A stretch of 64,000 bases of DNA, from positions 1 to 64,000 of the forward strand of contig SVPN01000005.1 in the NCBI GenBank assembly GCA_015065805.1. Reading direction: 5' to 3'. The translations under genes and the position numbers were made by a program. Numbering within the stretch: the stretch's first letter is position 1; every line of letters begins with the position of its first letter. Of the stretch, positions 1 through 64,000 are shown in pieces. This DNA is from Oscillospiraceae bacterium (lineage in GTDB: Bacteria > Bacillota > Clostridia > Oscillospirales > Acutalibacteraceae). A model generated the notes under the pieces. It was given only the letters and a program-made list of their open reading frames with translations. It was not told where the DNA came from and made no database searches.

Positions 1-34
1 AAAAAGAAAAAACCTTTGGCGCGACTTTTCTTTT

Positions 35-109
<75 letters not shown>

Positions 110-135
110 ATATTTGTTTCGTTCGATGTGCTTAT

Positions 136-164
136 ATTATAGCCGATAAGTCCGAAAAAATCAA
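136..164 (-). promoter_or_regulatory. promoter of tRNA-fMet
   Basis: Minus strand TTGATT-17 nt-TATAAT just upstream of the tRNA. Confidence 0.7.
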
Positions 165-239
165 GCCCTTTTTGATATTTTTTCTAAAAAAATATTATAA
201 TTCCATAATCACCTTTCGTAAAATGCTTACGAAAATAAC

Positions 240-268
240 AGGAGCAACGCCACTCAGTCGTTGCTCCT
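240..268 (-). terminator. hairpin downstream of the FAD-dehydrogenase gene
   Basis: AGGAGCAACG...CGTTGCTCCT 10-bp inverted repeat, weak T-rich tail on the minus strand. Confidence 0.5.
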
Positions 269-272
269 GCGC

Positions 273-1868
273 TTACATCTTAGATAAAATCCACTCCGCG
301 CAGCGGATGCCGTCCACTGCCGCTGACATAATGCCACCCGCATAGCCTGCTCCCTCACCGCAAGGATACAAACCTTTAATTGACGATTCGCCACGTTCAT
401 CACGTAAAAACCGAACAGGAGACGAGCTTCTGGACTCGACACCGGTCATCACCGCATCCACCCGATCAAAACCCTTGATCTGACGGCCGAAAACAGGTAA
501 TGCCGCTTTCAGAGATTCCGATACAAAGGACGGTAAGCACCGATGAAGATCCGCGCCGCGGACACCGGGCAAATACGACGGCTTGACTTCACCGAAACGA
601 ACCGTTTCGGTATTTGACAAAAAGTCTCCGACCGTTTGAGCAGGTGCGTGATAGTCACCACCGCCGAGCGCGAAAGCGGCACGCTCCATTTCCCGCTGTA
701 ATTCAACACCGCCAAGCGGATGATCACCTTTAATATCGTCAGGGGAAACCCCCACAAGAAGTGCGCTGTTGGAATTACGTGCATCACGGGCATACTCACT
801 CATTCCGTTGACGGTCACACCGCCCTCCTCCGATGCCGCCGCGATCACAACGCCGCCCGGGCACATACAAAACGAGTAAACGCCTCGTCCGTCGGGCAAC
901 CGACAGCTCAGCTTATAATCCGCCGCCGAAAGCGCAGGATGACCCGCAAATCGTCCGTACTGACTCTGATCGATCATCTCACGTGGGTGCTCGATACGGA
1001 CACCGACAGCAAAAGGCTTTTGCTCCGCGTGCACGCCGTGATCGCAAAGCATCTGCATTGTATCACGGGCACTGTGACCGATGGCTAACACAGCGACATT
1101 ACAGAGAAGCTCCTCTTCCCCTTCGGCTGTTTGCAACCGCAAGCCAACCAAACGATCATCCTTTACGATCAAATCCGTGACTTTCGTTGAAAAGCGTACG
1201 TCCCCGCCGTATTCAAGGATTTGATTGCGGAGATTCCGCACGATATAAAACAATCGATCAGTCCCAAGATGAGGCTTCGCCTGCCATAGGATATCATCCG
1301 CTGTACCGTCTGCCGCCTGAGCAAAAACCTCTAAAACAGCGCGACAACGGATGTCCTTGATTCCGGTTGTCAGCTTGCCGTCCGAAAACGTTCCGGCGCC
1401 ACCCTCACCAAACTGCACATTGCTGTCCGTGCGCAAAACACCTGTGCGTTGAAAATTCAAAACTGCTTCACGCCGTTGCTCCACCGCTTCACCTCGCTCC
1501 AGCAGGATCGGTCGAGCACCCGCTCTTGCAAGCGTGTATGCCGCAAGTAACCCCGCAGGCCCGCTCCCGATCACGACAGGACGATCGGACAACGCGGCTT
1601 CTTGAGGAAAGCGGTAAGACGGCTTGTTATATAATTGTACACAAGAATCCTTTAACCGCGAAACGATCTTCGATTCGTCACCGTCCACACACACATCGAC
1701 AGACGCCGAAAAACGGATGTCCTCTTTTTTTCGCGCATCAACAGCACGCTTAGATAACACACACGACCGGATCCGATCTCGGGGAATCCGCAGTTTTTTG
1801 GCAACAAATTCCTCCAAAGGCTTGGAAGCATAATCAAGCGGTAACGGCAACGATGTAATCCGAATCAT
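273..1868 (-). CDS. NAD(P)/FAD-dependent dehydrogenase (COG2509-like)
   Basis: VIGSGPAGLLAAYTLARAGARPILLERG Rossmann motif, QFGEGGAGTFSDGKL; start at MIRITSLPLPL with ATGA overlap to the upstream gene rather than the longer ORF. Confidence 0.85.
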   Translation of the reverse strand: MIRITSLPLPLDYASKPLEEFVAKKLRIPRDRIRSCVLSKRAVDARKKEDIRFSASVDVCVDGDESKIVSRLKDSCVQLYNKPSYRFPQEAALSDRPVVIGSGPAGLLAAYTLARAGARPILLERGEAVEQRREAVLNFQRTGVLRTDSNVQFGEGGAGTFSDGKLTTGIKDIRCRAVLEVFAQAADGTADDILWQAKPHLGTDRLFYIVRNLRNQILEYGGDVRFSTKVTDLIVKDDRLVGLRLQTAEGEEELLCNVAVLAIGHSARDTMQMLCDHGVHAEQKPFAVGVRIEHPREMIDQSQYGRFAGHPALSAADYKLSCRLPDGRGVYSFCMCPGGVVIAAASEEGGVTVNGMSEYARDARNSNSALLVGVSPDDIKGDHPLGGVELQREMERAAFALGGGDYHAPAQTVGDFLSNTETVRFGEVKPSYLPGVRGADLHRCLPSFVSESLKAALPVFGRQIKGFDRVDAVMTGVESRSSSPVRFLRDERGESSIKGLYPCGEGAGYAGGIMSAAVDGIRCAEWILSKM

Positions 1869-3112
1869 AGAATCTCCTCCGCCATTGCCGTTGCGGCCGC
1901 ATACGCTGAAGACCAAGCCCATTGCAGGTTGAAGCCTCCGCAATCACCGTCAATATCCAAAATTTCACCCGATACATATATATGCGGGATCAATTTGGAT
2001 GCCATCGTTTTGTTGTCAAACTGACGGGTGGAAAGTCCTCCTGCCGTCACCTGAGCCGCGTTCATTCCCGCACTGCCCCTCACCATAAGCTCCCAATGCT
2101 TGAGCGTATACGCAATACGCTTTACATCCGATGTTGTCAGCGAGGATGCCGTCTGAGACAATGTGTACCCGCAGGATTTCAGAACGGTTTGTGCAAGACG
2201 CTTTTGCACCAATCCGACAAGAAGCTCCTCGAGAGAACGTTCACCATCGAATTGACAGCGAAGAAGAATGTTTTGTTGCACCTGTTTTTCTGACATCGAA
2301 GGAAGCAAATCCAGCACAATCGATAATGTTCCCATTTTACGCCGCTCCCAATCCGCCGCTACACGACCGATCATCATCGCCGCAGGGCCCGAAACACCGT
2401 AGTCCGTAAACAGCACCTCTCCCTCAGAAGAAGCCACTGTCCGACCGTTAAGCAAAAGAGACAACGCCGCATCCACGCGAATGCCTTTAATCGCTTTTAC
2501 ATCCTCACGATTTGTTCGGATCTGTACGATCGAAGGGAAAAGCGGCGTTTTTTCGTGACCGAGATCGGTCATCAAGCGATAGACCTCCGCGGAGCCTCCC
2601 AAACTTGCTGACGCCGCACCGCCTGCCGCAACCAAAACACACGAAGCGGTAATGAAACCTTTATCGGTTTGTACCGTTATGCCGTTTTTAAAGGGAACAA
2701 GCGCTTGGACGGTTGTATCACAAAGTATCGTAACGCCAAGACGATCCAGCTCCAGCCGCAAACAATCTAAAACCGCCGATGCCTGCGCACAAAGCGGATA
2801 GATACGCCCGTTTTCGCGCACAACCGTGCAAAGTCCGATCGAATCGAAGAACAATTGTGTATCCACGGGGGTAAAGCTGTTAAGAGCGGGATGCACGAAA
2901 GAGGGATCCGCACCGTGATAGTACGAAACAGAAGCATATATATTGGAAAGATTGCATGTGCCGTTTCCGGTTGCCAGCAGCTTTTTACCGACACGGAATT
3001 GTCTTTCCAGCACAAGCACTCGCTCACCGCCGACTTTACGCGCCGCAAAAATCGCCGCCGCCAGTCCCGATGCTCCGCCGCCGACGATCACAATCGGAGA
3101 TTTTCGGATCAT
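1865..3112 (-). CDS. HI0933/BaiN-family NAD(P)/FAD-dependent oxidoreductase
   Basis: IVIVGGGASGLAAAIFAA, GNGTCNLSN, C-terminal GEILDIDGDCGGFNLQWAWSSAYAAA. Confidence 0.88.
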   Translation of the reverse strand: MIRKSPIVIVGGGASGLAAAIFAARKVGGERVLVLERQFRVGKKLLATGNGTCNLSNIYASVSYYHGADPSFVHPALNSFTPVDTQLFFDSIGLCTVVRENGRIYPLCAQASAVLDCLRLELDRLGVTILCDTTVQALVPFKNGITVQTDKGFITASCVLVAAGGAASASLGGSAEVYRLMTDLGHEKTPLFPSIVQIRTNREDVKAIKGIRVDAALSLLLNGRTVASSEGEVLFTDYGVSGPAAMMIGRVAADWERRKMGTLSIVLDLLPSMSEKQVQQNILLRCQFDGERSLEELLVGLVQKRLAQTVLKSCGYTLSQTASSLTTSDVKRIAYTLKHWELMVRGSAGMNAAQVTAGGLSTRQFDNKTMASKLIPHIYVSGEILDIDGDCGGFNLQWAWSSAYAAATAMAEEIL

Positions 3113-3319
3113 GCCATCACCTCCGCAGAGTAAAATTTTGATAAATTATACCATACGAATATTACAAAGTCAACGCCACTGCCGTACAACAAAATACAAA
3201 ACTGTTATGGTTTTTATCCATTACCCTCTTTATTTTTTTGAGAAAATACGCTATAATAATCTTGTATGTACTTGAATATTCGCTTTAATGATACAAACGG
3301 ACTTTAAAAAGGAGCGTGA

Positions 3320-5983
3320 ATGTTTATGATCTGGCACCACGAAATGCCCGAAAACATCGCGAAAGAATTACAAACCAATATAGAAACCGGCTTATCGGAA
3401 GATGAGGCCGTATACAGACTTGCCGAGTTCGGCGAAAACCGCTATCACGAAAAGCACACAACCTCCGTGTGGAAGGAGTTTCTTAAGCAATACCGTTCAT
3501 TGCCGTCTACATTGATCACCATTGCGGCTGTGTTTTGGTTTTGCTTCAATATTATCCTTTTGTATCTCGGTCAGCCCGCTTCGTTGATCGAACCTATCGT
3601 ATTGCTATTTATGCCGCTGATTGCACATCTGATCTATGCTGTCTGGCAAAAATATGCCACAGCAAAGCTTCACAACATTACCAATACGCAGACAACCACC
3701 GTCAATGTGATCCGTGGCGGTGAAACGGTCAATGTCAGTGCTGCAGATATCGTGCGCGGTGACATCCTTCTTTTAGAAGCCGGAATGATCATCCCTGCCG
3801 ACTGCCGTTTGATCGAGACCGACGATTTATTTTTGGATGAATACATCATTACCGGCGAAGATACCGATGTTGCCAAACACGCCGATGTGACTCTTGACGG
3901 CATTGCGCCGATTTCCGAACGCGTCAATATGATTTATGCGGGATGCGGTGTCAGCCGCGGCAGCGGTAAGGCCCTTGTCGTTTCGACAGCGCAAAGCACG
4001 GAATTTGCACTGATGCTCAACGACCCGAACAATCAGGCTTCTCCTCTTCCCGGTCTGAGCAAGGATCTTGCCACTCTCGAGCGGTTGATCACCTTACCCG
4101 TCCTGGTTTTATCGTTGATCCTCTGTGTTATTGCTGTTATAACCAATCTCTCGAATCTTCAGTCCGTTCTGACGGTAGTACCTTCTGTACTGACGGTTAT
4201 GGCCGTTTGCATCCCTACGGGGTTCACAGTTGCCGCTGTTGTTGCAATGACGATGGGTATGCAACACGTTGTTACCCACACTGCCGATGTCCGCGAGCTT
4301 TCGGTTATGGATACGCTGTCGCGTGTGACCGTTATCTGCGCGGACAAGACGGGCACACTGACCGCCGATATCAAAAAGCCTATCAGCGTCTACACCGGCA
4401 ACGACATCGAAGAGCTGACAAGAATGCCCGGTGAGCGTACACAGGCGTTGATCCGTATGGCAACACTTTGTACCGCCAACGACACCCAGACAACCGGGAT
4501 TGATAATCATCTCTTGCAAAACCCGACCGAGTCCGCCATTATTGAATATGCCCGCGATATCGGTATTGAACGCCGTCTGCTGATGGAAGAAAACCCTCGT
4601 CTTGCCGAGCTTCCTTTTGATGCATCCAGACGGTGTATGTCGGTCGTTCATCTCGTGGACGGCAAGCGTTTGATGGTCACAATGGGTGCACCCGAAAAAG
4701 TGCTCTCGCTTTGCACTTACGGTCCTGTACAAAACGCCGAAGAGGTTTGTCAGCAGCTCGGTGAGCGTTCTCTTCGCGTATTGGCGATTGCATACAAGAT
4801 GGTGGATGAGCTTACGGCATCCGAGTTGGATCCTTCACTTGAAAGCGATATGTATTTTGCGGGTCTGATCGGTCTTGCCGATCAGCCGCGTGTGGAATCC
4901 ATTCAATCCATCCGCGAATGCGCTCAAAGCGGCATTATCACCGTTATGATAACCGGTGATAACGAATCAACCGCTTACGCTGTCGGACTTCAGCTTGGTA
5001 TTCTGGAATCCGAAGATCAGGTTCTCACGGGTGAAGAGCTTCGAAAGATGGACAAGGCGGAGCTGGATGCTTCGGTCGGTCTTTACCGCGTATTCGCGCG
5101 AATCCTTCCCGAAGAAAAAGAGCGCATCATCAAGGCGTGGCAGGCACGCGGTGCTGTTGTGGCATCCACAGGCAACTGCCTTGAGGATGTTCCCGCATTG
5201 CAAAGCGCCGACATCGGCTGTGCAACAGGTGCCGCTGACTGCGATATGACCCGCAACGAATCCGATCTCACCTTGTATGATAACAGCTTTGCAACGCTTG
5301 TAGATGCCATCAAACACGCACGCGGTATTTATGCCAATATCAGCAAGGTAATTCAATATGTGTTGTCCTGCTCGCTCACGGTTATGCTTGCCACGCTTTT
5401 GGCGTTGCTGTTCTCGCCCGGCGATTTTGTCCTTTCGCCTCTTTCCACCGTTTTTTATATGATCATCGGTGTGCTTTGCTCTCTGGCGATTTCTTACGAA
5501 TCCGGCGACCGTCATTCACTGAATCAGAAGCCTCGTCGAGGTCTGGCAAGACTTGTCCCGGCATCCGCGTGGATCTCAACGCTGTGGCAGGGCATTTTGA
5601 CCGGTATTCTTGCCTTTATTGCCTTTTATGCAGGACAAGCGGGTACGTCGGCAGAAGGAAATGATCTTTCTGTCGGTATGACAACTGCCTTCATTATGTT
5701 GATCCTGTCAAGATTGTGGATGGTACTGGCATCGCATCGCCACGATCCCGATCGACCGAAAATTGCCAACCGTGTGATGCCGATCGTCCTGCTCGTATGT
5801 ATTGCACTTTCGGCAATCCTTTTGTATGTACCGATCGTTCGTGAGCTCTTTGGCCTGACCGTTGTCAGCTCCTCCAACTGGGTACTTGCTCTGATCCTGT
5901 CGGCAATCACGCCGATTGCCGTTATCGTGGTTCGTTTTATTTCTATAATTATTTCAACCGTAAAATCAAACGAAGCCGCTTAA
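3320..5983 (+). CDS. divergent P2-like P-type ATPase with degenerate ion-binding and hinge motifs
   Basis: CADKTGTLT phosphorylation site, ITGE, MITGDN, N-terminal cation-ATPase domain; PEGL replaced by PTGF and TGDGVND replaced by TGNCLED. Confidence 0.85.
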   Translation: MFMIWHHEMPENIAKELQTNIETGLSEDEAVYRLAEFGENRYHEKHTTSVWKEFLKQYRSLPSTLITIAAVFWFCFNIILLYLGQPASLIEPIVLLFMPLIAHLIYAVWQKYATAKLHNITNTQTTTVNVIRGGETVNVSAADIVRGDILLLEAGMIIPADCRLIETDDLFLDEYIITGEDTDVAKHADVTLDGIAPISERVNMIYAGCGVSRGSGKALVVSTAQSTEFALMLNDPNNQASPLPGLSKDLATLERLITLPVLVLSLILCVIAVITNLSNLQSVLTVVPSVLTVMAVCIPTGFTVAAVVAMTMGMQHVVTHTADVRELSVMDTLSRVTVICADKTGTLTADIKKPISVYTGNDIEELTRMPGERTQALIRMATLCTANDTQTTGIDNHLLQNPTESAIIEYARDIGIERRLLMEENPRLAELPFDASRRCMSVVHLVDGKRLMVTMGAPEKVLSLCTYGPVQNAEEVCQQLGERSLRVLAIAYKMVDELTASELDPSLESDMYFAGLIGLADQPRVESIQSIRECAQSGIITVMITGDNESTAYAVGLQLGILESEDQVLTGEELRKMDKAELDASVGLYRVFARILPEEKERIIKAWQARGAVVASTGNCLEDVPALQSADIGCATGAADCDMTRNESDLTLYDNSFATLVDAIKHARGIYANISKVIQYVLSCSLTVMLATLLALLFSPGDFVLSPLSTVFYMIIGVLCSLAISYESGDRHSLNQKPRRGLARLVPASAWISTLWQGILTGILAFIAFYAGQAGTSAEGNDLSVGMTTAFIMLILSRLWMVLASHRHDPDRPKIANRVMPIVLLVCIALSAILLYVPIVRELFGLTVVSSSNWVLALILSAITPIAVIVVRFISIIISTVKSNEAA

Positions 5984-5990
5984 CTTTCCC

Positions 5991-6025
5991 GTCAACAGCT
6001 CTGCATTTTAAGCAGAGCTGTTGAC
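5991..6025. repeat. 14-bp perfect inverted repeat (hairpin)
   Basis: GTCAACAGCTCTGC-ATTTTAA-GCAGAGCTGTTGAC; no U-tract follows. Confidence 0.85.
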
Positions 6026-6047
6026 ATATGACGGAGGTGTTTCAATC

Positions 6048-7574
6048 GTGTTTGCTCGCACAAACAGTATGGGGTTGTTTGGCGTCAACGGCTTTCGTGT
6101 AACCGTGGAAGCGGATCTTTCGGGAGGACTTCCCGGGTTTGATGTGGTCGGTTTACCGGGTTCGGCGGTACGCGAATCACGTGATCGCGTCAGAGCCGCG
6201 CTGAAAAACTGCGGATTTGATTATCCTGTCAGCCGTATCACCATCAATCTTGCACCCGCAGATATCCGCAAAGAAGGCTCTGTATACGATTTACCGTTGC
6301 TGATCGCGATTCTTCAGGCGACCTCGCAGATCTCTTTTCCTCTGGATGATGCCGCCTTTATCGGTGAGCTATCCTTAACGGGAGAGCTGCGCCCCATCCG
6401 CGGTGTTTTACCGATGGTGATTGCCGCAAGGGACAGCGGTCTAAAGCGCGTATTTCTCCCGAAGGATAATGCCGCCGAAGGCGCCGTCGTTGACGGGATC
6501 GATGTTTATCCGATTGAAAGTGTGCCGGCATTAACAGCGCATCTGAGCGGCGCATTCCCGATCGCACCCGCCACCTATACGCCTCCTCCCGCCACAGAGG
6601 ACCGTCGTCAACCGGATTTTGCAGAGGTTATGGGACAACAAGCGGCAAGACGTGCTATGGAGGTTGCCGCCGCAGGAGATCACAATCTTTTGCTCATCGG
6701 ACCTCCGGGCTCGGGAAAAAGTATGCTTGCCAAACGCTTACCCTCTATTCTGCCGGATATGACCGCCGAGGAAGCATTAGAAGCAACCAAGATCCACTCC
6801 ATCGCAGGAACTCTCAGTGGCGGCGTCGGTCTGTTAAAGGACCGTCCCTTCCGCGCACCGCATCACAACATCTCCACAGCCGGTCTCACGGGCGGCGGCA
6901 CCGTTCCTCATCCCGGTGAGGTATCGCTTGCTCATCACGGTGTGCTGTTTTTGGACGAGCTTCCTGAGTTTTCACGAACAGCGATGGAAAGTCTTCGCCA
7001 ACCGCTTGAAGATGAAGTTGTCACGATCTCCCGTGTGCAGGCATCTCTCACTTACCCCTGCTCCTTTATGCTTGTCGCGGCGATGAATCCGTGTCCGTGC
7101 GGCTTTTTCGGGCATCCGACAAAGCCGTGCACCTGTTCTCCGAAAGCCGCTTCAAGCTATCTTTCCCGCATTTCGGGTCCTTTACTTGACCGCATCGATA
7201 TTCATATCGAAGTCCCGCCTGTGGATTTTGATAAGCTTAACGCCGCCGAAAAAGCAGAAAGCTCTGCCGAGATCCGTGCACGCGTCAACAAAGCCCGTGC
7301 GATTCAGCAAAAGCGTTTTGCAGGCACCGATATTATCAGCAACGCTCACATTCCTGCAGGTATGCTCAAAGAGTACTGTGTATTGAGTGACGGTGCCTCC
7401 GCTATGTTAAAAATCGCCTTTGATAAAATGGGCTTATCAGCGAGAGCCTACGACCGTCTTTTAAAACTGGCCCGCACCATCGCCGATCTGGACGAAAGCG
7501 ATATTATCGACAGAAAGCACATCGGCGAAGCATTGCAGTATCGCAGTCTCGACCGCAAATATTGGGAACGATAA
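6048..7574 (+). CDS. comM: YifB/ComM family Mg-chelatase-like AAA ATPase
   Basis: GLPGSAVRESRDRVRAALKNCGFDYP, GPPGSGKSMLAKRLPSILP, AMNPCPCGFFG; GTG start at 6048 preceded by GGAGG. Confidence 0.92.
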   Translation: MFARTNSMGLFGVNGFRVTVEADLSGGLPGFDVVGLPGSAVRESRDRVRAALKNCGFDYPVSRITINLAPADIRKEGSVYDLPLLIAILQATSQISFPLDDAAFIGELSLTGELRPIRGVLPMVIAARDSGLKRVFLPKDNAAEGAVVDGIDVYPIESVPALTAHLSGAFPIAPATYTPPPATEDRRQPDFAEVMGQQAARRAMEVAAAGDHNLLLIGPPGSGKSMLAKRLPSILPDMTAEEALEATKIHSIAGTLSGGVGLLKDRPFRAPHHNISTAGLTGGGTVPHPGEVSLAHHGVLFLDELPEFSRTAMESLRQPLEDEVVTISRVQASLTYPCSFMLVAAMNPCPCGFFGHPTKPCTCSPKAASSYLSRISGPLLDRIDIHIEVPPVDFDKLNAAEKAESSAEIRARVNKARAIQQKRFAGTDIISNAHIPAGMLKEYCVLSDGASAMLKIAFDKMGLSARAYDRLLKLARTIADLDESDIIDRKHIGEALQYRSLDRKYWER

Positions 7575-7611
7575 AAAAAGAAGTCTTGCAAAAGCAAGAC
7601 TTCTTTTTTTA
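7574..7611. terminator. bidirectional terminator
   Basis: AAAAAAGAAGTCTTGC-AAAA-GCAAGACTTCTTTTTTT between convergent genes. Confidence 0.9.
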
Positions 7612-8478
7612 TTTAAATACGGAACGACAAAACACAAGGCAAAGAATCAGGACAACACCCAGAGCAATTCGATACCATCCGAACACTTTAAAATCGTGTT
7701 TTTTGATAAATCCCATCAGGAAACGAATGGCAAACACCGACACCGCAAACGAAACAACCGTCGCAATACCGAGAGCAAGCCATTCCGATGAGGTGATAAC
7801 CATATTCTCAAAGAGTACCTCATACAGCATTTTGGCAGCCTTCAGTCCGCTTGCACCGAGCATAACGGGAATCGCCATAAAGAACGAAAACTCCGTTGCG
7901 ACCGTGCGGGATGTACCGAGAATCGAAGCACCTAAAATCGTGGAGCCCGAGCGGGAGGTTCCGGGAATCAAGGCAAGGCATTGAAACAAACCGATTCCTG
8001 CGGCGGTTTTCGGAGACATCTGTTCAAATCCGTTGATCTTGGTTTTCAAAGCAACCGTCTCAAGGATAATAAACCCGATACCGTATAAGATCAGCGTTGT
8101 CGCAATGGTGCCGACCTCAACAAGCACGTTCTGTTGAAACACAGAATTCATCCAGTCGTCAATCAACAAGCCGATCACAGCGGCAGGAACACTGGCAATC
8201 AGTACCTTGCCCCAAAGATGTAAGGTATCTTTCTTTTCTTCATCGGTTTTCTTCTTGGAAAACGGATTCAGCTTATGGAAGAAAATCAGCAACACGGCTA
8301 AAATCGAGCCGAGCTGAATCACGACCTCAAACACCTCACCGAACGATTCGCTGATCGCCATCGGCCAGATTGCATTCAACAGCTTTAAGTGTCCTGTACT
8401 GCTGATCGGTAACCATTCGGTAATTCCCTGCACAATACCTTGTACAATGGATTGTAAAATAAGAATGAAGGTATCCAT
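7609..8478 (-). CDS. uppP: undecaprenyl-diphosphatase
   Basis: VQGITEWLPISSTGHL and PGTSRSGSTI BacA/UppP motifs. Confidence 0.95.
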   Translation of the reverse strand: MDTFILILQSIVQGIVQGITEWLPISSTGHLKLLNAIWPMAISESFGEVFEVVIQLGSILAVLLIFFHKLNPFSKKKTDEEKKDTLHLWGKVLIASVPAAVIGLLIDDWMNSVFQQNVLVEVGTIATTLILYGIGFIILETVALKTKINGFEQMSPKTAAGIGLFQCLALIPGTSRSGSTILGASILGTSRTVATEFSFFMAIPVMLGASGLKAAKMLYEVLFENMVITSSEWLALGIATVVSFAVSVFAIRFLMGFIKKHDFKVFGWYRIALGVVLILCLVFCRSVFK

Positions 8479-8496
8479 TCTGTCACCTGTCTTTAA

Positions 8497-8718
8497 TTAA
8501 AGATCGGTTTCGTTAAGCAGATCGCGAAGCAGAATCACTTCGTCCGCAGACAACGTGCAGCCCTTGCCCATCTTTGCGTGATCGGGAGCCCAATCGCGAA
8601 TGTCGTACTTCGGAGCACGGTCATTCCAGCTGATCAGGTTGAGTTCCTTTGTCCAACCCGAGGGAGACTGTGAAAGAACACCGAGCTCCTTAACGATTTC
8701 ATATTTTAATTCTGCCAT
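8497..8718 (-). CDS. YdbC-family PC4-like ssDNA-binding protein
   Basis: 73 aa; GWTKELNLISWNDRAPKYDIRDWAPDHAKMGKGCTLSADE. Confidence 0.85.
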   Translation of the reverse strand: MAELKYEIVKELGVLSQSPSGWTKELNLISWNDRAPKYDIRDWAPDHAKMGKGCTLSADEVILLRDLLNETDL

Positions 8719-8774
8719 ACTCTAACAACTCCTTATAAATGTATGCGGAAATCCGCTGAAAATACCTGAATAGA

Positions 8775-9431
8775 TTATTCGTCTGCGGAAGACAAGGATT
8801 CACCGAGCCCCTGAAGCTCCTCAAGAAGCGTTTCAATATGGGCATCGCCCGCCTGACGGTGCGCATCCGAACCCAAACGAACCTTTTCAACCTGTTCTTT
8901 TAGCTGTGTCAAAAACACATCCAGATCCTTGATGCATTCCGAGCTCTTTTTCTGAGCCGCATCCAGATACGATGCGCTGACAATGCGCGCTTCCACGACA
9001 AGACGGCTCACATCCCCGACAACCGACGCATAACGGGCGTTTTGCTCTTTGAGCAACGCCACCTGCTCTTCGAGTTCCCGGTTACGCGCAAGCGCCTGAG
9101 CAAGATCATCCGAAACCGCCGAACAGCTCTCAACCTCCGCTTGCTGTTCGCGAAGAGTGATCAACTCGGCTTTATAAATCTGCGCAAGGGCATTCAGTCG
9201 TTCGATCTGTTCTTTCAGCTGAGCGATCTCCTGCTCCAACTCCTGAATACGGGTATTGAACGCAGAAGCATTTGCGCGCTCACTTTCCAGAGCATTCTCC
9301 GCTTGCAAACGGAGATCCTCCAATTCTGCCAGGCGGCCTGTGTGGGCGGTCTGGAGCTCATCGATATATTGCAAGACATCTTGCTTATTGAACCCTCTGA
9401 AGGATACGCGAAAAAAGCCGCTTTCAGCCAT
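8775..9431 (-). CDS. DivIVA-like coiled-coil protein
   Basis: FRVSFRGFNKQDVLQYIDELQ N-terminus followed by long heptad-rich coiled coil; internal start MAESGFF preferred. Confidence 0.7.
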   Translation of the reverse strand: MAESGFFRVSFRGFNKQDVLQYIDELQTAHTGRLAELEDLRLQAENALESERANASAFNTRIQELEQEIAQLKEQIERLNALAQIYKAELITLREQQAEVESCSAVSDDLAQALARNRELEEQVALLKEQNARYASVVGDVSRLVVEARIVSASYLDAAQKKSSECIKDLDVFLTQLKEQVEKVRLGSDAHRQAGDAHIETLLEELQGLGESLSSADE

Positions 9432-9573
9432 ATCTCTCAATCCTTTCGTATTGCATCTGCAAACAGACACAAAAACTGATAGTACATAGTATAACACAAC
9501 TTTTCCAAAAAGACAACTCCATATTTTCATATAAATCCTGAAATATTGTCCTTGTTTTTCATCAAATAACACA

Positions 9574-9612
9574 AAAGAACCGCCGTCTGCATACAACAAA
9601 CAGCGGTTCTTT
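9574..9612 (-). terminator. terminator downstream of the DUF378 gene
   Basis: AAAGAACCGC...GCGGTTCTTT inverted repeat with T-rich tail on the minus strand. Confidence 0.65.
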
Positions 9613-9617
9613 GCGGT

Positions 9618-9824
9618 TTATTCCTCCACGCCGATCCTTTGACGGAACAGCAACGATATACACCAAACGCCGGCAATTGCCACCGCTGTGTAAATGATAC
9701 GTGCCAAAAGGCCGTCCATACCGCCGCCGAGCCAAGCCACCAGATCAAACTGAAACAACCCGATGCTCCCCCAGTTGAGTGCACCGATGATGACAAGGAG
9801 CAACGCAATACGATCCAAAAACAT
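9618..9824 (-). CDS. DUF378 family small membrane protein
   Basis: LDRIALLLVIIGALNWGSIGLFQFDLVAWLGG. Confidence 0.85.
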   Translation of the reverse strand: MFLDRIALLLVIIGALNWGSIGLFQFDLVAWLGGGMDGLLARIIYTAVAIAGVWCISLLFRQRIGVEE

Positions 9825-9881
9825 ACGGAATACCTCCTTTATTCTGTGGGGATATCCTTAGTATGTATTGTGTGTAAAGGT

Positions 9882-10583
9882 TTATGCAAGAAGCATTGAT
9901 AAAAGTTCGTCATACGAACGTACCGTGTACAACGGTGCGATGTCTGACGGCGGTTCACCGCCGTTCGGAGCAAACCAACACGTATCGATGCCCGACAGCA
10001 AACCACCGCGTATATCCGATGTCAGAGAGTCTCCGATAATCAGCAATTCACTCTTATCAGGATGCCCCAGTGCGGCAAGCACCGCATCAAAAAACGCAAC
10101 AGAAGGCTTATCGGCACCGATTTCCTGCGAAATGAACACACCGTTTATATACGGTAATAAGCCGCTGTCTGCAAGTCGGGTGTGTTGCACACTCGCTGTA
10201 CCGTTGGTGATGATACAAATACGATAATGCTCAGACAAGGCTTTTACAAGCCCGACCGCTCCATCCAGAACAAACCCTCTCGTGCCGAGGGTTTGCATAT
10301 ATTGCTCGTTAAAGGAAGCGGCGTCGATGTGCGATGCACCGATTGCCTCAAACAGCTCTTCAAAGCGCTGAACCTTTAATCGGCTGCGGACGATCTCTCC
10401 TCTTTCCAGCTGTTGCCACAGAAGACGGTTGATCTCGTGATAGGTGTGCTGAATCTCAGGTGTCATAGTAATGCCGTGCTTTTCCATCGTATCCGACAAC
10501 GCAAAGCCTTCCGAACGACAGAAATCAAGCAACGTTTCGTCGGCATCCATCAGCAATGTGGTATAACGCATACGGCACCTCAC
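9882..10583 (-). CDS. YjjG-family noncanonical pyrimidine nucleotidase (HAD)
   Basis: [39 protein letters not shown]. Confidence 0.88.
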
Positions 10584-13500
10584 ATTTCAAAGAACGATAT
10601 CTGACTGGACTGCGGAAGATCACCGATCGCACCGAGCTCCCGAAGCGATTCCACGATGGCCTTGGAAATACCCGTACGCTCCTGCAATTCATCAACAGAG
10701 AAATACGGCTCACCCTCTCGCCCGCTCATCAGTCCCTCCGCTGCGGCACCGCCCAGACCGTTGATCGAGCTGAACGGCAACCGAAGTGCACCGTCTTCAA
10801 GCAAATACTTGCGCGAGTGGGATTTGTACAGATCAACCGGCAGGAATTGAATGCCGCGAAGCATTGCCTCGTACACCACGTGCATCATATCGGCAAGCGC
10901 CTGTTCTTTTGCGCTGGCATCACGGCCACGTGAACGGATCTCATCCATTGTATATTTCACCTTTTCGATGCCCGCCTGCACGATTGCCGCATCCATATCT
11001 TCGCCTCGAACGGTAAAATACGCTGCATAATAGGCTTCGGGACGGTGAACCTTATACCATCCGACGCGCAAAGCACCGATGCAATATGCCGCCGCGTGCG
11101 CCTTGGGGAACATATACTTGATCTTCATACACGAATCGATATACCACTGTTCCACACCGCAGGACTTCATCGCTTCAAAATGCTCCTCGGTCAAAAGCTT
11201 TGTAGCATTACCCTTACGCACGATCTCCATGATCTTAAACGCCATTTTCGGTTCCAGTCCCTTTTGCATCAGGTACACCATAATATTATCACGGGTACCG
11301 ATCACTTCGGAAATGGTGCAGGTGCCGTTTTTGATCAGCTCCTGCGCATTGCCGAGCCACACATCCGTGCCGTGGGAAAGTCCCGAAATCTGCAGAAGAT
11401 CCGCAAAGTTTTTCGGCTTGGATTCCACAAGCATCTGGCGGACAAACGGTGTACCCATTTCGGGAAGCGTGAGCGTTCCCGTGTTACAGCCGAGCTGTTC
11501 CTCAGTCAACCCAAGCGGTTCGGGTGAGGTGAACAAACGATACACATCCGGATCGGACATCGTGACATCCATCACGGGAATGCCGCTGAATTCCTCCAGA
11601 TATTTATATGTTGTCGGAATAACATGACCGAGATTATCCAGTTTCAGGATCGTATCGTGAATAGAATGGAAATCGAAGTGAGTGGTGATCACTTCGGAAT
11701 TGGGGTCGTCGGCAGGATGCTGTACAGGTGTGAAATCCTCGGCTTCGTAGTCATTGGGAACAACGACCATACCGCCGGGATGCTGACCCGTCGTGCGTTT
11801 GACGCCGGTGCATCCGAGTGCCAGACGCGTGCGTTCGGCGTTGCTGAACACCAGACCGCGTTCTTCCTCATACTTTTTCACATAGCCAAACGCGGTCTTG
11901 TCCGCCACGGTGGAGATCGTTCCTGCTTTAAACACGTGATTGGGCGGGAACAACGTTTCCGTGTAACGGTGCGCACGGGTCTGATATTCATCGGCAAAGT
12001 TCAGATCAATATCAGGTGCTTTATCACCGTCAAAGCCAAGGAAGGTCTCAAACGGGATCTCGTGTCCGTCACGGTCAAGCGGTGCACCGCACTGCGGACA
12101 GATCTTTTCAGGCAGATCAAAGCCCGAACCGACTTCACCTTTCGTGAAAAACTCCGAGTATTTGCATTGCTTACAAACATAGTGCGGTGCAAGCGGATTT
12201 ACCTCGGAAATGCCCGACATATGAGCAACAAAGGATGATCCGACCGATCCGCGAGAGCCGACAAGATAGCCGTTTTCGTTGGAATTTTGCACGAGTTTTT
12301 GCGCGATCATATACAAAACCGCAAAACCGTGCTTGACGATCGATGTCAGCTCACGGTCAAGACGGGCACGCACGATTTCGGGAAGCGGATCACCGTATTT
12401 TGCCTTGGCACGGCTCCAGGTGATCTCCTGAAGCTCTTCGTCTGCACCGTCGATACGCGGGGAAAATGTTCCTTCGGGGATCGGACGGATCTTTTCGATC
12501 CGATCCGCAATCAGGTTGGTGTTTTCCACAACAACCTCATAGGCTTTTTCTTTTCCCAGATACGCAAATTCCGCCAACATTTCTTCGGTGTTACGGAAGT
12601 ACAGGGGGGGTTGCTGGTCGGCATCGGGATAACCTTGTACGCCTTGCAGGATCCGACGGAACTCTTCATCCTCGGGATCCATAAAATGCACATCGCAGGT
12701 AGCACACACGGGAATATTCAGCTTATCACCGAGTCGGACGATTGTACGGTTGAAATCCTTGAGCTGTTCTTCGTCGCGCGCCGTACCTTTGCGCACCATA
12801 AACGCATTGTTTCCGAGCGGTTGAATTTCGAGAAAATCGTAAAACCGCAATATCGCAAAGTTCTCCCCAACCGCGACCGTCCACAACCGCTTCAAACAGT
12901 TCACCCTGTTCACAAGCAGAGCCAATGATCAGTCCCTCGCGGTGTTCCATCAGCTTTGAACGTGTGATACGGGGACGCTTGAAGTAATTCTTAAGATGTG
13001 ACCAGGAAATGAGTTTATACAAATTTTTAAGACCTGTCAGATTTTGCGCAAGAATGATCAGATGGTAAGGCTTGACACCCTTCATATCACCGCCTTTAAG
13101 TCCGGTGTTGATCCCATCCACCGTTTCAACTCCGCGCTGTTCCTTCATATCCGTAATGAGCTTGAGATAGATCTGCGCCAGAACGCGTGCGTCATCGCAC
13201 GCGCGATGATGATTGAAGGGCGGCAGTTGCAACGCCTTGGCAACCGTATCCAGCTTATGGTTTTTCAGATTGGGATACAAGGCTCTGGCAATCGGTACCG
13301 TATCGATCGATGTGAACGGATACGGCATATCACAACGCTCGGCCGACTTTTTGACAAATCCCGTATCAAACGGTGCGTTGTGGGCAATGATCACCTTGCA
13401 ATCGCCGCAAAACTCATAGAACAAGCGAAGTGCCTCGTCTTCCCTCGGGGCATCCTTGACCATATCGTTTGTGATACCGGTAAGCTCCGTGATTTTTTCC

Positions 13501-14960
13501 GAAATGGGCATTTCGGGATTGACAAAGGTATTGAATTCCTCCACCACTGCCCCGTCTCTGACGCGCACGGCTCCGATTTCGGTGATGCGATCATTTTGCT
13601 GGGAAAGGCCGGTGGTTTCCAGATCAAATACGATGCATTCGTCCGTAAGCGCACAGGTTGCATCTCCTGTCACGACGGGGATCATATCGTTGATATAATA
13701 CGCTTCCACGCCGTAAAGGACCTTGATCTCCTTACCGCCCTTGGCAAGCTTCGCCGCAGTATTCATCGCATCAGGGAATGCCTGCACAACACCGTGGTCC
13801 GTGATGGCTACAGCGGGATGTCCCCAATCGGCCGCACGGGTCACAAGATCACTTGCTTCCGAAACGGCATCCATCGAGGACATTTTGGTATGCATATGAA
13901 GCTCAACGCGCTTTTTCGGGGCATTATCGGGCTTCTGATATTTTGCAACGAGTGCCATCGATTTAATACGAAGAACGTTACATTTGGCATATTCGTTATA
14001 ATCGTAACTGCCTTGTGCCAGAACACAAACACCGTTTTTCACCGATGCAAGTGCTTCTAACTTTTGCTTGTCACGCTTTTTATCCAGCCACATATTCACC
14101 GTCAGAGAACCCGTGCGATCGGATAAATGGAATTCATACAGAACACGCGTGCCGTCACGGCTTTCGCGGTGCTCTTTTTCCATTCCGAACACTTCACCCC
14201 AGACGGTCACAAAGCTGCCGTCCGGCTCAACCGTGCGGATCGGTACGGGCATTTCACGGATATCTTTTCCCCAGATAGTTTGCGCGGTTTCCAAATAAAT
14301 CGGTAATCCGCTTGTGGGCGGGCGATTGAAATCCACGCCCGCCGTTCGCGGTTTAGCGGGAGCGGGTGCGCCGTCGGATTTCACAGCAGCCGCGGCGGCT
14401 GCAGCCGCCGTTGCCGCCGCTTCCTGCGCACGTTGTTGCTCCTCTTCCATTGCCTGCTGCATCAATCGCTGATACTGTTCATCATTGGTATCAACGGTCT
14501 CATCTCCCTGAAACTCCACCGTCACGCGCACGCCGAACAGATCCCTGATGAGCGTTTCCAACTCCGTATCCATCTGCGTGCTTCTCAGAAGACCGGCACC
14601 GCCGTGTGCCAGTTTGACATACACACGATCCCCGACAATGCTGTAAACCGCATCGTTAAAACTACCGTTTACCTGCATATGACGGCGACGCAAAAGAGGA
14701 ATAATCGTCGCAAACGCCTGCTCATTAAGTGCTTCGGCGGGAAAACAAAGCTCCGCACGCACTTTTGCAGAAAGCAAACGGTTCAGACAATCCTCCGCGC
14801 GTTCAATATCCTCATAAGCAGGAACCGTGCGCACACGCAGCTTCAGCTCCAACGTACGCGTCGATTCTTCCAATGTCATATGTAAAACCGCGGCATCGTA
14901 AAACACCGACGGAACAGAATCCATAGAAATCCGGGATTCAAATAATTCACGAAACGTCAT
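10580..14960 (-). pseudogene. polC: PolC-type DNA polymerase III alpha subunit, frameshifted into two ORFs (12726..14960 and 10580..12925)
   Basis: OB/PHP, exonuclease (VFDLETTGLSQQNDRITEIGA) and polymerase regions are all present but continue in another frame near 12838-12860. Confidence 0.9.
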
Positions 14961-15006
14961 AATACCATAATTCCTTCATTTCAATAACGGTTTTCATTCA
15001 TATCCT

Positions 15007-16056
15007 TCAAAGCAAGGCGATTTCTTCCATCAACGCGTCCACCGCTTCCTCTTCGGACACGGTGCGAAGAACGACACCTTTTTTGAAAATGGCAAACTTG
15101 CCCTTTCCGCCTGCCATACCGATATCGGCTTCACGCGCTTCACCGGGACCGTTGACAATACACCCCATCACCGCAACGGTAATGTTCTTTTGCACCGCTT
15201 CGAGACGCGTTTCCACCTCATTGGCAACAGCAATGAGATCCACCTGTGTTCTGCCGCATGTCGGGCAGGAAACCAGGCGGGCACCGCCCTTGCGCAGTCC
15301 GATGGCTTTGAGAAGATCCTTGGCAACCATCACCTCTTCGGCAGGGTCTGCCGTGAGCGATACGCGTATGGTATCACCGATGCCGTCAAGCAACAAACCG
15401 CCGATGCCTGCCGCCGATTTCAGCAAGCCCATTCGCGGTGTGCCGGCTTCGGTAACCCCCAGATGCAACGGATAACGGCAACGAGTGGACACTAACTTAT
15501 AGGCATCCGCCATAATCTGAACATCCGAGGATTTCAAGGACAGCACAATATCGTCGAAATCAAACTTTTCCAAAAGAGACGCGTGATATAAAGCGCTGTC
15601 GCACAATGCCTGCGGCGTCGGATGACCGTATTTTGCCAAAATCTCTTTTTCAAGAGAGCCCGCGTTGACACCGATGCGGATCGGGATATTCTTCGCTTTA
15701 CACGCATTGGCAACCGCACGGACATTTTCATCGCCGCCGATGTTGCCCGGATTGATGCGGATTTTGTCAATTCCTGCCGCCACACTTTCCAGTGCAAGCG
15801 TATGATCAAAATGAATATCGGCAACAAGCGGCACCGACACCGCTTTTTTAATCGCGGGAATCAGGCGAACAGCTTCCTTGTCGGGGATCGCCACGCGAAT
15901 GATTTCACAACCCGCATCCGCCAGGCGTTTTGCCTGTTCCACATTTCCCTGCACATCCTGAGCGGGTACGTTCAGCATCGACTGAATACTGATGCAGGAG
16001 TTGCCGCCGATCGTTATATTACCGCAGGTAACCGCTTTTGTTTCACGACGAATCAT
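15007..16056 (-). CDS. ispG: 4-hydroxy-3-methylbut-2-enyl diphosphate synthase (flavodoxin)
   Basis: GGNSCISIQSMLNVP, LVADIHFDHTLAL, RINPGNIG, CPTCGRTQVDL, MGCIVNGPGEAREADIG. Confidence 0.97.
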   Translation of the reverse strand: MIRRETKAVTCGNITIGGNSCISIQSMLNVPAQDVQGNVEQAKRLADAGCEIIRVAIPDKEAVRLIPAIKKAVSVPLVADIHFDHTLALESVAAGIDKIRINPGNIGGDENVRAVANACKAKNIPIRIGVNAGSLEKEILAKYGHPTPQALCDSALYHASLLEKFDFDDIVLSLKSSDVQIMADAYKLVSTRCRYPLHLGVTEAGTPRMGLLKSAAGIGGLLLDGIGDTIRVSLTADPAEEVMVAKDLLKAIGLRKGGARLVSCPTCGRTQVDLIAVANEVETRLEAVQKNITVAVMGCIVNGPGEAREADIGMAGGKGKFAIFKKGVVLRTVSEEEAVDALMEEIALL

Positions 16057-17153
16057 CCTATAGCCCCTCCTTGAAAAAGTCGGAATACATCATTGAATGT
16101 GACCAAGAGCATCAACAACAATAAGAGTGCCAGTCCCACAAAGTGAACCATTCCCTCAAACTTCTGCGGAACGGGCTTACGGAAGATCGCTTCAAACAAC
16201 AAGAAGATCAACCGTCCGCCGTCAAGCGCAGGAAGCGGTAACAGATTCATCACACCGACATTGACACAAATCAGCGAAAACATCATCAGCAAACTGTAAA
16301 TGTTTTCCTTAACAGCCGAGGTTGCCGCTTGTTCCACCATATCGCCGATGATATCAACGGTTCCGACGGGGCCTGCAATTTCATTGAGCCCGTATTTACC
16401 CGAAAGGATATCGATCAGACTCCACCATACGGTGGTGGCGTGTGACCATTCTGTTTTTGCCGCTTCAACAAAGGTGTTAAAGAAAGTCGGACGAACACCG
16501 AGAAGCACAAAATCATAGCGCAGAAAACGGGTTCCGTCTTCGGTTTCGGAGAGTTCAAAACGTACCTCGGGCAATTGCACCTTCTTGCCGTCGCGACGCA
16601 CCGTCATATCCAAAATGCCGTCCTCGTCGCTTTGCATAAACATAAACATATCCTGCGTGGAAACCACCGCACGGCCGTTGATGCCGACAACGGTATCCCC
16701 CGCACGGAGTCCCGTCTGATAGCTGGATGCCTCTTCAGACAACTGCGCAATGGTTGTGGTGCCGAAAAGCACATCCCCCGATGCCGTCGGAGGTGTGGAA
16801 AAGCCGAGAGCGAAGAGCAACACAACATACGCCAAAACAAAATTCATTGTCACGCCCGCAATAACAACCAAAATGCGTTGCCACACCTTCTTATTGTTAA
16901 ATGCGCGAGGATTTTCGCTGTCCTCATCTTCTCCTTCCATCGCACAAAACCCGCCGAACGGAAACAAGCGGATGGAATAGGTCGTCTCCTTTTTACCCCA
17001 CGATACAACCTTCGGCCCCATTCCCATTGCGAATTCATTGACCTGAATACCGCACGCTTTCGCAACCAAAAAATGTCCGAGCTCGTGGACAAAAATGATG
17101 ACACTGAAAAGCAACAATGCCATAATGATTTTAAAGATAAACAAACAAAGCAC
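16053..17153 (-). CDS. rseP: RIP metalloprotease RseP (site-2 protease)
   Basis: IIFVHELGHFLVAKACGI, PDZ segment, NLLPLPALDGGRL. Confidence 0.95.
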   Translation of the reverse strand: MLCLFIFKIIMALLLFSVIIFVHELGHFLVAKACGIQVNEFAMGMGPKVVSWGKKETTYSIRLFPFGGFCAMEGEDEDSENPRAFNNKKVWQRILVVIAGVTMNFVLAYVVLLFALGFSTPPTASGDVLFGTTTIAQLSEEASSYQTGLRAGDTVVGINGRAVVSTQDMFMFMQSDEDGILDMTVRRDGKKVQLPEVRFELSETEDGTRFLRYDFVLLGVRPTFFNTFVEAAKTEWSHATTVWWSLIDILSGKYGLNEIAGPVGTVDIIGDMVEQAATSAVKENIYSLLMMFSLICVNVGVMNLLPLPALDGGRLIFLLFEAIFRKPVPQKFEGMVHFVGLALLLLLMLLVTFNDVFRLFQGGAIG

Positions 17154-17182
17154 TCCTTACAAAACAATGCGCGATCAACTTA

Positions 17183-18322
17183 TTATACCCTTGAAAGCAC
17201 CAATTCACGCGCCGCACGGTCTGTTTCCAATACAGTCTGCACATCCCCGCTTTGCGGCCACCGTGCATCCAATGCCGCCTGCGCCATACGCGGGATATCC
17301 ATAAACCCGATCTTCCCCTGCATAAACAGCGCCACTGCCTGCTCGTTGGCACCGTTTACCGCCGCAGGGGTCATACCGCCTTTGGTAATGGCTTCGCGGC
17401 AGATCGGCAAACAGCGGAAGGTCTCATCATCCGGTTTATAGAATGTCATTGTTGCAACATCCGCCAGGGACAGCTGTCCGACAGGAGACGGCGTGCGATC
17501 GGGATATGTCAATGCGTACTGGATCGGCACACGCATATCGGGAACACCCAGCTGAGCAACAACAGCATTATCCACATATTCCACAAGAGAGTGAATGATG
17601 CTTTCGCGGTGAACGATCACATCGATACACGAAGGATCGGTATCAAACAGCCAGCGCGCTTCGATCAGTTCCAGCCCCTTGTTCATCATCGAAGCGGAAT
17701 CCACCGTAATTTTGGCTCCCATACTCCAATTCGGGTGCTTGAGCGCATCCTGCAAGGTAACGGTTTCAAGCTCCTGAGCCGTTTTGCCGAAGAACGGTCC
17801 GCCCGATGCCGTCAGAATCAGCCGTTTGACAGCAGGACGCTCGGGAGCGCCCTGCAAACACTGGAAAATCGCCGAATGTTCACTGTCCACGGGAAGCAGT
17901 TTCACGCCCTTACGCTTCACAGCATCCATCACAAGCGCACCGCCCGCCACCAATGTTTCTTTGTTGGCGAGCGCCACATCGTGTCCCGCTTCCACGGCGG
18001 CTAAGGTCGGCTGAAGACCGACCATTCCGACAACGGAATTGAGAACGAGATCTGCTTGCGGCAAGGAGGCAAGCGTACAAAGCCCTTCCATTCCCGATAA
18101 AACGGTGACATCCAGATCCGCTACACGGGTCTTCAGATCCTTTGCCGCAGCTTCATCAAACATCACGGCGTACTTCGGGCGAAACGTGCGAATCTGATCC
18201 TCAAAAGGCTTCACCTGTCTGCCTGCCGCAAGAGCAAGCACATTGTAACCGCAATCTTCACAAATATCCAGCGTTTGTGTACCGATCGATCCCGTAGAAC
18301 CCAAAAGCACCAAGTTTTTCAC
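17183..18322 (-). CDS. dxr: 1-deoxy-D-xylulose-5-phosphate reductoisomerase
   Basis: VLLGSTGSIGTQTLDI, ALANKETLVAGG, SEHSAIFQCL, NGANEQAVALF; GTG start 18322 after GGAGGTG. Confidence 0.96.
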   Translation of the reverse strand: MKNLVLLGSTGSIGTQTLDICEDCGYNVLALAAGRQVKPFEDQIRTFRPKYAVMFDEAAAKDLKTRVADLDVTVLSGMEGLCTLASLPQADLVLNSVVGMVGLQPTLAAVEAGHDVALANKETLVAGGALVMDAVKRKGVKLLPVDSEHSAIFQCLQGAPERPAVKRLILTASGGPFFGKTAQELETVTLQDALKHPNWSMGAKITVDSASMMNKGLELIEARWLFDTDPSCIDVIVHRESIIHSLVEYVDNAVVAQLGVPDMRVPIQYALTYPDRTPSPVGQLSLADVATMTFYKPDDETFRCLPICREAITKGGMTPAAVNGANEQAVALFMQGKIGFMDIPRMAQAALDARWPQSGDVQTVLETDRAARELVLSRV

Positions 18323-18383
18323 AGAAAGCACCTCCGAAATCGGCGTAAAACGGCAGAGCGGTATGCGCCTGCCGTTTAAAAAG

Positions 18384-19205
18384 TTATTGAATAAGAGGTA
18401 AGACCTGACAAAGAATATACAGAATCGGAGCCACAAAAATCAGGGAATCGAAACGGTCCAGAATACCGCCGTGGCCGGGGAAAATATTGCCGAAGTCTTT
18501 GATCCCGCGATGCCGTTTGATGACCGAACAGAACAAATCACCAAGCACGGAGATCGGCGCTGTTACCAACGCGATAAGCGCGACCATCCAGTAAGAAATG
18601 CTCAGTCCCTGCGCATTCAAAACCGCAACCTGATAGATAAATGCGCCTAACAAGCTGAAGATCACGGCGATCACAATGCCGCCGAAAAAGCCTTCTACCG
18701 TCTTTTTTGGACTGATCTTTTCGCAAAGCTTGTGCTTACCGAAAAAGCTTCCCGTAAAATAGGCGCCCATATCGGAAAACCACGCAATGATCAACGGGAA
18801 GAATAAATAGGCTTTTCCGTGTACGGGGATCGCGCGGATATATGCCAAACCGGCAATCGGTAAAATGATCATAACCGAAAGGGCAAGCAAATTCGCACAT
18901 TGCTCAAACCGCACCGTTTCGTGAGAAAGAATCAGGAAAAACGCCAGCAACAACATATACGCCAGAAGCGCAACCCACATCAGTGAGAAGCCTTGCACCA
19001 AATCTAAAAACGGACACGAAGCAGCAAAAGCGTACGCCGCAATGCTGACACCGACGTGTTTGCACTGCTCGGCGGATAACAATTCATACATCGCGATCAC
19101 GAGAATAAGTGCCGCAACAATACGAATCACCCAAACGGGAGAAAACAGAAGCAACGCAATTGCCGACACACCGCCGACAGCTCCTGTTATAATACGTACT
19201 TTCAA
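18384..19205 (-). CDS. cdsA: phosphatidate cytidylyltransferase
   Basis: SPKKTVEGFFGG, SVIKRHRGIKDFGNIFPGHGGILDRFDS; likely TTG start near 19205, ORF open upstream. Confidence 0.93.
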   Translation of the reverse strand: MKVRIITGAVGGVSAIALLLFSPVWVIRIVAALILVIAMYELLSAEQCKHVGVSIAAYAFAASCPFLDLVQGFSLMWVALLAYMLLLAFFLILSHETVRFEQCANLLALSVMIILPIAGLAYIRAIPVHGKAYLFFPLIIAWFSDMGAYFTGSFFGKHKLCEKISPKKTVEGFFGGIVIAVIFSLLGAFIYQVAVLNAQGLSISYWMVALIALVTAPISVLGDLFCSVIKRHRGIKDFGNIFPGHGGILDRFDSLIFVAPILYILCQVLPLIQ

Positions 19206-19231
19206 GATAACACACACCCTTTGGTGAAAAC

Positions 19232-20017
19232 TCAGACACCGCCGAAGCGACGGTTCCGTTGCGCATATTGCAGGATCGCACGATCCAGATGCTCCTCCGT
19301 AAAATCGGGCCACAGAACATCCATAAACACATACTCAGCGTAGGCGGACTGCCAAAGCAAAAAATTGCTCGTGCGAAACTCACCGCTCGGACGGACGATC
19401 AGATCGGGATCCGGTTGTCCGACAGTGTCCAGAGCATCGGAGATCCGTTGCTCGGTAATATCCTGCGGTGACAGCTTGCCGTCGAGAACCTGCCTTGCGA
19501 GATCACGCGCGGCAAGCACAAGCTCGTGACGACCGCCGTAATTCAGCGCAATATTCAATGTCAGTCCCGTCTTATGCGCGGTTTCCGCCTCCGCCTCTTC
19601 GATCAATGCTACAATATCCGCCGCAAGCGGTGCGCGGTCACCGATGAATTTGGTGCGGATATTTTCGGATTTAAAATCCGCAAGCGATTCTTTAAGATAG
19701 TCGCGCAAAAGATTCATAATGGCATCGACTTCTTCCTGAGGGCGTTTCCAGTTCTCCGTGGAAAACGCATAAAACGTTGCCGAACGAATCCCGCGTGCTT
19801 CACACGCCTTCACGATTTTACGAAACACCTTTGCTCCCGCAACATGACCCATTGTACGAGCCAAACCGCGCTTTTTTGCCCAGCGTCCGTTACCGTCCAT
19901 GATAAATCCGATGTGAGACGGCAGCATATCCGGCGTCAGATCCGCTAAGGTGAGTGCGTTCTTTTTACGAAACCAAGCCAAAACAACCCCAACCTTATAT
20001 GAAACGGGCGAACACAT
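19232..20017 (-). CDS. uppS: isoprenyl transferase (undecaprenyl diphosphate synthase)
   Basis: HIGFIMDGNGRWAKKRGLARTMGHVAG, RPSGEFRTSNFLLWQSAYAEYVF; true start may be TTG near 19981. Confidence 0.95.
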   Translation of the reverse strand: MCSPVSYKVGVVLAWFRKKNALTLADLTPDMLPSHIGFIMDGNGRWAKKRGLARTMGHVAGAKVFRKIVKACEARGIRSATFYAFSTENWKRPQEEVDAIMNLLRDYLKESLADFKSENIRTKFIGDRAPLAADIVALIEEAEAETAHKTGLTLNIALNYGGRHELVLAARDLARQVLDGKLSPQDITEQRISDALDTVGQPDPDLIVRPSGEFRTSNFLLWQSAYAEYVFMDVLWPDFTEEHLDRAILQYAQRNRRFGGV

Positions 20018-20041
20018 CGCCCGCCCGTTTCACGATTTTTC

Positions 20042-20596
20042 TTACAGCTCCATAATTTCTTTTTCTTTGACCGCCGCTTCCGCATCGATCTCTTTGCAAT
20101 ACTTATCGGTGAGATCCTGCATTTTCTTTTCGGCGATCTTCAGATCATCCTCCGTGATCTCGGCATTCTTTTTCATTTCCTTGAGCTTTTCAATACCGTC
20201 ACGGCGGATGGAGCGGATAGCAACCTTTGCCTCCTCCGCGTATTTGTAAATGGTTTTACCGAGTTCTTTACGACGCTCCTCGTTAAGAGGCGGAAACGTC
20301 AGGCGAATGACCGTGCCGTCGTTTTGCGGGTTGATGCCGATATCCGACGTCATAATGGCACGCTCGATATCGCGCAAAACCGATTTGTCCCACGGCGTGA
20401 TCAGCAATGTACGGGGATCGGGAACGGAAACCGCCGCTACCTGATTGATCGGAGTGGGCACACCGTAGTATTCCACCGAAACGCGGTCAAGCACCGAAGG
20501 ATTCGCGCGACCGGCACGAATCGTTGCATATTCATTTAAAAGAGCCTGCACGGATTTTTGCATTTTGCTCTCTGCTTTAGCCAGAACTTCTTTCAT
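20042..20596 (-). CDS. frr: ribosome recycling factor
   Basis: IRAGRANPSVLDRVSVEYYGVPTPINQVAAVSVPDPRTLLI. Confidence 0.97.
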   Translation of the reverse strand: MKEVLAKAESKMQKSVQALLNEYATIRAGRANPSVLDRVSVEYYGVPTPINQVAAVSVPDPRTLLITPWDKSVLRDIERAIMTSDIGINPQNDGTVIRLTFPPLNEERRKELGKTIYKYAEEAKVAIRSIRRDGIEKLKEMKKNAEITEDDLKIAEKKMQDLTDKYCKEIDAEAAVKEKEIMEL

Positions 20597-20626
20597 AATC
20601 GTAGTATCCTTTCTGAATTAAGAAAA

Positions 20627-21334
20627 TTATTCGACAATCGTACCGATCGCTTCGCCTTGAGCCGCACGGACAATGTTGTGAGGATCCTCAAGATTAAAGA
20701 CCAGAATCGGAATATTGTTGTCCATACAAAGCGTTGCCGCTGTGGAATCCATCACCTTGAGATCCTTATTAAGGACATCCAGATAGGTGAGCTTATCGAA
20801 CTTGACGGCATCGGGATTCTTTTTCGGATCGCTGTCGTAAATGCCGTCTACCATACTTGCTTTAAAGATAATATCCGCTTCGATCTCCGCCGCACGCAAC
20901 GCTGCCGCCGTATCCGTGGAGAAGAACGGATTACCCGTGCCGCAACCGAAAATGACAACACGTCCGCGTTGCAGATGACGGACAGCACGGTTGCGGATAT
21001 ACGGCTCAGCAATCTGATTCATTGCAATTCCGGTCTGCACACGCACCTCACAGCCAAGCTGTTCAAGAGCATCCGCAAGACCGAGAGCGTTGATGGCAGT
21101 CGCTAACATACCCATATGGTCAGCGCGGGTGCGATCCATCTTACCGCTTGTACGACCGCGCCAGAAATTACCGCCGCCGACAACAATGGCGATTTCGGCG
21201 CCGAGCTCCGCACAGTCCCTGACCGCCTGCGCAAATTTCAAGACCGTGTCAAAGTCAAGCCCCATCTTTGCCTCACCGGCCATTGCTTCACCGCTGAGTT
21301 TTAACAGAATCCGTTTGTATTTCAGTTCTTGCAT
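20627..21334 (-). CDS. pyrH: UMP kinase
   Basis: [50 protein letters not shown]. Confidence 0.97.
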
Positions 21335-21506
21335 ACACTCTCCACTTCCGTTCCCTAAAGAAATATGGTTTCAAATCTTTATATATTCTACAATACTTTT
21401 TGGATTCTGTAAAGGTGTTTTCGATGTAAATTTTTTATAGACGAATAAGTTTATAAAATTCAAATTCATATCTTGACTTTATACATAAACAATGTTAAAA
21501 TATACG

Positions 21507-21762
21507 GGTATAACGCGTTGACGAAGGAAGTAAGCGGTTACAAACATACCCCTCCAGAGACGGTTGCCCTGGCTGAAAGCAACCGGCGGTATCCGACCGG
21601 CTGAAGTTCCCTTCCGAGCGGCAATGCTGAACCGTTTATTGCAGTAGGCGTTGACGGCAGACCCCGTTACCGGTCGCAAGAGTGTTTGCTTTTGGCAAAA
21701 ATCAGGGTGGTACCGCGGAGAATTCACAATCTTCGTCCCTATTTCGGGACGAAGATTTTTTG
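21507..21762 (+). promoter_or_regulatory. T-box riboswitch (Phe specifier) ahead of pheST
   Basis: T-box AGGGTGGTACCGCG at 21704-21717, TGAAG-TTC specifier at 21607-21609, terminator AATCTTCGTCCC/GGGACGAAGATTTTTT at about 21729-21762. Confidence 0.93.
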
Positions 21763-21812
21763 TTTTCGCCCGGAGAATGACTGTGTATTTTATTCAAGAA
21801 AGGTCTGTGAAT

Positions 21813-22832
21813 ATGAAAGAACAACTTGAAGCCTTACGGCAAAAAGCTCTTGAAGAGCTTGAAGGTTTATCCAGTGCCAAAGATGTGGAAGAATTCCGCA
21901 TTCGTATGCTCGGCAAAAAAGGTGAGCTCACCGGTCTGCTTCGCGGTATGGGCAGCTTACCCGCCGAAGAACGCCCCGTTGTCGGCCAGATGGTCAATGA
22001 GCTGCGTGCCCTCTTGGAAGAAAAGCTCTCCGCCAAGGAATCGGCAATTGCCGACGCCGCAAAAGCCGAAAAGCTTGCCGCCGAAACGATCGACGTTACG
22101 CTTCCCGGCGAACAGCGCAAGGTCGGCGGTCTTCATCCGCTCAACAAAACCTTAGAAGATCTCATCGATATCTTCCGTTCGATGGGCTTTGATGTCGTTG
22201 ACGGTCCCGAGGTGGAAACGGATTACTACAATTTTGAAGCGCTTAATGTTCCCGCCGATCACCCTGCACGTGATATGCAGGATACCTTCTATCTTGCAGA
22301 GAATCTCCTGCTCCGTACGCAGACCTCGGCGGCTCAGATCCGTACAATGGAAAACCGCAAGCCGCCCATCCGCATCATCTGCCCCGGTCGCGTGTTCCGC
22401 GCTGACGAAGTGGACGCCACGCACTCCCCTGTTTTCCATCAGGTCGAGGGACTGGTCGTGGATAAGGGTGTCACGATGTGCGACCTGAAAGGCGTGCTTG
22501 AGCAGTTTGCCCGCGAGATCTACGGTCCCGACACCAAGGTGAAATTCCGACCGTCCTTCTTCCCCTTCACCGAGCCCAGTGTCGAAGTCGATGTTACCTG
22601 CTCGGAATGCGGCGGCAAAGGTTGCCGTGTCTGCAAGGGCAGCGGCTGGATCGAAATCTTAGGTGCCGGTATGGTGCACCCGCGTGTGTTGAAGGGTTGC
22701 GGCATCGACCCTGAGGAATACAGCGGCTTTGCGTTCGGTATCGGACTGGACAGACTGACTACCACCCGCCACAAAATCAGCGATATCCGTCTGCTGTTTG
22801 AAAACGATGTTCGTTTTCTTGATCAATTTTAA
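21813..22832 (+). CDS. pheS: phenylalanine--tRNA ligase alpha subunit
   Basis: [57 protein letters not shown] at 21813. Confidence 0.97.
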
Positions 22833-22847
22833 GGAGGTGCGCGCTTT

Positions 22848-25238
22848 ATGAAAATTTCTTTAAACTGGTTAAAACGCTATGTAGACATCGACGTTCCCGT
22901 GGATGTCCTGTGCGATAAAATGGTTATGAGCGGCTTCGAAGTCGAAAGCATCGAAGACCTCAGCGAAACGATGCGCAATGTCGTCGCGGCGCGTATCGTG
23001 AAACTCGAAAAGCATCCCGATGCCGATAAGCTTCAGATCTGCCGGATGGACATCGGCGGCGAGGAGCTTGTGCAGATCGTTACCGGTGCCGATAACGTTT
23101 TTGAGGGAGCCATTGTCCCCGCAGCATTGCACGATTCCGATCTTCCCAACGGTATGCACATCAAAAAGGGCAAGCTTCGCGGTGTTCCGTCCGACGGTAT
23201 GCTCTGCTCGGGCGAAGAGCTTTGCCTGAAAGAATCGGACTATCCCGGTGCCGAGGTGTACGGCATTCTCATTCTGAAGGATGACATCGCTCCCGGAACC
23301 GATATGCGGGATGTGCTTCGTCTGAACGATGTTGTGATCGATTTTAAAATCACGGCAAACCGTCCCGACTGCAACAGTGTTCTCGGCGTTGCACGCGAAA
23401 TCGCCGTGGCGTTAGAAAAGCCGTTTTATCAGCCTGAAATCTCCTACACCGTCAAAGGCGGCGATATCCGCGATCACATTGATATCGAAGTGACCGATTA
23501 CGATCTGTGCCCGCGTTATCTCGGAAGAGTTGTCAAAAACCTCCGCATCGCTCCCTCGCCCGACTGGATGAAGGATTGCCTGAAAACAGCAGGAGTTCGT
23601 CCCATCAACAACATCGTGGACATCACCAACTACGTGATGCTCGAAACGGGACAGCCGATGCACGCCTTTGATCTGCGCGATATCAAGGGCTCAAGAATCC
23701 TTGTCCGCCGTGCAACCGACGGTGAACAAATGACCACCCTGGACGGCAAGGATCACACGCTTACTTCGGAGATGCTGGTGATCGCCGATGCGCAGGCACC
23801 CTCCTGCCTTGCCGGTATTATGGGCGGTCTGAACAGTGAAATCAAAGACGATACCACTGATCTCTTCCTTGAGTGTGCCAAATTCCGCCGCGACAGCGTG
23901 CGTCGTACAGCCCGCGCTCTCGGTATGCGCACGGAATCTTCCGCACGCTTTGAAAAGGGTGTGGACATTCACACAGTCGCTTATGCGATGGACCGCGCAC
24001 TCCAGCTGATTGATGAGCTGGATGCCGGTGATATCATCGACGGTTCGATCGACCGTTACGAAGAGCTTCCCGACGCCCGCGTTCTGACGGTTCGTGCCGA
24101 CAGCATCAGCGAGCTGTTGGGGGTCGATGTTCCCCACGAAGCAATGGTCAAAATCCTCAACAATCTCTGTGTGGAAACCACCCTTGATAACGGCGTCCTG
24201 ACCTGCAAGGTCCCCTCGTTCCGTGACGATATTGAGGGTCGTGCAGATCTCGCAGAAGAAGTGATGCGTATCTACGGCTACGATCACATCGTCGGTACCC
24301 CGATGCGCGGTTCCGTAACCCGCGGCAAAAAGCTCCCCGAGCGCGTAAAGTCCGATAAAATCAAGACACTTCTTTGCGCCAACGGCGTGCAGGAGATCAC
24401 CACCTATTCGTTTATCGCCTCCAAAGCCATTGATATTCTCGGACTTGCCGAAAACGATCCGCGCCGTCAGGCGGTTGTGATCAAGAATCCGCTCGGCGAT
24501 GAATATTCCACGATGCGCACGCAGCTTATCACCTCAATGCTGAGTGTGATGGCAACCAACTACAACCGTAAAGCCTCTGCGGTTCGTCTGTTTGAGGTCA
24601 GCAAGCTGTTTGTCCCCAAAGCCTTGCCGCTGACCGAACAACCGCTTGAGCTTCCCGCTCTGTCCATCGGACTTTACGGCGAGGGCGAAAGCTTCTTCAC
24701 ACTGAAGGGGCTGCTTGAACAGCTGTTTGCGGCGTTTGAACTCACCGTGTCGTACACGCGTTCGGATGAGCCGTATCTGCACCCCGGTCGTCAGGCAAAG
24801 GTGCTCTGCGGCGAAACGGTTATTGCCACCTTCGGTGAACTGCATCCCGATTGTGCAGATACTATCGGCATCGGCACGAAAGCGTATGTGGCTCAGGTTG
24901 AGCTGAAAACACTGTTTGAAAACGAAACCTCGCTTGTGCTTTACAAGCCTCTGCCCCGCTTCCCCGCTGTGGAACGCGACCTTGCGCTTCTTTGCGATGC
25001 GTCTCTTCCTGCGGCTGACATCGAGACAGCGATCCGCGCAGGCGGCGGAAAACTTCTTGAGGATGTCAGGCTGTTTGATGTGTATCAAGGTGCTCAGATC
25101 GAAGCAGGTAAGAAGAGTGTGGCATACAGCCTGTGGTTCCGCAGCAACGAAGGCACTCTGTCCGACGCTGACATTGAGCCCGCCTTGCGTAAAATCTTCA
25201 AAAAGCTTGAAGAAATCGGCTGTTCTTTGCGTTCATAA
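22848..25238 (+). CDS. pheT: phenylalanine--tRNA ligase beta subunit
   Basis: MKISLNWLKRYVDIDV, NRPDCNSVLGVAREIA, B5 and FDX-ACB domains. Confidence 0.97.
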   Translation: MKISLNWLKRYVDIDVPVDVLCDKMVMSGFEVESIEDLSETMRNVVAARIVKLEKHPDADKLQICRMDIGGEELVQIVTGADNVFEGAIVPAALHDSDLPNGMHIKKGKLRGVPSDGMLCSGEELCLKESDYPGAEVYGILILKDDIAPGTDMRDVLRLNDVVIDFKITANRPDCNSVLGVAREIAVALEKPFYQPEISYTVKGGDIRDHIDIEVTDYDLCPRYLGRVVKNLRIAPSPDWMKDCLKTAGVRPINNIVDITNYVMLETGQPMHAFDLRDIKGSRILVRRATDGEQMTTLDGKDHTLTSEMLVIADAQAPSCLAGIMGGLNSEIKDDTTDLFLECAKFRRDSVRRTARALGMRTESSARFEKGVDIHTVAYAMDRALQLIDELDAGDIIDGSIDRYEELPDARVLTVRADSISELLGVDVPHEAMVKILNNLCVETTLDNGVLTCKVPSFRDDIEGRADLAEEVMRIYGYDHIVGTPMRGSVTRGKKLPERVKSDKIKTLLCANGVQEITTYSFIASKAIDILGLAENDPRRQAVVIKNPLGDEYSTMRTQLITSMLSVMATNYNRKASAVRLFEVSKLFVPKALPLTEQPLELPALSIGLYGEGESFFTLKGLLEQLFAAFELTVSYTRSDEPYLHPGRQAKVLCGETVIATFGELHPDCADTIGIGTKAYVAQVELKTLFENETSLVLYKPLPRFPAVERDLALLCDASLPAADIETAIRAGGGKLLEDVRLFDVYQGAQIEAGKKSVAYSLWFRSNEGTLSDADIEPALRKIFKKLEEIGCSLRS

Positions 25239-25245
25239 GAAACAC

Positions 25246-25274
25246 TTGCAAAATTCAAAAGAATGCGTTATACT
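25246..25274 (+). promoter_or_regulatory. promoter upstream of the IreB-like gene
   Basis: TTGCAA-17 nt-TATACT. Confidence 0.7.
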
Positions 25275-25325
25275 ATAATTAATACACAAATATAGTGTGA
25301 ATAGCGTATTAACAGAACGGAGGAT

Positions 25326-25577
25326 ATGCATATGAGTGGTAATACTATGACGTTTTCGCTCGGAGACGATAAGGAGCTCCAGATGAAAACCATCCTGACG
25401 GAGGTATACGACGCCCTTCAGGAAAAAGGCTATAACCCCATTAACCAGCTTGTGGGTTATATTCTTTCCGAGGATCCCACCTATATCACTACCCATAAAA
25501 ACGCTCGCTCTCTTATCCGTAAGGTAGATCGCGACGAGTTGCTTCGTTCGATGGTGCGCTCTTATCTGAACAGCTAA
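25326..25577 (+). CDS. IreB-family regulatory phosphoprotein (DUF965)
   Basis: [55 protein letters not shown]. Confidence 0.93.
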
Positions 25578-25656
25578 CACAGTAATGTTTCCGAAACGAA
25601 GCGGCATTCTTTGACTGCCGCTTCGTTTTGTGTGTATTATTCAAGGAGGATTGTTT

Positions 25657-25941
25657 ATGGCCGGCAAAAAAGAGGAATTTCTGATGTATAAAGGCAGACC
25701 GCTTGTGCGCTGCGGCAACACCATTTATTACGGTGATCTGTGCGAGAAATGCGTGGTTATGCTTCAGATTCTGACAACCAAAACCGTGAACGGCAAGGAG
25801 ATTGCCGACAAAATCTCCGTTCAGCTTCTTTCCACCGATGAAGAGCTTCGTATGAAGGACCGCATTCTTAAGAAGAGCGAAAAGATCGGTCTGTACACCG
25901 CACTGGACGTTGGTTGCGTGTGGCTGGAGCGTTCTCTGTAA
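25657..25941 (+). CDS. small hypothetical protein
   Basis: ATG 25657 after AGGAGGA; MAGKKEEFLMYKGRPLVRCGNTIYYGDLCEKCVVMLQIL; coding character, family not named. Confidence 0.8.
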   Translation: MAGKKEEFLMYKGRPLVRCGNTIYYGDLCEKCVVMLQILTTKTVNGKEIADKISVQLLSTDEELRMKDRILKKSEKIGLYTALDVGCVWLERSL

Positions 25942-25953
25942 GGAGGAAACCCA

Positions 25954-26958
25954 ATGTCTTTGCAAATTTCACTTTCCGATGAACGACTGATTCCTTTGGG
26001 GCGCATCAGTCGGCGCGACAATGCCCTTGCGTTTGACTGGACCGATTCGGGACTTCTTTTCCGCTTTAGCGGAAACCGCATCACTCTGCATTTTGATGCA
26101 CCCGCATTATCTCAACAGCTGTATATTGTTGCTTGCCTCGACGGTATCACCGGACGGCTTTTGGTTTGTGAAGCATCAACGGATATCACCCTTTGTGCCG
26201 ACACAGACGGCGAGCATCGCTTTTACTTTGTTCGTTGCAATGAGATCCTGGATGCTGTGCCGATGGTTTTGACAGGTATCACAATCGAAGGCGATCATCC
26301 GTCTTTGAAGACCGCTCCGTCCCTTCCCGACCGACGGCTGCTGTTCATCGGCGATTCGATTACCTGCGGCTTCGGCAATCTTGCAAACGACCCTCAGCCG
26401 CGTTTCGTTACTGTTGAACAGGACGGTACTCAAACCTATGCCGCTCTTGCCGCAAAGCATTTCGGAGCGCAGGCACACTTTGTTTGCATTTCAGGAAGAG
26501 GCATTGCCCGTAACTGCGACAACGCCGATTTACCCCTTATCCCTGATTTCTTTGATCAGACAAGCATTTCCGATCCTTCCCCGTGGGATCACACACAATA
26601 TCAACCCGATGTGATCGTGATCAACGCGGGAACGAACGACACTGCCGGTGAAGCAGACCCTGTAGATGTGGATATTTTCAAAGCGAAGCTATGCGAATTT
26701 GCCACACACCTGTTAACGGTTTATCCGAATTCCAAGCTTTTGTGGTGCTACGGAATGATGGCAACCGACTTGTACGACCCCATTAAAGAGGCCCTCGAAA
26801 GCCTGCAGTCGGATCGCGTGGAATTTCTGTTTTTTAAAACGATCTACGCTATGGATAATGAAATCGGCGCTTGCTCTCACCCGAATTTACGTGCACACTA
26901 CCGCTGTGCGGGAGTATTGATCAATGCGATTTGCCGTTATGTCGGCTGGGATGTATAA
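25954..26958 (+). CDS. SGNH/GDSL hydrolase (CE2-like carbohydrate esterase)
   Basis: RRLLFIGDSITCGFGN, VIVINAGTNDT, N-terminal jelly-roll-like region, SHPN catalytic block. Confidence 0.85.
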   Translation: MSLQISLSDERLIPLGRISRRDNALAFDWTDSGLLFRFSGNRITLHFDAPALSQQLYIVACLDGITGRLLVCEASTDITLCADTDGEHRFYFVRCNEILDAVPMVLTGITIEGDHPSLKTAPSLPDRRLLFIGDSITCGFGNLANDPQPRFVTVEQDGTQTYAALAAKHFGAQAHFVCISGRGIARNCDNADLPLIPDFFDQTSISDPSPWDHTQYQPDVIVINAGTNDTAGEADPVDVDIFKAKLCEFATHLLTVYPNSKLLWCYGMMATDLYDPIKEALESLQSDRVEFLFFKTIYAMDNEIGACSHPNLRAHYRCAGVLINAICRYVGWDV

Positions 26959-26961
26959 TTC

Positions 26962-27000
26962 AAAACGCTTACAGACAGCAACTGTCTGTAAGCGTTTTTT
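26962..27000. terminator. bidirectional terminator
   Basis: AAAACGCTTACAGACAG-CAA-CTGTCTGTAAGCGTTTTTT. Confidence 0.9.
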
Positions 27001-27927
27001 TCACTGTATGGATACACCGTTGTAGTAATATTGCAAAATCTGCTCATATGTCTGTCCGTCCTGTGCCAGTGCGATGGCGCCGCAGGTGCTCATCCCGACT
27101 GCGTGTCCTTTACCGTAGACCGTGAATACGATTTCCTCATTTTGCACGGTAACCTCCAATGCCGCTGAAGGCAACGAAAACAATGACTGAATATCATATC
27201 CCGTCAACTCTTTGTCACCGACAGTCACACGCAAAACAGTTCCTGCCGATGTCCTCTCCGAAACCGATATCCATCCACTTGGCTCTGACGGCAATGAAAG
27301 CTGCAAAGCATCTTCTAACCGTCTCTTAACATCCTGCGTTTTATAGGTGATGACCTGTTTATAAAGCGGAGATGCCGTATCAGCAGGGCTGGCAACCGAC
27401 TGCAAATACGGCACTTCCGTTCCCAGCAGAACCGCACCGTTTTCCGTTTTGCCGCCGTTGACAGTGTGCGTCAATGCCATAATCGGCTCACCGTTATACA
27501 GAATTCTCTGATGCTTCACCTGTTCAAATGCCTGACAGTACGATGTCATAGCACTGTCGAAGGTGTCTCCTAACGTTTTCTTCCAATACTCCTGTGAATA
27601 TGCTTCGGGAAAAGGTAAACAGGTGCTTTGGTACGGCTCTCCCGTTTGATGCTGATACCAAACCGTCGTAAGGCACGCGAGTGCTTGCGCCTTGATTGCC
27701 TCCGACGGTGCATCATATGAGATCTGTGCAACCGTTTCGTACAACGCCAGATCCCATACGTTCATCTCACTGCACTCCTCTGAAGCAGTATGCCTGACCG
27801 CAATACAAATATCGCCTTGTATTGCAGATTCGGTGTTCTCTGTGTTACGCAATATCCCAATCGGGAGCGTGCTTGCAATCCAAAACGCAACAACATACAG
27901 CCATACCGAACTTTTCAAACTTCTCAT
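27001..27927 (-). CDS. SpoIID/LytB-domain protein
   Basis: SEAIKAQALACL and GKGHAVGMSTCGAIALAQDGQTYEQILQYYYNGV. Confidence 0.85.
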   Translation of the reverse strand: MRSLKSSVWLYVVAFWIASTLPIGILRNTENTESAIQGDICIAVRHTASEECSEMNVWDLALYETVAQISYDAPSEAIKAQALACLTTVWYQHQTGEPYQSTCLPFPEAYSQEYWKKTLGDTFDSAMTSYCQAFEQVKHQRILYNGEPIMALTHTVNGGKTENGAVLLGTEVPYLQSVASPADTASPLYKQVITYKTQDVKRRLEDALQLSLPSEPSGWISVSERTSAGTVLRVTVGDKELTGYDIQSLFSLPSAALEVTVQNEEIVFTVYGKGHAVGMSTCGAIALAQDGQTYEQILQYYYNGVSIQ

Positions 27928-27946
27928 CCTTTCTGTTCACTTTTAC

Positions 27947-27975
27947 TTGACATTAGAAGCGGTTCATCCTATAAT
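27947..27975 (+). promoter_or_regulatory. consensus sigma-A-type promoter of citrate synthase
   Basis: TTGACA-17 nt-TATAAT. Confidence 0.85.
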
Positions 27976-28010
27976 AACTTATATATGCTCTGAAACGGAG
28001 GAGTCTCATT

Positions 28011-29372
28011 TTGAATTCATCTCAACGTTCCTTTTCGCGCACATCCCTTGAAGATTTATGCGCGGAATTGCAAAAAAATACCACCATTGATGCCTCGCGT
28101 AATAAAACCGAAATCAAGCGCGGTCTGAGAAATGCCGACGGAAGCGGCGTTATGGCGGGGTTGACCAAGATTTGTAATGTACACGGCTATGTGATGAACG
28201 AGGGCGAAAAAGCCCCCGTTCCCGGTCGTCTGATTTATCGCGGTATCGATATCTATGATCTCGTGGAGGGCTGTCAGTCGGAAAACCGCTTCGGCTTTGA
28301 AGAGACGGTCTGGTTGTTGCTGTTCGGCAAATTACCGACAACGGAACAGCTTGCGGGATTTCAGGACTTGCTGTCTTCCTATCGCGATCTGCCCGAGTAT
28401 TTTGCCGAGGATACCATTCTGAAAGCTCCCTCGCCGAATATTATGAACAAAATGGCACGCGCTGTTTTGACGCTGTATTCCTACGATGATAACCCCGATG
28501 ACACATCGATGGAAAACACTCTTCAGCAATCCATTCAGCTGATCGCCTCCGTCCCGACCATTATGTCGTATGCGTATCAGGTAAAACGCCGCTATTATGA
28601 CAACGATGTGATGGTGTTTCATCCCTTTAAAGACGGTTTATCAACATCGGAGTCTATTCTGTACAGCCTTCGTGACGATTCCGCCTACACCCGCGAAGAA
28701 GCCTTGTTGTTGGACTTGTGCCTGATGCTTCACGCTGAACACGGCGGCGGCAACAACTCCACATTTACCACGCGCGTTCTCAGCTCGTCGGGTACGGATA
28801 TCTATTCTGCCATCGGTGCCGCCATCGGCTCACTGAAAGGCCCGCGTCACGGCGGTGCCAACGCCAAGGTTACCGAAATGCAGAATGCTGTCAAGCAAAA
28901 TGTACGGGATTGGGAGGATGAAGAAGAGGTCGCGGCGTTTTTACGCAAGCTTGCGCGCGGCGAAGCAGGCGATCACAGCGGACTGATCTACGGTATGGGT
29001 CACGCCGTATACACCATGTCCGATCCCCGTGCGGTTCTGCTGAAAAAGACGGCCTATCCTTTGGCAGAGAAGCAAGGCTTCGGACCTGAATTCCGTCTTC
29101 TTGAGCTCATTGAAAAGCTTTCCCCTGCCATTCTTGCCGAAGAACGCGGCATTGACAAGGCACTGTGTGCCAACGTGGATATGTATTCCGGTCTTGTGTA
29201 CCGCGCTCTGCGTATCCCGCCCGAACTCTTTACCCCGATTTTTGCGGTTGCCCGTATGGCAGGCTGGTGTGCACACCGTATGGAAGAACTCTACACCTGC
29301 CGTCGGATTATCCGTCCCGCATACAAATCGGTTATGCCCGATCAACCCTACATTCCTCTCGATAAACGCTGA
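28011..29372 (+). CDS. gltA: citrate synthase
   Basis: HAEHGGGNNSTFTTRVLSSSGTDIYSAIGAAIGSLKGPRHGGAN, GMGHAVYTMSDPRA; TTG start after CGGAGGAG. Confidence 0.93.
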   Translation: MNSSQRSFSRTSLEDLCAELQKNTTIDASRNKTEIKRGLRNADGSGVMAGLTKICNVHGYVMNEGEKAPVPGRLIYRGIDIYDLVEGCQSENRFGFEETVWLLLFGKLPTTEQLAGFQDLLSSYRDLPEYFAEDTILKAPSPNIMNKMARAVLTLYSYDDNPDDTSMENTLQQSIQLIASVPTIMSYAYQVKRRYYDNDVMVFHPFKDGLSTSESILYSLRDDSAYTREEALLLDLCLMLHAEHGGGNNSTFTTRVLSSSGTDIYSAIGAAIGSLKGPRHGGANAKVTEMQNAVKQNVRDWEDEEEVAAFLRKLARGEAGDHSGLIYGMGHAVYTMSDPRAVLLKKTAYPLAEKQGFGPEFRLLELIEKLSPAILAEERGIDKALCANVDMYSGLVYRALRIPPELFTPIFAVARMAGWCAHRMEELYTCRRIIRPAYKSVMPDQPYIPLDKR

Positions 29373-29396
29373 AAACAGAAAGGCTGAATTATTTTC

Positions 29397-30470
29397 ATGC
29401 AACGCAAAATTGCTTGTTATCTGACTGCCGCTGTCACAGTGGCTTTTATGGTTTTGAGAACCATCGTGTATTGTCACCCCGATGTGCGTATCGGGGTGGT
29501 GTCCGTTGAAGATCTTTTAATCGGGATCTCCTTGGCGGCAATGATTGCCATTGCCGTTCTTTGTCACTCCAAAACTGCCTGTGTTGGTGAATTCACCGCT
29601 CAGACACAACCGACCATCGGATGGATCGCCACCTTCGGTGGCGCCGTTCTGTTGATGTCTACGGTGCTGGAATGCATTTGCCGTATGTTTCCCTTTATCA
29701 ACCGGAACGTCTTCAACAGCGCGGTACCGAATCTGTATCTCGTAAACAATGTTGACCGATATACAATGATCTTTTCGATCCTGTTCGGAGTGCTGTCCGG
29801 CATCTATCTGATCATTCAGGGCTTCAAGTGGATGTCACGTTCCGTCAATAAGCCTGCCTGGCTGTCGTGGATGAGTCTGTCTCCCGTTCTTTGGATGTGG
29901 TTCCGCCTTGCACGCTATGAAATCTCATACGCCAGCACGATCGATATCAGTCACAGCTTTTTTGATTTCGCGGTGCTTGTCACGGGAGCTTTATTCTTCC
30001 TTCAGCTTTCCAAAGCTGTCAACGCCGTACAGGATAAACCGAAAAATCTGTTGATCATCTGTGCGCTGTATGCAAGCTTCATTTCCTTCTCGGGAGTACC
30101 GCTGATGGTGATCGGATTGATCAAAGGAACCTCCATCACGTCTCTTCTTACAGCGATCGTGGACATTGCAATCGGTTTGCTGAGCTTCTTGGTTGCGGTT
30201 TCGCAAATCCATTGCACAAACGCCGCCCCCGCACAAAAGGAAGAGGATGAGGAGGAAGAACAGGAAGAAGTCGCTAAGGAAACCGACGCTTCCTTAGCCT
30301 GGGTTACCCCCGCTAAACAGCGCAAGCCGCTGGATCCTCCGTTTTCCATCGACGAAAAGCTTCCCATTCTCGAAGCAGAACCCCAAAAGCCTGCTCAAGA
30401 GACTCCCCCTGCTCCCGAAAAGCCCTTAACGGTGGACGATATTTTGGCAGAACTGAATAAAACCGAATAA
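29397..30470 (+). CDS. multi-pass membrane protein of unknown function with acidic/Pro-rich C-terminal tail
   Basis: Several hydrophobic helices, then EEDEEEEQEEV and PAQETPPAPEKPLTVDDILAELNKTE. Confidence 0.8.
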   Translation: MQRKIACYLTAAVTVAFMVLRTIVYCHPDVRIGVVSVEDLLIGISLAAMIAIAVLCHSKTACVGEFTAQTQPTIGWIATFGGAVLLMSTVLECICRMFPFINRNVFNSAVPNLYLVNNVDRYTMIFSILFGVLSGIYLIIQGFKWMSRSVNKPAWLSWMSLSPVLWMWFRLARYEISYASTIDISHSFFDFAVLVTGALFFLQLSKAVNAVQDKPKNLLIICALYASFISFSGVPLMVIGLIKGTSITSLLTAIVDIAIGLLSFLVAVSQIHCTNAAPAQKEEDEEEEQEEVAKETDASLAWVTPAKQRKPLDPPFSIDEKLPILEAEPQKPAQETPPAPEKPLTVDDILAELNKTE

Positions 30471-30471
30471 C

Positions 30472-30516
30472 AAAAACGCTTGCTTACATTCGACGAGATG
30501 TAAGCAAGCGTTTTTT
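30472..30516. terminator. bidirectional terminator
   Basis: AAAAACGCTTGCTTACAT...ATGTAAGCAAGCGTTTTTT. Confidence 0.92.
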
Positions 30517-30934
30517 AATCAAGCAAGTGAACTGCTGTAACGAATTCACAGAGCTTATGGAACAAATGGCGATCATTTTCAAATGTAATATACTGTTCCG
30601 CTTTTGAAAACGGTACCCATCTGACATCGCTGACCTCCGTGAGTTGCGGTGTTTCTTTTCCCGAAATCACGGTAGCGGCAAAGTATACAACATCCTTCAA
30701 TGTGCGGGGTGCGGGAGAAAATGTAACCATTTCCCGATAACGGGTATCCAGCTTTACAACCAGACCGGTTTCCTCCTGAACCTCACGAAGAGCCGTTTGT
30801 TCCTCTGACTCTCCTGCCTCTACGTGTCCCTTCGGGAACGCCCAGTGTCCGCCGTTATGCTTAATCAGTAAAATTTCCGTTTCATCTTTTCCGCGGCGAA
30901 CAACCAGCGCGCCGCAAGACTTTTCTTTCCGCAT
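30515..30934 (-). CDS. NUDIX hydrolase
   Basis: GHVEAGESEEQTALREVQEETGL Nudix box. Confidence 0.93.
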   Translation of the reverse strand: MRKEKSCGALVVRRGKDETEILLIKHNGGHWAFPKGHVEAGESEEQTALREVQEETGLVVKLDTRYREMVTFSPAPRTLKDVVYFAATVISGKETPQLTEVSDVRWVPFSKAEQYITFENDRHLFHKLCEFVTAVHLLD

Positions 30935-31029
30935 ATCGTGAACCTCCTTTTTTATAATGAGTATATCACGAAAAGTCTGTGTCGAAAAGTGGTAAAATGA
31001 AATTATTTAAAAATATTTTACAGACACAG

Positions 31030-31059
31030 TTGACAAGGCAAAGCGAAAAGCGGTAAAAT
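31030..31059 (+). promoter_or_regulatory. promoter of the uORF-mgtE transcript
   Basis: TTGACA-18 nt-TAAAAT. Confidence 0.7.
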
Positions 31060-31090
31060 ATCATTAATTACATTATAAGGAGTGAACGGA

Positions 31091-31165
31091 ATGGACCCGA
31101 ATAACGGCAGTTCAAAGCCTCCCCGACAATCTGTGTTCGGTATCCTTACCGTCGCTTTGCCGTAG
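31091..31165 (+). CDS. putative 24-aa leader peptide upstream of mgtE (MDPNNGSSKPPRQSVFGILTVALP)
   Basis: ATG preceded by AAGGAG at about 31077-31082; stop TAG 31163-31165; sits between a promoter and mgtE. Confidence 0.6.
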   Translation: MDPNNGSSKPPRQSVFGILTVALP

Positions 31166-31175
31166 TTGCTTTTGT

Positions 31176-31211
31176 TCTGCTCCCTGCCACATTCCATTTT
31201 GAAGGGAGAGA
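31176..31211 (+). promoter_or_regulatory. hairpin predicted to sequester the mgtE Shine-Dalgarno
   Basis: TCTGCTCCCT (31176-31185) complementary to AGGGAGAGA (31203-31211) with one bulge; AGGGAG is the mgtE SD. Confidence 0.55.
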
Positions 31212-31216
31212 TCCAT

Positions 31217-32584
31217 ATGAATCAAGAACAACAATTTGATGCTCTTCTCGAACAAATTCAGGATCTGCTCAACAGCCGCCGCTATTTAGAATTGCGCGAT
31301 TTGTTTTCCGAGCAGAACCCTGCTGACATCGCCCTGCTTCTTGAGGAGTTGCCCGTGGAAAAGCTTCCTCTTGTTTTCCGCATTCTTCCGAAAGAGGACG
31401 CTGCTGAAGTCTTTGCCTATTTTGAAAGCGACGCGCAAGAACAGCTGATCAAAGCGTTCAGTGACCGCGAGCTCAAAGAAGTCCTTGATGAATTATATAT
31501 TGATGACACCGTTGATCTGATCGAAGAAATGCCCGCAAATGTTGTGCGACGCATTTTAGCAGTCGCACCGCAGGATATGCGAAGCAGTATCAACCAGATC
31601 TTGCAATATCCCGACGACAGCGCAGGCAGTATTATGACGACCGAGTTTATCCATCTGCAACGCGATATGACCGTCGAAGATGCGTTTATGCGCATTCGCC
31701 GTACAGGTGTTGACAAGGAGACGATCTACACCTGCTACGTCACGGAAAGCGACCGTAAGCTGATCGGTATTGTGACAGTTAAAACTCTTCTGCTCTCCGA
31801 GAGTGACGCTCTTATTGAAGAGATAATGGAAGACAACGTGATCAGCGTCACAACACACGAAGACCAGGAATCTACGGCTCAGCTCTTCAACAAATACGAC
31901 TTTTTGGCATTACCTGTCGTGGATACCGAAAACCGTCTTGTCGGCATCATCACGGTTGATGACGCCATCGATGTTCTTCAGGACGAGGCTACCGAGGACA
32001 TTGAGAAAATGGCCGGTATCAGTCCCACTGACAAGCCGTATCTGAAAACCAGCACATGGAAAATCTATCTCACCCGTATCCCCTGGTTGACCATTCTGAT
32101 GCTGACCGCCACCATTTCGGGATACATCATTTCCGCATATGAGAGTGCTCTGATCAGCAGCGGTATGGTAATGCTGACATCCTTTGTGCCGATGCTGATG
32201 AATACAGCGGGTAACAGCGGTTCACAGTCCTCTGTTACGGTTACACGCGGCATTTCCATCGGTGAAATTGAATTCTCGGACCTGCTTTCCGTCATCTGGA
32301 AAGAATTTCGCGTGTCCCTCCTTTGCGGTATTACGCTGGCAATCGTCAGCTTTTTGAAAATGCTGTTCCTTGACCGCGTAGAGCTCTTGATCGCTTTAGC
32401 CATCTCCCTGACCTTGATCGTTGCGGTTCTGTTCGCCAAGGTGATCGGGTGCTCCTTACCGATGCTGGCAAAAAAGATCCATCTTGACCCCGCTGTTATG
32501 GCGAGTCCCTTTATTACGACGATCGTCGATGCGTTGACCTTGATCGTCTATTTCAATATTGCGTCATCGATTCTCGGCATCTGA
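31217..32584 (+). CDS. mgtE: magnesium transporter MgtE
   Basis: MgtE N domain, two CBS repeats, MLMNTAGNSGSQSSVTVTRG and DPAVMASPFITTIVDALTLIVYF; ATG 31217. Confidence 0.96.
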   Translation: MNQEQQFDALLEQIQDLLNSRRYLELRDLFSEQNPADIALLLEELPVEKLPLVFRILPKEDAAEVFAYFESDAQEQLIKAFSDRELKEVLDELYIDDTVDLIEEMPANVVRRILAVAPQDMRSSINQILQYPDDSAGSIMTTEFIHLQRDMTVEDAFMRIRRTGVDKETIYTCYVTESDRKLIGIVTVKTLLLSESDALIEEIMEDNVISVTTHEDQESTAQLFNKYDFLALPVVDTENRLVGIITVDDAIDVLQDEATEDIEKMAGISPTDKPYLKTSTWKIYLTRIPWLTILMLTATISGYIISAYESALISSGMVMLTSFVPMLMNTAGNSGSQSSVTVTRGISIGEIEFSDLLSVIWKEFRVSLLCGITLAIVSFLKMLFLDRVELLIALAISLTLIVAVLFAKVIGCSLPMLAKKIHLDPAVMASPFITTIVDALTLIVYFNIASSILGI

Positions 32585-32589
32585 CATAC

Positions 32590-32626
32590 AAAACGGCTAT
32601 TGTGTTCACACAATAGCCGTTTTTTT
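32590..32626 (+). terminator. terminator after mgtE
   Basis: AAAACGGCTATTGTGTTCACACAATAGCCGTTTTTTT. Confidence 0.92.
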
Positions 32627-32715
32627 ACAAAAAACCTTTAATCTTGTTTTAAATACTTGAACAAACGGTATTGTGTATGATATAATTACAACGATATGAT
32701 AAACGGAGGGATCGT

Positions 32716-34011
32716 ATGTCATCCGCTAACGGCAAAAAACCGAAAAAAGACTTGCGCTGGATGCCGCTGGATAACGCCGCAAAGATTTATCCCGCCGCCC
32801 GCAATCAGCATTGGAGTAATATATTTCGCTTATCGGCAACGCTTTACGAAACGGTGGATACCGCCGTTTTACAACGTGCACTCAACGTAACTGTCCCCCG
32901 CTTCCCTTCCATCGCTGTACGCCTTCGCAGAGGCATCTTCTGGTATTATCTGCAGGAGCTGTCCGCCGCACCGAACATCCGCGAGGAGTATGCGTTCCCG
33001 CTCATCCGTATGTCCAAAAAGGAAACGCGGGAATGCGCGTTTCGCGTGATCGTCTATCAGAATCGGATCGCTGTAGAATTCTTTCATTCTCTTACAGACG
33101 GAAACGGCGGTTTGATCTTTTTAAAGACATTACTGGCAGAATACCTCGAACAAAAACACGGTATTACGATTCCGGCGGAAAACGGTGTCTTAGACCGTCG
33201 AGAAGCACCGAAACCCGAGGAGACGGAGGATTGCTTCCTGAAAGCGGCAGGTCCCATCGGTATGAATCGCCGCGAAAACATATCCTACCGTCTTACAGGT
33301 ACTCCCGAACACGGCGAACGGACGCACATCACGTGTCTGCGCATTCGTGCCGAAGACATCCGCTCAAAGGCACACGAATACGGCGTAAGCGTTACCGCCT
33401 TTCTTTGTGCCGTAACCATTGCCGCTTTACAGAATCTGCAAAATCACGAGGTATCAGAGCCGAAAAAACGTAAACCGATCCGCGTTCTGATCCCCGTGAA
33501 TCTTCGAAGTCTCTTTCCCAGCGGTACACTTCGGAATTTCGCTTTGTACACAACCCCCGAAATCCTGCCTGCACTCGGACAGTATTCCTTTGAAGAGATC
33601 TGCACCATTGTCAAGCACCGTATGGGACTGGAGATCAACCGAAAGCATATGAGTATGAAAATCGCCACCAATGTCCGCGACGAACAGCACTCTTTTGTTC
33701 GCGCTATGCCCTTATTTATCAAAAATATCGTTATGAAAGCGGTATTCAATGCAGTCGGTGAGCGCACATCCTCTTTGAGCTTATCCAATCTCGGCGTTGT
33801 TCGGTTGCCTGCTGCGATGGATCCGTACGTCGATCGTTTGGACTTTATTCTCGGGGTGCAGGCTACCGCACCGTATAATTGCGGTATCATCACCTATAAG
33901 GATCGGATGAACATTCATTTCATCCGCAACATCCGTGAACCGTTTTTGGAAAATGCCTTCTACAACGTGCTGAAAACGATGCATATTCCCGTTGTAGCGG
34001 AAAGCAATTGA
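32716..34011 (+). CDS. condensation/alcohol acetyltransferase-superfamily protein
   Basis: FFHSLTDGNGG (HxxxDG-type motif), CAT-like layout, overlaps no other gene; followed closely by a zinc-ribbon membrane gene. Confidence 0.65.
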   Translation: MSSANGKKPKKDLRWMPLDNAAKIYPAARNQHWSNIFRLSATLYETVDTAVLQRALNVTVPRFPSIAVRLRRGIFWYYLQELSAAPNIREEYAFPLIRMSKKETRECAFRVIVYQNRIAVEFFHSLTDGNGGLIFLKTLLAEYLEQKHGITIPAENGVLDRREAPKPEETEDCFLKAAGPIGMNRRENISYRLTGTPEHGERTHITCLRIRAEDIRSKAHEYGVSVTAFLCAVTIAALQNLQNHEVSEPKKRKPIRVLIPVNLRSLFPSGTLRNFALYTTPEILPALGQYSFEEICTIVKHRMGLEINRKHMSMKIATNVRDEQHSFVRAMPLFIKNIVMKAVFNAVGERTSSLSLSNLGVVRLPAAMDPYVDRLDFILGVQATAPYNCGIITYKDRMNIHFIRNIREPFLENAFYNVLKTMHIPVVAESN

Positions 34012-34033
34012 CAAAAAGGAGGAAAACAGATCT

Positions 34034-34729
34034 ATGTATTGTGTTCAATGCGGTGTCAAGCTGGCAGACTCTCAGAAATCCTGTCCGCTTTGCGGCACCG
34101 TCGTGTGTCACCCGTCCTTTGACCGATCAAAAGCAGAACCGCTGTTCCCCGAAAATCGCCTTCCTCCGAAGCCGCACCGTTCCTTGGGCGGGACGATCCT
34201 CACGACCGTATCCTTTCTGATCGTTTCCGTAACCCTGCTGATCTGTGATCTGAATATTGCGCACAGCGTTACCTGGTCGGGCTATGTTTTGGGTGCACTG
34301 CTCATCATATACAACGCCTTTGTACTGCCGTCGTGGTTTCGCAATCCGAATCCCGTGATCTTTGTACCGATTGCCTTTGCCACGGTGGTCGTGTATCTGT
34401 TATATATCGATCTGGTGACAAACGGCGACTGGTTTTTGAGCTTTGCTTTCCCCGTTGCAGGAGGAATCGGGCTCGTTGTCACGGCGGTTGTTGCCCTGCT
34501 GTATTACGTCAAACGCGGTCAGCTCTTTATCTTCGGCGGTGCATGTATTGCATTGGGTGTGTATTTATTACCGATAGAATTTTTGGCCAAAGCCACCTTT
34601 CACGTTTCCCGTTTTATCGGTTGGTCCTTATATCCGATGAATGTTCTGGTTTTATTAGGTGGATTTCTATTGTTTTTGGGAATCTGCCGTCCCGCACGGG
34701 AAGCGATGCAACGTCTCTTTTTTATGTAA
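34034..34729 (+). CDS. zinc-ribbon multi-pass membrane protein (DUF6320-like)
   Basis: N-terminal CVQCGVKLADSQKSCPLCG followed by six or so hydrophobic helices. Confidence 0.75.
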   Translation: MYCVQCGVKLADSQKSCPLCGTVVCHPSFDRSKAEPLFPENRLPPKPHRSLGGTILTTVSFLIVSVTLLICDLNIAHSVTWSGYVLGALLIIYNAFVLPSWFRNPNPVIFVPIAFATVVVYLLYIDLVTNGDWFLSFAFPVAGGIGLVVTAVVALLYYVKRGQLFIFGGACIALGVYLLPIEFLAKATFHVSRFIGWSLYPMNVLVLLGGFLLFLGICRPAREAMQRLFFM

Positions 34730-34732
34730 AAC

Positions 34733-34773
34733 AAAAACGCGTCTGCAATTTGAACATTGCAGATGCGTTTTTT
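34733..34773. terminator. bidirectional terminator
   Basis: AAAAACGCGTCTGCAAT...ATTGCAGATGCGTTTTTT. Confidence 0.9.
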
Positions 34774-35301
34774 CTAACCAAAATGATGATCGTCCCGGAT
34801 CAGCATAACAAGAACAGGAACAACGATCAGCTGAAGCACGACCCCGGGTATTGCATAAAGAAAGGCTTCCGCAAAGAAGTACGATAACGTGAACGACGCA
34901 GAGGACAAACCGAAGATCAACCAGCTGAACAAACCCCAGGCGATCCGCCCCAAAAGCATAGCAGGAATCATCGATCCGTATACCGCCGCAATATTCCGAC
35001 GCTTGAAACAAGCATACAGACACGATGCAACCAATGCATACGTTGCCAGCTCCACCGCCATTGCCACTGCATTCGGGAAGAAAACGGGTCGGCTGAACAA
35101 TACCGAACGAAACAGCGGCAAAACCAGTCCCACCAAAACACTGAGTGTTTTTGAAGAGGTAAACGCACACACAAACACGGGAATATGCATCGGCAACAGC
35201 ATATTTCCGATGGCAGGGACCTGTCCCGTAACAAACGGTAAAACAATACCGATTGCAAGACATAAAGCGGCAATTATTAAATCCTTTACGGAATGCTTCA
35301 T
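34774..35301 (-). CDS. ECF transporter S component
   Basis: Six-helix small membrane protein, PAIGNMLLPMHIPVFVCAF. Confidence 0.82.
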   Translation of the reverse strand: MKHSVKDLIIAALCLAIGIVLPFVTGQVPAIGNMLLPMHIPVFVCAFTSSKTLSVLVGLVLPLFRSVLFSRPVFFPNAVAMAVELATYALVASCLYACFKRRNIAAVYGSMIPAMLLGRIAWGLFSWLIFGLSSASFTLSYFFAEAFLYAIPGVVLQLIVVPVLVMLIRDDHHFG

Positions 35302-35305
35302 CCGC

Positions 35306-36169
35306 TTACACTTCCTTTAATTCATACTCCCGTGATCCGTAACCGAGTGCCGCCGCTGCTTCAACCGTCAACACACCGTGACGGCTTTCGATCCGCTCAA
35401 TCAGATGATCGCGGCCGGGATCATTACTGGCATACACGAGATCCAGACAGGCCTGATCGATGGCTACGGGATCATCCGAAACCAGCACACCGATATCGCC
35501 CATACACGGATCCTCTGCAACCGCACAGCAATCGCAGTCCACGCTCATATTCTTCATCACGTTGACATACACAAGGTTGCCTTTGAAATACTCCACAACG
35601 CTTGAGGCGGCATCCGCCATCGATTCCAGAAACAGATCGTGATCCGCCGTCCAGATTTTTCCGGGTTCGCCCGCGCCGTGAATATACGCTTTTCCGTAAG
35701 AGGACGCAACACCGATCGACAGCTGTTTGATAGCGCCGCCGTAGCCACCCATCGGATGCCCCTTAAAGTGAGACAACACTAACATCGCATCGTAATGAGC
35801 GATTCCTTTGCCGACATAATTTTCACGAATCACCTTGCCGTTCGGAATAGCGAGCTTCACATCGGGACCCTCAGCATCCAGCAATTCCACGGGAAACTGC
35901 GATGTCCAGCCGTGTTCCTCAAACAGACGAAGATGCTTTTCGGTCGTGTTGCGCTCTCCCTCATAAGCCGTGTTGCATTCCACGACCGTACCGCCGACAT
36001 AATCGATAATCGGCTTCCAGAAGGACGGCTGTAAAAAGTTCTGATTTCCTTTTTCGCCCGAATGCACCTTCACTGCAACCTTGCCCGCAAGCTCCTTGCC
36101 GAGCAAACGGTACAGCTCGAGCACCTTTTCAGGGGTGATCGTACGGGAAAAATACACTGTAGGCTTCAT
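35306..36169 (-). CDS. DUF362 domain-containing protein
   Basis: VAVKVHSGEKGNQNFLQP, VLSHFKGHPMGGYGGAIKQLSIGVASSYGKA. Confidence 0.85.
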   Translation of the reverse strand: MKPTVYFSRTITPEKVLELYRLLGKELAGKVAVKVHSGEKGNQNFLQPSFWKPIIDYVGGTVVECNTAYEGERNTTEKHLRLFEEHGWTSQFPVELLDAEGPDVKLAIPNGKVIRENYVGKGIAHYDAMLVLSHFKGHPMGGYGGAIKQLSIGVASSYGKAYIHGAGEPGKIWTADHDLFLESMADAASSVVEYFKGNLVYVNVMKNMSVDCDCCAVAEDPCMGDIGVLVSDDPVAIDQACLDLVYASNDPGRDHLIERIESRHGVLTVEAAAALGYGSREYELKEV

Positions 36170-36173
36170 TATA

Positions 36174-36947
36174 TTAACCTCCCAATAAAACATCACTGAC
36201 AAGCATTACACAAAATCCGACAAGCAACGCATACGTCGCACCGCGCTCGTTTCCGTGCGCGTGCGTTTCGGGAATCATTTCGTCGCTGATCACATATAGC
36301 ATCGTACCGCCTGCAAAGCTGAGTGCAAACGGCAAAATTGCCGTGGAAACGGATACCGCAAAATACCCGATCAATGTACCGATCACTTCCACAAGCCCGG
36401 TAGCCGCGGCACACAAAAACGTTTTGGACGGCGATACGCCCGCCGCAAGCATCGGTGCAATGATCACCATACCCTCAGGGATATTCTGCAACGCAATACC
36501 GCCCGCAATCAGCAAGCCTCGGGTAGGATCCTCCGTGCCGAAGCCGACACCCGCCGCAATACCCTCGGGCAGATTGTGGATCGCAATCGCCATCACAAAC
36601 AGCAATACGCGGCTGAGATCGGATTGCTTGTGCGGCTCGATATCCGCACCCACAAAACGGTGAAGATGCGGTACAAGCTTGTCAATAAGATTCAGGCTCA
36701 AGGCACCGACAAAAATCCCGACGACCGTAACCGCAATACCGAATCGCCCGCCGTATTCCAATGAAGGAAGGATCAATCCCAAGACTGCGGCGGCAAGCAT
36801 CACCCCCGCGGCAAACGAAAGGACAATGTCCGAAAACTTATGGGAAAGCGACTTAAAACAAAAGCCGAGCAAAGCACCGATCAACGTTGCGCCGCCCACG
36901 CCGAGAGCTGTGAGAAATACCGCTTGCGTAACACATTCTCCTTTCAA
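36174..36947 (-). CDS. ZIP family metal transporter
   Basis: IAIHNLPEGIAAGVGFG, GIALQNIPEGMVIIAPM. Confidence 0.93.
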   Translation of the reverse strand: MKGECVTQAVFLTALGVGGATLIGALLGFCFKSLSHKFSDIVLSFAAGVMLAAAVLGLILPSLEYGGRFGIAVTVVGIFVGALSLNLIDKLVPHLHRFVGADIEPHKQSDLSRVLLFVMAIAIHNLPEGIAAGVGFGTEDPTRGLLIAGGIALQNIPEGMVIIAPMLAAGVSPSKTFLCAAATGLVEVIGTLIGYFAVSVSTAILPFALSFAGGTMLYVISDEMIPETHAHGNERGATYALLVGFCVMLVSDVLLGG

Positions 36948-36952
36948 GTCAA

Positions 36953-36983
36953 AATTCCCGCATACCTATCATATGCGGGAATT
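36953..36983 (-). terminator. terminator after ferritin
   Basis: AATTCCCGCATA...TATGCGGGAATT, TTTT tail on the minus strand. Confidence 0.65.
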
Positions 36984-36989
36984 CACAAA

Positions 36990-37502
36990 TTACAGCACCA
37001 GAGAAGGCGCACTGTACACACGTGCCGCCAATTCCTGATTGAGCATATAAAGGCCCTTCGCATCCGACCCGAAAAGCTCCATTTTCGTGATCAGATCGTT
37101 GGCATTGGTTTCCTCTTCGCCCTGCTCCTTGACAAACCAATCAAGGAACTGCATCGTGCGGAAATCACGCGCATAATACGCCGCCGCATAGATGTCGTTG
37201 ATGAGCGAGGTGACATAGATCTCGTGCTCAAGACCGGCTTTCAGAACGGTCATATGCGAATCCAGCACCTTGTCGGGCTTTGCGATCGCCTCGAGCGTCA
37301 CGGGCATATTTTCGTTCTGCAAATAGGTATAGAACAGCATCGCGTGATCGCGCTCTTCCTGCGCCTGAATATAATACCAGTTTGCAAAGCCGTCAAGACC
37401 TGCCGCCTTGAAGTAGTTGGAAAAATCCAGATACAGATACGCCGAATACAATTCTTTGTTGATCTGATCGTTTAACAGCTGATGTACTTTTTCGTTAACC
37501 AT
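36990..37502 (-). CDS. ferritin
   Basis: INKELYSAYLYLDFSNYF, WYYIQAQEERDHAMLFYTYL, WFVKEQGEEE. Confidence 0.95.
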   Translation of the reverse strand: MVNEKVHQLLNDQINKELYSAYLYLDFSNYFKAAGLDGFANWYYIQAQEERDHAMLFYTYLQNENMPVTLEAIAKPDKVLDSHMTVLKAGLEHEIYVTSLINDIYAAAYYARDFRTMQFLDWFVKEQGEEETNANDLITKMELFGSDAKGLYMLNQELAARVYSAPSLVL

Positions 37503-37568
37503 ATTAAGACCCTCCTGATTATTCGGAATGTATGAACAGTATACCATATTCCTGCGAAAATTTCAACA

Positions 37569-38909
37569 CTATAGTTTTCGGTAAACGGTATACCACATCG
37601 TCAGAAATGCCGCCAGACCGCCGATCACATTGGAAATCGGTTCTGCCCAGAATACACCCTCTACGCCGAAGCCGACCGCGGGCAACAGCAGCGTAAAGGG
37701 TACTACAATGAACACCTTGCGGAGAAGCGAGAAGAAAATCGCCTGCTTTGCTTTTCCGAGTGCCTGAAAGGTGCTTTGACCGGAAAACTGAAATGCCATA
37801 AATACAAAGCCGAAAAAGTAAATGTTGAGCATATGGGAACCGATAGAAATAATGAGCGGATCCTCCGAAAACAGACCGATCAGCGCGTTCGGAAGCAGCA
37901 TCACCGCTACCCACGCAAGCAACGTATACACCGTACCGATCAACGCTGTAAAGCGAATCCCCTCCTTCACACGGTCAGGCTTATCGGCGCCGTAATTGAA
38001 TCCTAAAACGGGCTGAGCGCCGCTGCTGAGTCCCAAAACGGGAAGCGAGATCATCTCGCGGATCGAACCCAAAACGGTCATAATCCCGACATACAGATCC
38101 CCGCCGTACTGCTGAAGCTGGTTGTTACACACGACCTGCACAAGGCTGTTGGTTGCTTGCACCACAAACCCGGGAATGCCCAATGCAACAATGCGCTTGA
38201 GACGCTTCCCCGAAATAGGCATATATCGAAGATCCAGCGTGATCGGCACACGGGAGCTGATCAAAAATCCCACGACCAGTGCCATTGAGACTGCTTGACT
38301 GACCACCGTTGCCAAGGCGGCACCTCGCACACCCATATCGAACGCGAATATAAACAAGGGATCAAGCGCAATATTGATAACCGCACCGACAACCGTTGCC
38401 GTCATACCGATTTTCGGAAATCCCTGCGCATTGATAAATCCGCTCATTCCGGTTGACAGCATCGAAAACAGCGTACCGAACAGATACACCTGCAGATACG
38501 CATCCGCATATAAAAGCGATTGCTCCCCCGCACCGAACAGCATCAGGATCGGACGGCGAAACAGATAACATACCGCAAACAGCACAATCGATGATACCGT
38601 CTGCATCGTAAAAACGGTATTCAGGATATGTCGCGCTTCCGTGTTGTCATTCTTTCCGCGTGCGATAGAAAACAACGTCGTTCCGCCGGTTGCAAACAGA
38701 CTTGTAAATGCGGCGATGATAACGATCACGGGAAATGTCACACCGAGCCCTGTCAGTGCCGCATTGCCGACGCTGTCTAAATGTCCGATATATACACGGT
38801 CCACCAGATTATACAGCAGCTGAACCGTTTGTGCCAATGTCAACGGCAACGCCTGTGACAAGATCAGTCTTTTGACCGACCCGACCGAAAAATCCTTTGA
38901 TGCCGACAT
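37569..38909 (-). CDS. MATE family efflux transporter
   Basis: 12-helix protein, LYNLVDRVYIGHLDSVGNAALTGLGVTFPV; start MSASKDF after GGGAGGTG. Confidence 0.93.
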   Translation of the reverse strand: MSASKDFSVGSVKRLILSQALPLTLAQTVQLLYNLVDRVYIGHLDSVGNAALTGLGVTFPVIVIIAAFTSLFATGGTTLFSIARGKNDNTEARHILNTVFTMQTVSSIVLFAVCYLFRRPILMLFGAGEQSLLYADAYLQVYLFGTLFSMLSTGMSGFINAQGFPKIGMTATVVGAVINIALDPLFIFAFDMGVRGAALATVVSQAVSMALVVGFLISSRVPITLDLRYMPISGKRLKRIVALGIPGFVVQATNSLVQVVCNNQLQQYGGDLYVGIMTVLGSIREMISLPVLGLSSGAQPVLGFNYGADKPDRVKEGIRFTALIGTVYTLLAWVAVMLLPNALIGLFSEDPLIISIGSHMLNIYFFGFVFMAFQFSGQSTFQALGKAKQAIFFSLLRKVFIVVPFTLLLPAVGFGVEGVFWAEPISNVIGGLAAFLTMWYTVYRKL

Positions 38910-38971
38910 ACGCTCACCTCCCGCACGCAAGAATATATACAGTATAGCAAGCAAAAAGGGTTTTGTAAAGA

Positions 38972-39003
38972 ACAAGTGCTGTTCATTTCTGAACAGCACT
39001 TGT
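38972..39003 (-). terminator. terminator after the AAA-protease gene
   Basis: ACAAGTGCTGTTCA...TGAACAGCACTTGT. Confidence 0.75.
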
Positions 39004-39009
39004 CAGATA

Positions 39010-42000
39010 TTACACATTCTCGTTGGCAAAGAACTCTTCGAGCTGTGTACGATCAAGACTCTTGCTTTGAGCCAAAAGATCGGTCAGATGCTCAAGAGCC
39101 GTGCGGTGAGAGACGATCATCTCTCTGGTACGGTCATATTGCTTCTGCATCAGTTCCTCTGCTTCCGAAGCCTTCCAGCGGGTAAACAGATGCTCACCCA
39201 TCGCAAAATCCTCTAAAGCGGCACGGATAATATAACGCGCTTTGGCAATATCTGAGCTGGCACCCGTATTGATTCCTGCCGATTCGCCGTAAACCTCGAT
39301 CTCAGCAATGCGTCCCGCAAGACAACGGCAAACGATATTCATCAGCTCATCAAAGGTTTGCGTGCCGCGCTCTTTCTCCGTTGCGCTTTCCATAAAACCG
39401 CCGAAATCGCCGCGGGATACGATCGTCAGGAATGACGGTGTTGTGCCGCACAAGCGGCAAACAAGCGCGTGACCCGCTTCGTGACACGCCGTCTGACGAA
39501 CGTGCGCAGGATCCATCTTTTTGATCTCGCCGTAACGGAATTCATCCACCGATTCCATATAATTGGTCTGATTCGGTTCGGCACCGCCGAGTGAGCGAGC
39601 ATACTGCGCGTTCATCATCTCAAGATCGGCATTGCTCATACCGCCCGTACGGACTGCCATATTGCGCACGATCTTTTCGTGGTTTTCGCCGAAATGGATC
39701 CCGTGCTTTTTCAAGCTGAGAAGAAGCAGTTCATAGCGGTCATCGGTATCGGGCAAGGATACATACAGCTTGCGATCAAAGCGACGCACAAATGCCGCAT
39801 CAAGCACGCGAGGGCCGTCGCCCGCCAGCTCATAGTTGGTCGCCGCGAGGATAAACACAGGTCGCTTCGGATCGGAAACAAAGCCGTCCATTTCCGCAAG
39901 GAACGTTGTCAACGCATCCTCGTTATGTGTCGATCCGATCGAACCCGTGCGGGTTCTGGCAATGGCATCCACCTCATCAATGAAGATGATGGACGGTGCA
40001 TAACGACGCGCCTTACGGAACAGCTCGCGGATATTGCGCTCGGTTTCGCCGACAAGCGATCCGAAGAACGATGTCGCCGACACCGGGAAGAACGTTGCCT
40101 CACACTCATTTGCCATCGCCTTTGCCAGCAAGGTTTTACCCGTACCGGGAGGTCCGTAAAGAAGCACGCCCTTGGGCATTGTTTTCCCCTTTGCCGCCAT
40201 TTCACGGGGGTTGTTCAGCATAGCCGCAAACTCGCGAAGTGTCTCTTTGGCGGTCTTGCAACCGATCACATCGTCGAATCCGAGGTCGTTGTTTTGTCCC
40301 TTCTTGGCAATCAGACCTCTGTCCTCCGCGCGGGTCGCCTTCTTCACCTGCAAGCGTTCAAACGATATCGTAACATTGGCAGGATCTTCAATATACTGCG
40401 CACAGTTGAAATACAAAAACTTGCCCGCGCGACCGAACCACAGCGTTTTATTGTTGATCAGTGCGCCAAAGGTCAGTTCTTTTAACGATGTTTCAAATTC
40501 CGCCCCCTGATCGTCGATCTTCAACACACCGCGGGCACCGCGCGCCATCAGCGTGTCAAACGAACGGATCGCTCCACCCGAGGAATCCAGAATATACACC
40601 GGCGTTTCGGGAGAAAACTCGCGGATATAATCAAACATCTGCATACCGACCGAATCAAAATCCTCAACATCGTTGGGGATCACAGCCTGATCCTCACGAC
40701 CGCAAAGCGGATCGATCAGCACATAGTCGGTCACCGAATAGGCGCGACGCTTGAACTGCTCTCCGTCGGTAAACAGATCAAACACGGTGTTCTGAGCCGC
40801 TCCCACACGTTCAAAGACCTGCGCAAACCGATCGCTCAGCACCGCAACACGCATTTGCTCACGGTTGACAAACAGCGTTTGGATCTCATCACCCTTGACC
40901 TCGATGCGAATCGTCACGTTCTTCATCTGCTCGACCTTTGAGGAGTCCTTGTGATACAGCTGCATCACGACCTCCTGAAGCTCGCGCACCAGAATATTTC
41001 TTGCCAATCCGCGAAGTGAACGCGCATCCGCTGTTCCGCCGCCGTTGTACAGCACAAGTGCCGCAAGCATATCGGAATCGCATTCCACCTTGAGTCCCGA
41101 CGAGGATTCAAAGAAAGAGATTTGCTTTTCGATTTCGTTTTTGATGATCTCCATCAATGCAAACGGCTCTAAGTGATTGAAAAGGAGAATATGTCCGTTT
41201 GCCATACGCGTGGTGATGCATTCGGGGAAATACGGCTCGCGCGTCTGCGGATTGATATCCTTGCGAAGAGCATCCAGAATCACACTGCGCGAAACCCCCG
41301 ACAGGTCATATACATTGGGATCGTCGTACAGCTCTTTACCGGCATTGGTCGTCATAATGATGATCGTATCACGGAAGGAGACATCCGTATTGGACTTCAT
41401 ATCCTTCAAAGTGCCCGCATCCAGAATCTGCAAGAACAGATGAATCGTGTTCAGGTGGGCTTTTTCAATCTCATCAAAAATGAGAATGCCGTTGGGATGC
41501 TGACGGACAAACCCGGTCACCACGTTGGGCTGACCGTGTTCACCGTTAAATTTCATATTGGCAAGATTATCGGAATATTCACTCATATCCACAACCTTTG
41601 CCTTACGACCGAGATACTGCTCGCATTGCTTGGCAAGGAAGGTTTTACCGACACCCGAAGGGCCCGTGAACAGGAACGTAGCAAGAGGTGTTACGCGCTT
41701 CGGATCCTGAGAGGCGAACATATCACACTCAAAGATCGTCTGCACCACCTCATCCACTGCGTGACGCTGACCCTTAACGCTTTTGAGAAGCCCTTCTTTC
41801 ATTGCCTTGAGCTTAGCCGCTTTATCGGTAAGAGACTCCGCTTCTTTATCGGTTTTTGCTTTTACGGTCGGGGCGGCAGGCGCTTCGGGCGCTTCGGGGT
41901 CTGAAGGTTCACTTTTACCCAGAAGAGCCGCCAGCGCCGCGGCAGTAGCGGCGGAAGCACTCTGCTGTTCAGGAGTCTGAGCAGTGCCGGCACTATCCGT

Positions 42001-42378
42001 GATCGGAGCATCCCCTTGCTTGATCTGCGGGGGTTGCTGATCCTTTCCTTTGCTTAACAGCGACGCAAGGCTGTCTTCGAGATCCTGCGATTTCTTCTCC
42101 TGCACACTGATCTGAACGGTGTTGCGCGCATCCTCTTCGGGAAGAATACCCGCGATCAGCTCATTGACCGCTTTGGTGCATTCCTCAGGCGATACATCCG
42201 CGGAGAGCTCAAACGTGTGAATATGTATCCCGTCAGAGCTGTGACGGATGTCTTTTGCCCCCATCTTTTCTGACAAAGACTGGAAGAACACCTCCCATAT
42301 TTCGCGATCATTTTTGATTTTGTACTTTGTGGTGACGTCCGACGAACGGAACGTAACAGAAATCGTATATTTTTTCAT
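39010..42378 (-). CDS. dual AAA+ (ClpB-D2-like, then AAA/M41) zinc metalloprotease with intervening receiver-like segment
   Basis: Walker A GPSGVGKT and FDEIEKAH; second GPPGTGKTLLAKA, IIFIDEVDAIA; TACHEAGHALVCR (HEXXH) and NTGASSDIAKA; no transmembrane stretch; ATG 42378 after AGGAGG. Confidence 0.9.
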   Translation of the reverse strand: MKKYTISVTFRSSDVTTKYKIKNDREIWEVFFQSLSEKMGAKDIRHSSDGIHIHTFELSADVSPEECTKAVNELIAGILPEEDARNTVQISVQEKKSQDLEDSLASLLSKGKDQQPPQIKQGDAPITDSAGTAQTPEQQSASAATAAALAALLGKSEPSDPEAPEAPAAPTVKAKTDKEAESLTDKAAKLKAMKEGLLKSVKGQRHAVDEVVQTIFECDMFASQDPKRVTPLATFLFTGPSGVGKTFLAKQCEQYLGRKAKVVDMSEYSDNLANMKFNGEHGQPNVVTGFVRQHPNGILIFDEIEKAHLNTIHLFLQILDAGTLKDMKSNTDVSFRDTIIIMTTNAGKELYDDPNVYDLSGVSRSVILDALRKDINPQTREPYFPECITTRMANGHILLFNHLEPFALMEIIKNEIEKQISFFESSSGLKVECDSDMLAALVLYNGGGTADARSLRGLARNILVRELQEVVMQLYHKDSSKVEQMKNVTIRIEVKGDEIQTLFVNREQMRVAVLSDRFAQVFERVGAAQNTVFDLFTDGEQFKRRAYSVTDYVLIDPLCGREDQAVIPNDVEDFDSVGMQMFDYIREFSPETPVYILDSSGGAIRSFDTLMARGARGVLKIDDQGAEFETSLKELTFGALINNKTLWFGRAGKFLYFNCAQYIEDPANVTISFERLQVKKATRAEDRGLIAKKGQNNDLGFDDVIGCKTAKETLREFAAMLNNPREMAAKGKTMPKGVLLYGPPGTGKTLLAKAMANECEATFFPVSATSFFGSLVGETERNIRELFRKARRYAPSIIFIDEVDAIARTRTGSIGSTHNEDALTTFLAEMDGFVSDPKRPVFILAATNYELAGDGPRVLDAAFVRRFDRKLYVSLPDTDDRYELLLLSLKKHGIHFGENHEKIVRNMAVRTGGMSNADLEMMNAQYARSLGGAEPNQTNYMESVDEFRYGEIKKMDPAHVRQTACHEAGHALVCRLCGTTPSFLTIVSRGDFGGFMESATEKERGTQTFDELMNIVCRCLAGRIAEIEVYGESAGINTGASSDIAKARYIIRAALEDFAMGEHLFTRWKASEAEELMQKQYDRTREMIVSHRTALEHLTDLLAQSKSLDRTQLEEFFANENV

Positions 42379-42451
42379 AACAAACCTCCTATTTGAAGTC
42401 TTAATTCCAATTGCACAAACAAGGTCGGAAATCATCGACCGAATATGTATA

Positions 42452-42480
42452 ATTTTACCGCATTGCCGTCGTTATGTCAA
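42452..42480 (-). promoter_or_regulatory. promoter of the dual AAA+ protease gene
   Basis: Minus strand TTGACA-17 nt-TAAAAT. Confidence 0.75.
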
Positions 42481-42529
42481 CCGATTCTTATCAATTTCGA
42501 CAGATTCACCCCCACCTGAGCGGCGGTGA

Positions 42530-42558
42530 TTGACAGCTTCTTGTCAAAGCATTATAAT
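42530..42558 (+). promoter_or_regulatory. promoter of the PHP-domain gene
   Basis: TTGACA-17 nt-TATAAT consensus. Confidence 0.85.
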
Positions 42559-42593
42559 AATAACAATCCATTTTAAAGAGGAGACACACGTTT

Positions 42594-43607
42594 ATGCTTC
42601 TGATTTCTTCCGCTGTTCCTCAATACAAAGCCAACCTGCACTGTCACTCGACGCGTTCCGACGGCCGTCTCTCTCCTATCGAGCTGAAGACGATGTACAA
42701 AGAACGCGGCTATGCCGTTCTGGCGATCACCGATCACGAATCACCTGAAAATCATTCCTCGCTCAATGAGGAGAATTTCCTGATGCTGACAGGCTATGAG
42801 GCATACATCCGCACAAACCCCGATTGCCGTTACGATGTATTCGCGCCCGAGATCCACCTGAATCTGTTTGCAAGGCAGGCGGATAACGAGACGCTTATCT
42901 GCTACAACCCTGCCTGCTGTAAATACCTGAGTCCCGAAGAACAGCAGGCTCTTGCCAAGGCAGGCACACAGGAGACCAGATCCTACACCGCTGACTATAT
43001 CAACACCTTTATCCGAACCGCCAACGAAAACGGCTATCTCGTCGCCTATAATCATCCCGTCTGGTCGATGGAGGATGAAAGCCGTATTCTGCACTATGAG
43101 GGTATTTTCAGCATGGAAATGGTCAACGGCAACAGCTATTCCCTGAACCGCCTGGAATACAACGGTGCTCTCTACGATAAACTGATCCGTAACCGAAAGC
43201 GCTGGTTCGTCCACGCCGCGGACGACAATCACAATCAATTTCCGATTGACCATCCGCAGAACGATTCCTTTCGCGCCTTTACCATGATTCTTGCGGATCG
43301 TCTTGACTACGATCACATCATAAGCGCTATGGAGCACGGCGAAATGTACGCCTCCACAGGTCCTCTTATCCGCGAGCTGTCATACGAAAATGACATCATC
43401 CACGTGGAGTGCTCTCCCGCCGCATCTGTCTACTGCTATTTCGGCAGTAAACATCCCTCCTCTGTACACGCGATGAACGAAGAACAGCTCACCTGTGCGG
43501 ATTTTTCTCTTCACCCGAACGCCGCCTACATCCGCATAACGGTTGTTGACCGAAACGGCAACACCGCCGATACGCGAGCCTACTATCGGGACGAGCTTAT
43601 AAAATAA
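42594..43607 (+). CDS. PHP-domain phosphoesterase
   Basis: KANLHCHSTRSDGRLSPIEL, AVLAITDHES, YNHPVWSMED. Confidence 0.88.
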   Translation: MLLISSAVPQYKANLHCHSTRSDGRLSPIELKTMYKERGYAVLAITDHESPENHSSLNEENFLMLTGYEAYIRTNPDCRYDVFAPEIHLNLFARQADNETLICYNPACCKYLSPEEQQALAKAGTQETRSYTADYINTFIRTANENGYLVAYNHPVWSMEDESRILHYEGIFSMEMVNGNSYSLNRLEYNGALYDKLIRNRKRWFVHAADDNHNQFPIDHPQNDSFRAFTMILADRLDYDHIISAMEHGEMYASTGPLIRELSYENDIIHVECSPAASVYCYFGSKHPSSVHAMNEEQLTCADFSLHPNAAYIRITVVDRNGNTADTRAYYRDELIK

Positions 43608-43616
43608 CCGCAACGC

Positions 43617-43653
43617 AAAAGCCGCAAGCGCCAAGACGCTTGCGGCTTTTGTT
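43617..43653. terminator. bidirectional terminator
   Basis: AAAAGCCGCAAGCG-CCAAGA-CGCTTGCGGCTTTT. Confidence 0.9.
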
Positions 43654-44961
43654 TTAAATATCGTTTCGGATAACATCCTCATATGTTTCGCCTTTTACAA
43701 CCACGCGTGAACCGCCGTTGCCTACCATAACCACTGCAGGATTCGGCAATCGGTTATAGTGGGATGCCATAGAATAGTTGTAAGCACCCGTGGCAAGCAC
43801 TGCCAGAATATCCTCTTCCTCAGCTTGCTGAAGCGGTGTGTGCTCCTGCAACAGATCGCCGCTCTCACAGCAACGCCCCGCGATCGTAACCACCGTATCG
43901 GCGGGCTGATCGGCTTTGTTGGCGATCACCGCCGTGTATTCCGCCTGATACAAGGCATAACGCGGGTTGTCCGCCATACCGCCGTCAACGCTGACATAGG
44001 TTCTCACATCGGGAATATGCTTCACACCGCCGACCGTGTACAAGGTAATGCCTGCGGATGCCACAACCGAGCGACCCGGTTCAATGTAAATATGCGGAAC
44101 GGGATATGAAAGTTGCTCGCAAACAGCGTGAAGAGCGTTTGAGGCGCGTTTCATATAGTCACCGATCGCCAAGGGACGGTCGTTTTTCGTGTAACGGATA
44201 CCAAATCCGCCGCCGACATCGAGCTCCATCAAGGTGACTCCGTAACGTGAACGGATATTGTCCATAAACGACAGCATCACCTGCGCGGCGTGTTCAAACG
44301 GCTTCTCGTCAAAAATCTGAGAACCGATATGACAATGCAACCCTTTCAGCTCAATGTTGTCCAGTGACAACGCCTGTCCGACTTCTTCAAGAGCTTCACC
44401 GTTTTCCAATGTAAACCCAAACTTGGAATCCAGCTGTCCCGTTTTGACAAAATCGTGTGTGTGTGCATCGATACCGGGGGTGATCCGCATAAATACAGCG
44501 GCAGTTTTGCCAAGCTGTACTGCTACGCGCGAAATACGGCGCAAATCCGCAGGATTGTCCGCCACGAGACGTCCGACACCGCTTTCCAGCGCAAAGCGAA
44601 TTTCCGCATCCGTCTTGTTGTTGCCGTGAAACAGAATATGCTCTGCGGGAAATCCGACGCTGAGTGCCGTATACAGCTCACCGCCTGACACGACATCCAC
44701 ATAGCACTGTTCATCCTTAACAATGCGGTACATTTCCTTGAAGGAGCAGGCTTTACTGGCAAATGCCACCGTACCGCCGTTCGGATAGCAGACTTCCATC
44801 GATTCGCGAAAATCACGCAATGCTCCGCGGATCGTCACTTCATCCATTACATACAACGGTGTACCGTAGGTTGCGGCAAGCGACACCGTATCACACCCGC
44901 CGATCGTCAGATGCCCTTGCTCATTCACCGATAAGCAAGACGCAATATCGTGAGGATTCAT
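43654..44961 (-). CDS. lysA: diaminopimelate decarboxylase
   Basis: VAFASKACSF PLP lysine, GLHCHIGSQI, EPGRSVVASAG, CCESGDLL. Confidence 0.96.
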   Translation of the reverse strand: MNPHDIASCLSVNEQGHLTIGGCDTVSLAATYGTPLYVMDEVTIRGALRDFRESMEVCYPNGGTVAFASKACSFKEMYRIVKDEQCYVDVVSGGELYTALSVGFPAEHILFHGNNKTDAEIRFALESGVGRLVADNPADLRRISRVAVQLGKTAAVFMRITPGIDAHTHDFVKTGQLDSKFGFTLENGEALEEVGQALSLDNIELKGLHCHIGSQIFDEKPFEHAAQVMLSFMDNIRSRYGVTLMELDVGGGFGIRYTKNDRPLAIGDYMKRASNALHAVCEQLSYPVPHIYIEPGRSVVASAGITLYTVGGVKHIPDVRTYVSVDGGMADNPRYALYQAEYTAVIANKADQPADTVVTIAGRCCESGDLLQEHTPLQQAEEEDILAVLATGAYNYSMASHYNRLPNPAVVMVGNGGSRVVVKGETYEDVIRNDI

Positions 44962-44965
44962 TATA

Positions 44966-45568
44966 TTACACCTCATTTACATCATCATTACAGACCTCTT
45001 CAATGATCTGCAAAAGCTCTGCCGCACCCTCTCCGTTTTCCGCAGAAAACGGGATCGTCAGCATTCCTTCGTAATCGGCAAGCTCCGCAGCAAGCTCCTG
45101 CTCACGACGCAGTCGCTCCCCTTTTTTGAGCTTATCCGCTTTCGTAAAGACCACCAAAAACGGCAATTCGTTATCGACAAGATAATCGAGCATCATATAA
45201 TCGTCCTTCGTCGGTTTATGACGCATATCAATCAGCTGGATCACCAGACGCATATCGCGATCTCCTGCAAAATACTCACCGATCAGATCGCTCCAGCGTT
45301 TTTTCTCCGCTTGCGACACCTTCGCATATCCGTAGCCGGGAAGATCCACAAGACGCAGCGTATCCAGCTTATAAAAATTGATGGTAGCCGTCTTGCCCGG
45401 TGTAGCACTTGTACGTGCAAGGGCTTTTCGACCTAAAATACGGTTAATCAACGAGGATTTTCCGACATTGGAATGCCCCGAAATCGCAATCTCAGGCATT
45501 GTGGACTCGGGAAGCTGAGAGGACAGTCCCGCCGCCGCTTCAAACACAGCCGAGTGTACATTCAACAT
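44966..45568 (-). CDS. engB: ribosome biogenesis GTPase YihA/YsxC
   Basis: AISGHSNVGKSSLINRILGRKALARTSATPGKT, LVDLPGYGYAKV. Confidence 0.96.
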   Translation of the reverse strand: MLNVHSAVFEAAAGLSSQLPESTMPEIAISGHSNVGKSSLINRILGRKALARTSATPGKTATINFYKLDTLRLVDLPGYGYAKVSQAEKKRWSDLIGEYFAGDRDMRLVIQLIDMRHKPTKDDYMMLDYLVDNELPFLVVFTKADKLKKGERLRREQELAAELADYEGMLTIPFSAENGEGAAELLQIIEEVCNDDVNEV

Positions 45569-45597
45569 AAGTCAATTCACCGCCTTCAGATCGAGAC

Positions 45598-47991
45598 TCA
45601 GGTCATCGGAAGCGCCGAGGGAGATACCGCTCCGGCACTTATCGGAATGCGATCCGCTTTTGCGGGCATTGCCGAAACAAATGCCGCTCGGATCACATCG
45701 TCCATATGGGAAACGGGAACGATCTGCAGTCCGTTTCTGACCGCCTCGTCCACCTTCTCAAGATCGGAAACATTATCCTTGGGGATCAAAACGGTCTTCA
45801 TCCCGTTGGCATACGCCGCCATCAGTTTTTCCTTTAATCCGCCGATGGGCAAAACCTTCCCGCGCAACGACAGCTCACCCGTCATTGCAAGGGTTCCGCG
45901 CACCTGTACGCCGCTCAGAGCAGACAGCACTGCCGTTGCCATGGCGGCACCTGCCGAAGGACCGTCCTTGGGCACTGCCCCCTCGGGAGCGTGCAGATGG
46001 ATATCGGTCGTACGATAAAAATCAACGGGCAACTGCCATTCCCGTGCGCGGGAACGGACATAGCTGATCGCCAAATGAGCGGATTCCTTCATCACATCAC
46101 CGAGGGATCCCGTCAGTTCAATCTTACCCGTGCCATCCAGCACCGCTACTTCGATCGGCAACATTTCACCGCCGACGCTCGTCCACGCAAGTCCGTTGAC
46201 AACGCCCACAAGATCCTCGTGCTTCTCGTCGTCGGGCTTATATTTTACGGCACCGAGGAACACGGAGAGATCCTTCACGCTCACTGTTGTAGCACCCTCT
46301 AAAATCTGCTTTGCCGCACGGCGGCAAATTTTCGCTAACAGACGCTCTAACTGACGGACGCCCGCTTCTCGGGTATATCCCGCGATCACGGCACGAAGCT
46401 GTTTATCGGAAATACGAAGCTGCTTGGATGTCAGACCGTTTTCTTTCAGCTGTTTCTTCAACAGGTGCTTTTTCGCGATGTGGAATTTTTCTTCCGCGGT
46501 GTAGCTGTCAAGCGTCAGCACATCCATACGGTCGTACAACGGCCGCGGAATCGCGCCGCCGTCATTCGCCGTTGTCACAAACATCACCTGCGACAGATCA
46601 AACGGCAATTCCACGTAGTGATCGACAAAGGCGTGATTCTGTTCCGCGTCAAGAACCTCCAAAAGTGCCGAAGAGGGATCTCCGCGAAAATCGTTGCCCA
46701 TTTTGTCGATCTCATCCAGCAGGATCAGCGGATTCGCCGTTCCCGCTTGCTTGACAGCCGTCATAATACGCCCCATCATGGCACCGATATAGGTTTTACG
46801 GTGTCCGCGGATATCGGATTCATCGCGGACGCCGCCAAGGGACACACGCACATACTTGCGCCCGGTCGCCTCGGCAATCGATCTGGCAATAGAAGTTTTG
46901 CCGACACCGGGAGGGCCGACAAGGCAGATCACCTGCGCAGAGCGGGAATCACTCAGATGACGCACCGCCATCCACTCCAAAATACGCTCCTTGACATCCT
47001 TCATACCGTAATGATCGCGGTCAAGAATAACAGCCGCTTGCGCCAAATCGGTTTTATCCGCGGAATACACACCCCACGGGAGCTCCAAAATATTATCCAG
47101 ATAATTGCGGACAACCGTTGCTTCGTGCGATCCGAGAGGCATTTTGGAGAGCTTTGACACCTCTTTGAGGAGCTTCTCACGCCCCTCCTCCGTAAGCTGA
47201 CAAGCCGCAATACGGGTGCGGTATTCTTCCGCTTCTTCTAAGGGACTTTCGCTTTCGCCGAGTTCTTCGGCGATGGCTTTCATCTGCTCACGCAGATAAT
47301 ATTCCTTTTGATTCTGCTCGACCTGCTCCTGCACACGCTCCTGAATGGATTGCTCCAGCGTCAGGATGGAGTTTTCTCGCTCAAGAATGACAAGAAGCTC
47401 TTCGCACCGCTTGGCGACGGGAAGGGTTCTCAGAATATGCTGTTTATCCTCAACAGGAAGTGTCAAACCCGATGCAATCGTATCACAAAGCTCCGAGGCA
47501 TCATCCGTCGTATGGATGCGCATCTCCAGCTCTCCCGAAACAGTCGTCAGACGGGAATACGCTGTCATACGGGAACGTAACTCGCGAACATAGGCGCGTT
47601 CCTTAAGAACGCCTGCGATGTCGGTTTCGGGACAGCGCACAAGCTGTGCCTCCAAATACGGTTCGGTTTGCGTAATGTGAAGAAGACGTGCACGGTACAA
47701 TCCTTCTACCATAACACGTAACGTATCGCCCTGAGAACGGAGAACCTGACAGACTCTCGCCACAACGCCGACGGTGTACAGCTGATGCTTAGCAGTCGGA
47801 TCATCCACCGCCACATCCCGTTGAGTCACCAGGAAAATAATTTGATCGTGTTGCATACATTCGCCGATCGCGGCAATGGATTTCATACGACCGACATCAA
47901 AATGAACGGAATTATCCGGAAACACCACCAGTCCTCTCAACGCCAGGAGCGGCAGTGTTTCAATTTCAAATTCACGTTTACGGATAACCAT
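45598..47991 (-). CDS. lon: endopeptidase La (Lon protease)
   Basis: GPPGVGKTSIARSIAEATGR, EVLDAEQNHAFVDHYVELPFDLSQV, PKDGPSAGAAMATA. Confidence 0.97.
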   Translation of the reverse strand: MVIRKREFEIETLPLLALRGLVVFPDNSVHFDVGRMKSIAAIGECMQHDQIIFLVTQRDVAVDDPTAKHQLYTVGVVARVCQVLRSQGDTLRVMVEGLYRARLLHITQTEPYLEAQLVRCPETDIAGVLKERAYVRELRSRMTAYSRLTTVSGELEMRIHTTDDASELCDTIASGLTLPVEDKQHILRTLPVAKRCEELLVILERENSILTLEQSIQERVQEQVEQNQKEYYLREQMKAIAEELGESESPLEEAEEYRTRIAACQLTEEGREKLLKEVSKLSKMPLGSHEATVVRNYLDNILELPWGVYSADKTDLAQAAVILDRDHYGMKDVKERILEWMAVRHLSDSRSAQVICLVGPPGVGKTSIARSIAEATGRKYVRVSLGGVRDESDIRGHRKTYIGAMMGRIMTAVKQAGTANPLILLDEIDKMGNDFRGDPSSALLEVLDAEQNHAFVDHYVELPFDLSQVMFVTTANDGGAIPRPLYDRMDVLTLDSYTAEEKFHIAKKHLLKKQLKENGLTSKQLRISDKQLRAVIAGYTREAGVRQLERLLAKICRRAAKQILEGATTVSVKDLSVFLGAVKYKPDDEKHEDLVGVVNGLAWTSVGGEMLPIEVAVLDGTGKIELTGSLGDVMKESAHLAISYVRSRAREWQLPVDFYRTTDIHLHAPEGAVPKDGPSAGAAMATAVLSALSGVQVRGTLAMTGELSLRGKVLPIGGLKEKLMAAYANGMKTVLIPKDNVSDLEKVDEAVRNGLQIVPVSHMDDVIRAAFVSAMPAKADRIPISAGAVSPSALPMT

Positions 47992-48083
47992 AGGAAACCT
48001 CCAAGGTAAAAATGCGTAAATCGGACGGCACATTTCAAACAAGCAGAAATGACCGTCCGATTAATACTGTTGTTTCAAAAAAG

Positions 48084-49388
48084 TTACGCTGTCACTTTTT
48101 TCTTTTGAGTGCGGGCTTTTGTCGCCGTTTTCAAGCGCGAGGGTTTACGCTCGGGGTTGAACGTAAGCTCAGGTTCTCCCCCATTTTCGACCGTTTCCTT
48201 CGTGATTACAACTTTCTCGATCGTAGGATCGGACGGTACCGTAAACATCAGCTTTGTCAGAAGCGACTCCATAACCGAGCGAAGTCCGCGTGCTCCGGTG
48301 TTCATATCGATGGTTTTGCGCACGATCGCTTTCAAAGCATCGTTTGTGAACTCCAGCGTCACGCCGTCAAGCTCGAACAGACGAATATATTGCTTCAAAA
48401 GGGAGTTTTTCGGCTCCACAAGAATGCGGACAAGCGCATCGGTATCCAGTGCCTGAAGCGCCGTTACGATCGGCATACGTCCGACCAGCTCGGGAATCAG
48501 ACCGTATTTGATCAGATCCTGCGGAATCACCTGAGAATACAGCTGGCTGAGATCCATATTTTTTTTGGAATGGACATCGTTGCCGAAGCCGAGAGAGCCG
48601 GACGACACACGGCGTTCCACAATGCGGTCGATGCCGTCAAACGCACCGCCTAAAATAAACAGGATATTGGAGGTATCGATCTGGATAAAATCCTGTTGCG
48701 GATGCTTGCGTCCGCCTCCAGGCGGTACATTCGCCACCGTTCCCTCCACAATTTTCAAAAGTGCCTGCTGAACACCTTCGCCGCTTACGTCGCGCGTGAT
48801 GGACGGATTCTCACTGCGACGGGCAATTTTATCAATTTCATCAATATAGATGATACCGCGCTCCGCACGCTGAACGCTTCCGCCGGAAGCCTGGATCAGG
48901 CGAAGGAGAATGTTTTCCACGTCCTCGCCCACGTAACCCGCTTCGGTAAGCGTTGTCGCGTCGGTAATGGCAAACGGAACATCCAGAATACGGGCGAGCG
49001 TTTGCGCCAAAGCGGTTTTTCCGACGCCCGTAGGGCCAAGCAACAGCACATTACTCTTGCCGAATTCCATATCGGATTCTTTGCCAAAGTAAATGCGTTT
49101 ATAATGATTGTACACAGCAACCGACAACGTAATTTTTGCCTGTTCCTGACCGACAACATATTCATCGAGACCTTTCTTGATCTCACGCGGTGTCGGAAGA
49201 TAAGGCGGTGCGTCCTCGTTCTTTTCACGCTTGGGGCGCGGAGTTTCACCGATGCTTTCACTCAGGATGCTCTCGCACAAGGAAACACATTCGTTGCAAA
49301 TGTAAACACCCGGACCCGCGATCAACTGGACGACCTCGGACTGCGACTTACCGCAAAAAGAGCAGAAAATATCGTCGTTTTTCGGCAT
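48084..49388 (-). CDS. clpX: ATP-dependent Clp protease ATP-binding subunit ClpX
   Basis: Zinc-binding [11 protein letters not shown]...[34 protein letters not shown]. Confidence 0.97.
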
Positions 49389-49427
49389 CGTTCATAAACC
49401 TCGTTTCACATGGTTTTACACGGTCGG

Positions 49428-50015
49428 TCAGGCGCGTTTGGCAATAACCTGATCGATCAGGCCGTACTCCATTGCCGCCTGTGCACTCATATAGTTGTCA
49501 CGATCGGTGTCGCGCTCGATCACGTCAAGCGGCTGACCTGTCATCTCGGACAACATCTGATTCATCTTGCCGCGGATGTACAGAATGTGATCGGCGTGGA
49601 TTTTAATGTCGCTCGCCTGACCCTGTGCACCGCCCAAGGGCTGATGAATCATAATCTCACTGTTGGGAAGTGCATAACGCTTACCCTTTGCACCCGCCGC
49701 AAGAAGAAACGCGCCCATACTTGCCGCCATGCCGATGCAAGTGGTGCAAACGTCGCACTTGACAAACTGCATCGTATCGTAAATGGCCATACCCGAAGTG
49801 ACCGAACCGCCGGGACTGTTGATATACAGATGGATATCTTTGTCGGGGTCCTGACCTTCCAAAAACAGAAGCTGTGCCACAACGAGCGACGCTGTTGCAT
49901 CGTTGACCTGATCGGACAACAAAATGATGCGGTCGTTCAAAAGACGCGAGAAAATGTCATAAGAACGCTCACCGTGGCTGGTTTGCTCTACGACATACGG
50001 AATAAAACTGCTCAT
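49428..50015 (-). CDS. clpP: ATP-dependent Clp protease proteolytic subunit ClpP
   Basis: [57 protein letters not shown]. Confidence 0.97.
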
Positions 50016-50079
50016 CAAAGCCACCCTTTCTTCTGTACTTAATCAAGTATTGGTCAATCAAACGGTTTTAGTCAGAAAC

Positions 50080-51366
50080 TTATTCCTCGGTGATGACAGC
50101 CGCGTCCTTGATCACCTGCAGAGCCTTGTCAACGGCAATGTCACGGGACAGATCCGCCGCGGGAACAAAGTTCTTGATCTGCTCCACATCCATTTTGTAG
50201 AGCTCGGACATTTTGGTGTACTCAGCCTCAAGATCCTCTTCGGTCACCTCAATACCTTCCGCCTTAACAACAGCTTCGAGAGCAAGACGCACACGCACCT
50301 GACGCTCCGCCTGCTCGCGGAAGCCTTCCTCGAAGGTCTCCATATCCATACCGGTATATTTGAAGTAGGTTTCCAGATCCAGTCCCTGCGACTGCAGACG
50401 GTAAGCAAAATCACGCACGTGATCCTGCACGCGGTTCTTGATCATCGCCTCGGGGATCTCCGCCTGCATACCGTCTGCAAGCTGATCGAGAAGCGCGGTT
50501 TCAAACGCATCCTCAGCCGCTTTCTCGTTCGCCTTGGTCAAACGGTCCTTGATGTCCGCCTTGAGCTCTTCGAGAGTATCGAATTCACTGCAATCCTTGG
50601 CAAAATCGTCGTCAAGAACGGGCAGCTCCTTCACCTTGATCTCATGCAGCTTGCACTTAAAGACCGCTTCCTTGCCCGCAAGCTCTTCCGCCTGATAATC
50701 CTCAGGGAAGGTCACGACAACATCAAATTCCTCGTCGATGGATTTGCCGACGATCTGCTCCTCAAAGCCGGGGATAAACTGGCCCGAGCCGAGAACGAGA
50801 GAATACTTCTCTGCCTTGCCGCCGTCAAACGCAACCTCATCCACAAAGCCTTCGAAATCAAACACAACGGTGTCACCGTCCGCAGCGGCACGGTCTTCCA
50901 CCGTCACCATACGGGAGTTGCGCTCCTGAAGCTTGGTCAGCTCAGCGGCGATATCCTCATCGGTGACTTCCTTGACAGCCTTGGGAGCCTTCAGACCCTT
51001 GTACTCGCCGAGGGTCACTTCGGGCTTCACGGTGATAACAGCCTTGAACACAAGACCTTCCTTGCCGACAGACACGACATCCAGATCGATTTTATCCTCA
51101 ACATACTCGTAGCCGGACTCTTTGATCGCCTCGTCGAGTGCTTCGGGATACACATCGTTCATAGCCTCGTCATAGAACACGCCTTCGCCGTACAGCTTCT
51201 CCACGAGATGACGGGGAGCCTTACCTTTACGGAAGCCGGGAACATTCAGTTTGCCGATGTTCTTTTTATACGCCTTGGCAACCGCCGCCTCGAACGCCTC
51301 TGCGCCGACCTCGATCTCGAGTTCCACGCGACCGTTTTCCAATTTTGTTGCTGCTTTTAAACTCAT
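50080..51366 (-). CDS. tig: trigger factor
   Basis: Ribosome-binding NVPGFRKGKAPR, FKBP-type PPIase domain, adjacency to clpP-clpX. Confidence 0.97.
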   Translation of the reverse strand: MSLKAATKLENGRVELEIEVGAEAFEAAVAKAYKKNIGKLNVPGFRKGKAPRHLVEKLYGEGVFYDEAMNDVYPEALDEAIKESGYEYVEDKIDLDVVSVGKEGLVFKAVITVKPEVTLGEYKGLKAPKAVKEVTDEDIAAELTKLQERNSRMVTVEDRAAADGDTVVFDFEGFVDEVAFDGGKAEKYSLVLGSGQFIPGFEEQIVGKSIDEEFDVVVTFPEDYQAEELAGKEAVFKCKLHEIKVKELPVLDDDFAKDCSEFDTLEELKADIKDRLTKANEKAAEDAFETALLDQLADGMQAEIPEAMIKNRVQDHVRDFAYRLQSQGLDLETYFKYTGMDMETFEEGFREQAERQVRVRLALEAVVKAEGIEVTEEDLEAEYTKMSELYKMDVEQIKNFVPAADLSRDIAVDKALQVIKDAAVITEE

Positions 51367-51491
51367 TTTAAGTTCCTCCTAACACTGATATGAGACGCTA
51401 TTCCACCCCATATACACAATGATAATCGATTATAGCACACTATAATAAAATTTGCCAGTGTTTTTTTGAAAAAAATCAAGAAATTTTCAAA

Positions 51492-51527
51492 AAAAGAGCC
51501 ATTCCTCAAAGAATGAGAAATGGCTTA
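51492..51527 (-). terminator. terminator overlapping the 3' end of the metallophosphoesterase coding sequence
   Basis: Minus strand AAGCCATTTCTCATTCTTTGAGGAATGGCTCTTTTTTT; stop codon lies in the hairpin loop. Confidence 0.7.
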
Positions 51528-52198
51528 AATTGCAACGCATCACCCGAGATCAGCTTCAGCGAAATACCGTCAACGATCCCGTTGGTCGCTTTCTGAATCG
51601 CGGCTCGTCCGTGGATATGTCCGTAATAACACACCGTCACACCGAGAGCCTTTAACGCATCGAACATCTCCCGGCACATCGTGCCCGCATAAAACGGCGG
51701 ATAATGCAAAAACACGACCGGCTGTAACCCACGTTCGAGAGCCGCGGTCACGGACATTTGCAGACGACCGATTTCGCGGTTGAGAATTTTTTTGTCCGCA
51801 TCTGCCTCCGCATCGTAAAACCATCCGCGCGTACCGCAAACGGCTCGTCCGTCTCCCAGAGGATAGCAATCGTTGTGAACGATCGTCAGCGTATGAAGCT
51901 GATGCTCATCAAAAAACGCATCCATTTTGCGGCGGGTCTCCCACCAATAGTCGTGGTTGCCTTTCAACAGCAATTTTCGTCCCGGAAGCGCATCTAAAAA
52001 CTGAAAATCCGCAAGAGCCTGCCTGAGCGACATTCCCCACGAAACGTCCCCCGCGATCACCACCACATCGTTATCGGTGATCTGCTCAAGCCACTGCTCC
52101 TTCAGCCGATCCACATAGCCGTGCCAGCCGGGAAAAACATCCATCGGCTTATCGCAACCGAGGGAAAGATGCAAATCAGCAATGGCAAACAGCGCCAT
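51506..52198 (-). CDS. metallophosphoesterase
   Basis: ADLHLSLG, VIAGDVSWG, LLKGNHDYWW, GHIHGRA. Confidence 0.92.
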   Translation of the reverse strand: MALFAIADLHLSLGCDKPMDVFPGWHGYVDRLKEQWLEQITDNDVVVIAGDVSWGMSLRQALADFQFLDALPGRKLLLKGNHDYWWETRRKMDAFFDEHQLHTLTIVHNDCYPLGDGRAVCGTRGWFYDAEADADKKILNREIGRLQMSVTAALERGLQPVVFLHYPPFYAGTMCREMFDALKALGVTVCYYGHIHGRAAIQKATNGIVDGISLKLISGDALQFKPFLIL

Positions 52199-52231
52199 AC
52201 TTGCACCCTCCCCTCGTTTACAGATTCCTAT

Positions 52232-53728
52232 TTATTGAATGCCGAGCAGATCGTACACGACCTGCTGCATATTCTCCTTATCGCACACACCGGTAAAGCG
52301 CGGCGTACGACCGCGCAGACAGCTCAGCGGTGAAGGAACCGCTTCACCGGTCGCGGTGTTGAGTGCCTCGACCTTTTCGAACTCATCCAGTGCCGATACA
52401 TCCGCACCCAGAGCAGTCAGCACGCTCGAGGAGAACTTATACGGATTAGCGGTCGAAGCGATCACCGTCGGCGTGGTATCGCCCGTGTCGCGCAGATATT
52501 CCTCGCACACGTGAACCGCGACCGCCGTATGCGTATCGCAGAGGTATCCGTATGTCTCAAAAATATTGCGGATGGTGGCGGCGGTTTGTTCGTCGTCACA
52601 GCAGCCGCCGACAAACGATTCCTCGATTGCCGCTTTCACGGTATCCGAAACCGTGTAGCTGCCATCCTTGGAAAGCGCCGACATCCACTCGCGGATCTCC
52701 GCATCATCGCGCCCCGACAGCTCATAAAGCAAACGCTCTAAGTTCGACGAAATCAGAATATCCATCGACGGCGAGGTCGTCGTAAAGAACGCACGGTTGC
52801 GGTCATAGGTGCCGCTGTTGATAAAATCGGTCAGCACGCGGTTTTTGTTGGAAGCGCAGATCAGCTTCGCGATCGGCAGACCCATCTTCTTGGCATAATA
52901 TGCCGCCAGGATGTTGCCGAAGTTACCCGTCGGTACCACCACATTCATCGGTTCACCGTTCTTCAGCGTGCCGTTTTTCAGCAGGTCGCAGTATGCCGAA
53001 ACATAGTACACGATCTGCGGCACAAGGCGACCCCAGTTGATGGAGTTGGCGCTCGAGAACATCATACCGTTTTGAGCAAGCATATCGGCAACGGCAGGAT
53101 CGGTGAAGATGGTCTTGACACCCGTCTGGGCATCGTCAAAGTTACCGCGGATGGCGCAGACCGACACGTTTTCGCCCTCCTGCGTCACCATCTGAAGCTT
53201 CTGCATCGGGCTGACACCGTCTTCGGGATAGAACACCAGAATGCGCGTATGAGGTGCATCGCGGAAGCCTTCAAGTGCCGCTTTTCCCGTGTCGCCCGAG
53301 GTCGCCACAAGAATGACGATTTCTTTGCCGTCCGAGGTTTTCTCAGCCGAAACGCGCATCAGGTGCGGCAGAATCTGCAGTGCCATATCCTTAAACGCGC
53401 ATGTCGGACCGTGCCACAGCTCAAGGATATGCGTGTTATCATGAAGCGTGCGCAACGGCGCAATAGCGGGATCGCGGAAGCGCTCAAGAGAATACGCGGC
53501 CTCGGCGCACGCCTTGACCTCCTCCTGCGTAAAATCGGTCAGATATTTGGAAAGCACATAGGTTGCGCGCTCCACATACGAGCAATTCACCAAAGAGTCA
53601 ATCTCCTGTGCCGACAGCGGCGGGAACGATTCGGGGACAAACAGTCCTCCGTCTTTGGAAATACCCTGCGTGATGGCACGTGCGGCAGTTACACAGACAG
53701 CATTGTCTCGTGTGCTATGATATTGCAT
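52232..53728 (-). CDS. thrC: threonine synthase
   Basis: LWHGPTCAFKDMALQILP, VATSGDTGKAALEGF, VPTGNFGNILAAYYAKKMGLPI. Confidence 0.97.
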   Translation of the reverse strand: MQYHSTRDNAVCVTAARAITQGISKDGGLFVPESFPPLSAQEIDSLVNCSYVERATYVLSKYLTDFTQEEVKACAEAAYSLERFRDPAIAPLRTLHDNTHILELWHGPTCAFKDMALQILPHLMRVSAEKTSDGKEIVILVATSGDTGKAALEGFRDAPHTRILVFYPEDGVSPMQKLQMVTQEGENVSVCAIRGNFDDAQTGVKTIFTDPAVADMLAQNGMMFSSANSINWGRLVPQIVYYVSAYCDLLKNGTLKNGEPMNVVVPTGNFGNILAAYYAKKMGLPIAKLICASNKNRVLTDFINSGTYDRNRAFFTTTSPSMDILISSNLERLLYELSGRDDAEIREWMSALSKDGSYTVSDTVKAAIEESFVGGCCDDEQTAATIRNIFETYGYLCDTHTAVAVHVCEEYLRDTGDTTPTVIASTANPYKFSSSVLTALGADVSALDEFEKVEALNTATGEAVPSPLSCLRGRTPRFTGVCDKENMQQVVYDLLGIQ

Positions 53729-53750
53729 AAAAAACGACCTCCTGAAAAAG

Positions 53751-54680
53751 TTACGTCCCTATTCTAATACATTTCTCTCGGCTTGTCAAAGATTTCGTAA
53801 AAAAAGCTAAGGAATTTTCGTAAAAAAGAGCATCTACCAATGCTTGTGCATACCCTTTGGACAGCAACCGGTCATACAAACGCACGGCGACCTCCACCCC
53901 GTGCCAGGTTTTCGGAACGGGTGTGCCGTCCAGATCCATACCGAGTGCCACTGTGTTTTCGCCGTCAAGCTCAAGGTATTTCACAAAATGTCGCTCAAAC
54001 TGCTCAAAGCTGTGACATCCCAGATGCTCCTTGCAGAGATTGAGCCCCACCAGACCGCCGCTGTCGCGGACAGCACGGAACTGATCATCGGTCAGATTGC
54101 GCGGATGAGCATGCACCGCCATAGAATCGGAATGAGATGCGAGCATCGGCAAGCCCTGCGACAGCTTTGCCACATCCCAAAACCCTGCTTCATTCAAATG
54201 CGAAACATCGGGATAGATGCCATATCGGAGCATTTCCGCGACCGCCGCTTTGCCGAATACCGTCAGCCCTTCGGTCTTCCCCGACAACGCCCCGTGCCCA
54301 AGGCGATTACTGCCGTTCCAGGTAACCGTGATATACTTTACGCCCATCGATGCAAGAACAGCGATCCTTGAAAGATCGTCACCGATCGCTTTTCCGTTCT
54401 CAACTGCCAACACGATACCGTGCGGCTTCTCGTAAAAGTCCTCATCGCACTTAAAAATCGGCACCGACTGTCCGTCGATAAAGGAAAAGACACGCAGAGC
54501 ATAACTCCACGCATCCTCCTCATTCATATCATCGGGGATATACACAGCCGTCGCCTGAACAGACGACGAAAACAGCTTCGAGGCGCGTAAAAAATCCCAA
54601 TCCAGCGAATTGGATACCAGAGATACCCCCTGCTTTTCACACTCCGTTGCCGTGTCACAATGCAAATCAAAAAGCTTCAT
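53751..54680 (-). CDS. membrane dipeptidase (peptidase M19)
   Basis: MKLFDLHCDTATEC, GVKYITVTWNGSNRLGHG, YPDVSHLNEAGFWDVA. Confidence 0.88.
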   Translation of the reverse strand: MKLFDLHCDTATECEKQGVSLVSNSLDWDFLRASKLFSSSVQATAVYIPDDMNEEDAWSYALRVFSFIDGQSVPIFKCDEDFYEKPHGIVLAVENGKAIGDDLSRIAVLASMGVKYITVTWNGSNRLGHGALSGKTEGLTVFGKAAVAEMLRYGIYPDVSHLNEAGFWDVAKLSQGLPMLASHSDSMAVHAHPRNLTDDQFRAVRDSGGLVGLNLCKEHLGCHSFEQFERHFVKYLELDGENTVALGMDLDGTPVPKTWHGVEVAVRLYDRLLSKGYAQALVDALFYENSLAFFTKSLTSREKCIRIGT

Positions 54681-55062
54681 GAAGATCGCCTGCCTCATAC
54701 GCACTGATCAGATGATCGATCTGTAAGGGAATCATCGGATCTGCATCCGACACCCAAACCTCCACTACATCAAACCGCGGTTGCAGATTGGAGGGATATG
54801 CACGCAAATACACCGCCGCCGTGCGAAGGATCTTGTGTTGCTTATCCGCTGTCACCGCTTCGCGGGGCAGGATCATCGACCCTTCCGAGCGTGCTTTGAC
54901 CTCTACAAACACAATATATCGTCCGTCCACCGCAATTATGTCAATCTCACCGAAGCGGGAATGATAATTCGATGAGAGGATCGTATATCCCTTTGACCGT
55001 AAAAAACGAGCGGCGAGCACCTCGCCCGCCAAGCCCTTGGTTGTTGTATGCATCCGACTCAC
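54667..55062 (-). CDS. YraN/UPF0102 family putative endonuclease
   Basis: GLAGEVLAARFLRSKGYTILSSNYHSRFGEIDIIAVDGRYIVFVEVKAR. Confidence 0.93.
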   Translation of the reverse strand: MSRMHTTTKGLAGEVLAARFLRSKGYTILSSNYHSRFGEIDIIAVDGRYIVFVEVKARSEGSMILPREAVTADKQHKILRTAAVYLRAYPSNLQPRFDVVEVWVSDADPMIPLQIDHLISAYEAGDLHEAF

Positions 55063-55676
55063 CCTTCCTGCTTTGCAAGAAGCTTTTTCAAAAAGCTAAG
55101 GCGATGACACGGCAACACACCGTGCTTAAGAATCGCCTCACAATGCACCTTTGTGCCGTATCCCTTGTGCGCCGCAAAGCCGTATTGCGGGTACTGCGCA
55201 TCCAGCTCATACATCAGGCGGTCACGGCTGACTTTTGCCAAAACGGATGCCGCGGCAACCGAAGCCGACAGCGCATCGCCTTTGATAAGCGGCTGTGCGG
55301 ATGACGGCAGAGACGGCGGCAGTTTATCACCGTCCACAAGAATATGATCGGGACGCACCCCGAGTCCGTCCACCGCACGCTTCATTGCAAGAAAGGTTGC
55401 CTGCAAGATATTATATTCCTCGATTTCTTCCACCGTTGCAAATGCGATGCTGTACGCGATTGCATTTTCGCAGATGATCGGAAAGAGCTTTTCGCGCTTC
55501 TTTTCCGTCAGCTTTTTGGAATCGTTCAAGCCATCAAGCTCGAAATCGGGCGGTAAAATCACCGCCGCCGCACACACAGGGCCTGCAAAAGGACCTCTGC
55601 CTGCCTCATCCACACCGCAAAGAAGAAAGGCTTCACTTGTGCGGAACTGACGGTCAAACTCCACATTCTCCATCAT
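55059..55676 (-). CDS. rnhB: ribonuclease HII
   Basis: LLCGVDEAGRGPFAGPVCAAAVIL, SVAAASVLAKVSRDRLM. Confidence 0.96.
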   Translation of the reverse strand: MMENVEFDRQFRTSEAFLLCGVDEAGRGPFAGPVCAAAVILPPDFELDGLNDSKKLTEKKREKLFPIICENAIAYSIAFATVEEIEEYNILQATFLAMKRAVDGLGVRPDHILVDGDKLPPSLPSSAQPLIKGDALSASVAAASVLAKVSRDRLMYELDAQYPQYGFAAHKGYGTKVHCEAILKHGVLPCHRLSFLKKLLAKQEG

Positions 55677-55682
55677 CGGAAA

Positions 55683-56552
55683 TCACCCCTTTACAGGCGG
55701 ATGCTCCAACGTGATCCGTCCGCATTTACCTGCACGGTATTCGTCAAGAATCATATTGGCGGCACGGGTCGTGTCCACCTCACCGCGGGAAATCAGCATG
55801 CCGCGTTTGCGCCCGACAAGCTCAAGAAGCTCATACCCCATTTCGGGAAGAGGCTCTTCCAGCTTATAGCGTTCGAGCAGAAAAGAACGGTAATGCGCCG
55901 CTAACAGCGACAGCAGGTCACACGCAAGCTCTTCACAGTCAAGGATCTGATCGCGGATAGCACCCGTAAACGCTAAGCGAAGTGCCACTTCCTGATCCTC
56001 GAATTTCGGCCACAGAACACCGGGCGTATCCAGAAGCTGGGCTCCCGATTTCAGGGTAAACCACTGATTGCCGCGGGTCACACCGGGGCGGTCTTCGGTC
56101 TTGGCACTGCTGCTTTTCGCCATACGGTTGATAAATGTCGATTTTCCGACGTTCGGAATGCCGACAACCATCGCGCGAACAGGTCGTCCGACCATTCCCT
56201 TCTGTCGCCATTTTTCTTTTTGCTCGGCAAGGGCTTCGTTGAGAATTGTATCCAGCTTTTGCAACCCTTTGCCGGTTTTACAATCGGCAGGCAGGACATA
56301 ATACCCTTGCTTTTGAAAATAGGCGATCCACTTGGTCGTGGCGGCATCATCCGCCATATCCGCCTTATTCATAATCAGCAGACGCGGTTTTCCCGCCGCA
56401 AGCGAATCCAGCTCGGGATTGCGGCTGCTTTGCGGAATACGGGCATCGATCACCTCAATGACCATATCCACAAGAGACAGGCTTTCCTTCAGCTTTCGGC
56501 GGGTCTTCGCCATATGTCCCGGGAACCACTGGATCGGTTTGGAATGTTCCAT
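55683..56552 (-). CDS. rbgA: ribosome biogenesis GTPase YlqF/RbgA
   Basis: IQWFPGHMAKTRRKLKE, VVGIPNVGKSTFINRMA, RPGVTRGNQWF. Confidence 0.95.
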   Translation of the reverse strand: MEHSKPIQWFPGHMAKTRRKLKESLSLVDMVIEVIDARIPQSSRNPELDSLAAGKPRLLIMNKADMADDAATTKWIAYFQKQGYYVLPADCKTGKGLQKLDTILNEALAEQKEKWRQKGMVGRPVRAMVVGIPNVGKSTFINRMAKSSSAKTEDRPGVTRGNQWFTLKSGAQLLDTPGVLWPKFEDQEVALRLAFTGAIRDQILDCEELACDLLSLLAAHYRSFLLERYKLEEPLPEMGYELLELVGRKRGMLISRGEVDTTRAANMILDEYRAGKCGRITLEHPPVKG

Positions 56553-56563
56553 AATTCTTCCTC

Positions 56564-57124
56564 TTATTCCATATTGTCATAAATGCCGCCGAACGATTCC
56601 GCCGGAAGGAAGCGCCATACCGCTTTACCGACAATATCGTCCACGCTCACACATCCGACCGATTCCTTACGGCTGTCGTAAGAATTGTTACGATGATCGC
56701 CCATAACAAACACGTGTCCCTCAGGAACGGTCACAGGCGCTTTCATATCGTATATAAGGTTATCGTAGTGAACGTACGGTTCATTGAGCACCTTATCATT
56801 CAGAAAGACCTCGTGCGTGACGGGATCAATATATATCGTGTCGTTTTCCTTGGCGATCACACGTTTGATGAGCGGGGTATTCCCCTCGCGGCTGATCACG
56901 ACAATATCGCCGTAATCAGGCGTGTAAAAGGCTTTAACAAGAATGAGATTATCGCCGTGAATGAGCGTATCGTTCATTGAATCACCGTCAACCGCAACAA
57001 CGCGGATAAAAAACGCAAACAGCACCGCCACCATCACCAAGGCAAATACCGCAATTTCAACGAAATCCAAAACATTTTCAAACCACGAGGGTTTCTTTGT
57101 CTTCTGAGCAGACTCTGCGTTCAT
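56564..57124 (-). CDS. lepB: signal peptidase I
   Basis: VDGDSMNDTLIHGDNLI, GNTPLIKRVIA, VMGDHRNNSYDSR. Confidence 0.96.
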   Translation of the reverse strand: MNAESAQKTKKPSWFENVLDFVEIAVFALVMVAVLFAFFIRVVAVDGDSMNDTLIHGDNLILVKAFYTPDYGDIVVISREGNTPLIKRVIAKENDTIYIDPVTHEVFLNDKVLNEPYVHYDNLIYDMKAPVTVPEGHVFVMGDHRNNSYDSRKESVGCVSVDDIVGKAVWRFLPAESFGGIYDNME

Positions 57125-57227
57125 ATCGTTATCCCTCCGTTATATTCCGCAAATAATCCAAGATTAGTAACAGTATAGCATATCCGTACGCAATTGAAAA
57201 GAGTAGATTTTATAATTTTTTTAAAAT

Positions 57228-57259
57228 AAAAAGAGGGATGATTCCTCATCCCTCTTTTT
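57228..57259 (-). terminator. terminator after rplS
   Basis: AAAAAGAGGGATGA-TTCC-TCATCCCTCTTTTT. Confidence 0.9.
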
Positions 57260-57269
57260 GTTCGTGACA

Positions 57270-57611
57270 TTACAGACGCTCTTTAACCTTCGCAGCCTTA
57301 CCCACGCGATCACGCAGATAGTACAGCTTGCTGCGGCGAACCTTACCGCGGCGAACGATCTTCACCGAATCCACGTTCGGGGAATGCAGCGGGAACACAC
57401 GCTCCACACCGACACCGTAGGAAACACGGCGAACGGTAAAGGTCTCGGCAACACCGCTACCGCGCTTGGCGATAACCGTACCCTCGAAAGCCTGAAGTCT
57501 TTCGTTGTTGCCCTCGCGAATTCTCACTTCGACGCGGATCGTATCACCGATGTCGAAAGAAGGAGCATTCTCCTTCAGGCTGTCAGCGCTCATCATTTTC
57601 AATGCATCCAT
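57270..57611 (-). CDS. rplS: 50S ribosomal protein L19
   Basis: [38 protein letters not shown]...[20 protein letters not shown]. Confidence 0.98.
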
Positions 57612-57614
57612 GGT

Positions 57615-57750
57615 TTTTCCTCCTGATTCTGTCAGACATTCATGCCCGTCGGCAAACGCCGAAGCAGAGGACTGTCCGCTTTCATGTCTTGCTTACGCTT
57701 GGCAATCATCCCCAATGCGGCGTCTCACAGCCGCACGGATACCAAATACC
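57615..57750 (-). promoter_or_regulatory. structured 5' leader of rplS (candidate L19 r-protein leader)
   Basis: About 140-nt untranslated leader with GGCGTTTGCCGACGGGC and CGTGCGGCTGTGAGACGCCGCA hairpin-forming segments directly ahead of rplS. Confidence 0.5.
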
Positions 57751-57755
57751 GATAT

Positions 57756-57784
57756 ACTATAGCACAACACTTATCAAAATGCAA
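57756..57784 (-). promoter_or_regulatory. promoter of rplS
   Basis: Minus strand TTGCAT-17 nt-TATAGT. Confidence 0.75.
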
Positions 57785-57799
57785 GTGTTTTTTTGAAAT

Positions 57800-58441
57800 T
57801 TATGAAAAAATTTCTCCATCCTCTGTCAACACCGTTAAACGGGTCACATCCGCTGTATATTCCTCTCCCAAAACCGCTGTCAGAAGCAACGACGGATTGA
57901 TCGCCTGATCGCTTCCCGTAGGCAGTGTAACCAGACACACGCACTGTCCATCGGCAAGTGACAGCTCAACATCGGACACGGACGGTTTGATATCAATGGT
58001 CTTAAAGGTTTTCTTTTTGGTGCGTTTTTGCACCTCGATCGTCTCCTGCGCCAGCACACGCTCAAACGCGTCAAGCGAGGAAGCGTCCGTAACGATCTTC
58101 CAGCGCGAAGCGGCGATCTTTGCCACCTTCAGCCTTGCAGGAGCAGCAGACACAACCGAGATCCCTTCGGGCATATTGTCGTTAAGTCTTGAAACGATCT
58201 CTTCCATCGGCATCTCTTCTTCAAGACGAAAGTCCATATATTCGCACAGCCCCTCATAGCCGAGCGACAACGGTGCCGCAAAGGTGATATACGGGTGCTT
58301 GCTGAACCCCTCGGTGTACCACAGCGGGATCCCCGCACGGCGAAGAACACGCGTCATCGTACGCATCAGATCCAGATGGGAAATATACTTTGCGCGTCCC
58401 GTTTTGGTGAAACGCACACGCACCGTCTCAACGATGTTCAT
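57800..58441 (-). CDS. TIGR03936 family radical-SAM-associated protein (DUF2344)
   Basis: VRVRFTKTGRAKYISHLDLMRTMTRVLRRAGIPLWYTEGFSKHPYITFAAPLSLGYEG. Confidence 0.93.
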   Translation of the reverse strand: MNIVETVRVRFTKTGRAKYISHLDLMRTMTRVLRRAGIPLWYTEGFSKHPYITFAAPLSLGYEGLCEYMDFRLEEEMPMEEIVSRLNDNMPEGISVVSAAPARLKVAKIAASRWKIVTDASSLDAFERVLAQETIEVQKRTKKKTFKTIDIKPSVSDVELSLADGQCVCLVTLPTGSDQAINPSLLLTAVLGEEYTADVTRLTVLTEDGEIFS

Positions 58442-60290
58442 AGCAAACACCTCCTTTGAAGCAGGTCGCTCCGCAACCGCTGCACTGCTCACGGCAGTTC
58501 GGCGTCGTTTTGGCGGCGTGCGCCTTTTCGTTTTCGCGCCACAGGAACGCTTTGCTTACGCCGTAGTCCAGATGATCCCACGGGAAGATCTCATCCTTAT
58601 CACGGCGGCGGTTTGCATAAAACGCGGGATCCAGACCGTGCGCCTTGATCGTTTCAAGCCACGTGTCAAAGCGGAAATGCTCCGACCACGAATCCAGCTT
58701 GCATCCCTGACGGTATGCATCCTCGATCACGGCGCCCAAACGTCGATCGCCGCGCGCCAGAACCGCTTCTAAGAAGCTGGTCTGTGCATCGTGCCAGCTC
58801 AGGGAAATTTTACGCGTTGTCACCGAGGACGACAACAGCTTTTGTTTTTCCATCAGCTGTTCCATCGTATCCTGCGGTTCCCACTGGAACGGCGTGAACG
58901 GTTTTGGCACAAAGCACGAACAGCTCACCGACACGGTAACCCCCTTGCCCTTCGGCTTATCGGGCGTGTTGTGATACACCCACGTTACCTTTTGTGCCAG
59001 CTGAGCAATGCCGACGATATCCTCTGCCGTTTCCGTAGGCAAGCCCATCATAAAATACAGCTTCACCGCCGACCAGCCGCCGCGAAACGCCTTTCCGACC
59101 GTGTCAAGGATCTCCGCTTCGGAGAGATTCTTGTTAATGGCATCACGAAGGCGCTGTGTCCCCGCTTCAGGAGCGAACGTCAGACCGCTTCTGCGCAGAA
59201 CGTTGAGTTTGTTTGCAAGCTCCTCGGAAAAACCGTCCACGCGCAAGGACGGCAACGACATATTGGTGTGTTGCGGTTCTGCCCAATCAAGAAGTGTCTC
59301 AAGGAGCTCGGGCAGCTTCGTGTAATCGCTTGTAGACAGCGAGGAAAGCGAAAACTCCTCATAGCCCGTGCTGTCGCAAAGTGCGCGGCTTTGACGGTCG
59401 ATGGTATCGATGGATTTTTCACGCACGGGACGGTAAATGAAGCCCGCCTGGCAAAAACGGCATCCGCGGATACAACCGCGGAAAATCTCACTCATCGCGC
59501 GATCGTGCACAATGTTGGTAAACGGCACAACAAAATACTCGGGATAATACATACTGTTAAGATCGCGGACGATGCGCTTGCGCACCGTTGCAGGAGCATT
59601 GTCCTTCGGTGTCACGGACGCAATCGTGCCGTCTTCGTTGTACGACACCGCATACAGGGACGGTACATACACGCCCTCGATCTGTGCCGCCGCACGCAAA
59701 AAGACATCCTTGCGATATCCGTTTCTTTTGTGTTCCTTGTACAGATCGTTGAGTTCCAGATTGACCTCTTCGCCTTCACCCAAAATGAACAGATCAAAGA
59801 AATCCGCCATCGGCTCGGGATTACATGCGCACGGACCACCGCCGATCACGAGCGGATGCGTCTCGTTGCGATCCGCCGCACGAAGCGGAATCCCCGCCAG
59901 ATCCAGCATATTCAGCACGCCGGTATAGCTCATCTCATATTGAAGCGTAAATGCGACAAAATCAAAATCCGCCACCGCGTCACGGCTTTCCAGTGCAAAC
60001 AGCGGGATGTCATTCTGACGCATCAGGTCTTCCATATCGGTATCGGGTGCAAACACGCGCTCGCACCAGGTATCCTCCTGCGCATTATAAAGCCCGTACA
60101 GAATCTTCATACCGAGATGAGACATACCGACCTCGTACAGATCCGGAAAGCAAAACGCAATGCGCACCGCCATATCCGCGGCATTCTTGACAACGCTGTT
60201 CAGCTCGCCGCCCGTATAGCGGGCAGGCTTCTGAACCTTTAAAAATAACGATTCCAACCGTTTTTTATCCATCTGCATAATCGATTCCAT
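58428..60290 (-). CDS. TIGR03960 family B12-binding-domain radical SAM protein
   Basis: FRGCIRGCRFCQAGFIYRPVREKS radical SAM Cys motif, DLYEVGMSHLGMKILYGLYN, GGGPCACNPEPMADFFD. Confidence 0.95.
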   Translation of the reverse strand: MESIMQMDKKRLESLFLKVQKPARYTGGELNSVVKNAADMAVRIAFCFPDLYEVGMSHLGMKILYGLYNAQEDTWCERVFAPDTDMEDLMRQNDIPLFALESRDAVADFDFVAFTLQYEMSYTGVLNMLDLAGIPLRAADRNETHPLVIGGGPCACNPEPMADFFDLFILGEGEEVNLELNDLYKEHKRNGYRKDVFLRAAAQIEGVYVPSLYAVSYNEDGTIASVTPKDNAPATVRKRIVRDLNSMYYPEYFVVPFTNIVHDRAMSEIFRGCIRGCRFCQAGFIYRPVREKSIDTIDRQSRALCDSTGYEEFSLSSLSTSDYTKLPELLETLLDWAEPQHTNMSLPSLRVDGFSEELANKLNVLRRSGLTFAPEAGTQRLRDAINKNLSEAEILDTVGKAFRGGWSAVKLYFMMGLPTETAEDIVGIAQLAQKVTWVYHNTPDKPKGKGVTVSVSCSCFVPKPFTPFQWEPQDTMEQLMEKQKLLSSSVTTRKISLSWHDAQTSFLEAVLARGDRRLGAVIEDAYRQGCKLDSWSEHFRFDTWLETIKAHGLDPAFYANRRRDKDEIFPWDHLDYGVSKAFLWRENEKAHAAKTTPNCREQCSGCGATCFKGGVCYEHR

Positions 60291-60340
60291 CCTACAAAAA
60301 ATTTCGAACAGATGTATTATACAGCAAAACTTGCGTTTTT

Positions 60341-60925
60341 TCAATTCCCATTGTAAAAAAGCCTGTGAAAAAGAAGATACATGGCAACAATGCACAGTGT
60401 GATATTATGCGGCGGATGCCGGGCAAGGGCAATCCCGACTCCTGTCATTGCCGCCCACACCGTATAAAACAGGAGTGTTTTCACCCCGAGGCCGAACGAT
60501 GTTCCCCATCCCCTTACAAGCGCATCCAGCACCCGTCCGCCGTCAAGAGGATCGATCGGCAAGAGATTAAGCACCGCCATCACAAGATGAATATCGGCAT
60601 ACAGCGGATCGATCGGTAAGCGGTAAAGAAGCAGATACATCCCCGCATTTAAAGCGGGACCCGCCAACGCGATCACGGCATCCTCCGACCGCGATAAACA
60701 GCCGTCGGAATCCACAAGACGCATCCCGAAGCACGATATCACCAGTTCGCGGGGTTTATGCCTGAGCAGGCAAGCGGTTATGATATGTCCGCATTCGTGA
60801 ATGACAGCCGCCGAAAACCCGAACAGCAGCAACCCGCTCGGATCGGCATACAACAGATACAGCAAAACAGCGGGAAACAGCAAGCTGATCTTGCACTGTA
60901 TCCCGCTGAACCTTACGCTATACAT
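60341..60925 (-). CDS. M50 site-2 protease, SpoIVFB-like
   Basis: AAVIHECGHIITA HExxH motif and NLLPIDPLDGGRVLD; adjacent to M23 SpoIVFA-like gene. Confidence 0.85.
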   Translation of the reverse strand: MYSVRFSGIQCKISLLFPAVLLYLLYADPSGLLLFGFSAAVIHECGHIITACLLRHKPRELVISCFGMRLVDSDGCLSRSEDAVIALAGPALNAGMYLLLYRLPIDPLYADIHLVMAVLNLLPIDPLDGGRVLDALVRGWGTSFGLGVKTLLFYTVWAAMTGVGIALARHPPHNITLCIVAMYLLFHRLFYNGN

Positions 60926-61571
60926 ACGTCTCCTCGGGAAGCACGCTCAACGGATCGGTCGGTTTTCCGTTGCATATCCATTCAATATGCACGTGACTTC
61001 CGCTTGAACGCCCCGTATTCCCCACATACGCCACCGTATCGCCTGCACACACCGTCTCTCCGACCGCAACCGACATGGAAGAGCAATGGGCATAGAGATA
61101 CTTTTCTCCGTTTTCGCAGGTGACTACCAGATACTTCCCGTATCCGTTCTCATCCGTCTGTGCAACGGTCACAACGCCGCTTTTTAAGGCTTTCAGCGGC
61201 GTACCCTCCTGTGCCGCAATATCGACGCCCTCGTGAAACGAACCGTCACGCTCGCCGAACGGCGATGTGATCACCCCACCGACAAGCGGAGCAACCGTCT
61301 TTTGCCGATCGTCATCCGCAGGCGCGGTCATTGCCGACACTGCCGTCGGTTGCCATGCATCGGTCACTGCGGAAACCAAGGTATCCTCCAACATAGCGCT
61401 ACGAAACATCGACGATACGGAATCATACCATTCCCCGCCGAACCATCGCATACACAAAACCGCCAGCATCGCTAATATGCAGACAACGCTCTGTATCAGC
61501 AACAGCTGTAACCCTTGAAAGAGAGACGATGCTTTACGACGCGCCGGCTGAGCGCGCATCGGATCCTCCAT
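60918..61571 (-). CDS. M23 peptidase, SpoIVFA/SpoIIQ-like
   Basis: Single N-terminal TM helix, HEGVDIAAQEGTPLKALKSGVV, YLYAHCSS, GSHVHIEW. Confidence 0.85.
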   Translation of the reverse strand: MEDPMRAQPARRKASSLFQGLQLLLIQSVVCILAMLAVLCMRWFGGEWYDSVSSMFRSAMLEDTLVSAVTDAWQPTAVSAMTAPADDDRQKTVAPLVGGVITSPFGERDGSFHEGVDIAAQEGTPLKALKSGVVTVAQTDENGYGKYLVVTCENGEKYLYAHCSSMSVAVGETVCAGDTVAYVGNTGRSSGSHVHIEWICNGKPTDPLSVLPEETYV

Positions 61572-61587
61572 ATTGTTTGCCCCCCTT

Positions 61588-63066
61588 TTAAACGATGATA
61601 CAGATCAGCCCGTTGCAACCCTCGTTAATGATCCTCTCTACGGTTTCCTTCATTTTCAGGCGGGCATCCATCGGCATACGCAACAGCTTGTTGTGCAAGC
61701 CTTCATTCACAAGGCCGTACAGCGAGGACCCGAATATGTTGGAATCCCAGATCTTGGTCGGATCCTCCTCAAATTCGCGAAGCAAATAATTCACAAGCTC
61801 CTCCGACTGACGCTCCGAGCCGACGATCGGTGCCACCTCGGTGTTGATGGTTGCCTTCATCATATGGATCGACGGTGCCTGCGCACGCAGACGCACCCCG
61901 TACCGTCCGCTTTGCTTGATGATCTCGGGTTCTTCCAGCTCCATCTCCTCCACGGTCGGCATCACGATGCCGTACCCTGTTGCCTCCACCTCATCAAGCG
62001 CATGTCGGATCTTCTCATATTCCTTTTTCATCACCGCCAGTTCGCTGAGCATATCAAGCAGGGTTGCCTCATCACGGATCTCAAGCCCTGTGACCTCACG
62101 CAGGACATCATAAAACAGCCCCTGCCCGACCTGAACGCACAGTGTTGCCTTTCCTTCACCGAGCGAAACCGCTTCTACACAAGCATTATCGATGTACTCA
62201 CAGCTCAGCAGATGCCGCGCAAAATCCGACACCTGACAGATCTTGCCGACGCCTGAAGCATATTTCCGCACAGTCTGCATAATGGCTTTACGGATCGGAT
62301 GCTCGCGTTCAAGCCCTGTCAGCCAACGCGGCATCACCACATCCAGCTCTGCGGCGGGAAATTCAAACAGCGCCTTCTCCAATATTCCGCGGATCTGTGC
62401 ATCATCGATCGCCAGACAGTCCACTGCCGTCACGGGAACACCGTATGCCTCCTGCATCCGACGGCACAGCTGAGCGGTATCCTCGCTGTCGGGATGCGTC
62501 GTGTTCAGCAAGACCACAAACGGTTTATTCAGATCGTGCAATTCACGGATCACCCGCTCCTCGGCATCCTCATACTCCTCTCGCGGAATATCGGTAATAC
62601 TGCCGTCGGTCGTTACCACGATACCGATGGTCGAATGCTCGGCAATCACCTTACGCGTGCCGATTTCCGCCGCCATATTGAAGGGGATCTCCTCCTCGTA
62701 CCACGGCGTTTTGACCATACGCGGCATATTGTCCTCGATATAACCGATCGCCGACGGCACAATGTATCCGACGCAATCAATGAGCCGCACATCCATTTGC
62801 GCAGATTCATCCAGCTGTACCGTAACGGGTTGTTCGGGGATGAACTTCGGCTCGGTGGTCATAATGGTTTTTCCCGCGGCCGATTGCGGCAATTCATCGG
62901 TGGTGCGCTCACGGATCGCATCCTGCGTTATCCCGGGCAATACGAGCGTTTCCATAAACCGCTTAATAAAGGTAGATTTTCCGCTTCGGACAGGGCCGAT
63001 CACGCCCAGATACAATGCACCCGCTGTCCGCTCACGGATATCCTTGTAAATATTCTGCTGTGTCAT
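61588..63066 (-). CDS. spoIVA: stage IV sporulation protein A
   Basis: NIYKDIRERTAGALYLGVIGPVRSGKSTFIKRFMETLVLP, SIGIVVTTDGSITDIPREEYEDAEERVI. Confidence 0.97.
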   Translation of the reverse strand: MTQQNIYKDIRERTAGALYLGVIGPVRSGKSTFIKRFMETLVLPGITQDAIRERTTDELPQSAAGKTIMTTEPKFIPEQPVTVQLDESAQMDVRLIDCVGYIVPSAIGYIEDNMPRMVKTPWYEEEIPFNMAAEIGTRKVIAEHSTIGIVVTTDGSITDIPREEYEDAEERVIRELHDLNKPFVVLLNTTHPDSEDTAQLCRRMQEAYGVPVTAVDCLAIDDAQIRGILEKALFEFPAAELDVVMPRWLTGLEREHPIRKAIMQTVRKYASGVGKICQVSDFARHLLSCEYIDNACVEAVSLGEGKATLCVQVGQGLFYDVLREVTGLEIRDEATLLDMLSELAVMKKEYEKIRHALDEVEATGYGIVMPTVEEMELEEPEIIKQSGRYGVRLRAQAPSIHMMKATINTEVAPIVGSERQSEELVNYLLREFEEDPTKIWDSNIFGSSLYGLVNEGLHNKLLRMPMDARLKMKETVERIINEGCNGLICIIV

Positions 63067-63116
63067 ACATTCGCACTCCTTTGTTCATAGTCTTTACCGT
63101 ATCCGTACAAGCCCTG

Positions 63117-64000
63117 TCAAAGCATCGGGATCATCAGCATCGTCGGTGCAGGAATATACTCATCGTTCAGATCGTTTTCGGCACAGATTTCATCAACGGA
63201 GGAATGATGCGCTTTGGCGATCTCCCACACCGAATCTCCTTGCTCGGCATACACAATGCGAATGGCACCCGACGGTCGTACATACACCTGTGCTGTATCG
63301 TTTACCGCCTCCGTCACAACGTTCACAGCTGTAACGCAGGCATATTCCTGTACGATCTCCGCATCCATCTGCACGCGCACCTTGTCACCGTTAACGGCAC
63401 ATTGCACATCGATCAATCGCGCCGATGCGTGATGCGTGTGCGGATCGCACGAAATGCGGCAATCCACTGTTCTCTCATAGCAGGCGACCTGTCCGTCCGA
63501 ATCCCTTGTCAGCATACAGACCAGAACACAGCAAGCTAAATATGCGCCGTTCTCATCACGGCAAAACTCGCACGATTGCAATTTACCCCATTGATCGTCG
63601 ATCGACACGCAGTGCTCGGGAAGCGTAATATATTCCTGCAATGTCATACGCGATACCGTCATCTGACCGCGATCCTCCGACTGAAAGCCCGCATAGCGGC
63701 ACAGAACTGCATGATCCACCGAATAGGCATCCAGCACGACTGTTGCCTCCTCACGGCAACTGCAACGCAGATAGCTGTTCAGCTTACAGCTTACGTACAG
63801 CACCGAAGCACCCGCTTCGTTTTGCTGTAAATGGCAGTCACACTCGCAGACACGCACTTCCGTTTCACAGAGTGCTGTCTCGGTCAGTCCGTCTGCGTCA
63901 ATGATCTGGCTGAACGGGATCTCACGCAGTACCGTGTGAGTTTCGTGTTCCTTTTTACAGACACCCTTTAAGGAAAGCATCCCCTTCAGGATTGCCTTAT
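63117..64000 (-). CDS. DUF3794/SPOCS-domain LysM protein, 5' end beyond the window
   Basis: SPOCS-type repeats and C-terminal LysM AEQGDSVWEIAKAHHSSVDEICAENDL; frame open through 64000 (KAILKGMLSLKGVC). Confidence 0.85.
   Translation of the reverse strand, partial: KAILKGMLSLKGVCKKEHETHTVLREIPFSQIIDADGLTETALCETEVRVCECDCHLQQNEAGASVLYVSCKLNSYLRCSCREEATVVLDAYSVDHAVLCRYAGFQSEDRGQMTVSRMTLQEYITLPEHCVSIDDQWGKLQSCEFCRDENGAYLACCVLVCMLTRDSDGQVACYERTVDCRISCDPHTHHASARLIDVQCAVNGDKVRVQMDAEIVQEYACVTAVNVVTEAVNDTAQVYVRPSGAIRIVYAEQGDSVWEIAKAHHSSVDEICAENDLNDEYIPAPTMLMIPML

Follow-up and report, generated by a model that had tools for sequence, protein, structure and literature searches.

Can a P-type ATPase that has kept its phosphorylation site but lost the residues expected to bind a cation in the membrane still work as a pump, and if not, what has it become? 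This question is raised by a gene at positions 3320 to 5983 (+ strand) of the window, by which we mean the whole stretch of 64,000 nucleotides that was analysed (positions 1 to 64,000 of contig SVPN01000005.1 of an Oscillospiraceae bacterium). The M4 glutamate and the GDGxxND hinge count as hallmarks of P2-type pumps, and both are altered here, for which the first-pass annotation offered three readings: a non-cation substrate, a regulatory pseudo-pump or a new subgroup.

The gene is an intact open reading frame with an ATG start and an AAGGAG-like site directly upstream, encoding a P2A-derived P-type ATPase of 887 amino acids without cation ligands. Five Pfam domains (E1-E2_ATPase, Cation_ATPase_N, Cation_ATPase, Hydrolase and Cation_ATPase_C) all scored above their gathering scores, and an AlphaFold2 model built from 37 locus sequences (mean pLDDT 83.9, pTM 0.73) predicts a complete P2 fold with A, P and N domains and ten membrane helices, for which Foldseek returned LMCA1, SERCA, SPCA and Na,K-ATPase as matches. 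The protein has the A, P and N domains, M1-M6 core and DKTGT motif of the P-type superfamily, and the general P-type model TIGR01494 was the only NCBIfam P-type model passed (198 bits, cut-off 62). The P2 Ca2+ equivalogs IIA2, IIB and IIA1 reached 363, 313 and 294 bits against cut-offs of 798, 507 and 703, the P3A H+-ATPase model TIGR01647, considered because of the PxGL motif, 267 against 615, the P4 flippase model TIGR01652 40 against 431 and the P5 model TIGR01657 163 against 618. A riboswitch search upstream of the ATPase gene found none; elsewhere in the window a T-box leader (21509-21743, + strand) lies immediately 5' of pheS-pheT. The source genome (G000) is a 1.77-Mb draft, 79% complete. 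On the same contig PolC is split (10580-14960, - strand) into overlapping ORFs in different frames with a break near 12.8 kb, 12726-14960 corresponding to PolC positions 19-677 and 10580-12925 to 683-1444, which reflects either a draft-assembly error or a real frameshift.

All four species of the genus, which belongs to the gut Clostridia, carry the ATPase gene at this locus (draft genomes), the proteins of the other three being 64, 61 and 54% identical to that of the window. We compared the four with 33 aligned canonical relatives in SERCA numbering, and residues are listed below in the order window genome, G003, G001 and G002; all coding features given are on the + strand unless stated otherwise. 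In M4, the PEGL motif is replaced by PTGF (residues 299-302, positions 4214-4225), or P[TAS]G[LF] across the four species, so that the Glu309 position reads T/A/T/S where all 33 relatives have Glu. In M5 (YVLSCSLTVM, residues 680-689, 5357-5386), the Asn768 position is S/G/S/A and the Glu771 position V/L/L/L, compared to Asn in 33 of 33 and Glu in 31 of 33 relatives. In M6 (YMIIGVLCSLAISYE, residues 713-727, 5456-5500), positions that are Asn796, Thr799 and Asp800 in all 33 relatives are respectively Tyr in all four species, I/I/F/I, and Gly in all four; the assignment of Tyr to Asn796 hinges on the placement of a one-residue gap near M6 (MAFFT versus phmmer), both placements leaving no Asn there and Gly at the Asp800 position. 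The M4 and M6 ligands expected of a P2A pump (Glu309 and Asn796/Asp800 type) are absent in the four species, and with them all six SERCA-type side-chain ligands of M4-M6. Moreover, the position of SERCA Glu908 in M8 is occupied by Arg798 (5711-5713) in all four, aligned with Arg795 of LMCA1. No acidic residue is shared by the four species in the predicted membrane helices, the nearest ones, E254 and E727, being at the cytosolic ends of such helices, and residues conserved in the membrane part include the invariant H103, T303, C684, Y713, G717 and R798, and Y680. Judged from these substitutions, transport of Ca2+ or any other cation by the ATPase has probably ceased.

The cytosolic headpiece shows a mixed picture. 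The TGE dephosphorylation motif (residues 178-180, 3851-3859), the DKTGT phosphorylation motif (342-346, 4343-4357; DKTG[ST] across the four species) and TGD (545-547, 4952-4960, within MITGDN at 543-548), all reported as intact on first pass, were indeed found, Glu180 and TGD being kept in all four species, as is Lys600 (5117-5119), the equivalent of SERCA Lys684. Invariant in the four are the equivalents of D351, K352, T353, G354, T357, D601, R604, T625, G626, D627, K684, D707 and E183, which include the phosphoryl-transfer residues Asp342, Lys343, Thr344, Lys600, Asp623 and Glu180 of the window protein, and those of the nucleotide-binding residues E442, F487 and R560 (E404, F433 and R486). 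On the other hand, KGAPD/E is replaced by MGAPE (455-459, 4682-4696), the Lys515 position being Met in all four species (MGAP) and Lys in all 33 canonical relatives; Arg stands at the K492 position, and Asp or Glu takes the place of the Ser in TGES. The hinge TGDGVND has become TGNCLED (617-623, 5168-5188) in the window protein, MGNELAD in G003 and G001 and TGNGLSD in G002 (consensus [TM]GN.L.DVPAL), and instead of a GDGxxND hinge with two Mg2+-site aspartates all four species have GN...D. The first of these aspartates, D703, is Asn in all four (Asn619) and Asp in 33 of 33 relatives, the Asn706 position is lost (E/A/A/S), and the D707 equivalent, Asp623, is kept throughout. For P-type ATPases the GDGVND loop has been called indispensable, both to coordinate Mg2+ and to become phosphorylated (PMC13322241). 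Catalytic positions, 16 of which were chosen from established SERCA knowledge, were kept in 13 cases, compared to 101 cases among all 225 canonical-invariant positions (binomial p 0.003), and ion positions in 0 of 7 (Fisher p 0.018), these being rough tests on small hand-picked sets.

The replacements of PEGL, TGDGVND and KGAPE and the lack of Ca2+-coordinating residues in M5 and M6, which had been proposed from the window alone, thus hold for the four species of the genus, and since the same changes are present in all four species they reflect neither chance nor sequencing error; the loss of hinge Asn706 and the Arg at the Glu908 position come in addition to what had been claimed.

In all four species a FAD-dependent oxidoreductase (273-1943, - strand; without NCBIfam hit and named from its sequence) and a BaiN/HI0933-type flavoprotein (TIGR00275; 1865-3112, - strand) lie on one strand, and the ATPase gene and comM/yifB on the other. 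The latter, encoding a Mg chelatase-like AAA ATPase (6021-7574), starts 37 nt downstream of the ATPase gene, with an inverted repeat at about 5995-6024 (CAACAGCTCTGC ... GCAGAGCTGTTG) without a T run between them. Another AAA chain of the window, a 1141-amino acid protein (39010-42435, - strand), combines a Clp-like AAA_2 domain (about 250-372), a FtsH/Cdc48-like AAA domain (757-893) and an M41 peptidase domain (974-1083), an unusual double-AAA protease by domain content. Canonical relatives in other genera are 33-36% identical to the altered ATPase and often occupy the same locus, beside comM and/or baiN: a canonical P2A pump was found in the full arrangement in another genus of the family (G083, L064), with the baiN side only in G229 (L063) and G396 (L059), and with the comM side in G030, G097, G178 and G320. 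The latter six carry PEGL or PEGM, NLVTD, SCNLGE and TGDGVNDAPAL or TGDGINDAPAL, and the G083 copy is among the 33 aligned rows with Asp703 and Glu309. As comM also lies next to a canonical pump in other genera, ComM is unsupported as a functional partner.

In the tree, the four altered proteins are nested among canonical P2A pumps (SH-aLRT 98 and 100), so that by phylogenetic position the protein belongs to P2A, and they group with those six of the seven syntenic canonical pumps that were in the tree, these being their nearest rows (SH-aLRT 98). Their clade has a stem of 3.6 substitutions per site and internal branches of 0.13-0.43, the main tree being a quick search in which so long a stem calls for caution. 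In a nine-genome comparison, the stem took 2.14 of a total of about 5.2 for the ATPase (rest about 3.1) and 0.29 of about 2.3 for ComM (rest about 2.0), a rate pattern that, as read from these sequences, is a burst on the genus stem followed by ordinary rates. Together these data bear out the suggestion of a new subgroup: the four species form a genus-level clade whose stem is very long and which lies within the canonical P2A pumps found at this locus. The first-pass annotation had also held that orthologues with canonical motifs would imply decay or error. Such orthologues do exist, but in other genera, and they show that the altered ATPase is a positional orthologue in a derived state and not one in decay.

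A canonical P2A paralogue is encoded elsewhere in three of the four species (G000 C23, G001 C40 and G003 C73, the match in the last containing one in-frame TAG). None was seen in the 91% complete genome of G002 (L051, contig C44), the species that has diverged furthest within the genus, in which the altered ATPase would be the sole P2A-type gene. The source genome holds a further P-type ATPase, L003 (G000:C8), with PQGL in M4 and the hinge TGDGVNDVLAL, which we take to resemble CtpE-type proteins.

Profile searches at E<=1e-210 of 394 genomes of the order, 391 of the class and 300 of the phylum, samples that overlap, recovered the altered ATPase in its own genome only. As these searches covered samples of the higher ranks that did not include the genus siblings, we describe the altered ATPase beyond the genus as not found rather than absent. 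Among 398 genomes of the family, profile scores fell from 1667 to 682 bits, and the best eight of the lower group were canonical. An exact DNA pattern (MITGD...GN...D[AV]P) matched only the own genome among 394; its control with Asp matched 27 of 40 genomes, so that roughly two thirds of genomes would be caught, and siblings with MMTGD or MTTGD escape the pattern as well. A search of genome contigs gave only two loci, from goat-cecum Clostridia MAGs, matching the siblings.

Selection on the altered protein has been maintained. Within the genus its dN/dS is 0.12-0.24 (Nei-Gojobori; approximate, as dS of 1.35-2.4 is near saturation) and not near 1, the value that had been named on first pass as a refutation, compared to 0.13 for the canonical P2A paralogue of the genus and 0.05-0.12 for ComM. 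At 77 of the 225 canonical-invariant positions the canonical residue is never present in the four species, and many of these 77 are invariant again in their new state, for example W109, M156, D350, K352, K353, M455, N619, T636, D640, C641 and N655. The distribution of constraint over the protein is inverted compared to canonical relatives, the M4-M6 core being relaxed and the A and N domains tightened, so that the region with the strongest conservation in canonical pumps ranks among the weakest in the altered clade: identity within the clade is 0.51 for the core, 0.71 for the A domain and 0.69 for both the N and P domains, with the M6-M7 loop also strongly conserved (0.70), and the difference in identity between core and N domain is -0.18 (bootstrap -0.27 to -0.09), where each of six canonical groups shows +0.26 to +0.39. 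An inversion of this kind would be expected if the site in the membrane had lost its importance and the cytosolic surface had acquired a function.

Weighing these data, we consider it about as probable as not (roughly 0.5) that the protein is a pseudo-pump, a P2A Ca2+-ATPase of which the membrane cation site was lost on the genus stem and the headpiece is still under selection. With marginally less assurance we propose that a Ca2+-pump locus was turned, in one genus, into a membrane-anchored regulator that depends on nucleotide or phosphorylation and moves no ion. In such a protein, the headpiece would most likely still bind nucleotide through F433, E404 and R486, the Lys515 equivalent being lost, and an aspartyl-phosphate at Asp342 might still be reached, slowly and with weak Mg2+ affinity, Asn619 presumably being a weaker Mg2+ ligand. 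Without ligands cation occlusion should fail, so that E1P is probably no longer coupled to transport in the canonical way. The A and N domains, moving in response to nucleotide or phosphate, would then supply the output, read by a putative partner, giving a regulatory or scaffold role via the cytosolic domains. Some observations do not fit this reading well. A pure scaffold would have no need of the P-domain core or of Glu180 in TGE, and their retention suits a cycling ATPase; the conserved polar residues H103, T303, Y680, C684, Y713 and R798 could line a new site, and as G002 shows no canonical P2A, regulation of the paralogue is unlikely as a fixed or general role.

A working pump, with a site rebuilt for an anion, a lipid, an organic cation or a small polar molecule and a full E1-E2 cycle running with Asn in the hinge, is our tentative second choice, at perhaps one chance in three. 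It is favoured by the retention of TGE, DKTG, TGD, Lys600 and Asp623, the invariance of Y713, G717, R798, C684, T303 and H103 and the ten helices of the model; moreover, the acidic M4 ligand of P2 pumps is missing from P-type ATPases for other substrates, such as the P4 flippases. Yet a rebuilt site is difficult to reconcile with former ligand positions that vary between the species (T/A/T/S, S/G/S/A and V/L/L/L) and with a core less conserved (0.51) than the A, N and P domains (0.69-0.71), the reverse of every canonical group, while the change of D703 to Asn hits the very loop described as essential (PMC13322241). It is mainly this shift of constraint from M4-M6 to the A and N domains that makes us prefer the pseudo-pump. 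Of the three initial readings the new subgroup stands, the pseudo-pump is favoured and the non-cation substrate is retained as the main rival.

A cation pump whose ligands have moved elsewhere, for instance one for H+ or a monovalent ion, with Arg798 acting like LMCA1 Arg795 or as a built-in counter-ion, appears improbable. Arg798 aligns with that residue (PMC11977196) and backbone carbonyls near Pro299 remain usable, but no acidic residue of the predicted membrane helices is common to the four species. P3A proton pumps require a single Asp in M6 as proton carrier; M6 of the altered ATPase contains no Asp in any of the four species, Gly standing at that position. More improbable still is an uncoupled, signalling ATPase that is phosphorylated and dephosphorylated on a cytosolic signal with the membrane part as a mere anchor: it draws on the evidence for the pseudo-pump, with emphasis on the TGE and P-domain residues that are kept, but the changes of D703 to Asn and K515 to Met are expected to lower Mg2+ and ATP affinity, and the conserved neighbourhood holds no signalling partner besides comM, itself found beside a canonical pump. 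A gene in relaxed decay towards a pseudogene, or an error of assembly, to which the very long stem and the draft genomes could point, is rejected by intact, syntenic ORFs in four species that share their substitutions at 54-64% identity, by the dN/dS of 0.12-0.24 and by the many re-fixed positions among the 77.

The four species thus form a natural experiment in which the cation site was wholly lost and most of the phosphorylation machinery kept. If the protein is a pseudo-pump, it offers a bacterial example of a pseudoenzyme in a transporter family for which human TMEM94 is the debated case that we encountered; if it still pumps, an Asn suffices in place of the first hinge Asp, and a P2A fold is able to switch to a substrate that requires no acidic ligand. 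Our literature searches found no work on 'pseudo-pump' P-type ATPases or on SERCA D703N, and no described bacterial pseudo-P-type ATPase, TMEM94 being the only near parallel.

Among known systems, the canonical pumps at the comM/baiN locus (G030, G097, G178, G320, G229, G396 and G083) are the positional orthologues of the altered ATPase. Its best PDB sequence match (E 8e-106), and also its best match by Foldseek fold E-value, is LMCA1 (lmo0841), the Listeria P2A Ca2+-ATPase (PDB 6zhf, 6zhh, 9euq and 9evc), with which it shares the ten-helix P2 layout, the M8 Arg and the DKTGT, TGE, TGD and Lys684 equivalents. LMCA1, in which Arg795 fills SERCA site I of a single-site pump (PMC11977196), keeps Glu292, Asn716, a second M6 ligand at 720 and TGDGVND, whereas the window protein has no cation ligand and an Asn in the hinge. 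The PMR1/SPCA-type Ca2+/Mn2+ ATPases provide the top NCBIfam model by score (TIGR01522, 363 bits, far below its cut-off of 798) and, with the SPCA1 CaE1 structure, the best TM-score among the matches listed (0.84), but unlike them the window protein lacks the Ca2+/Mn2+ ligands. Closest in kind, likened by motif pattern, is human TMEM94/ERMA, which combines a P-type architecture with an altered catalytic hinge and of which the activity is disputed, no ATPase activity being reported in one study (PMC12134183) and Mg2+ uptake argued in another (PMC13322241). TMEM94 lost TGES and the hinge and has DKQGI and GSSANL, whereas the bacterial protein keeps TGE, DKTG and the Asp707 equivalent, its losses being the cation ligands and one hinge Asp.

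Follow-up and report, generated by a model that had tools for sequence, protein, structure and literature searches.

A leader-peptide family ahead of Mg2+ transport genes in Firmicutes, apparently undescribed and probably acting as a translational Mg2+ switch

The window (the whole stretch of 64,000 nucleotides analysed here, from an Oscillospiraceae bacterium) carries a short upstream open reading frame (uORF) before the gene mgtE, and this uORF belongs to a family of leader peptides fronting Mg2+ transport genes in gut and soil Firmicutes that is real, widespread and apparently undescribed. There is little room for doubt that these uORFs form a true regulatory family linked to Mg2+, and the leader peptide probably turns on Mg2+ uptake when the ribosome is hampered by low Mg2+. 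The reading preferred here, a cis-acting, ribosome-based Mg2+ leader-peptide attenuator, is given a probability of about 0.6, with Mg2+ dependence and translation of the uORF inferred from sequence. Translational sensing of Mg2+ by leader peptides is documented in enterobacteria, and for Firmicutes textbooks name the M-box.

The features of the leader are collected in Table 1; the positions of the uORF, its Shine-Dalgarno sequence (SD), the promoter and mgtE given in the original prediction proved exact when the sequence was re-read. The uORF reads ATG GAC CCG AAT AAC GGC AGT TCA AAG CCT CCC CGA CAA TCT GTG TTC GGT ATC CTT ACC GTC GCT TTG CCG TAG, its ATG follows AAGGAG at a spacing of 8 nt, and 51 nt separate its stop from the mgtE ATG (31217). 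The identity of the downstream gene is supported by TIGR00400 (465 bits vs a cut-off of 233) and by the Pfam families MgtE, MgtE_N and CBS. The promoter call rests on position, because such matches are common by chance in the region (3 observed vs 2.8 expected). No Rfam 15 family matched the window leader at gathering score and nothing relevant appeared at relaxed score (E up to 10), nor was there a covariance-model match to the M-box (RF00380) at >=44 bits; the absence of an M-box noted originally is thus borne out, and an Rfam hit across the uORF, which would have counted against the idea, was not obtained. Elsewhere in the window, a T-box leader (RF00230, 112 bits) lies at 21509-21743 (+). 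Folded as a single sequence, the leader is not unusually stable (z -0.53), and therefore the case had to be built by comparison. The uORF of the window is in frame with mgtE, with one TAG between them; the idea that it is an N-terminal part of MgtE cut off by a stop codon was rejected, since the three frames are about equally common in relatives (34/34/40).

Table 1. Features of the mgtE leader and of mgtE in the window
Feature	Position	Strand	Remarks
Promoter, sigma-70 type, TTGACA-18-TAAAAT	31030..31059	+	11/12 matches; leader-driving role inferred from position
uORF Shine-Dalgarno, AAGGAG	31077..31082	+	within P1 5' arm; SD kept at the same place in relatives
P1 5' arm (uORF SD, start codon, codons 2-4)	31079..31101	+	window z -2.1, p 0.034
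uORF	31091..31165	+	24 codons, MDPNNGSSKPPRQSVFGILTVALP and stop; conserved in the family; codons 2-14 under purifying selection family-wide
Segment L, GGCAGTTCAAAGCC (uORF codons 6-10)	31106..31119	+	predicted anti-anti-SD, pairs with 31168-31181
P1 3' arm (late uORF codons)	31135..31158	+	paired with 31079..31101
Segment 3, GCTTTTGTTCTGCT	31168..31181	+	partner of L; runs into anti-SD arm; contains CTGCT
P2 5' arm, TCTGCTCCCT (anti-SD)	31176..31185	+	pairs with mgtE SD; window z -1.0
P2 3' arm, AGGGAGAGA, with mgtE Shine-Dalgarno AGGGAG	31203..31211	+	partner of anti-SD arm
mgtE, Mg2+ transporter/channel, 455 aa	31217..32584	+	TIGR00400; PF01769, PF03448, PF00571

For comparison, mgtE was traced in relatives at family, order and class level, which gave 180 leaders for inspection. 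Of these leaders, from related Clostridia, 112 have ahead of mgtE an SD-led uORF that begins M-(D/E)-x-G-S-S (or MDxxPLP); the uORF caller returned 1/180 when the leaders were read on the opposite strand and 40/900 for dinucleotide-shuffled sequences. This is the conservation in relatives that had been named as a check, and leaders that bear the uORF span many families of Clostridia. It is not universal in mgtE leaders, because 68/180 were not called, although about ten of these have a uORF by eye, including MDPGPLPSL, MDYPDPLPC and MDPVPLPVN of the MDxxPLP subgroup, whose likeness to MgtL is striking. Recurrent starts are MDAGSSKGTV, MDTGSTGGIVP, MDSGSSSGINPGGR and MEAGSNGAANPGG, and the genus of the window contributes VDPITGGSTKPPRQ and MESVSGSTKPPQ alongside the window's own MDPNNGSSKPPRQ. 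The feature common to the family is Met-Asp/Glu plus Gly-Ser-Ser (AGT codons) within the first 6-8 residues. Residue 2 is Asp or Glu in 104/108 leaders; a PxP or a second acidic residue near the N-terminus occurs in subgroups only, and most members have a single acidic residue within the first six, fewer than the EPDP of MgtL. The start codon varies between ATG, GTG and TTG with the SD retained, the offset of GGN-AGT from the start codon shifts by whole codons among members, and some members end in short hydrophobic tails. The likeness to MgtL that had been proposed held in part: the Met-acidic start is common to the family, whereas Pro-Pro-Arg is restricted to the window's genus plus a few others (Pro-Pro is rare in the family) and was dropped as a sensing element. 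Likewise, the acidic/Pro-x-Pro form does exist (MDSGPLP, MDPEPLS, MDYPDPLP) but in a subgroup of relatives other than the window's.

The specificity of the motif was assessed by a scan with the uORF start alone, without requiring any downstream gene, over one genome per species (85,000 named genomes). The scan yielded 78 loci, all 78 upstream of Mg2+ transport genes: 60 at mgtE (59 with mgtE 106-247 nt downstream and one with mgtE as second gene), 17 at the Mg2+ P-type ATPase gene mgtA (one of them behind an MgtC fragment) and one at an MgtA-like fragment followed by corA. The assignment to mgtA was made by HMM for 2 loci and by tblastn to a placed member for all 17, with L265 supported by a partial match only. 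The remaining locus (L250), from Trichococcus palustris (Bacilli), has the uORF, next the MgtA-like fragment and after it CorA; no HMM recognised the fragment, which is apparently a truncated mgtA, and the leader is possibly a remnant. Links of the family to MgtC and CorA are single, second-hand cases only. Record titles in the scan are almost all Clostridia, and the MDAGSS form was found only in Bacillota-type records. In the reverse search, several class- and phylum-level mgtA leaders were found to carry members, often more acidic (MDTGSSTDGE, MDGGGSSKNYK, MEPESSNGSN, MDTDGPSSRR), and one sequence-model match with E > 0.005 outside the mgtE loci (G049) is at mgtA. Judged from these sequences, the occurrence of the same motif before mgtA makes the Mg2+ link much stronger than the basis on which it was originally put forward; that Mg2+ is actually sensed is inferred. 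In Clostridioides difficile CD160 and CD10-165 (L247, L267) mgtA is preceded by MDAGSSNNISSVERS..., and the family therefore extends to named, culturable species.

Selection acts on the peptide and on the RNA. In closely related pairs the ratio of nonsynonymous to synonymous changes was 0.45 in codons 2-14 and 1.09 after codon 14, meaning that the N-terminal peptide is selected and the remainder is not; the synonymous bias anticipated by the original prediction is thus present in the first part of the uORF and absent later. Codons 7-14, outside the search pattern and tested separately to remove its bias, gave 0.53 in pattern-found leaders (p=4e-4), and codons 2-14 gave 0.58 in leaders not chosen by pattern (p=0.007). 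Codon choice is also strongly skewed: in codons 2-16 of 108 leaders, Ser was encoded as AGT 129 times vs 27 expected, Arg as CGA 83 times vs 6.6 and Leu as TTA 35 times vs 4.9, corresponding to 5-, 13- and 7-fold enrichments relative to the synonymous codon usage of mgtE that are confined to these codons. The 129 AGT in frame compare with 2 and 6 out of frame. This bias points to an RNA- or codon-level constraint besides selection on the peptide, as far as can be read from sequence comparison. Pure codon-level selection, suggested by the in-frame AGT, was weakened as an explanation, since a frame-locked RNA segment pairing downstream also accounts for AGT; the enrichment of CGA and TTA is not fully explained by the test of that pairing (L:3, below).

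Three pairings were detected in the leaders. P1 joins the uORF SD/start region with late uORF codons (mean z -2.9 vs dinucleotide shuffles in 108 leaders), and its arms fit their own partners better than arms from other leaders; P2 is formed by an upstream segment that masks the transporter SD (mean z -1.4; SD predicted unpaired 0.21); and L:3 joins codons 4-14 with a segment past the uORF stop, one shared in part with the anti-SD arm. The pairings were replicated in 60 independent named leaders (mean z -2.88 for P1, -2.41 for L:3 and -1.51 for P2), and in 15 mgtA leaders alone P1 reached a mean z of -3.07. Tethering a leader's own L raised the predicted accessibility of the SD from 0.145 to 0.320, and the L of another leader raised it to 0.206 (p=8e-10 and 2e-7). 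Covariation, computed without folding, was found between the conserved Gly codon and downstream bases: CTTYY lies downstream in 41/44 leaders with GGA vs 15/40 with GGC (p=4e-8), and CTGYY in 22/40 GGC leaders vs 7/44 GGA leaders (p=2e-4). GGA/GGC changes are synonymous in the uORF, and therefore the L:3 pairing is selected independently of the peptide. The comparison supports that P1 and L:3 recur with covariation across the family; the pairing tests assume independent leaders, and kinship inflates their significance, for which cross-leader controls correct in part only. Mutually exclusive folds, one of them masking the transporter ribosome-binding site (RBS), are predicted for the family and only weakly for the window alone. 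An MgtQ-like 2:3 switch (P1 3' arm vs anti-SD) was also tried and showed no general effect on SD accessibility (0.21 vs 0.22, p=0.67), and L:3 was adopted.

The window follows the family pattern, with a marginal P1 and a weak P2, and L:3 in the window alone is not significant (z -0.1). P1 is clearer in congeners of the window (z -4.0 and -3.5), where L:3 gave z -1.9 (p 0.047) in L002 and z -1.2 in L003. The CTGCT in segment 3 of the window is the partner predicted for a GGC codon, and the window has GGC-AGT. Its individual pairing statistics are weak, and what is claimed for the window is drawn from its belonging to the family.

Based on these pairings, it is proposed that the mgtE mRNA would start just 5' of the uORF and that the first ~14 codons (M-D/E-x-G-S-S...) would be hard to translate at low Mg2+. 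In one fold, P1 (uORF start with uORF end) and P2 (segment 3 with the mgtE SD) would keep MgtE off; in the other, L (codons 4-14) would pair with segment 3, leaving the mgtE SD free and MgtE on. With ample Mg2+, ribosomes traversing L would keep it off segment 3 and P2 would form, while with scarce Mg2+ they would pause, or dissociate, close to the peptide's acidic/Gly-Ser (or acidic/Pro) start, so that L would be free and mgtE translated. What ribosomes do at low Mg2+ and which way the switch runs are both inferred. The main uncertainty is the assignment of the MDxGSS start as the failure point at low Mg2+, itself inferred by analogy with the enterobacterial leaders. As most members have one acidic residue in the first six, it is not evident that the MDxGSS type would strongly destabilise the ribosome by itself. 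In five leaders (L026, L028, L030, L062, L173) a terminator-like hairpin encloses the mgtE SD, with a T-run and then the start codon directly after it, so that one hairpin could govern both transcription and translation; in species with a T-run after the SD hairpin, low Mg2+ would also permit mgtE transcription. In several of the MDxxPLP mgtE leaders (L156, L159, L163, L167, L169, L170), complementarity to the mgtE SD (TAAAGG or TAAGG) is seen in the Pro-Leu-Pro codons (CCT TTA CC), and in several the uORF stop is close ahead of the mgtE start. As CCT TTA CC appears complementary to this SD, the wiring may differ between the MDxxPLP and MDxGSS types.

Other explanations of the same data have to be considered. 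The strong constraint at the RNA level, with AGT and CGA far above expectation, the covariation of silent sites with downstream partners and the two alternative folds are also what may be seen if the leader were an Mg2+-binding RNA, a riboswitch whose conserved nucleotides overlap the ORF by chance and whose peptide is irrelevant. This is considered rather unlikely, given that nonsynonymous changes are depleted relative to synonymous ones in codons 2-14, that ATG, GTG or TTG starts are kept with an SD, that GGN-AGT moves by whole codons relative to the start and that no Rfam family was found over the leader. The peptide could instead sense another translation stress (amino-acid or EF-P limitation, or slow decoding of AGU, CGA and UUA), the Mg2+ genes being incidental. 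Such an account draws on the enrichment of AGT, CGA and TTA in codons 2-16 only and on the PPR of the window's genus, but it has to face the 78/78 motif matches at Mg2+ transport genes, a pattern fitting no amino acid, as well as the rarity of Pro-Pro in the family and the fact that L:3 pairing explains the codon bias at least partly; it is accordingly regarded as unlikely.

If the peptide were a small protein with a function of its own, working in trans on MgtE after the manner of MgtR or MgtS, the conserved N-terminus and the short hydrophobic tails of some members would fit; the lack of amino-acid constraint past codon 14 and the presence of the same N-terminus ahead of unrelated transporters make this very improbable. 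As for a chance ORF in a leader without regulatory role, only the modest statistics of the window taken alone leave any place for it, and family-wide conservation together with the specificity for Mg2+ genes refutes it at the family level.

The leader-peptide attenuator preferred here shares traits with systems known from enterobacteria. In MgtL and CorL, the downstream gene is repressed while the uORF is translated efficiently and activated when ribosomes drop off at low Mg2+ (PMC11282234; PMC11552253); in MgtQ, translation is aborted by Asp2/Glu5, and the mgtB RBS is freed by a 2:3 vs 3:4 switch (PMC8092293). The uORF is like these in being a short ORF, equipped with an SD, that lies immediately before an Mg2+ transporter gene. 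It resembles MgtL, the mgtA leader peptide of Salmonella and E. coli, in this placement of a short SD-led ORF, in acidic residue 2, in the alternative RNA folds and in the uORF SD inside a stem; moreover, the Clostridia subgroup MDSGPLP/MDPEPLS/MDYPDPLP comes near the MEPDPTPLP quoted for MgtL in the original prediction. Conversely, the new family belongs to another phylum, fronts mainly MgtE and not MgtA, lacks EPDP in its MDxGSS type, and its predicted control lies at the transporter SD or an intrinsic terminator whereas that of MgtL is Rho-dependent termination. The window itself does not match MgtL proper, as its peptide, MDPNNGSSKPPRQ, stands before mgtE and is not of the EPDP type before mgtA. 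MgtQ, in the Salmonella mgtC-mgtB intergenic region (PMC8092293), likewise has Asp2 and a stem masking the transporter RBS that competes with a stem overlapping the uORF; it differs in having 8 codons vs 21-49, in its Glu5, absent from the new family, in being intergenic inside an operon and in releasing the RBS through segment 2, the competitor in the new family being L (codons 4-14). CorL, the corA leader, also has its uORF SD paired in a stem with sequence further along the uORF, and a uORF translation inverse to transporter expression (PMC11552253), but it is Rho-dependent, has few acidic/Pro residues and its peptide is unrelated. The mgtE motif, reported from the proteobacterium Thioalkalivibrio only, is a riboswitch candidate whose SD and AUG lie in a large P4 stem (PMC11109978); it is also a structured RNA before mgtE with the SD in a stem but has no uORF.

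In the open literature, no report of the family, no occurrence of 'MDAGSS' and no leader peptide of a Firmicutes mgtE were found, and the sole mgtE motif met with was the Thioalkalivibrio riboswitch candidate (PMC11109978); subscription papers and preprints were outside the search. If true, conserved leader peptides of mgtE and mgtA across Clostridia, plus one Bacilli record, would imply that use of the ribosome as Mg2+ sensor is either independent or ancient. The family offers many natural variants for finding the nascent-chain and codon features that render translation sensitive to Mg2+; it also contributes an RNA/peptide family unrecognised here by Rfam 15 and NCBIfam. More tentatively, it can be speculated that Firmicutes possess a widespread ribosome-based Mg2+ sensor parallel to the M-box, in which one peptide family serves no fewer than two transporter families unrelated to each other, MgtE and MgtA, and in which codon choice (AGU, CGA, UUA) together with the nascent chain would let decoding read Mg2+; this proposal is doubtful at present.

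The M-box (ykoK leader, RF00380) regulates the same gene, mgtE, in Firmicutes and is present in some of the relatives' mgtE leaders, but it is an aptamer RNA without an ORF and is absent from the window. It was found in 11/60 scanned mgtE loci unmarked by the uORF caller, two of which (L148, L160) carry the uORF by eye, and in 3/40 of those marked. Since the M-box is rare together with the uORF and occasionally in tandem with it, the two are largely alternatives, sometimes in series: in L021, L109, L148, L160 and L169 the M-box lies upstream of the uORF before one mgtE gene.
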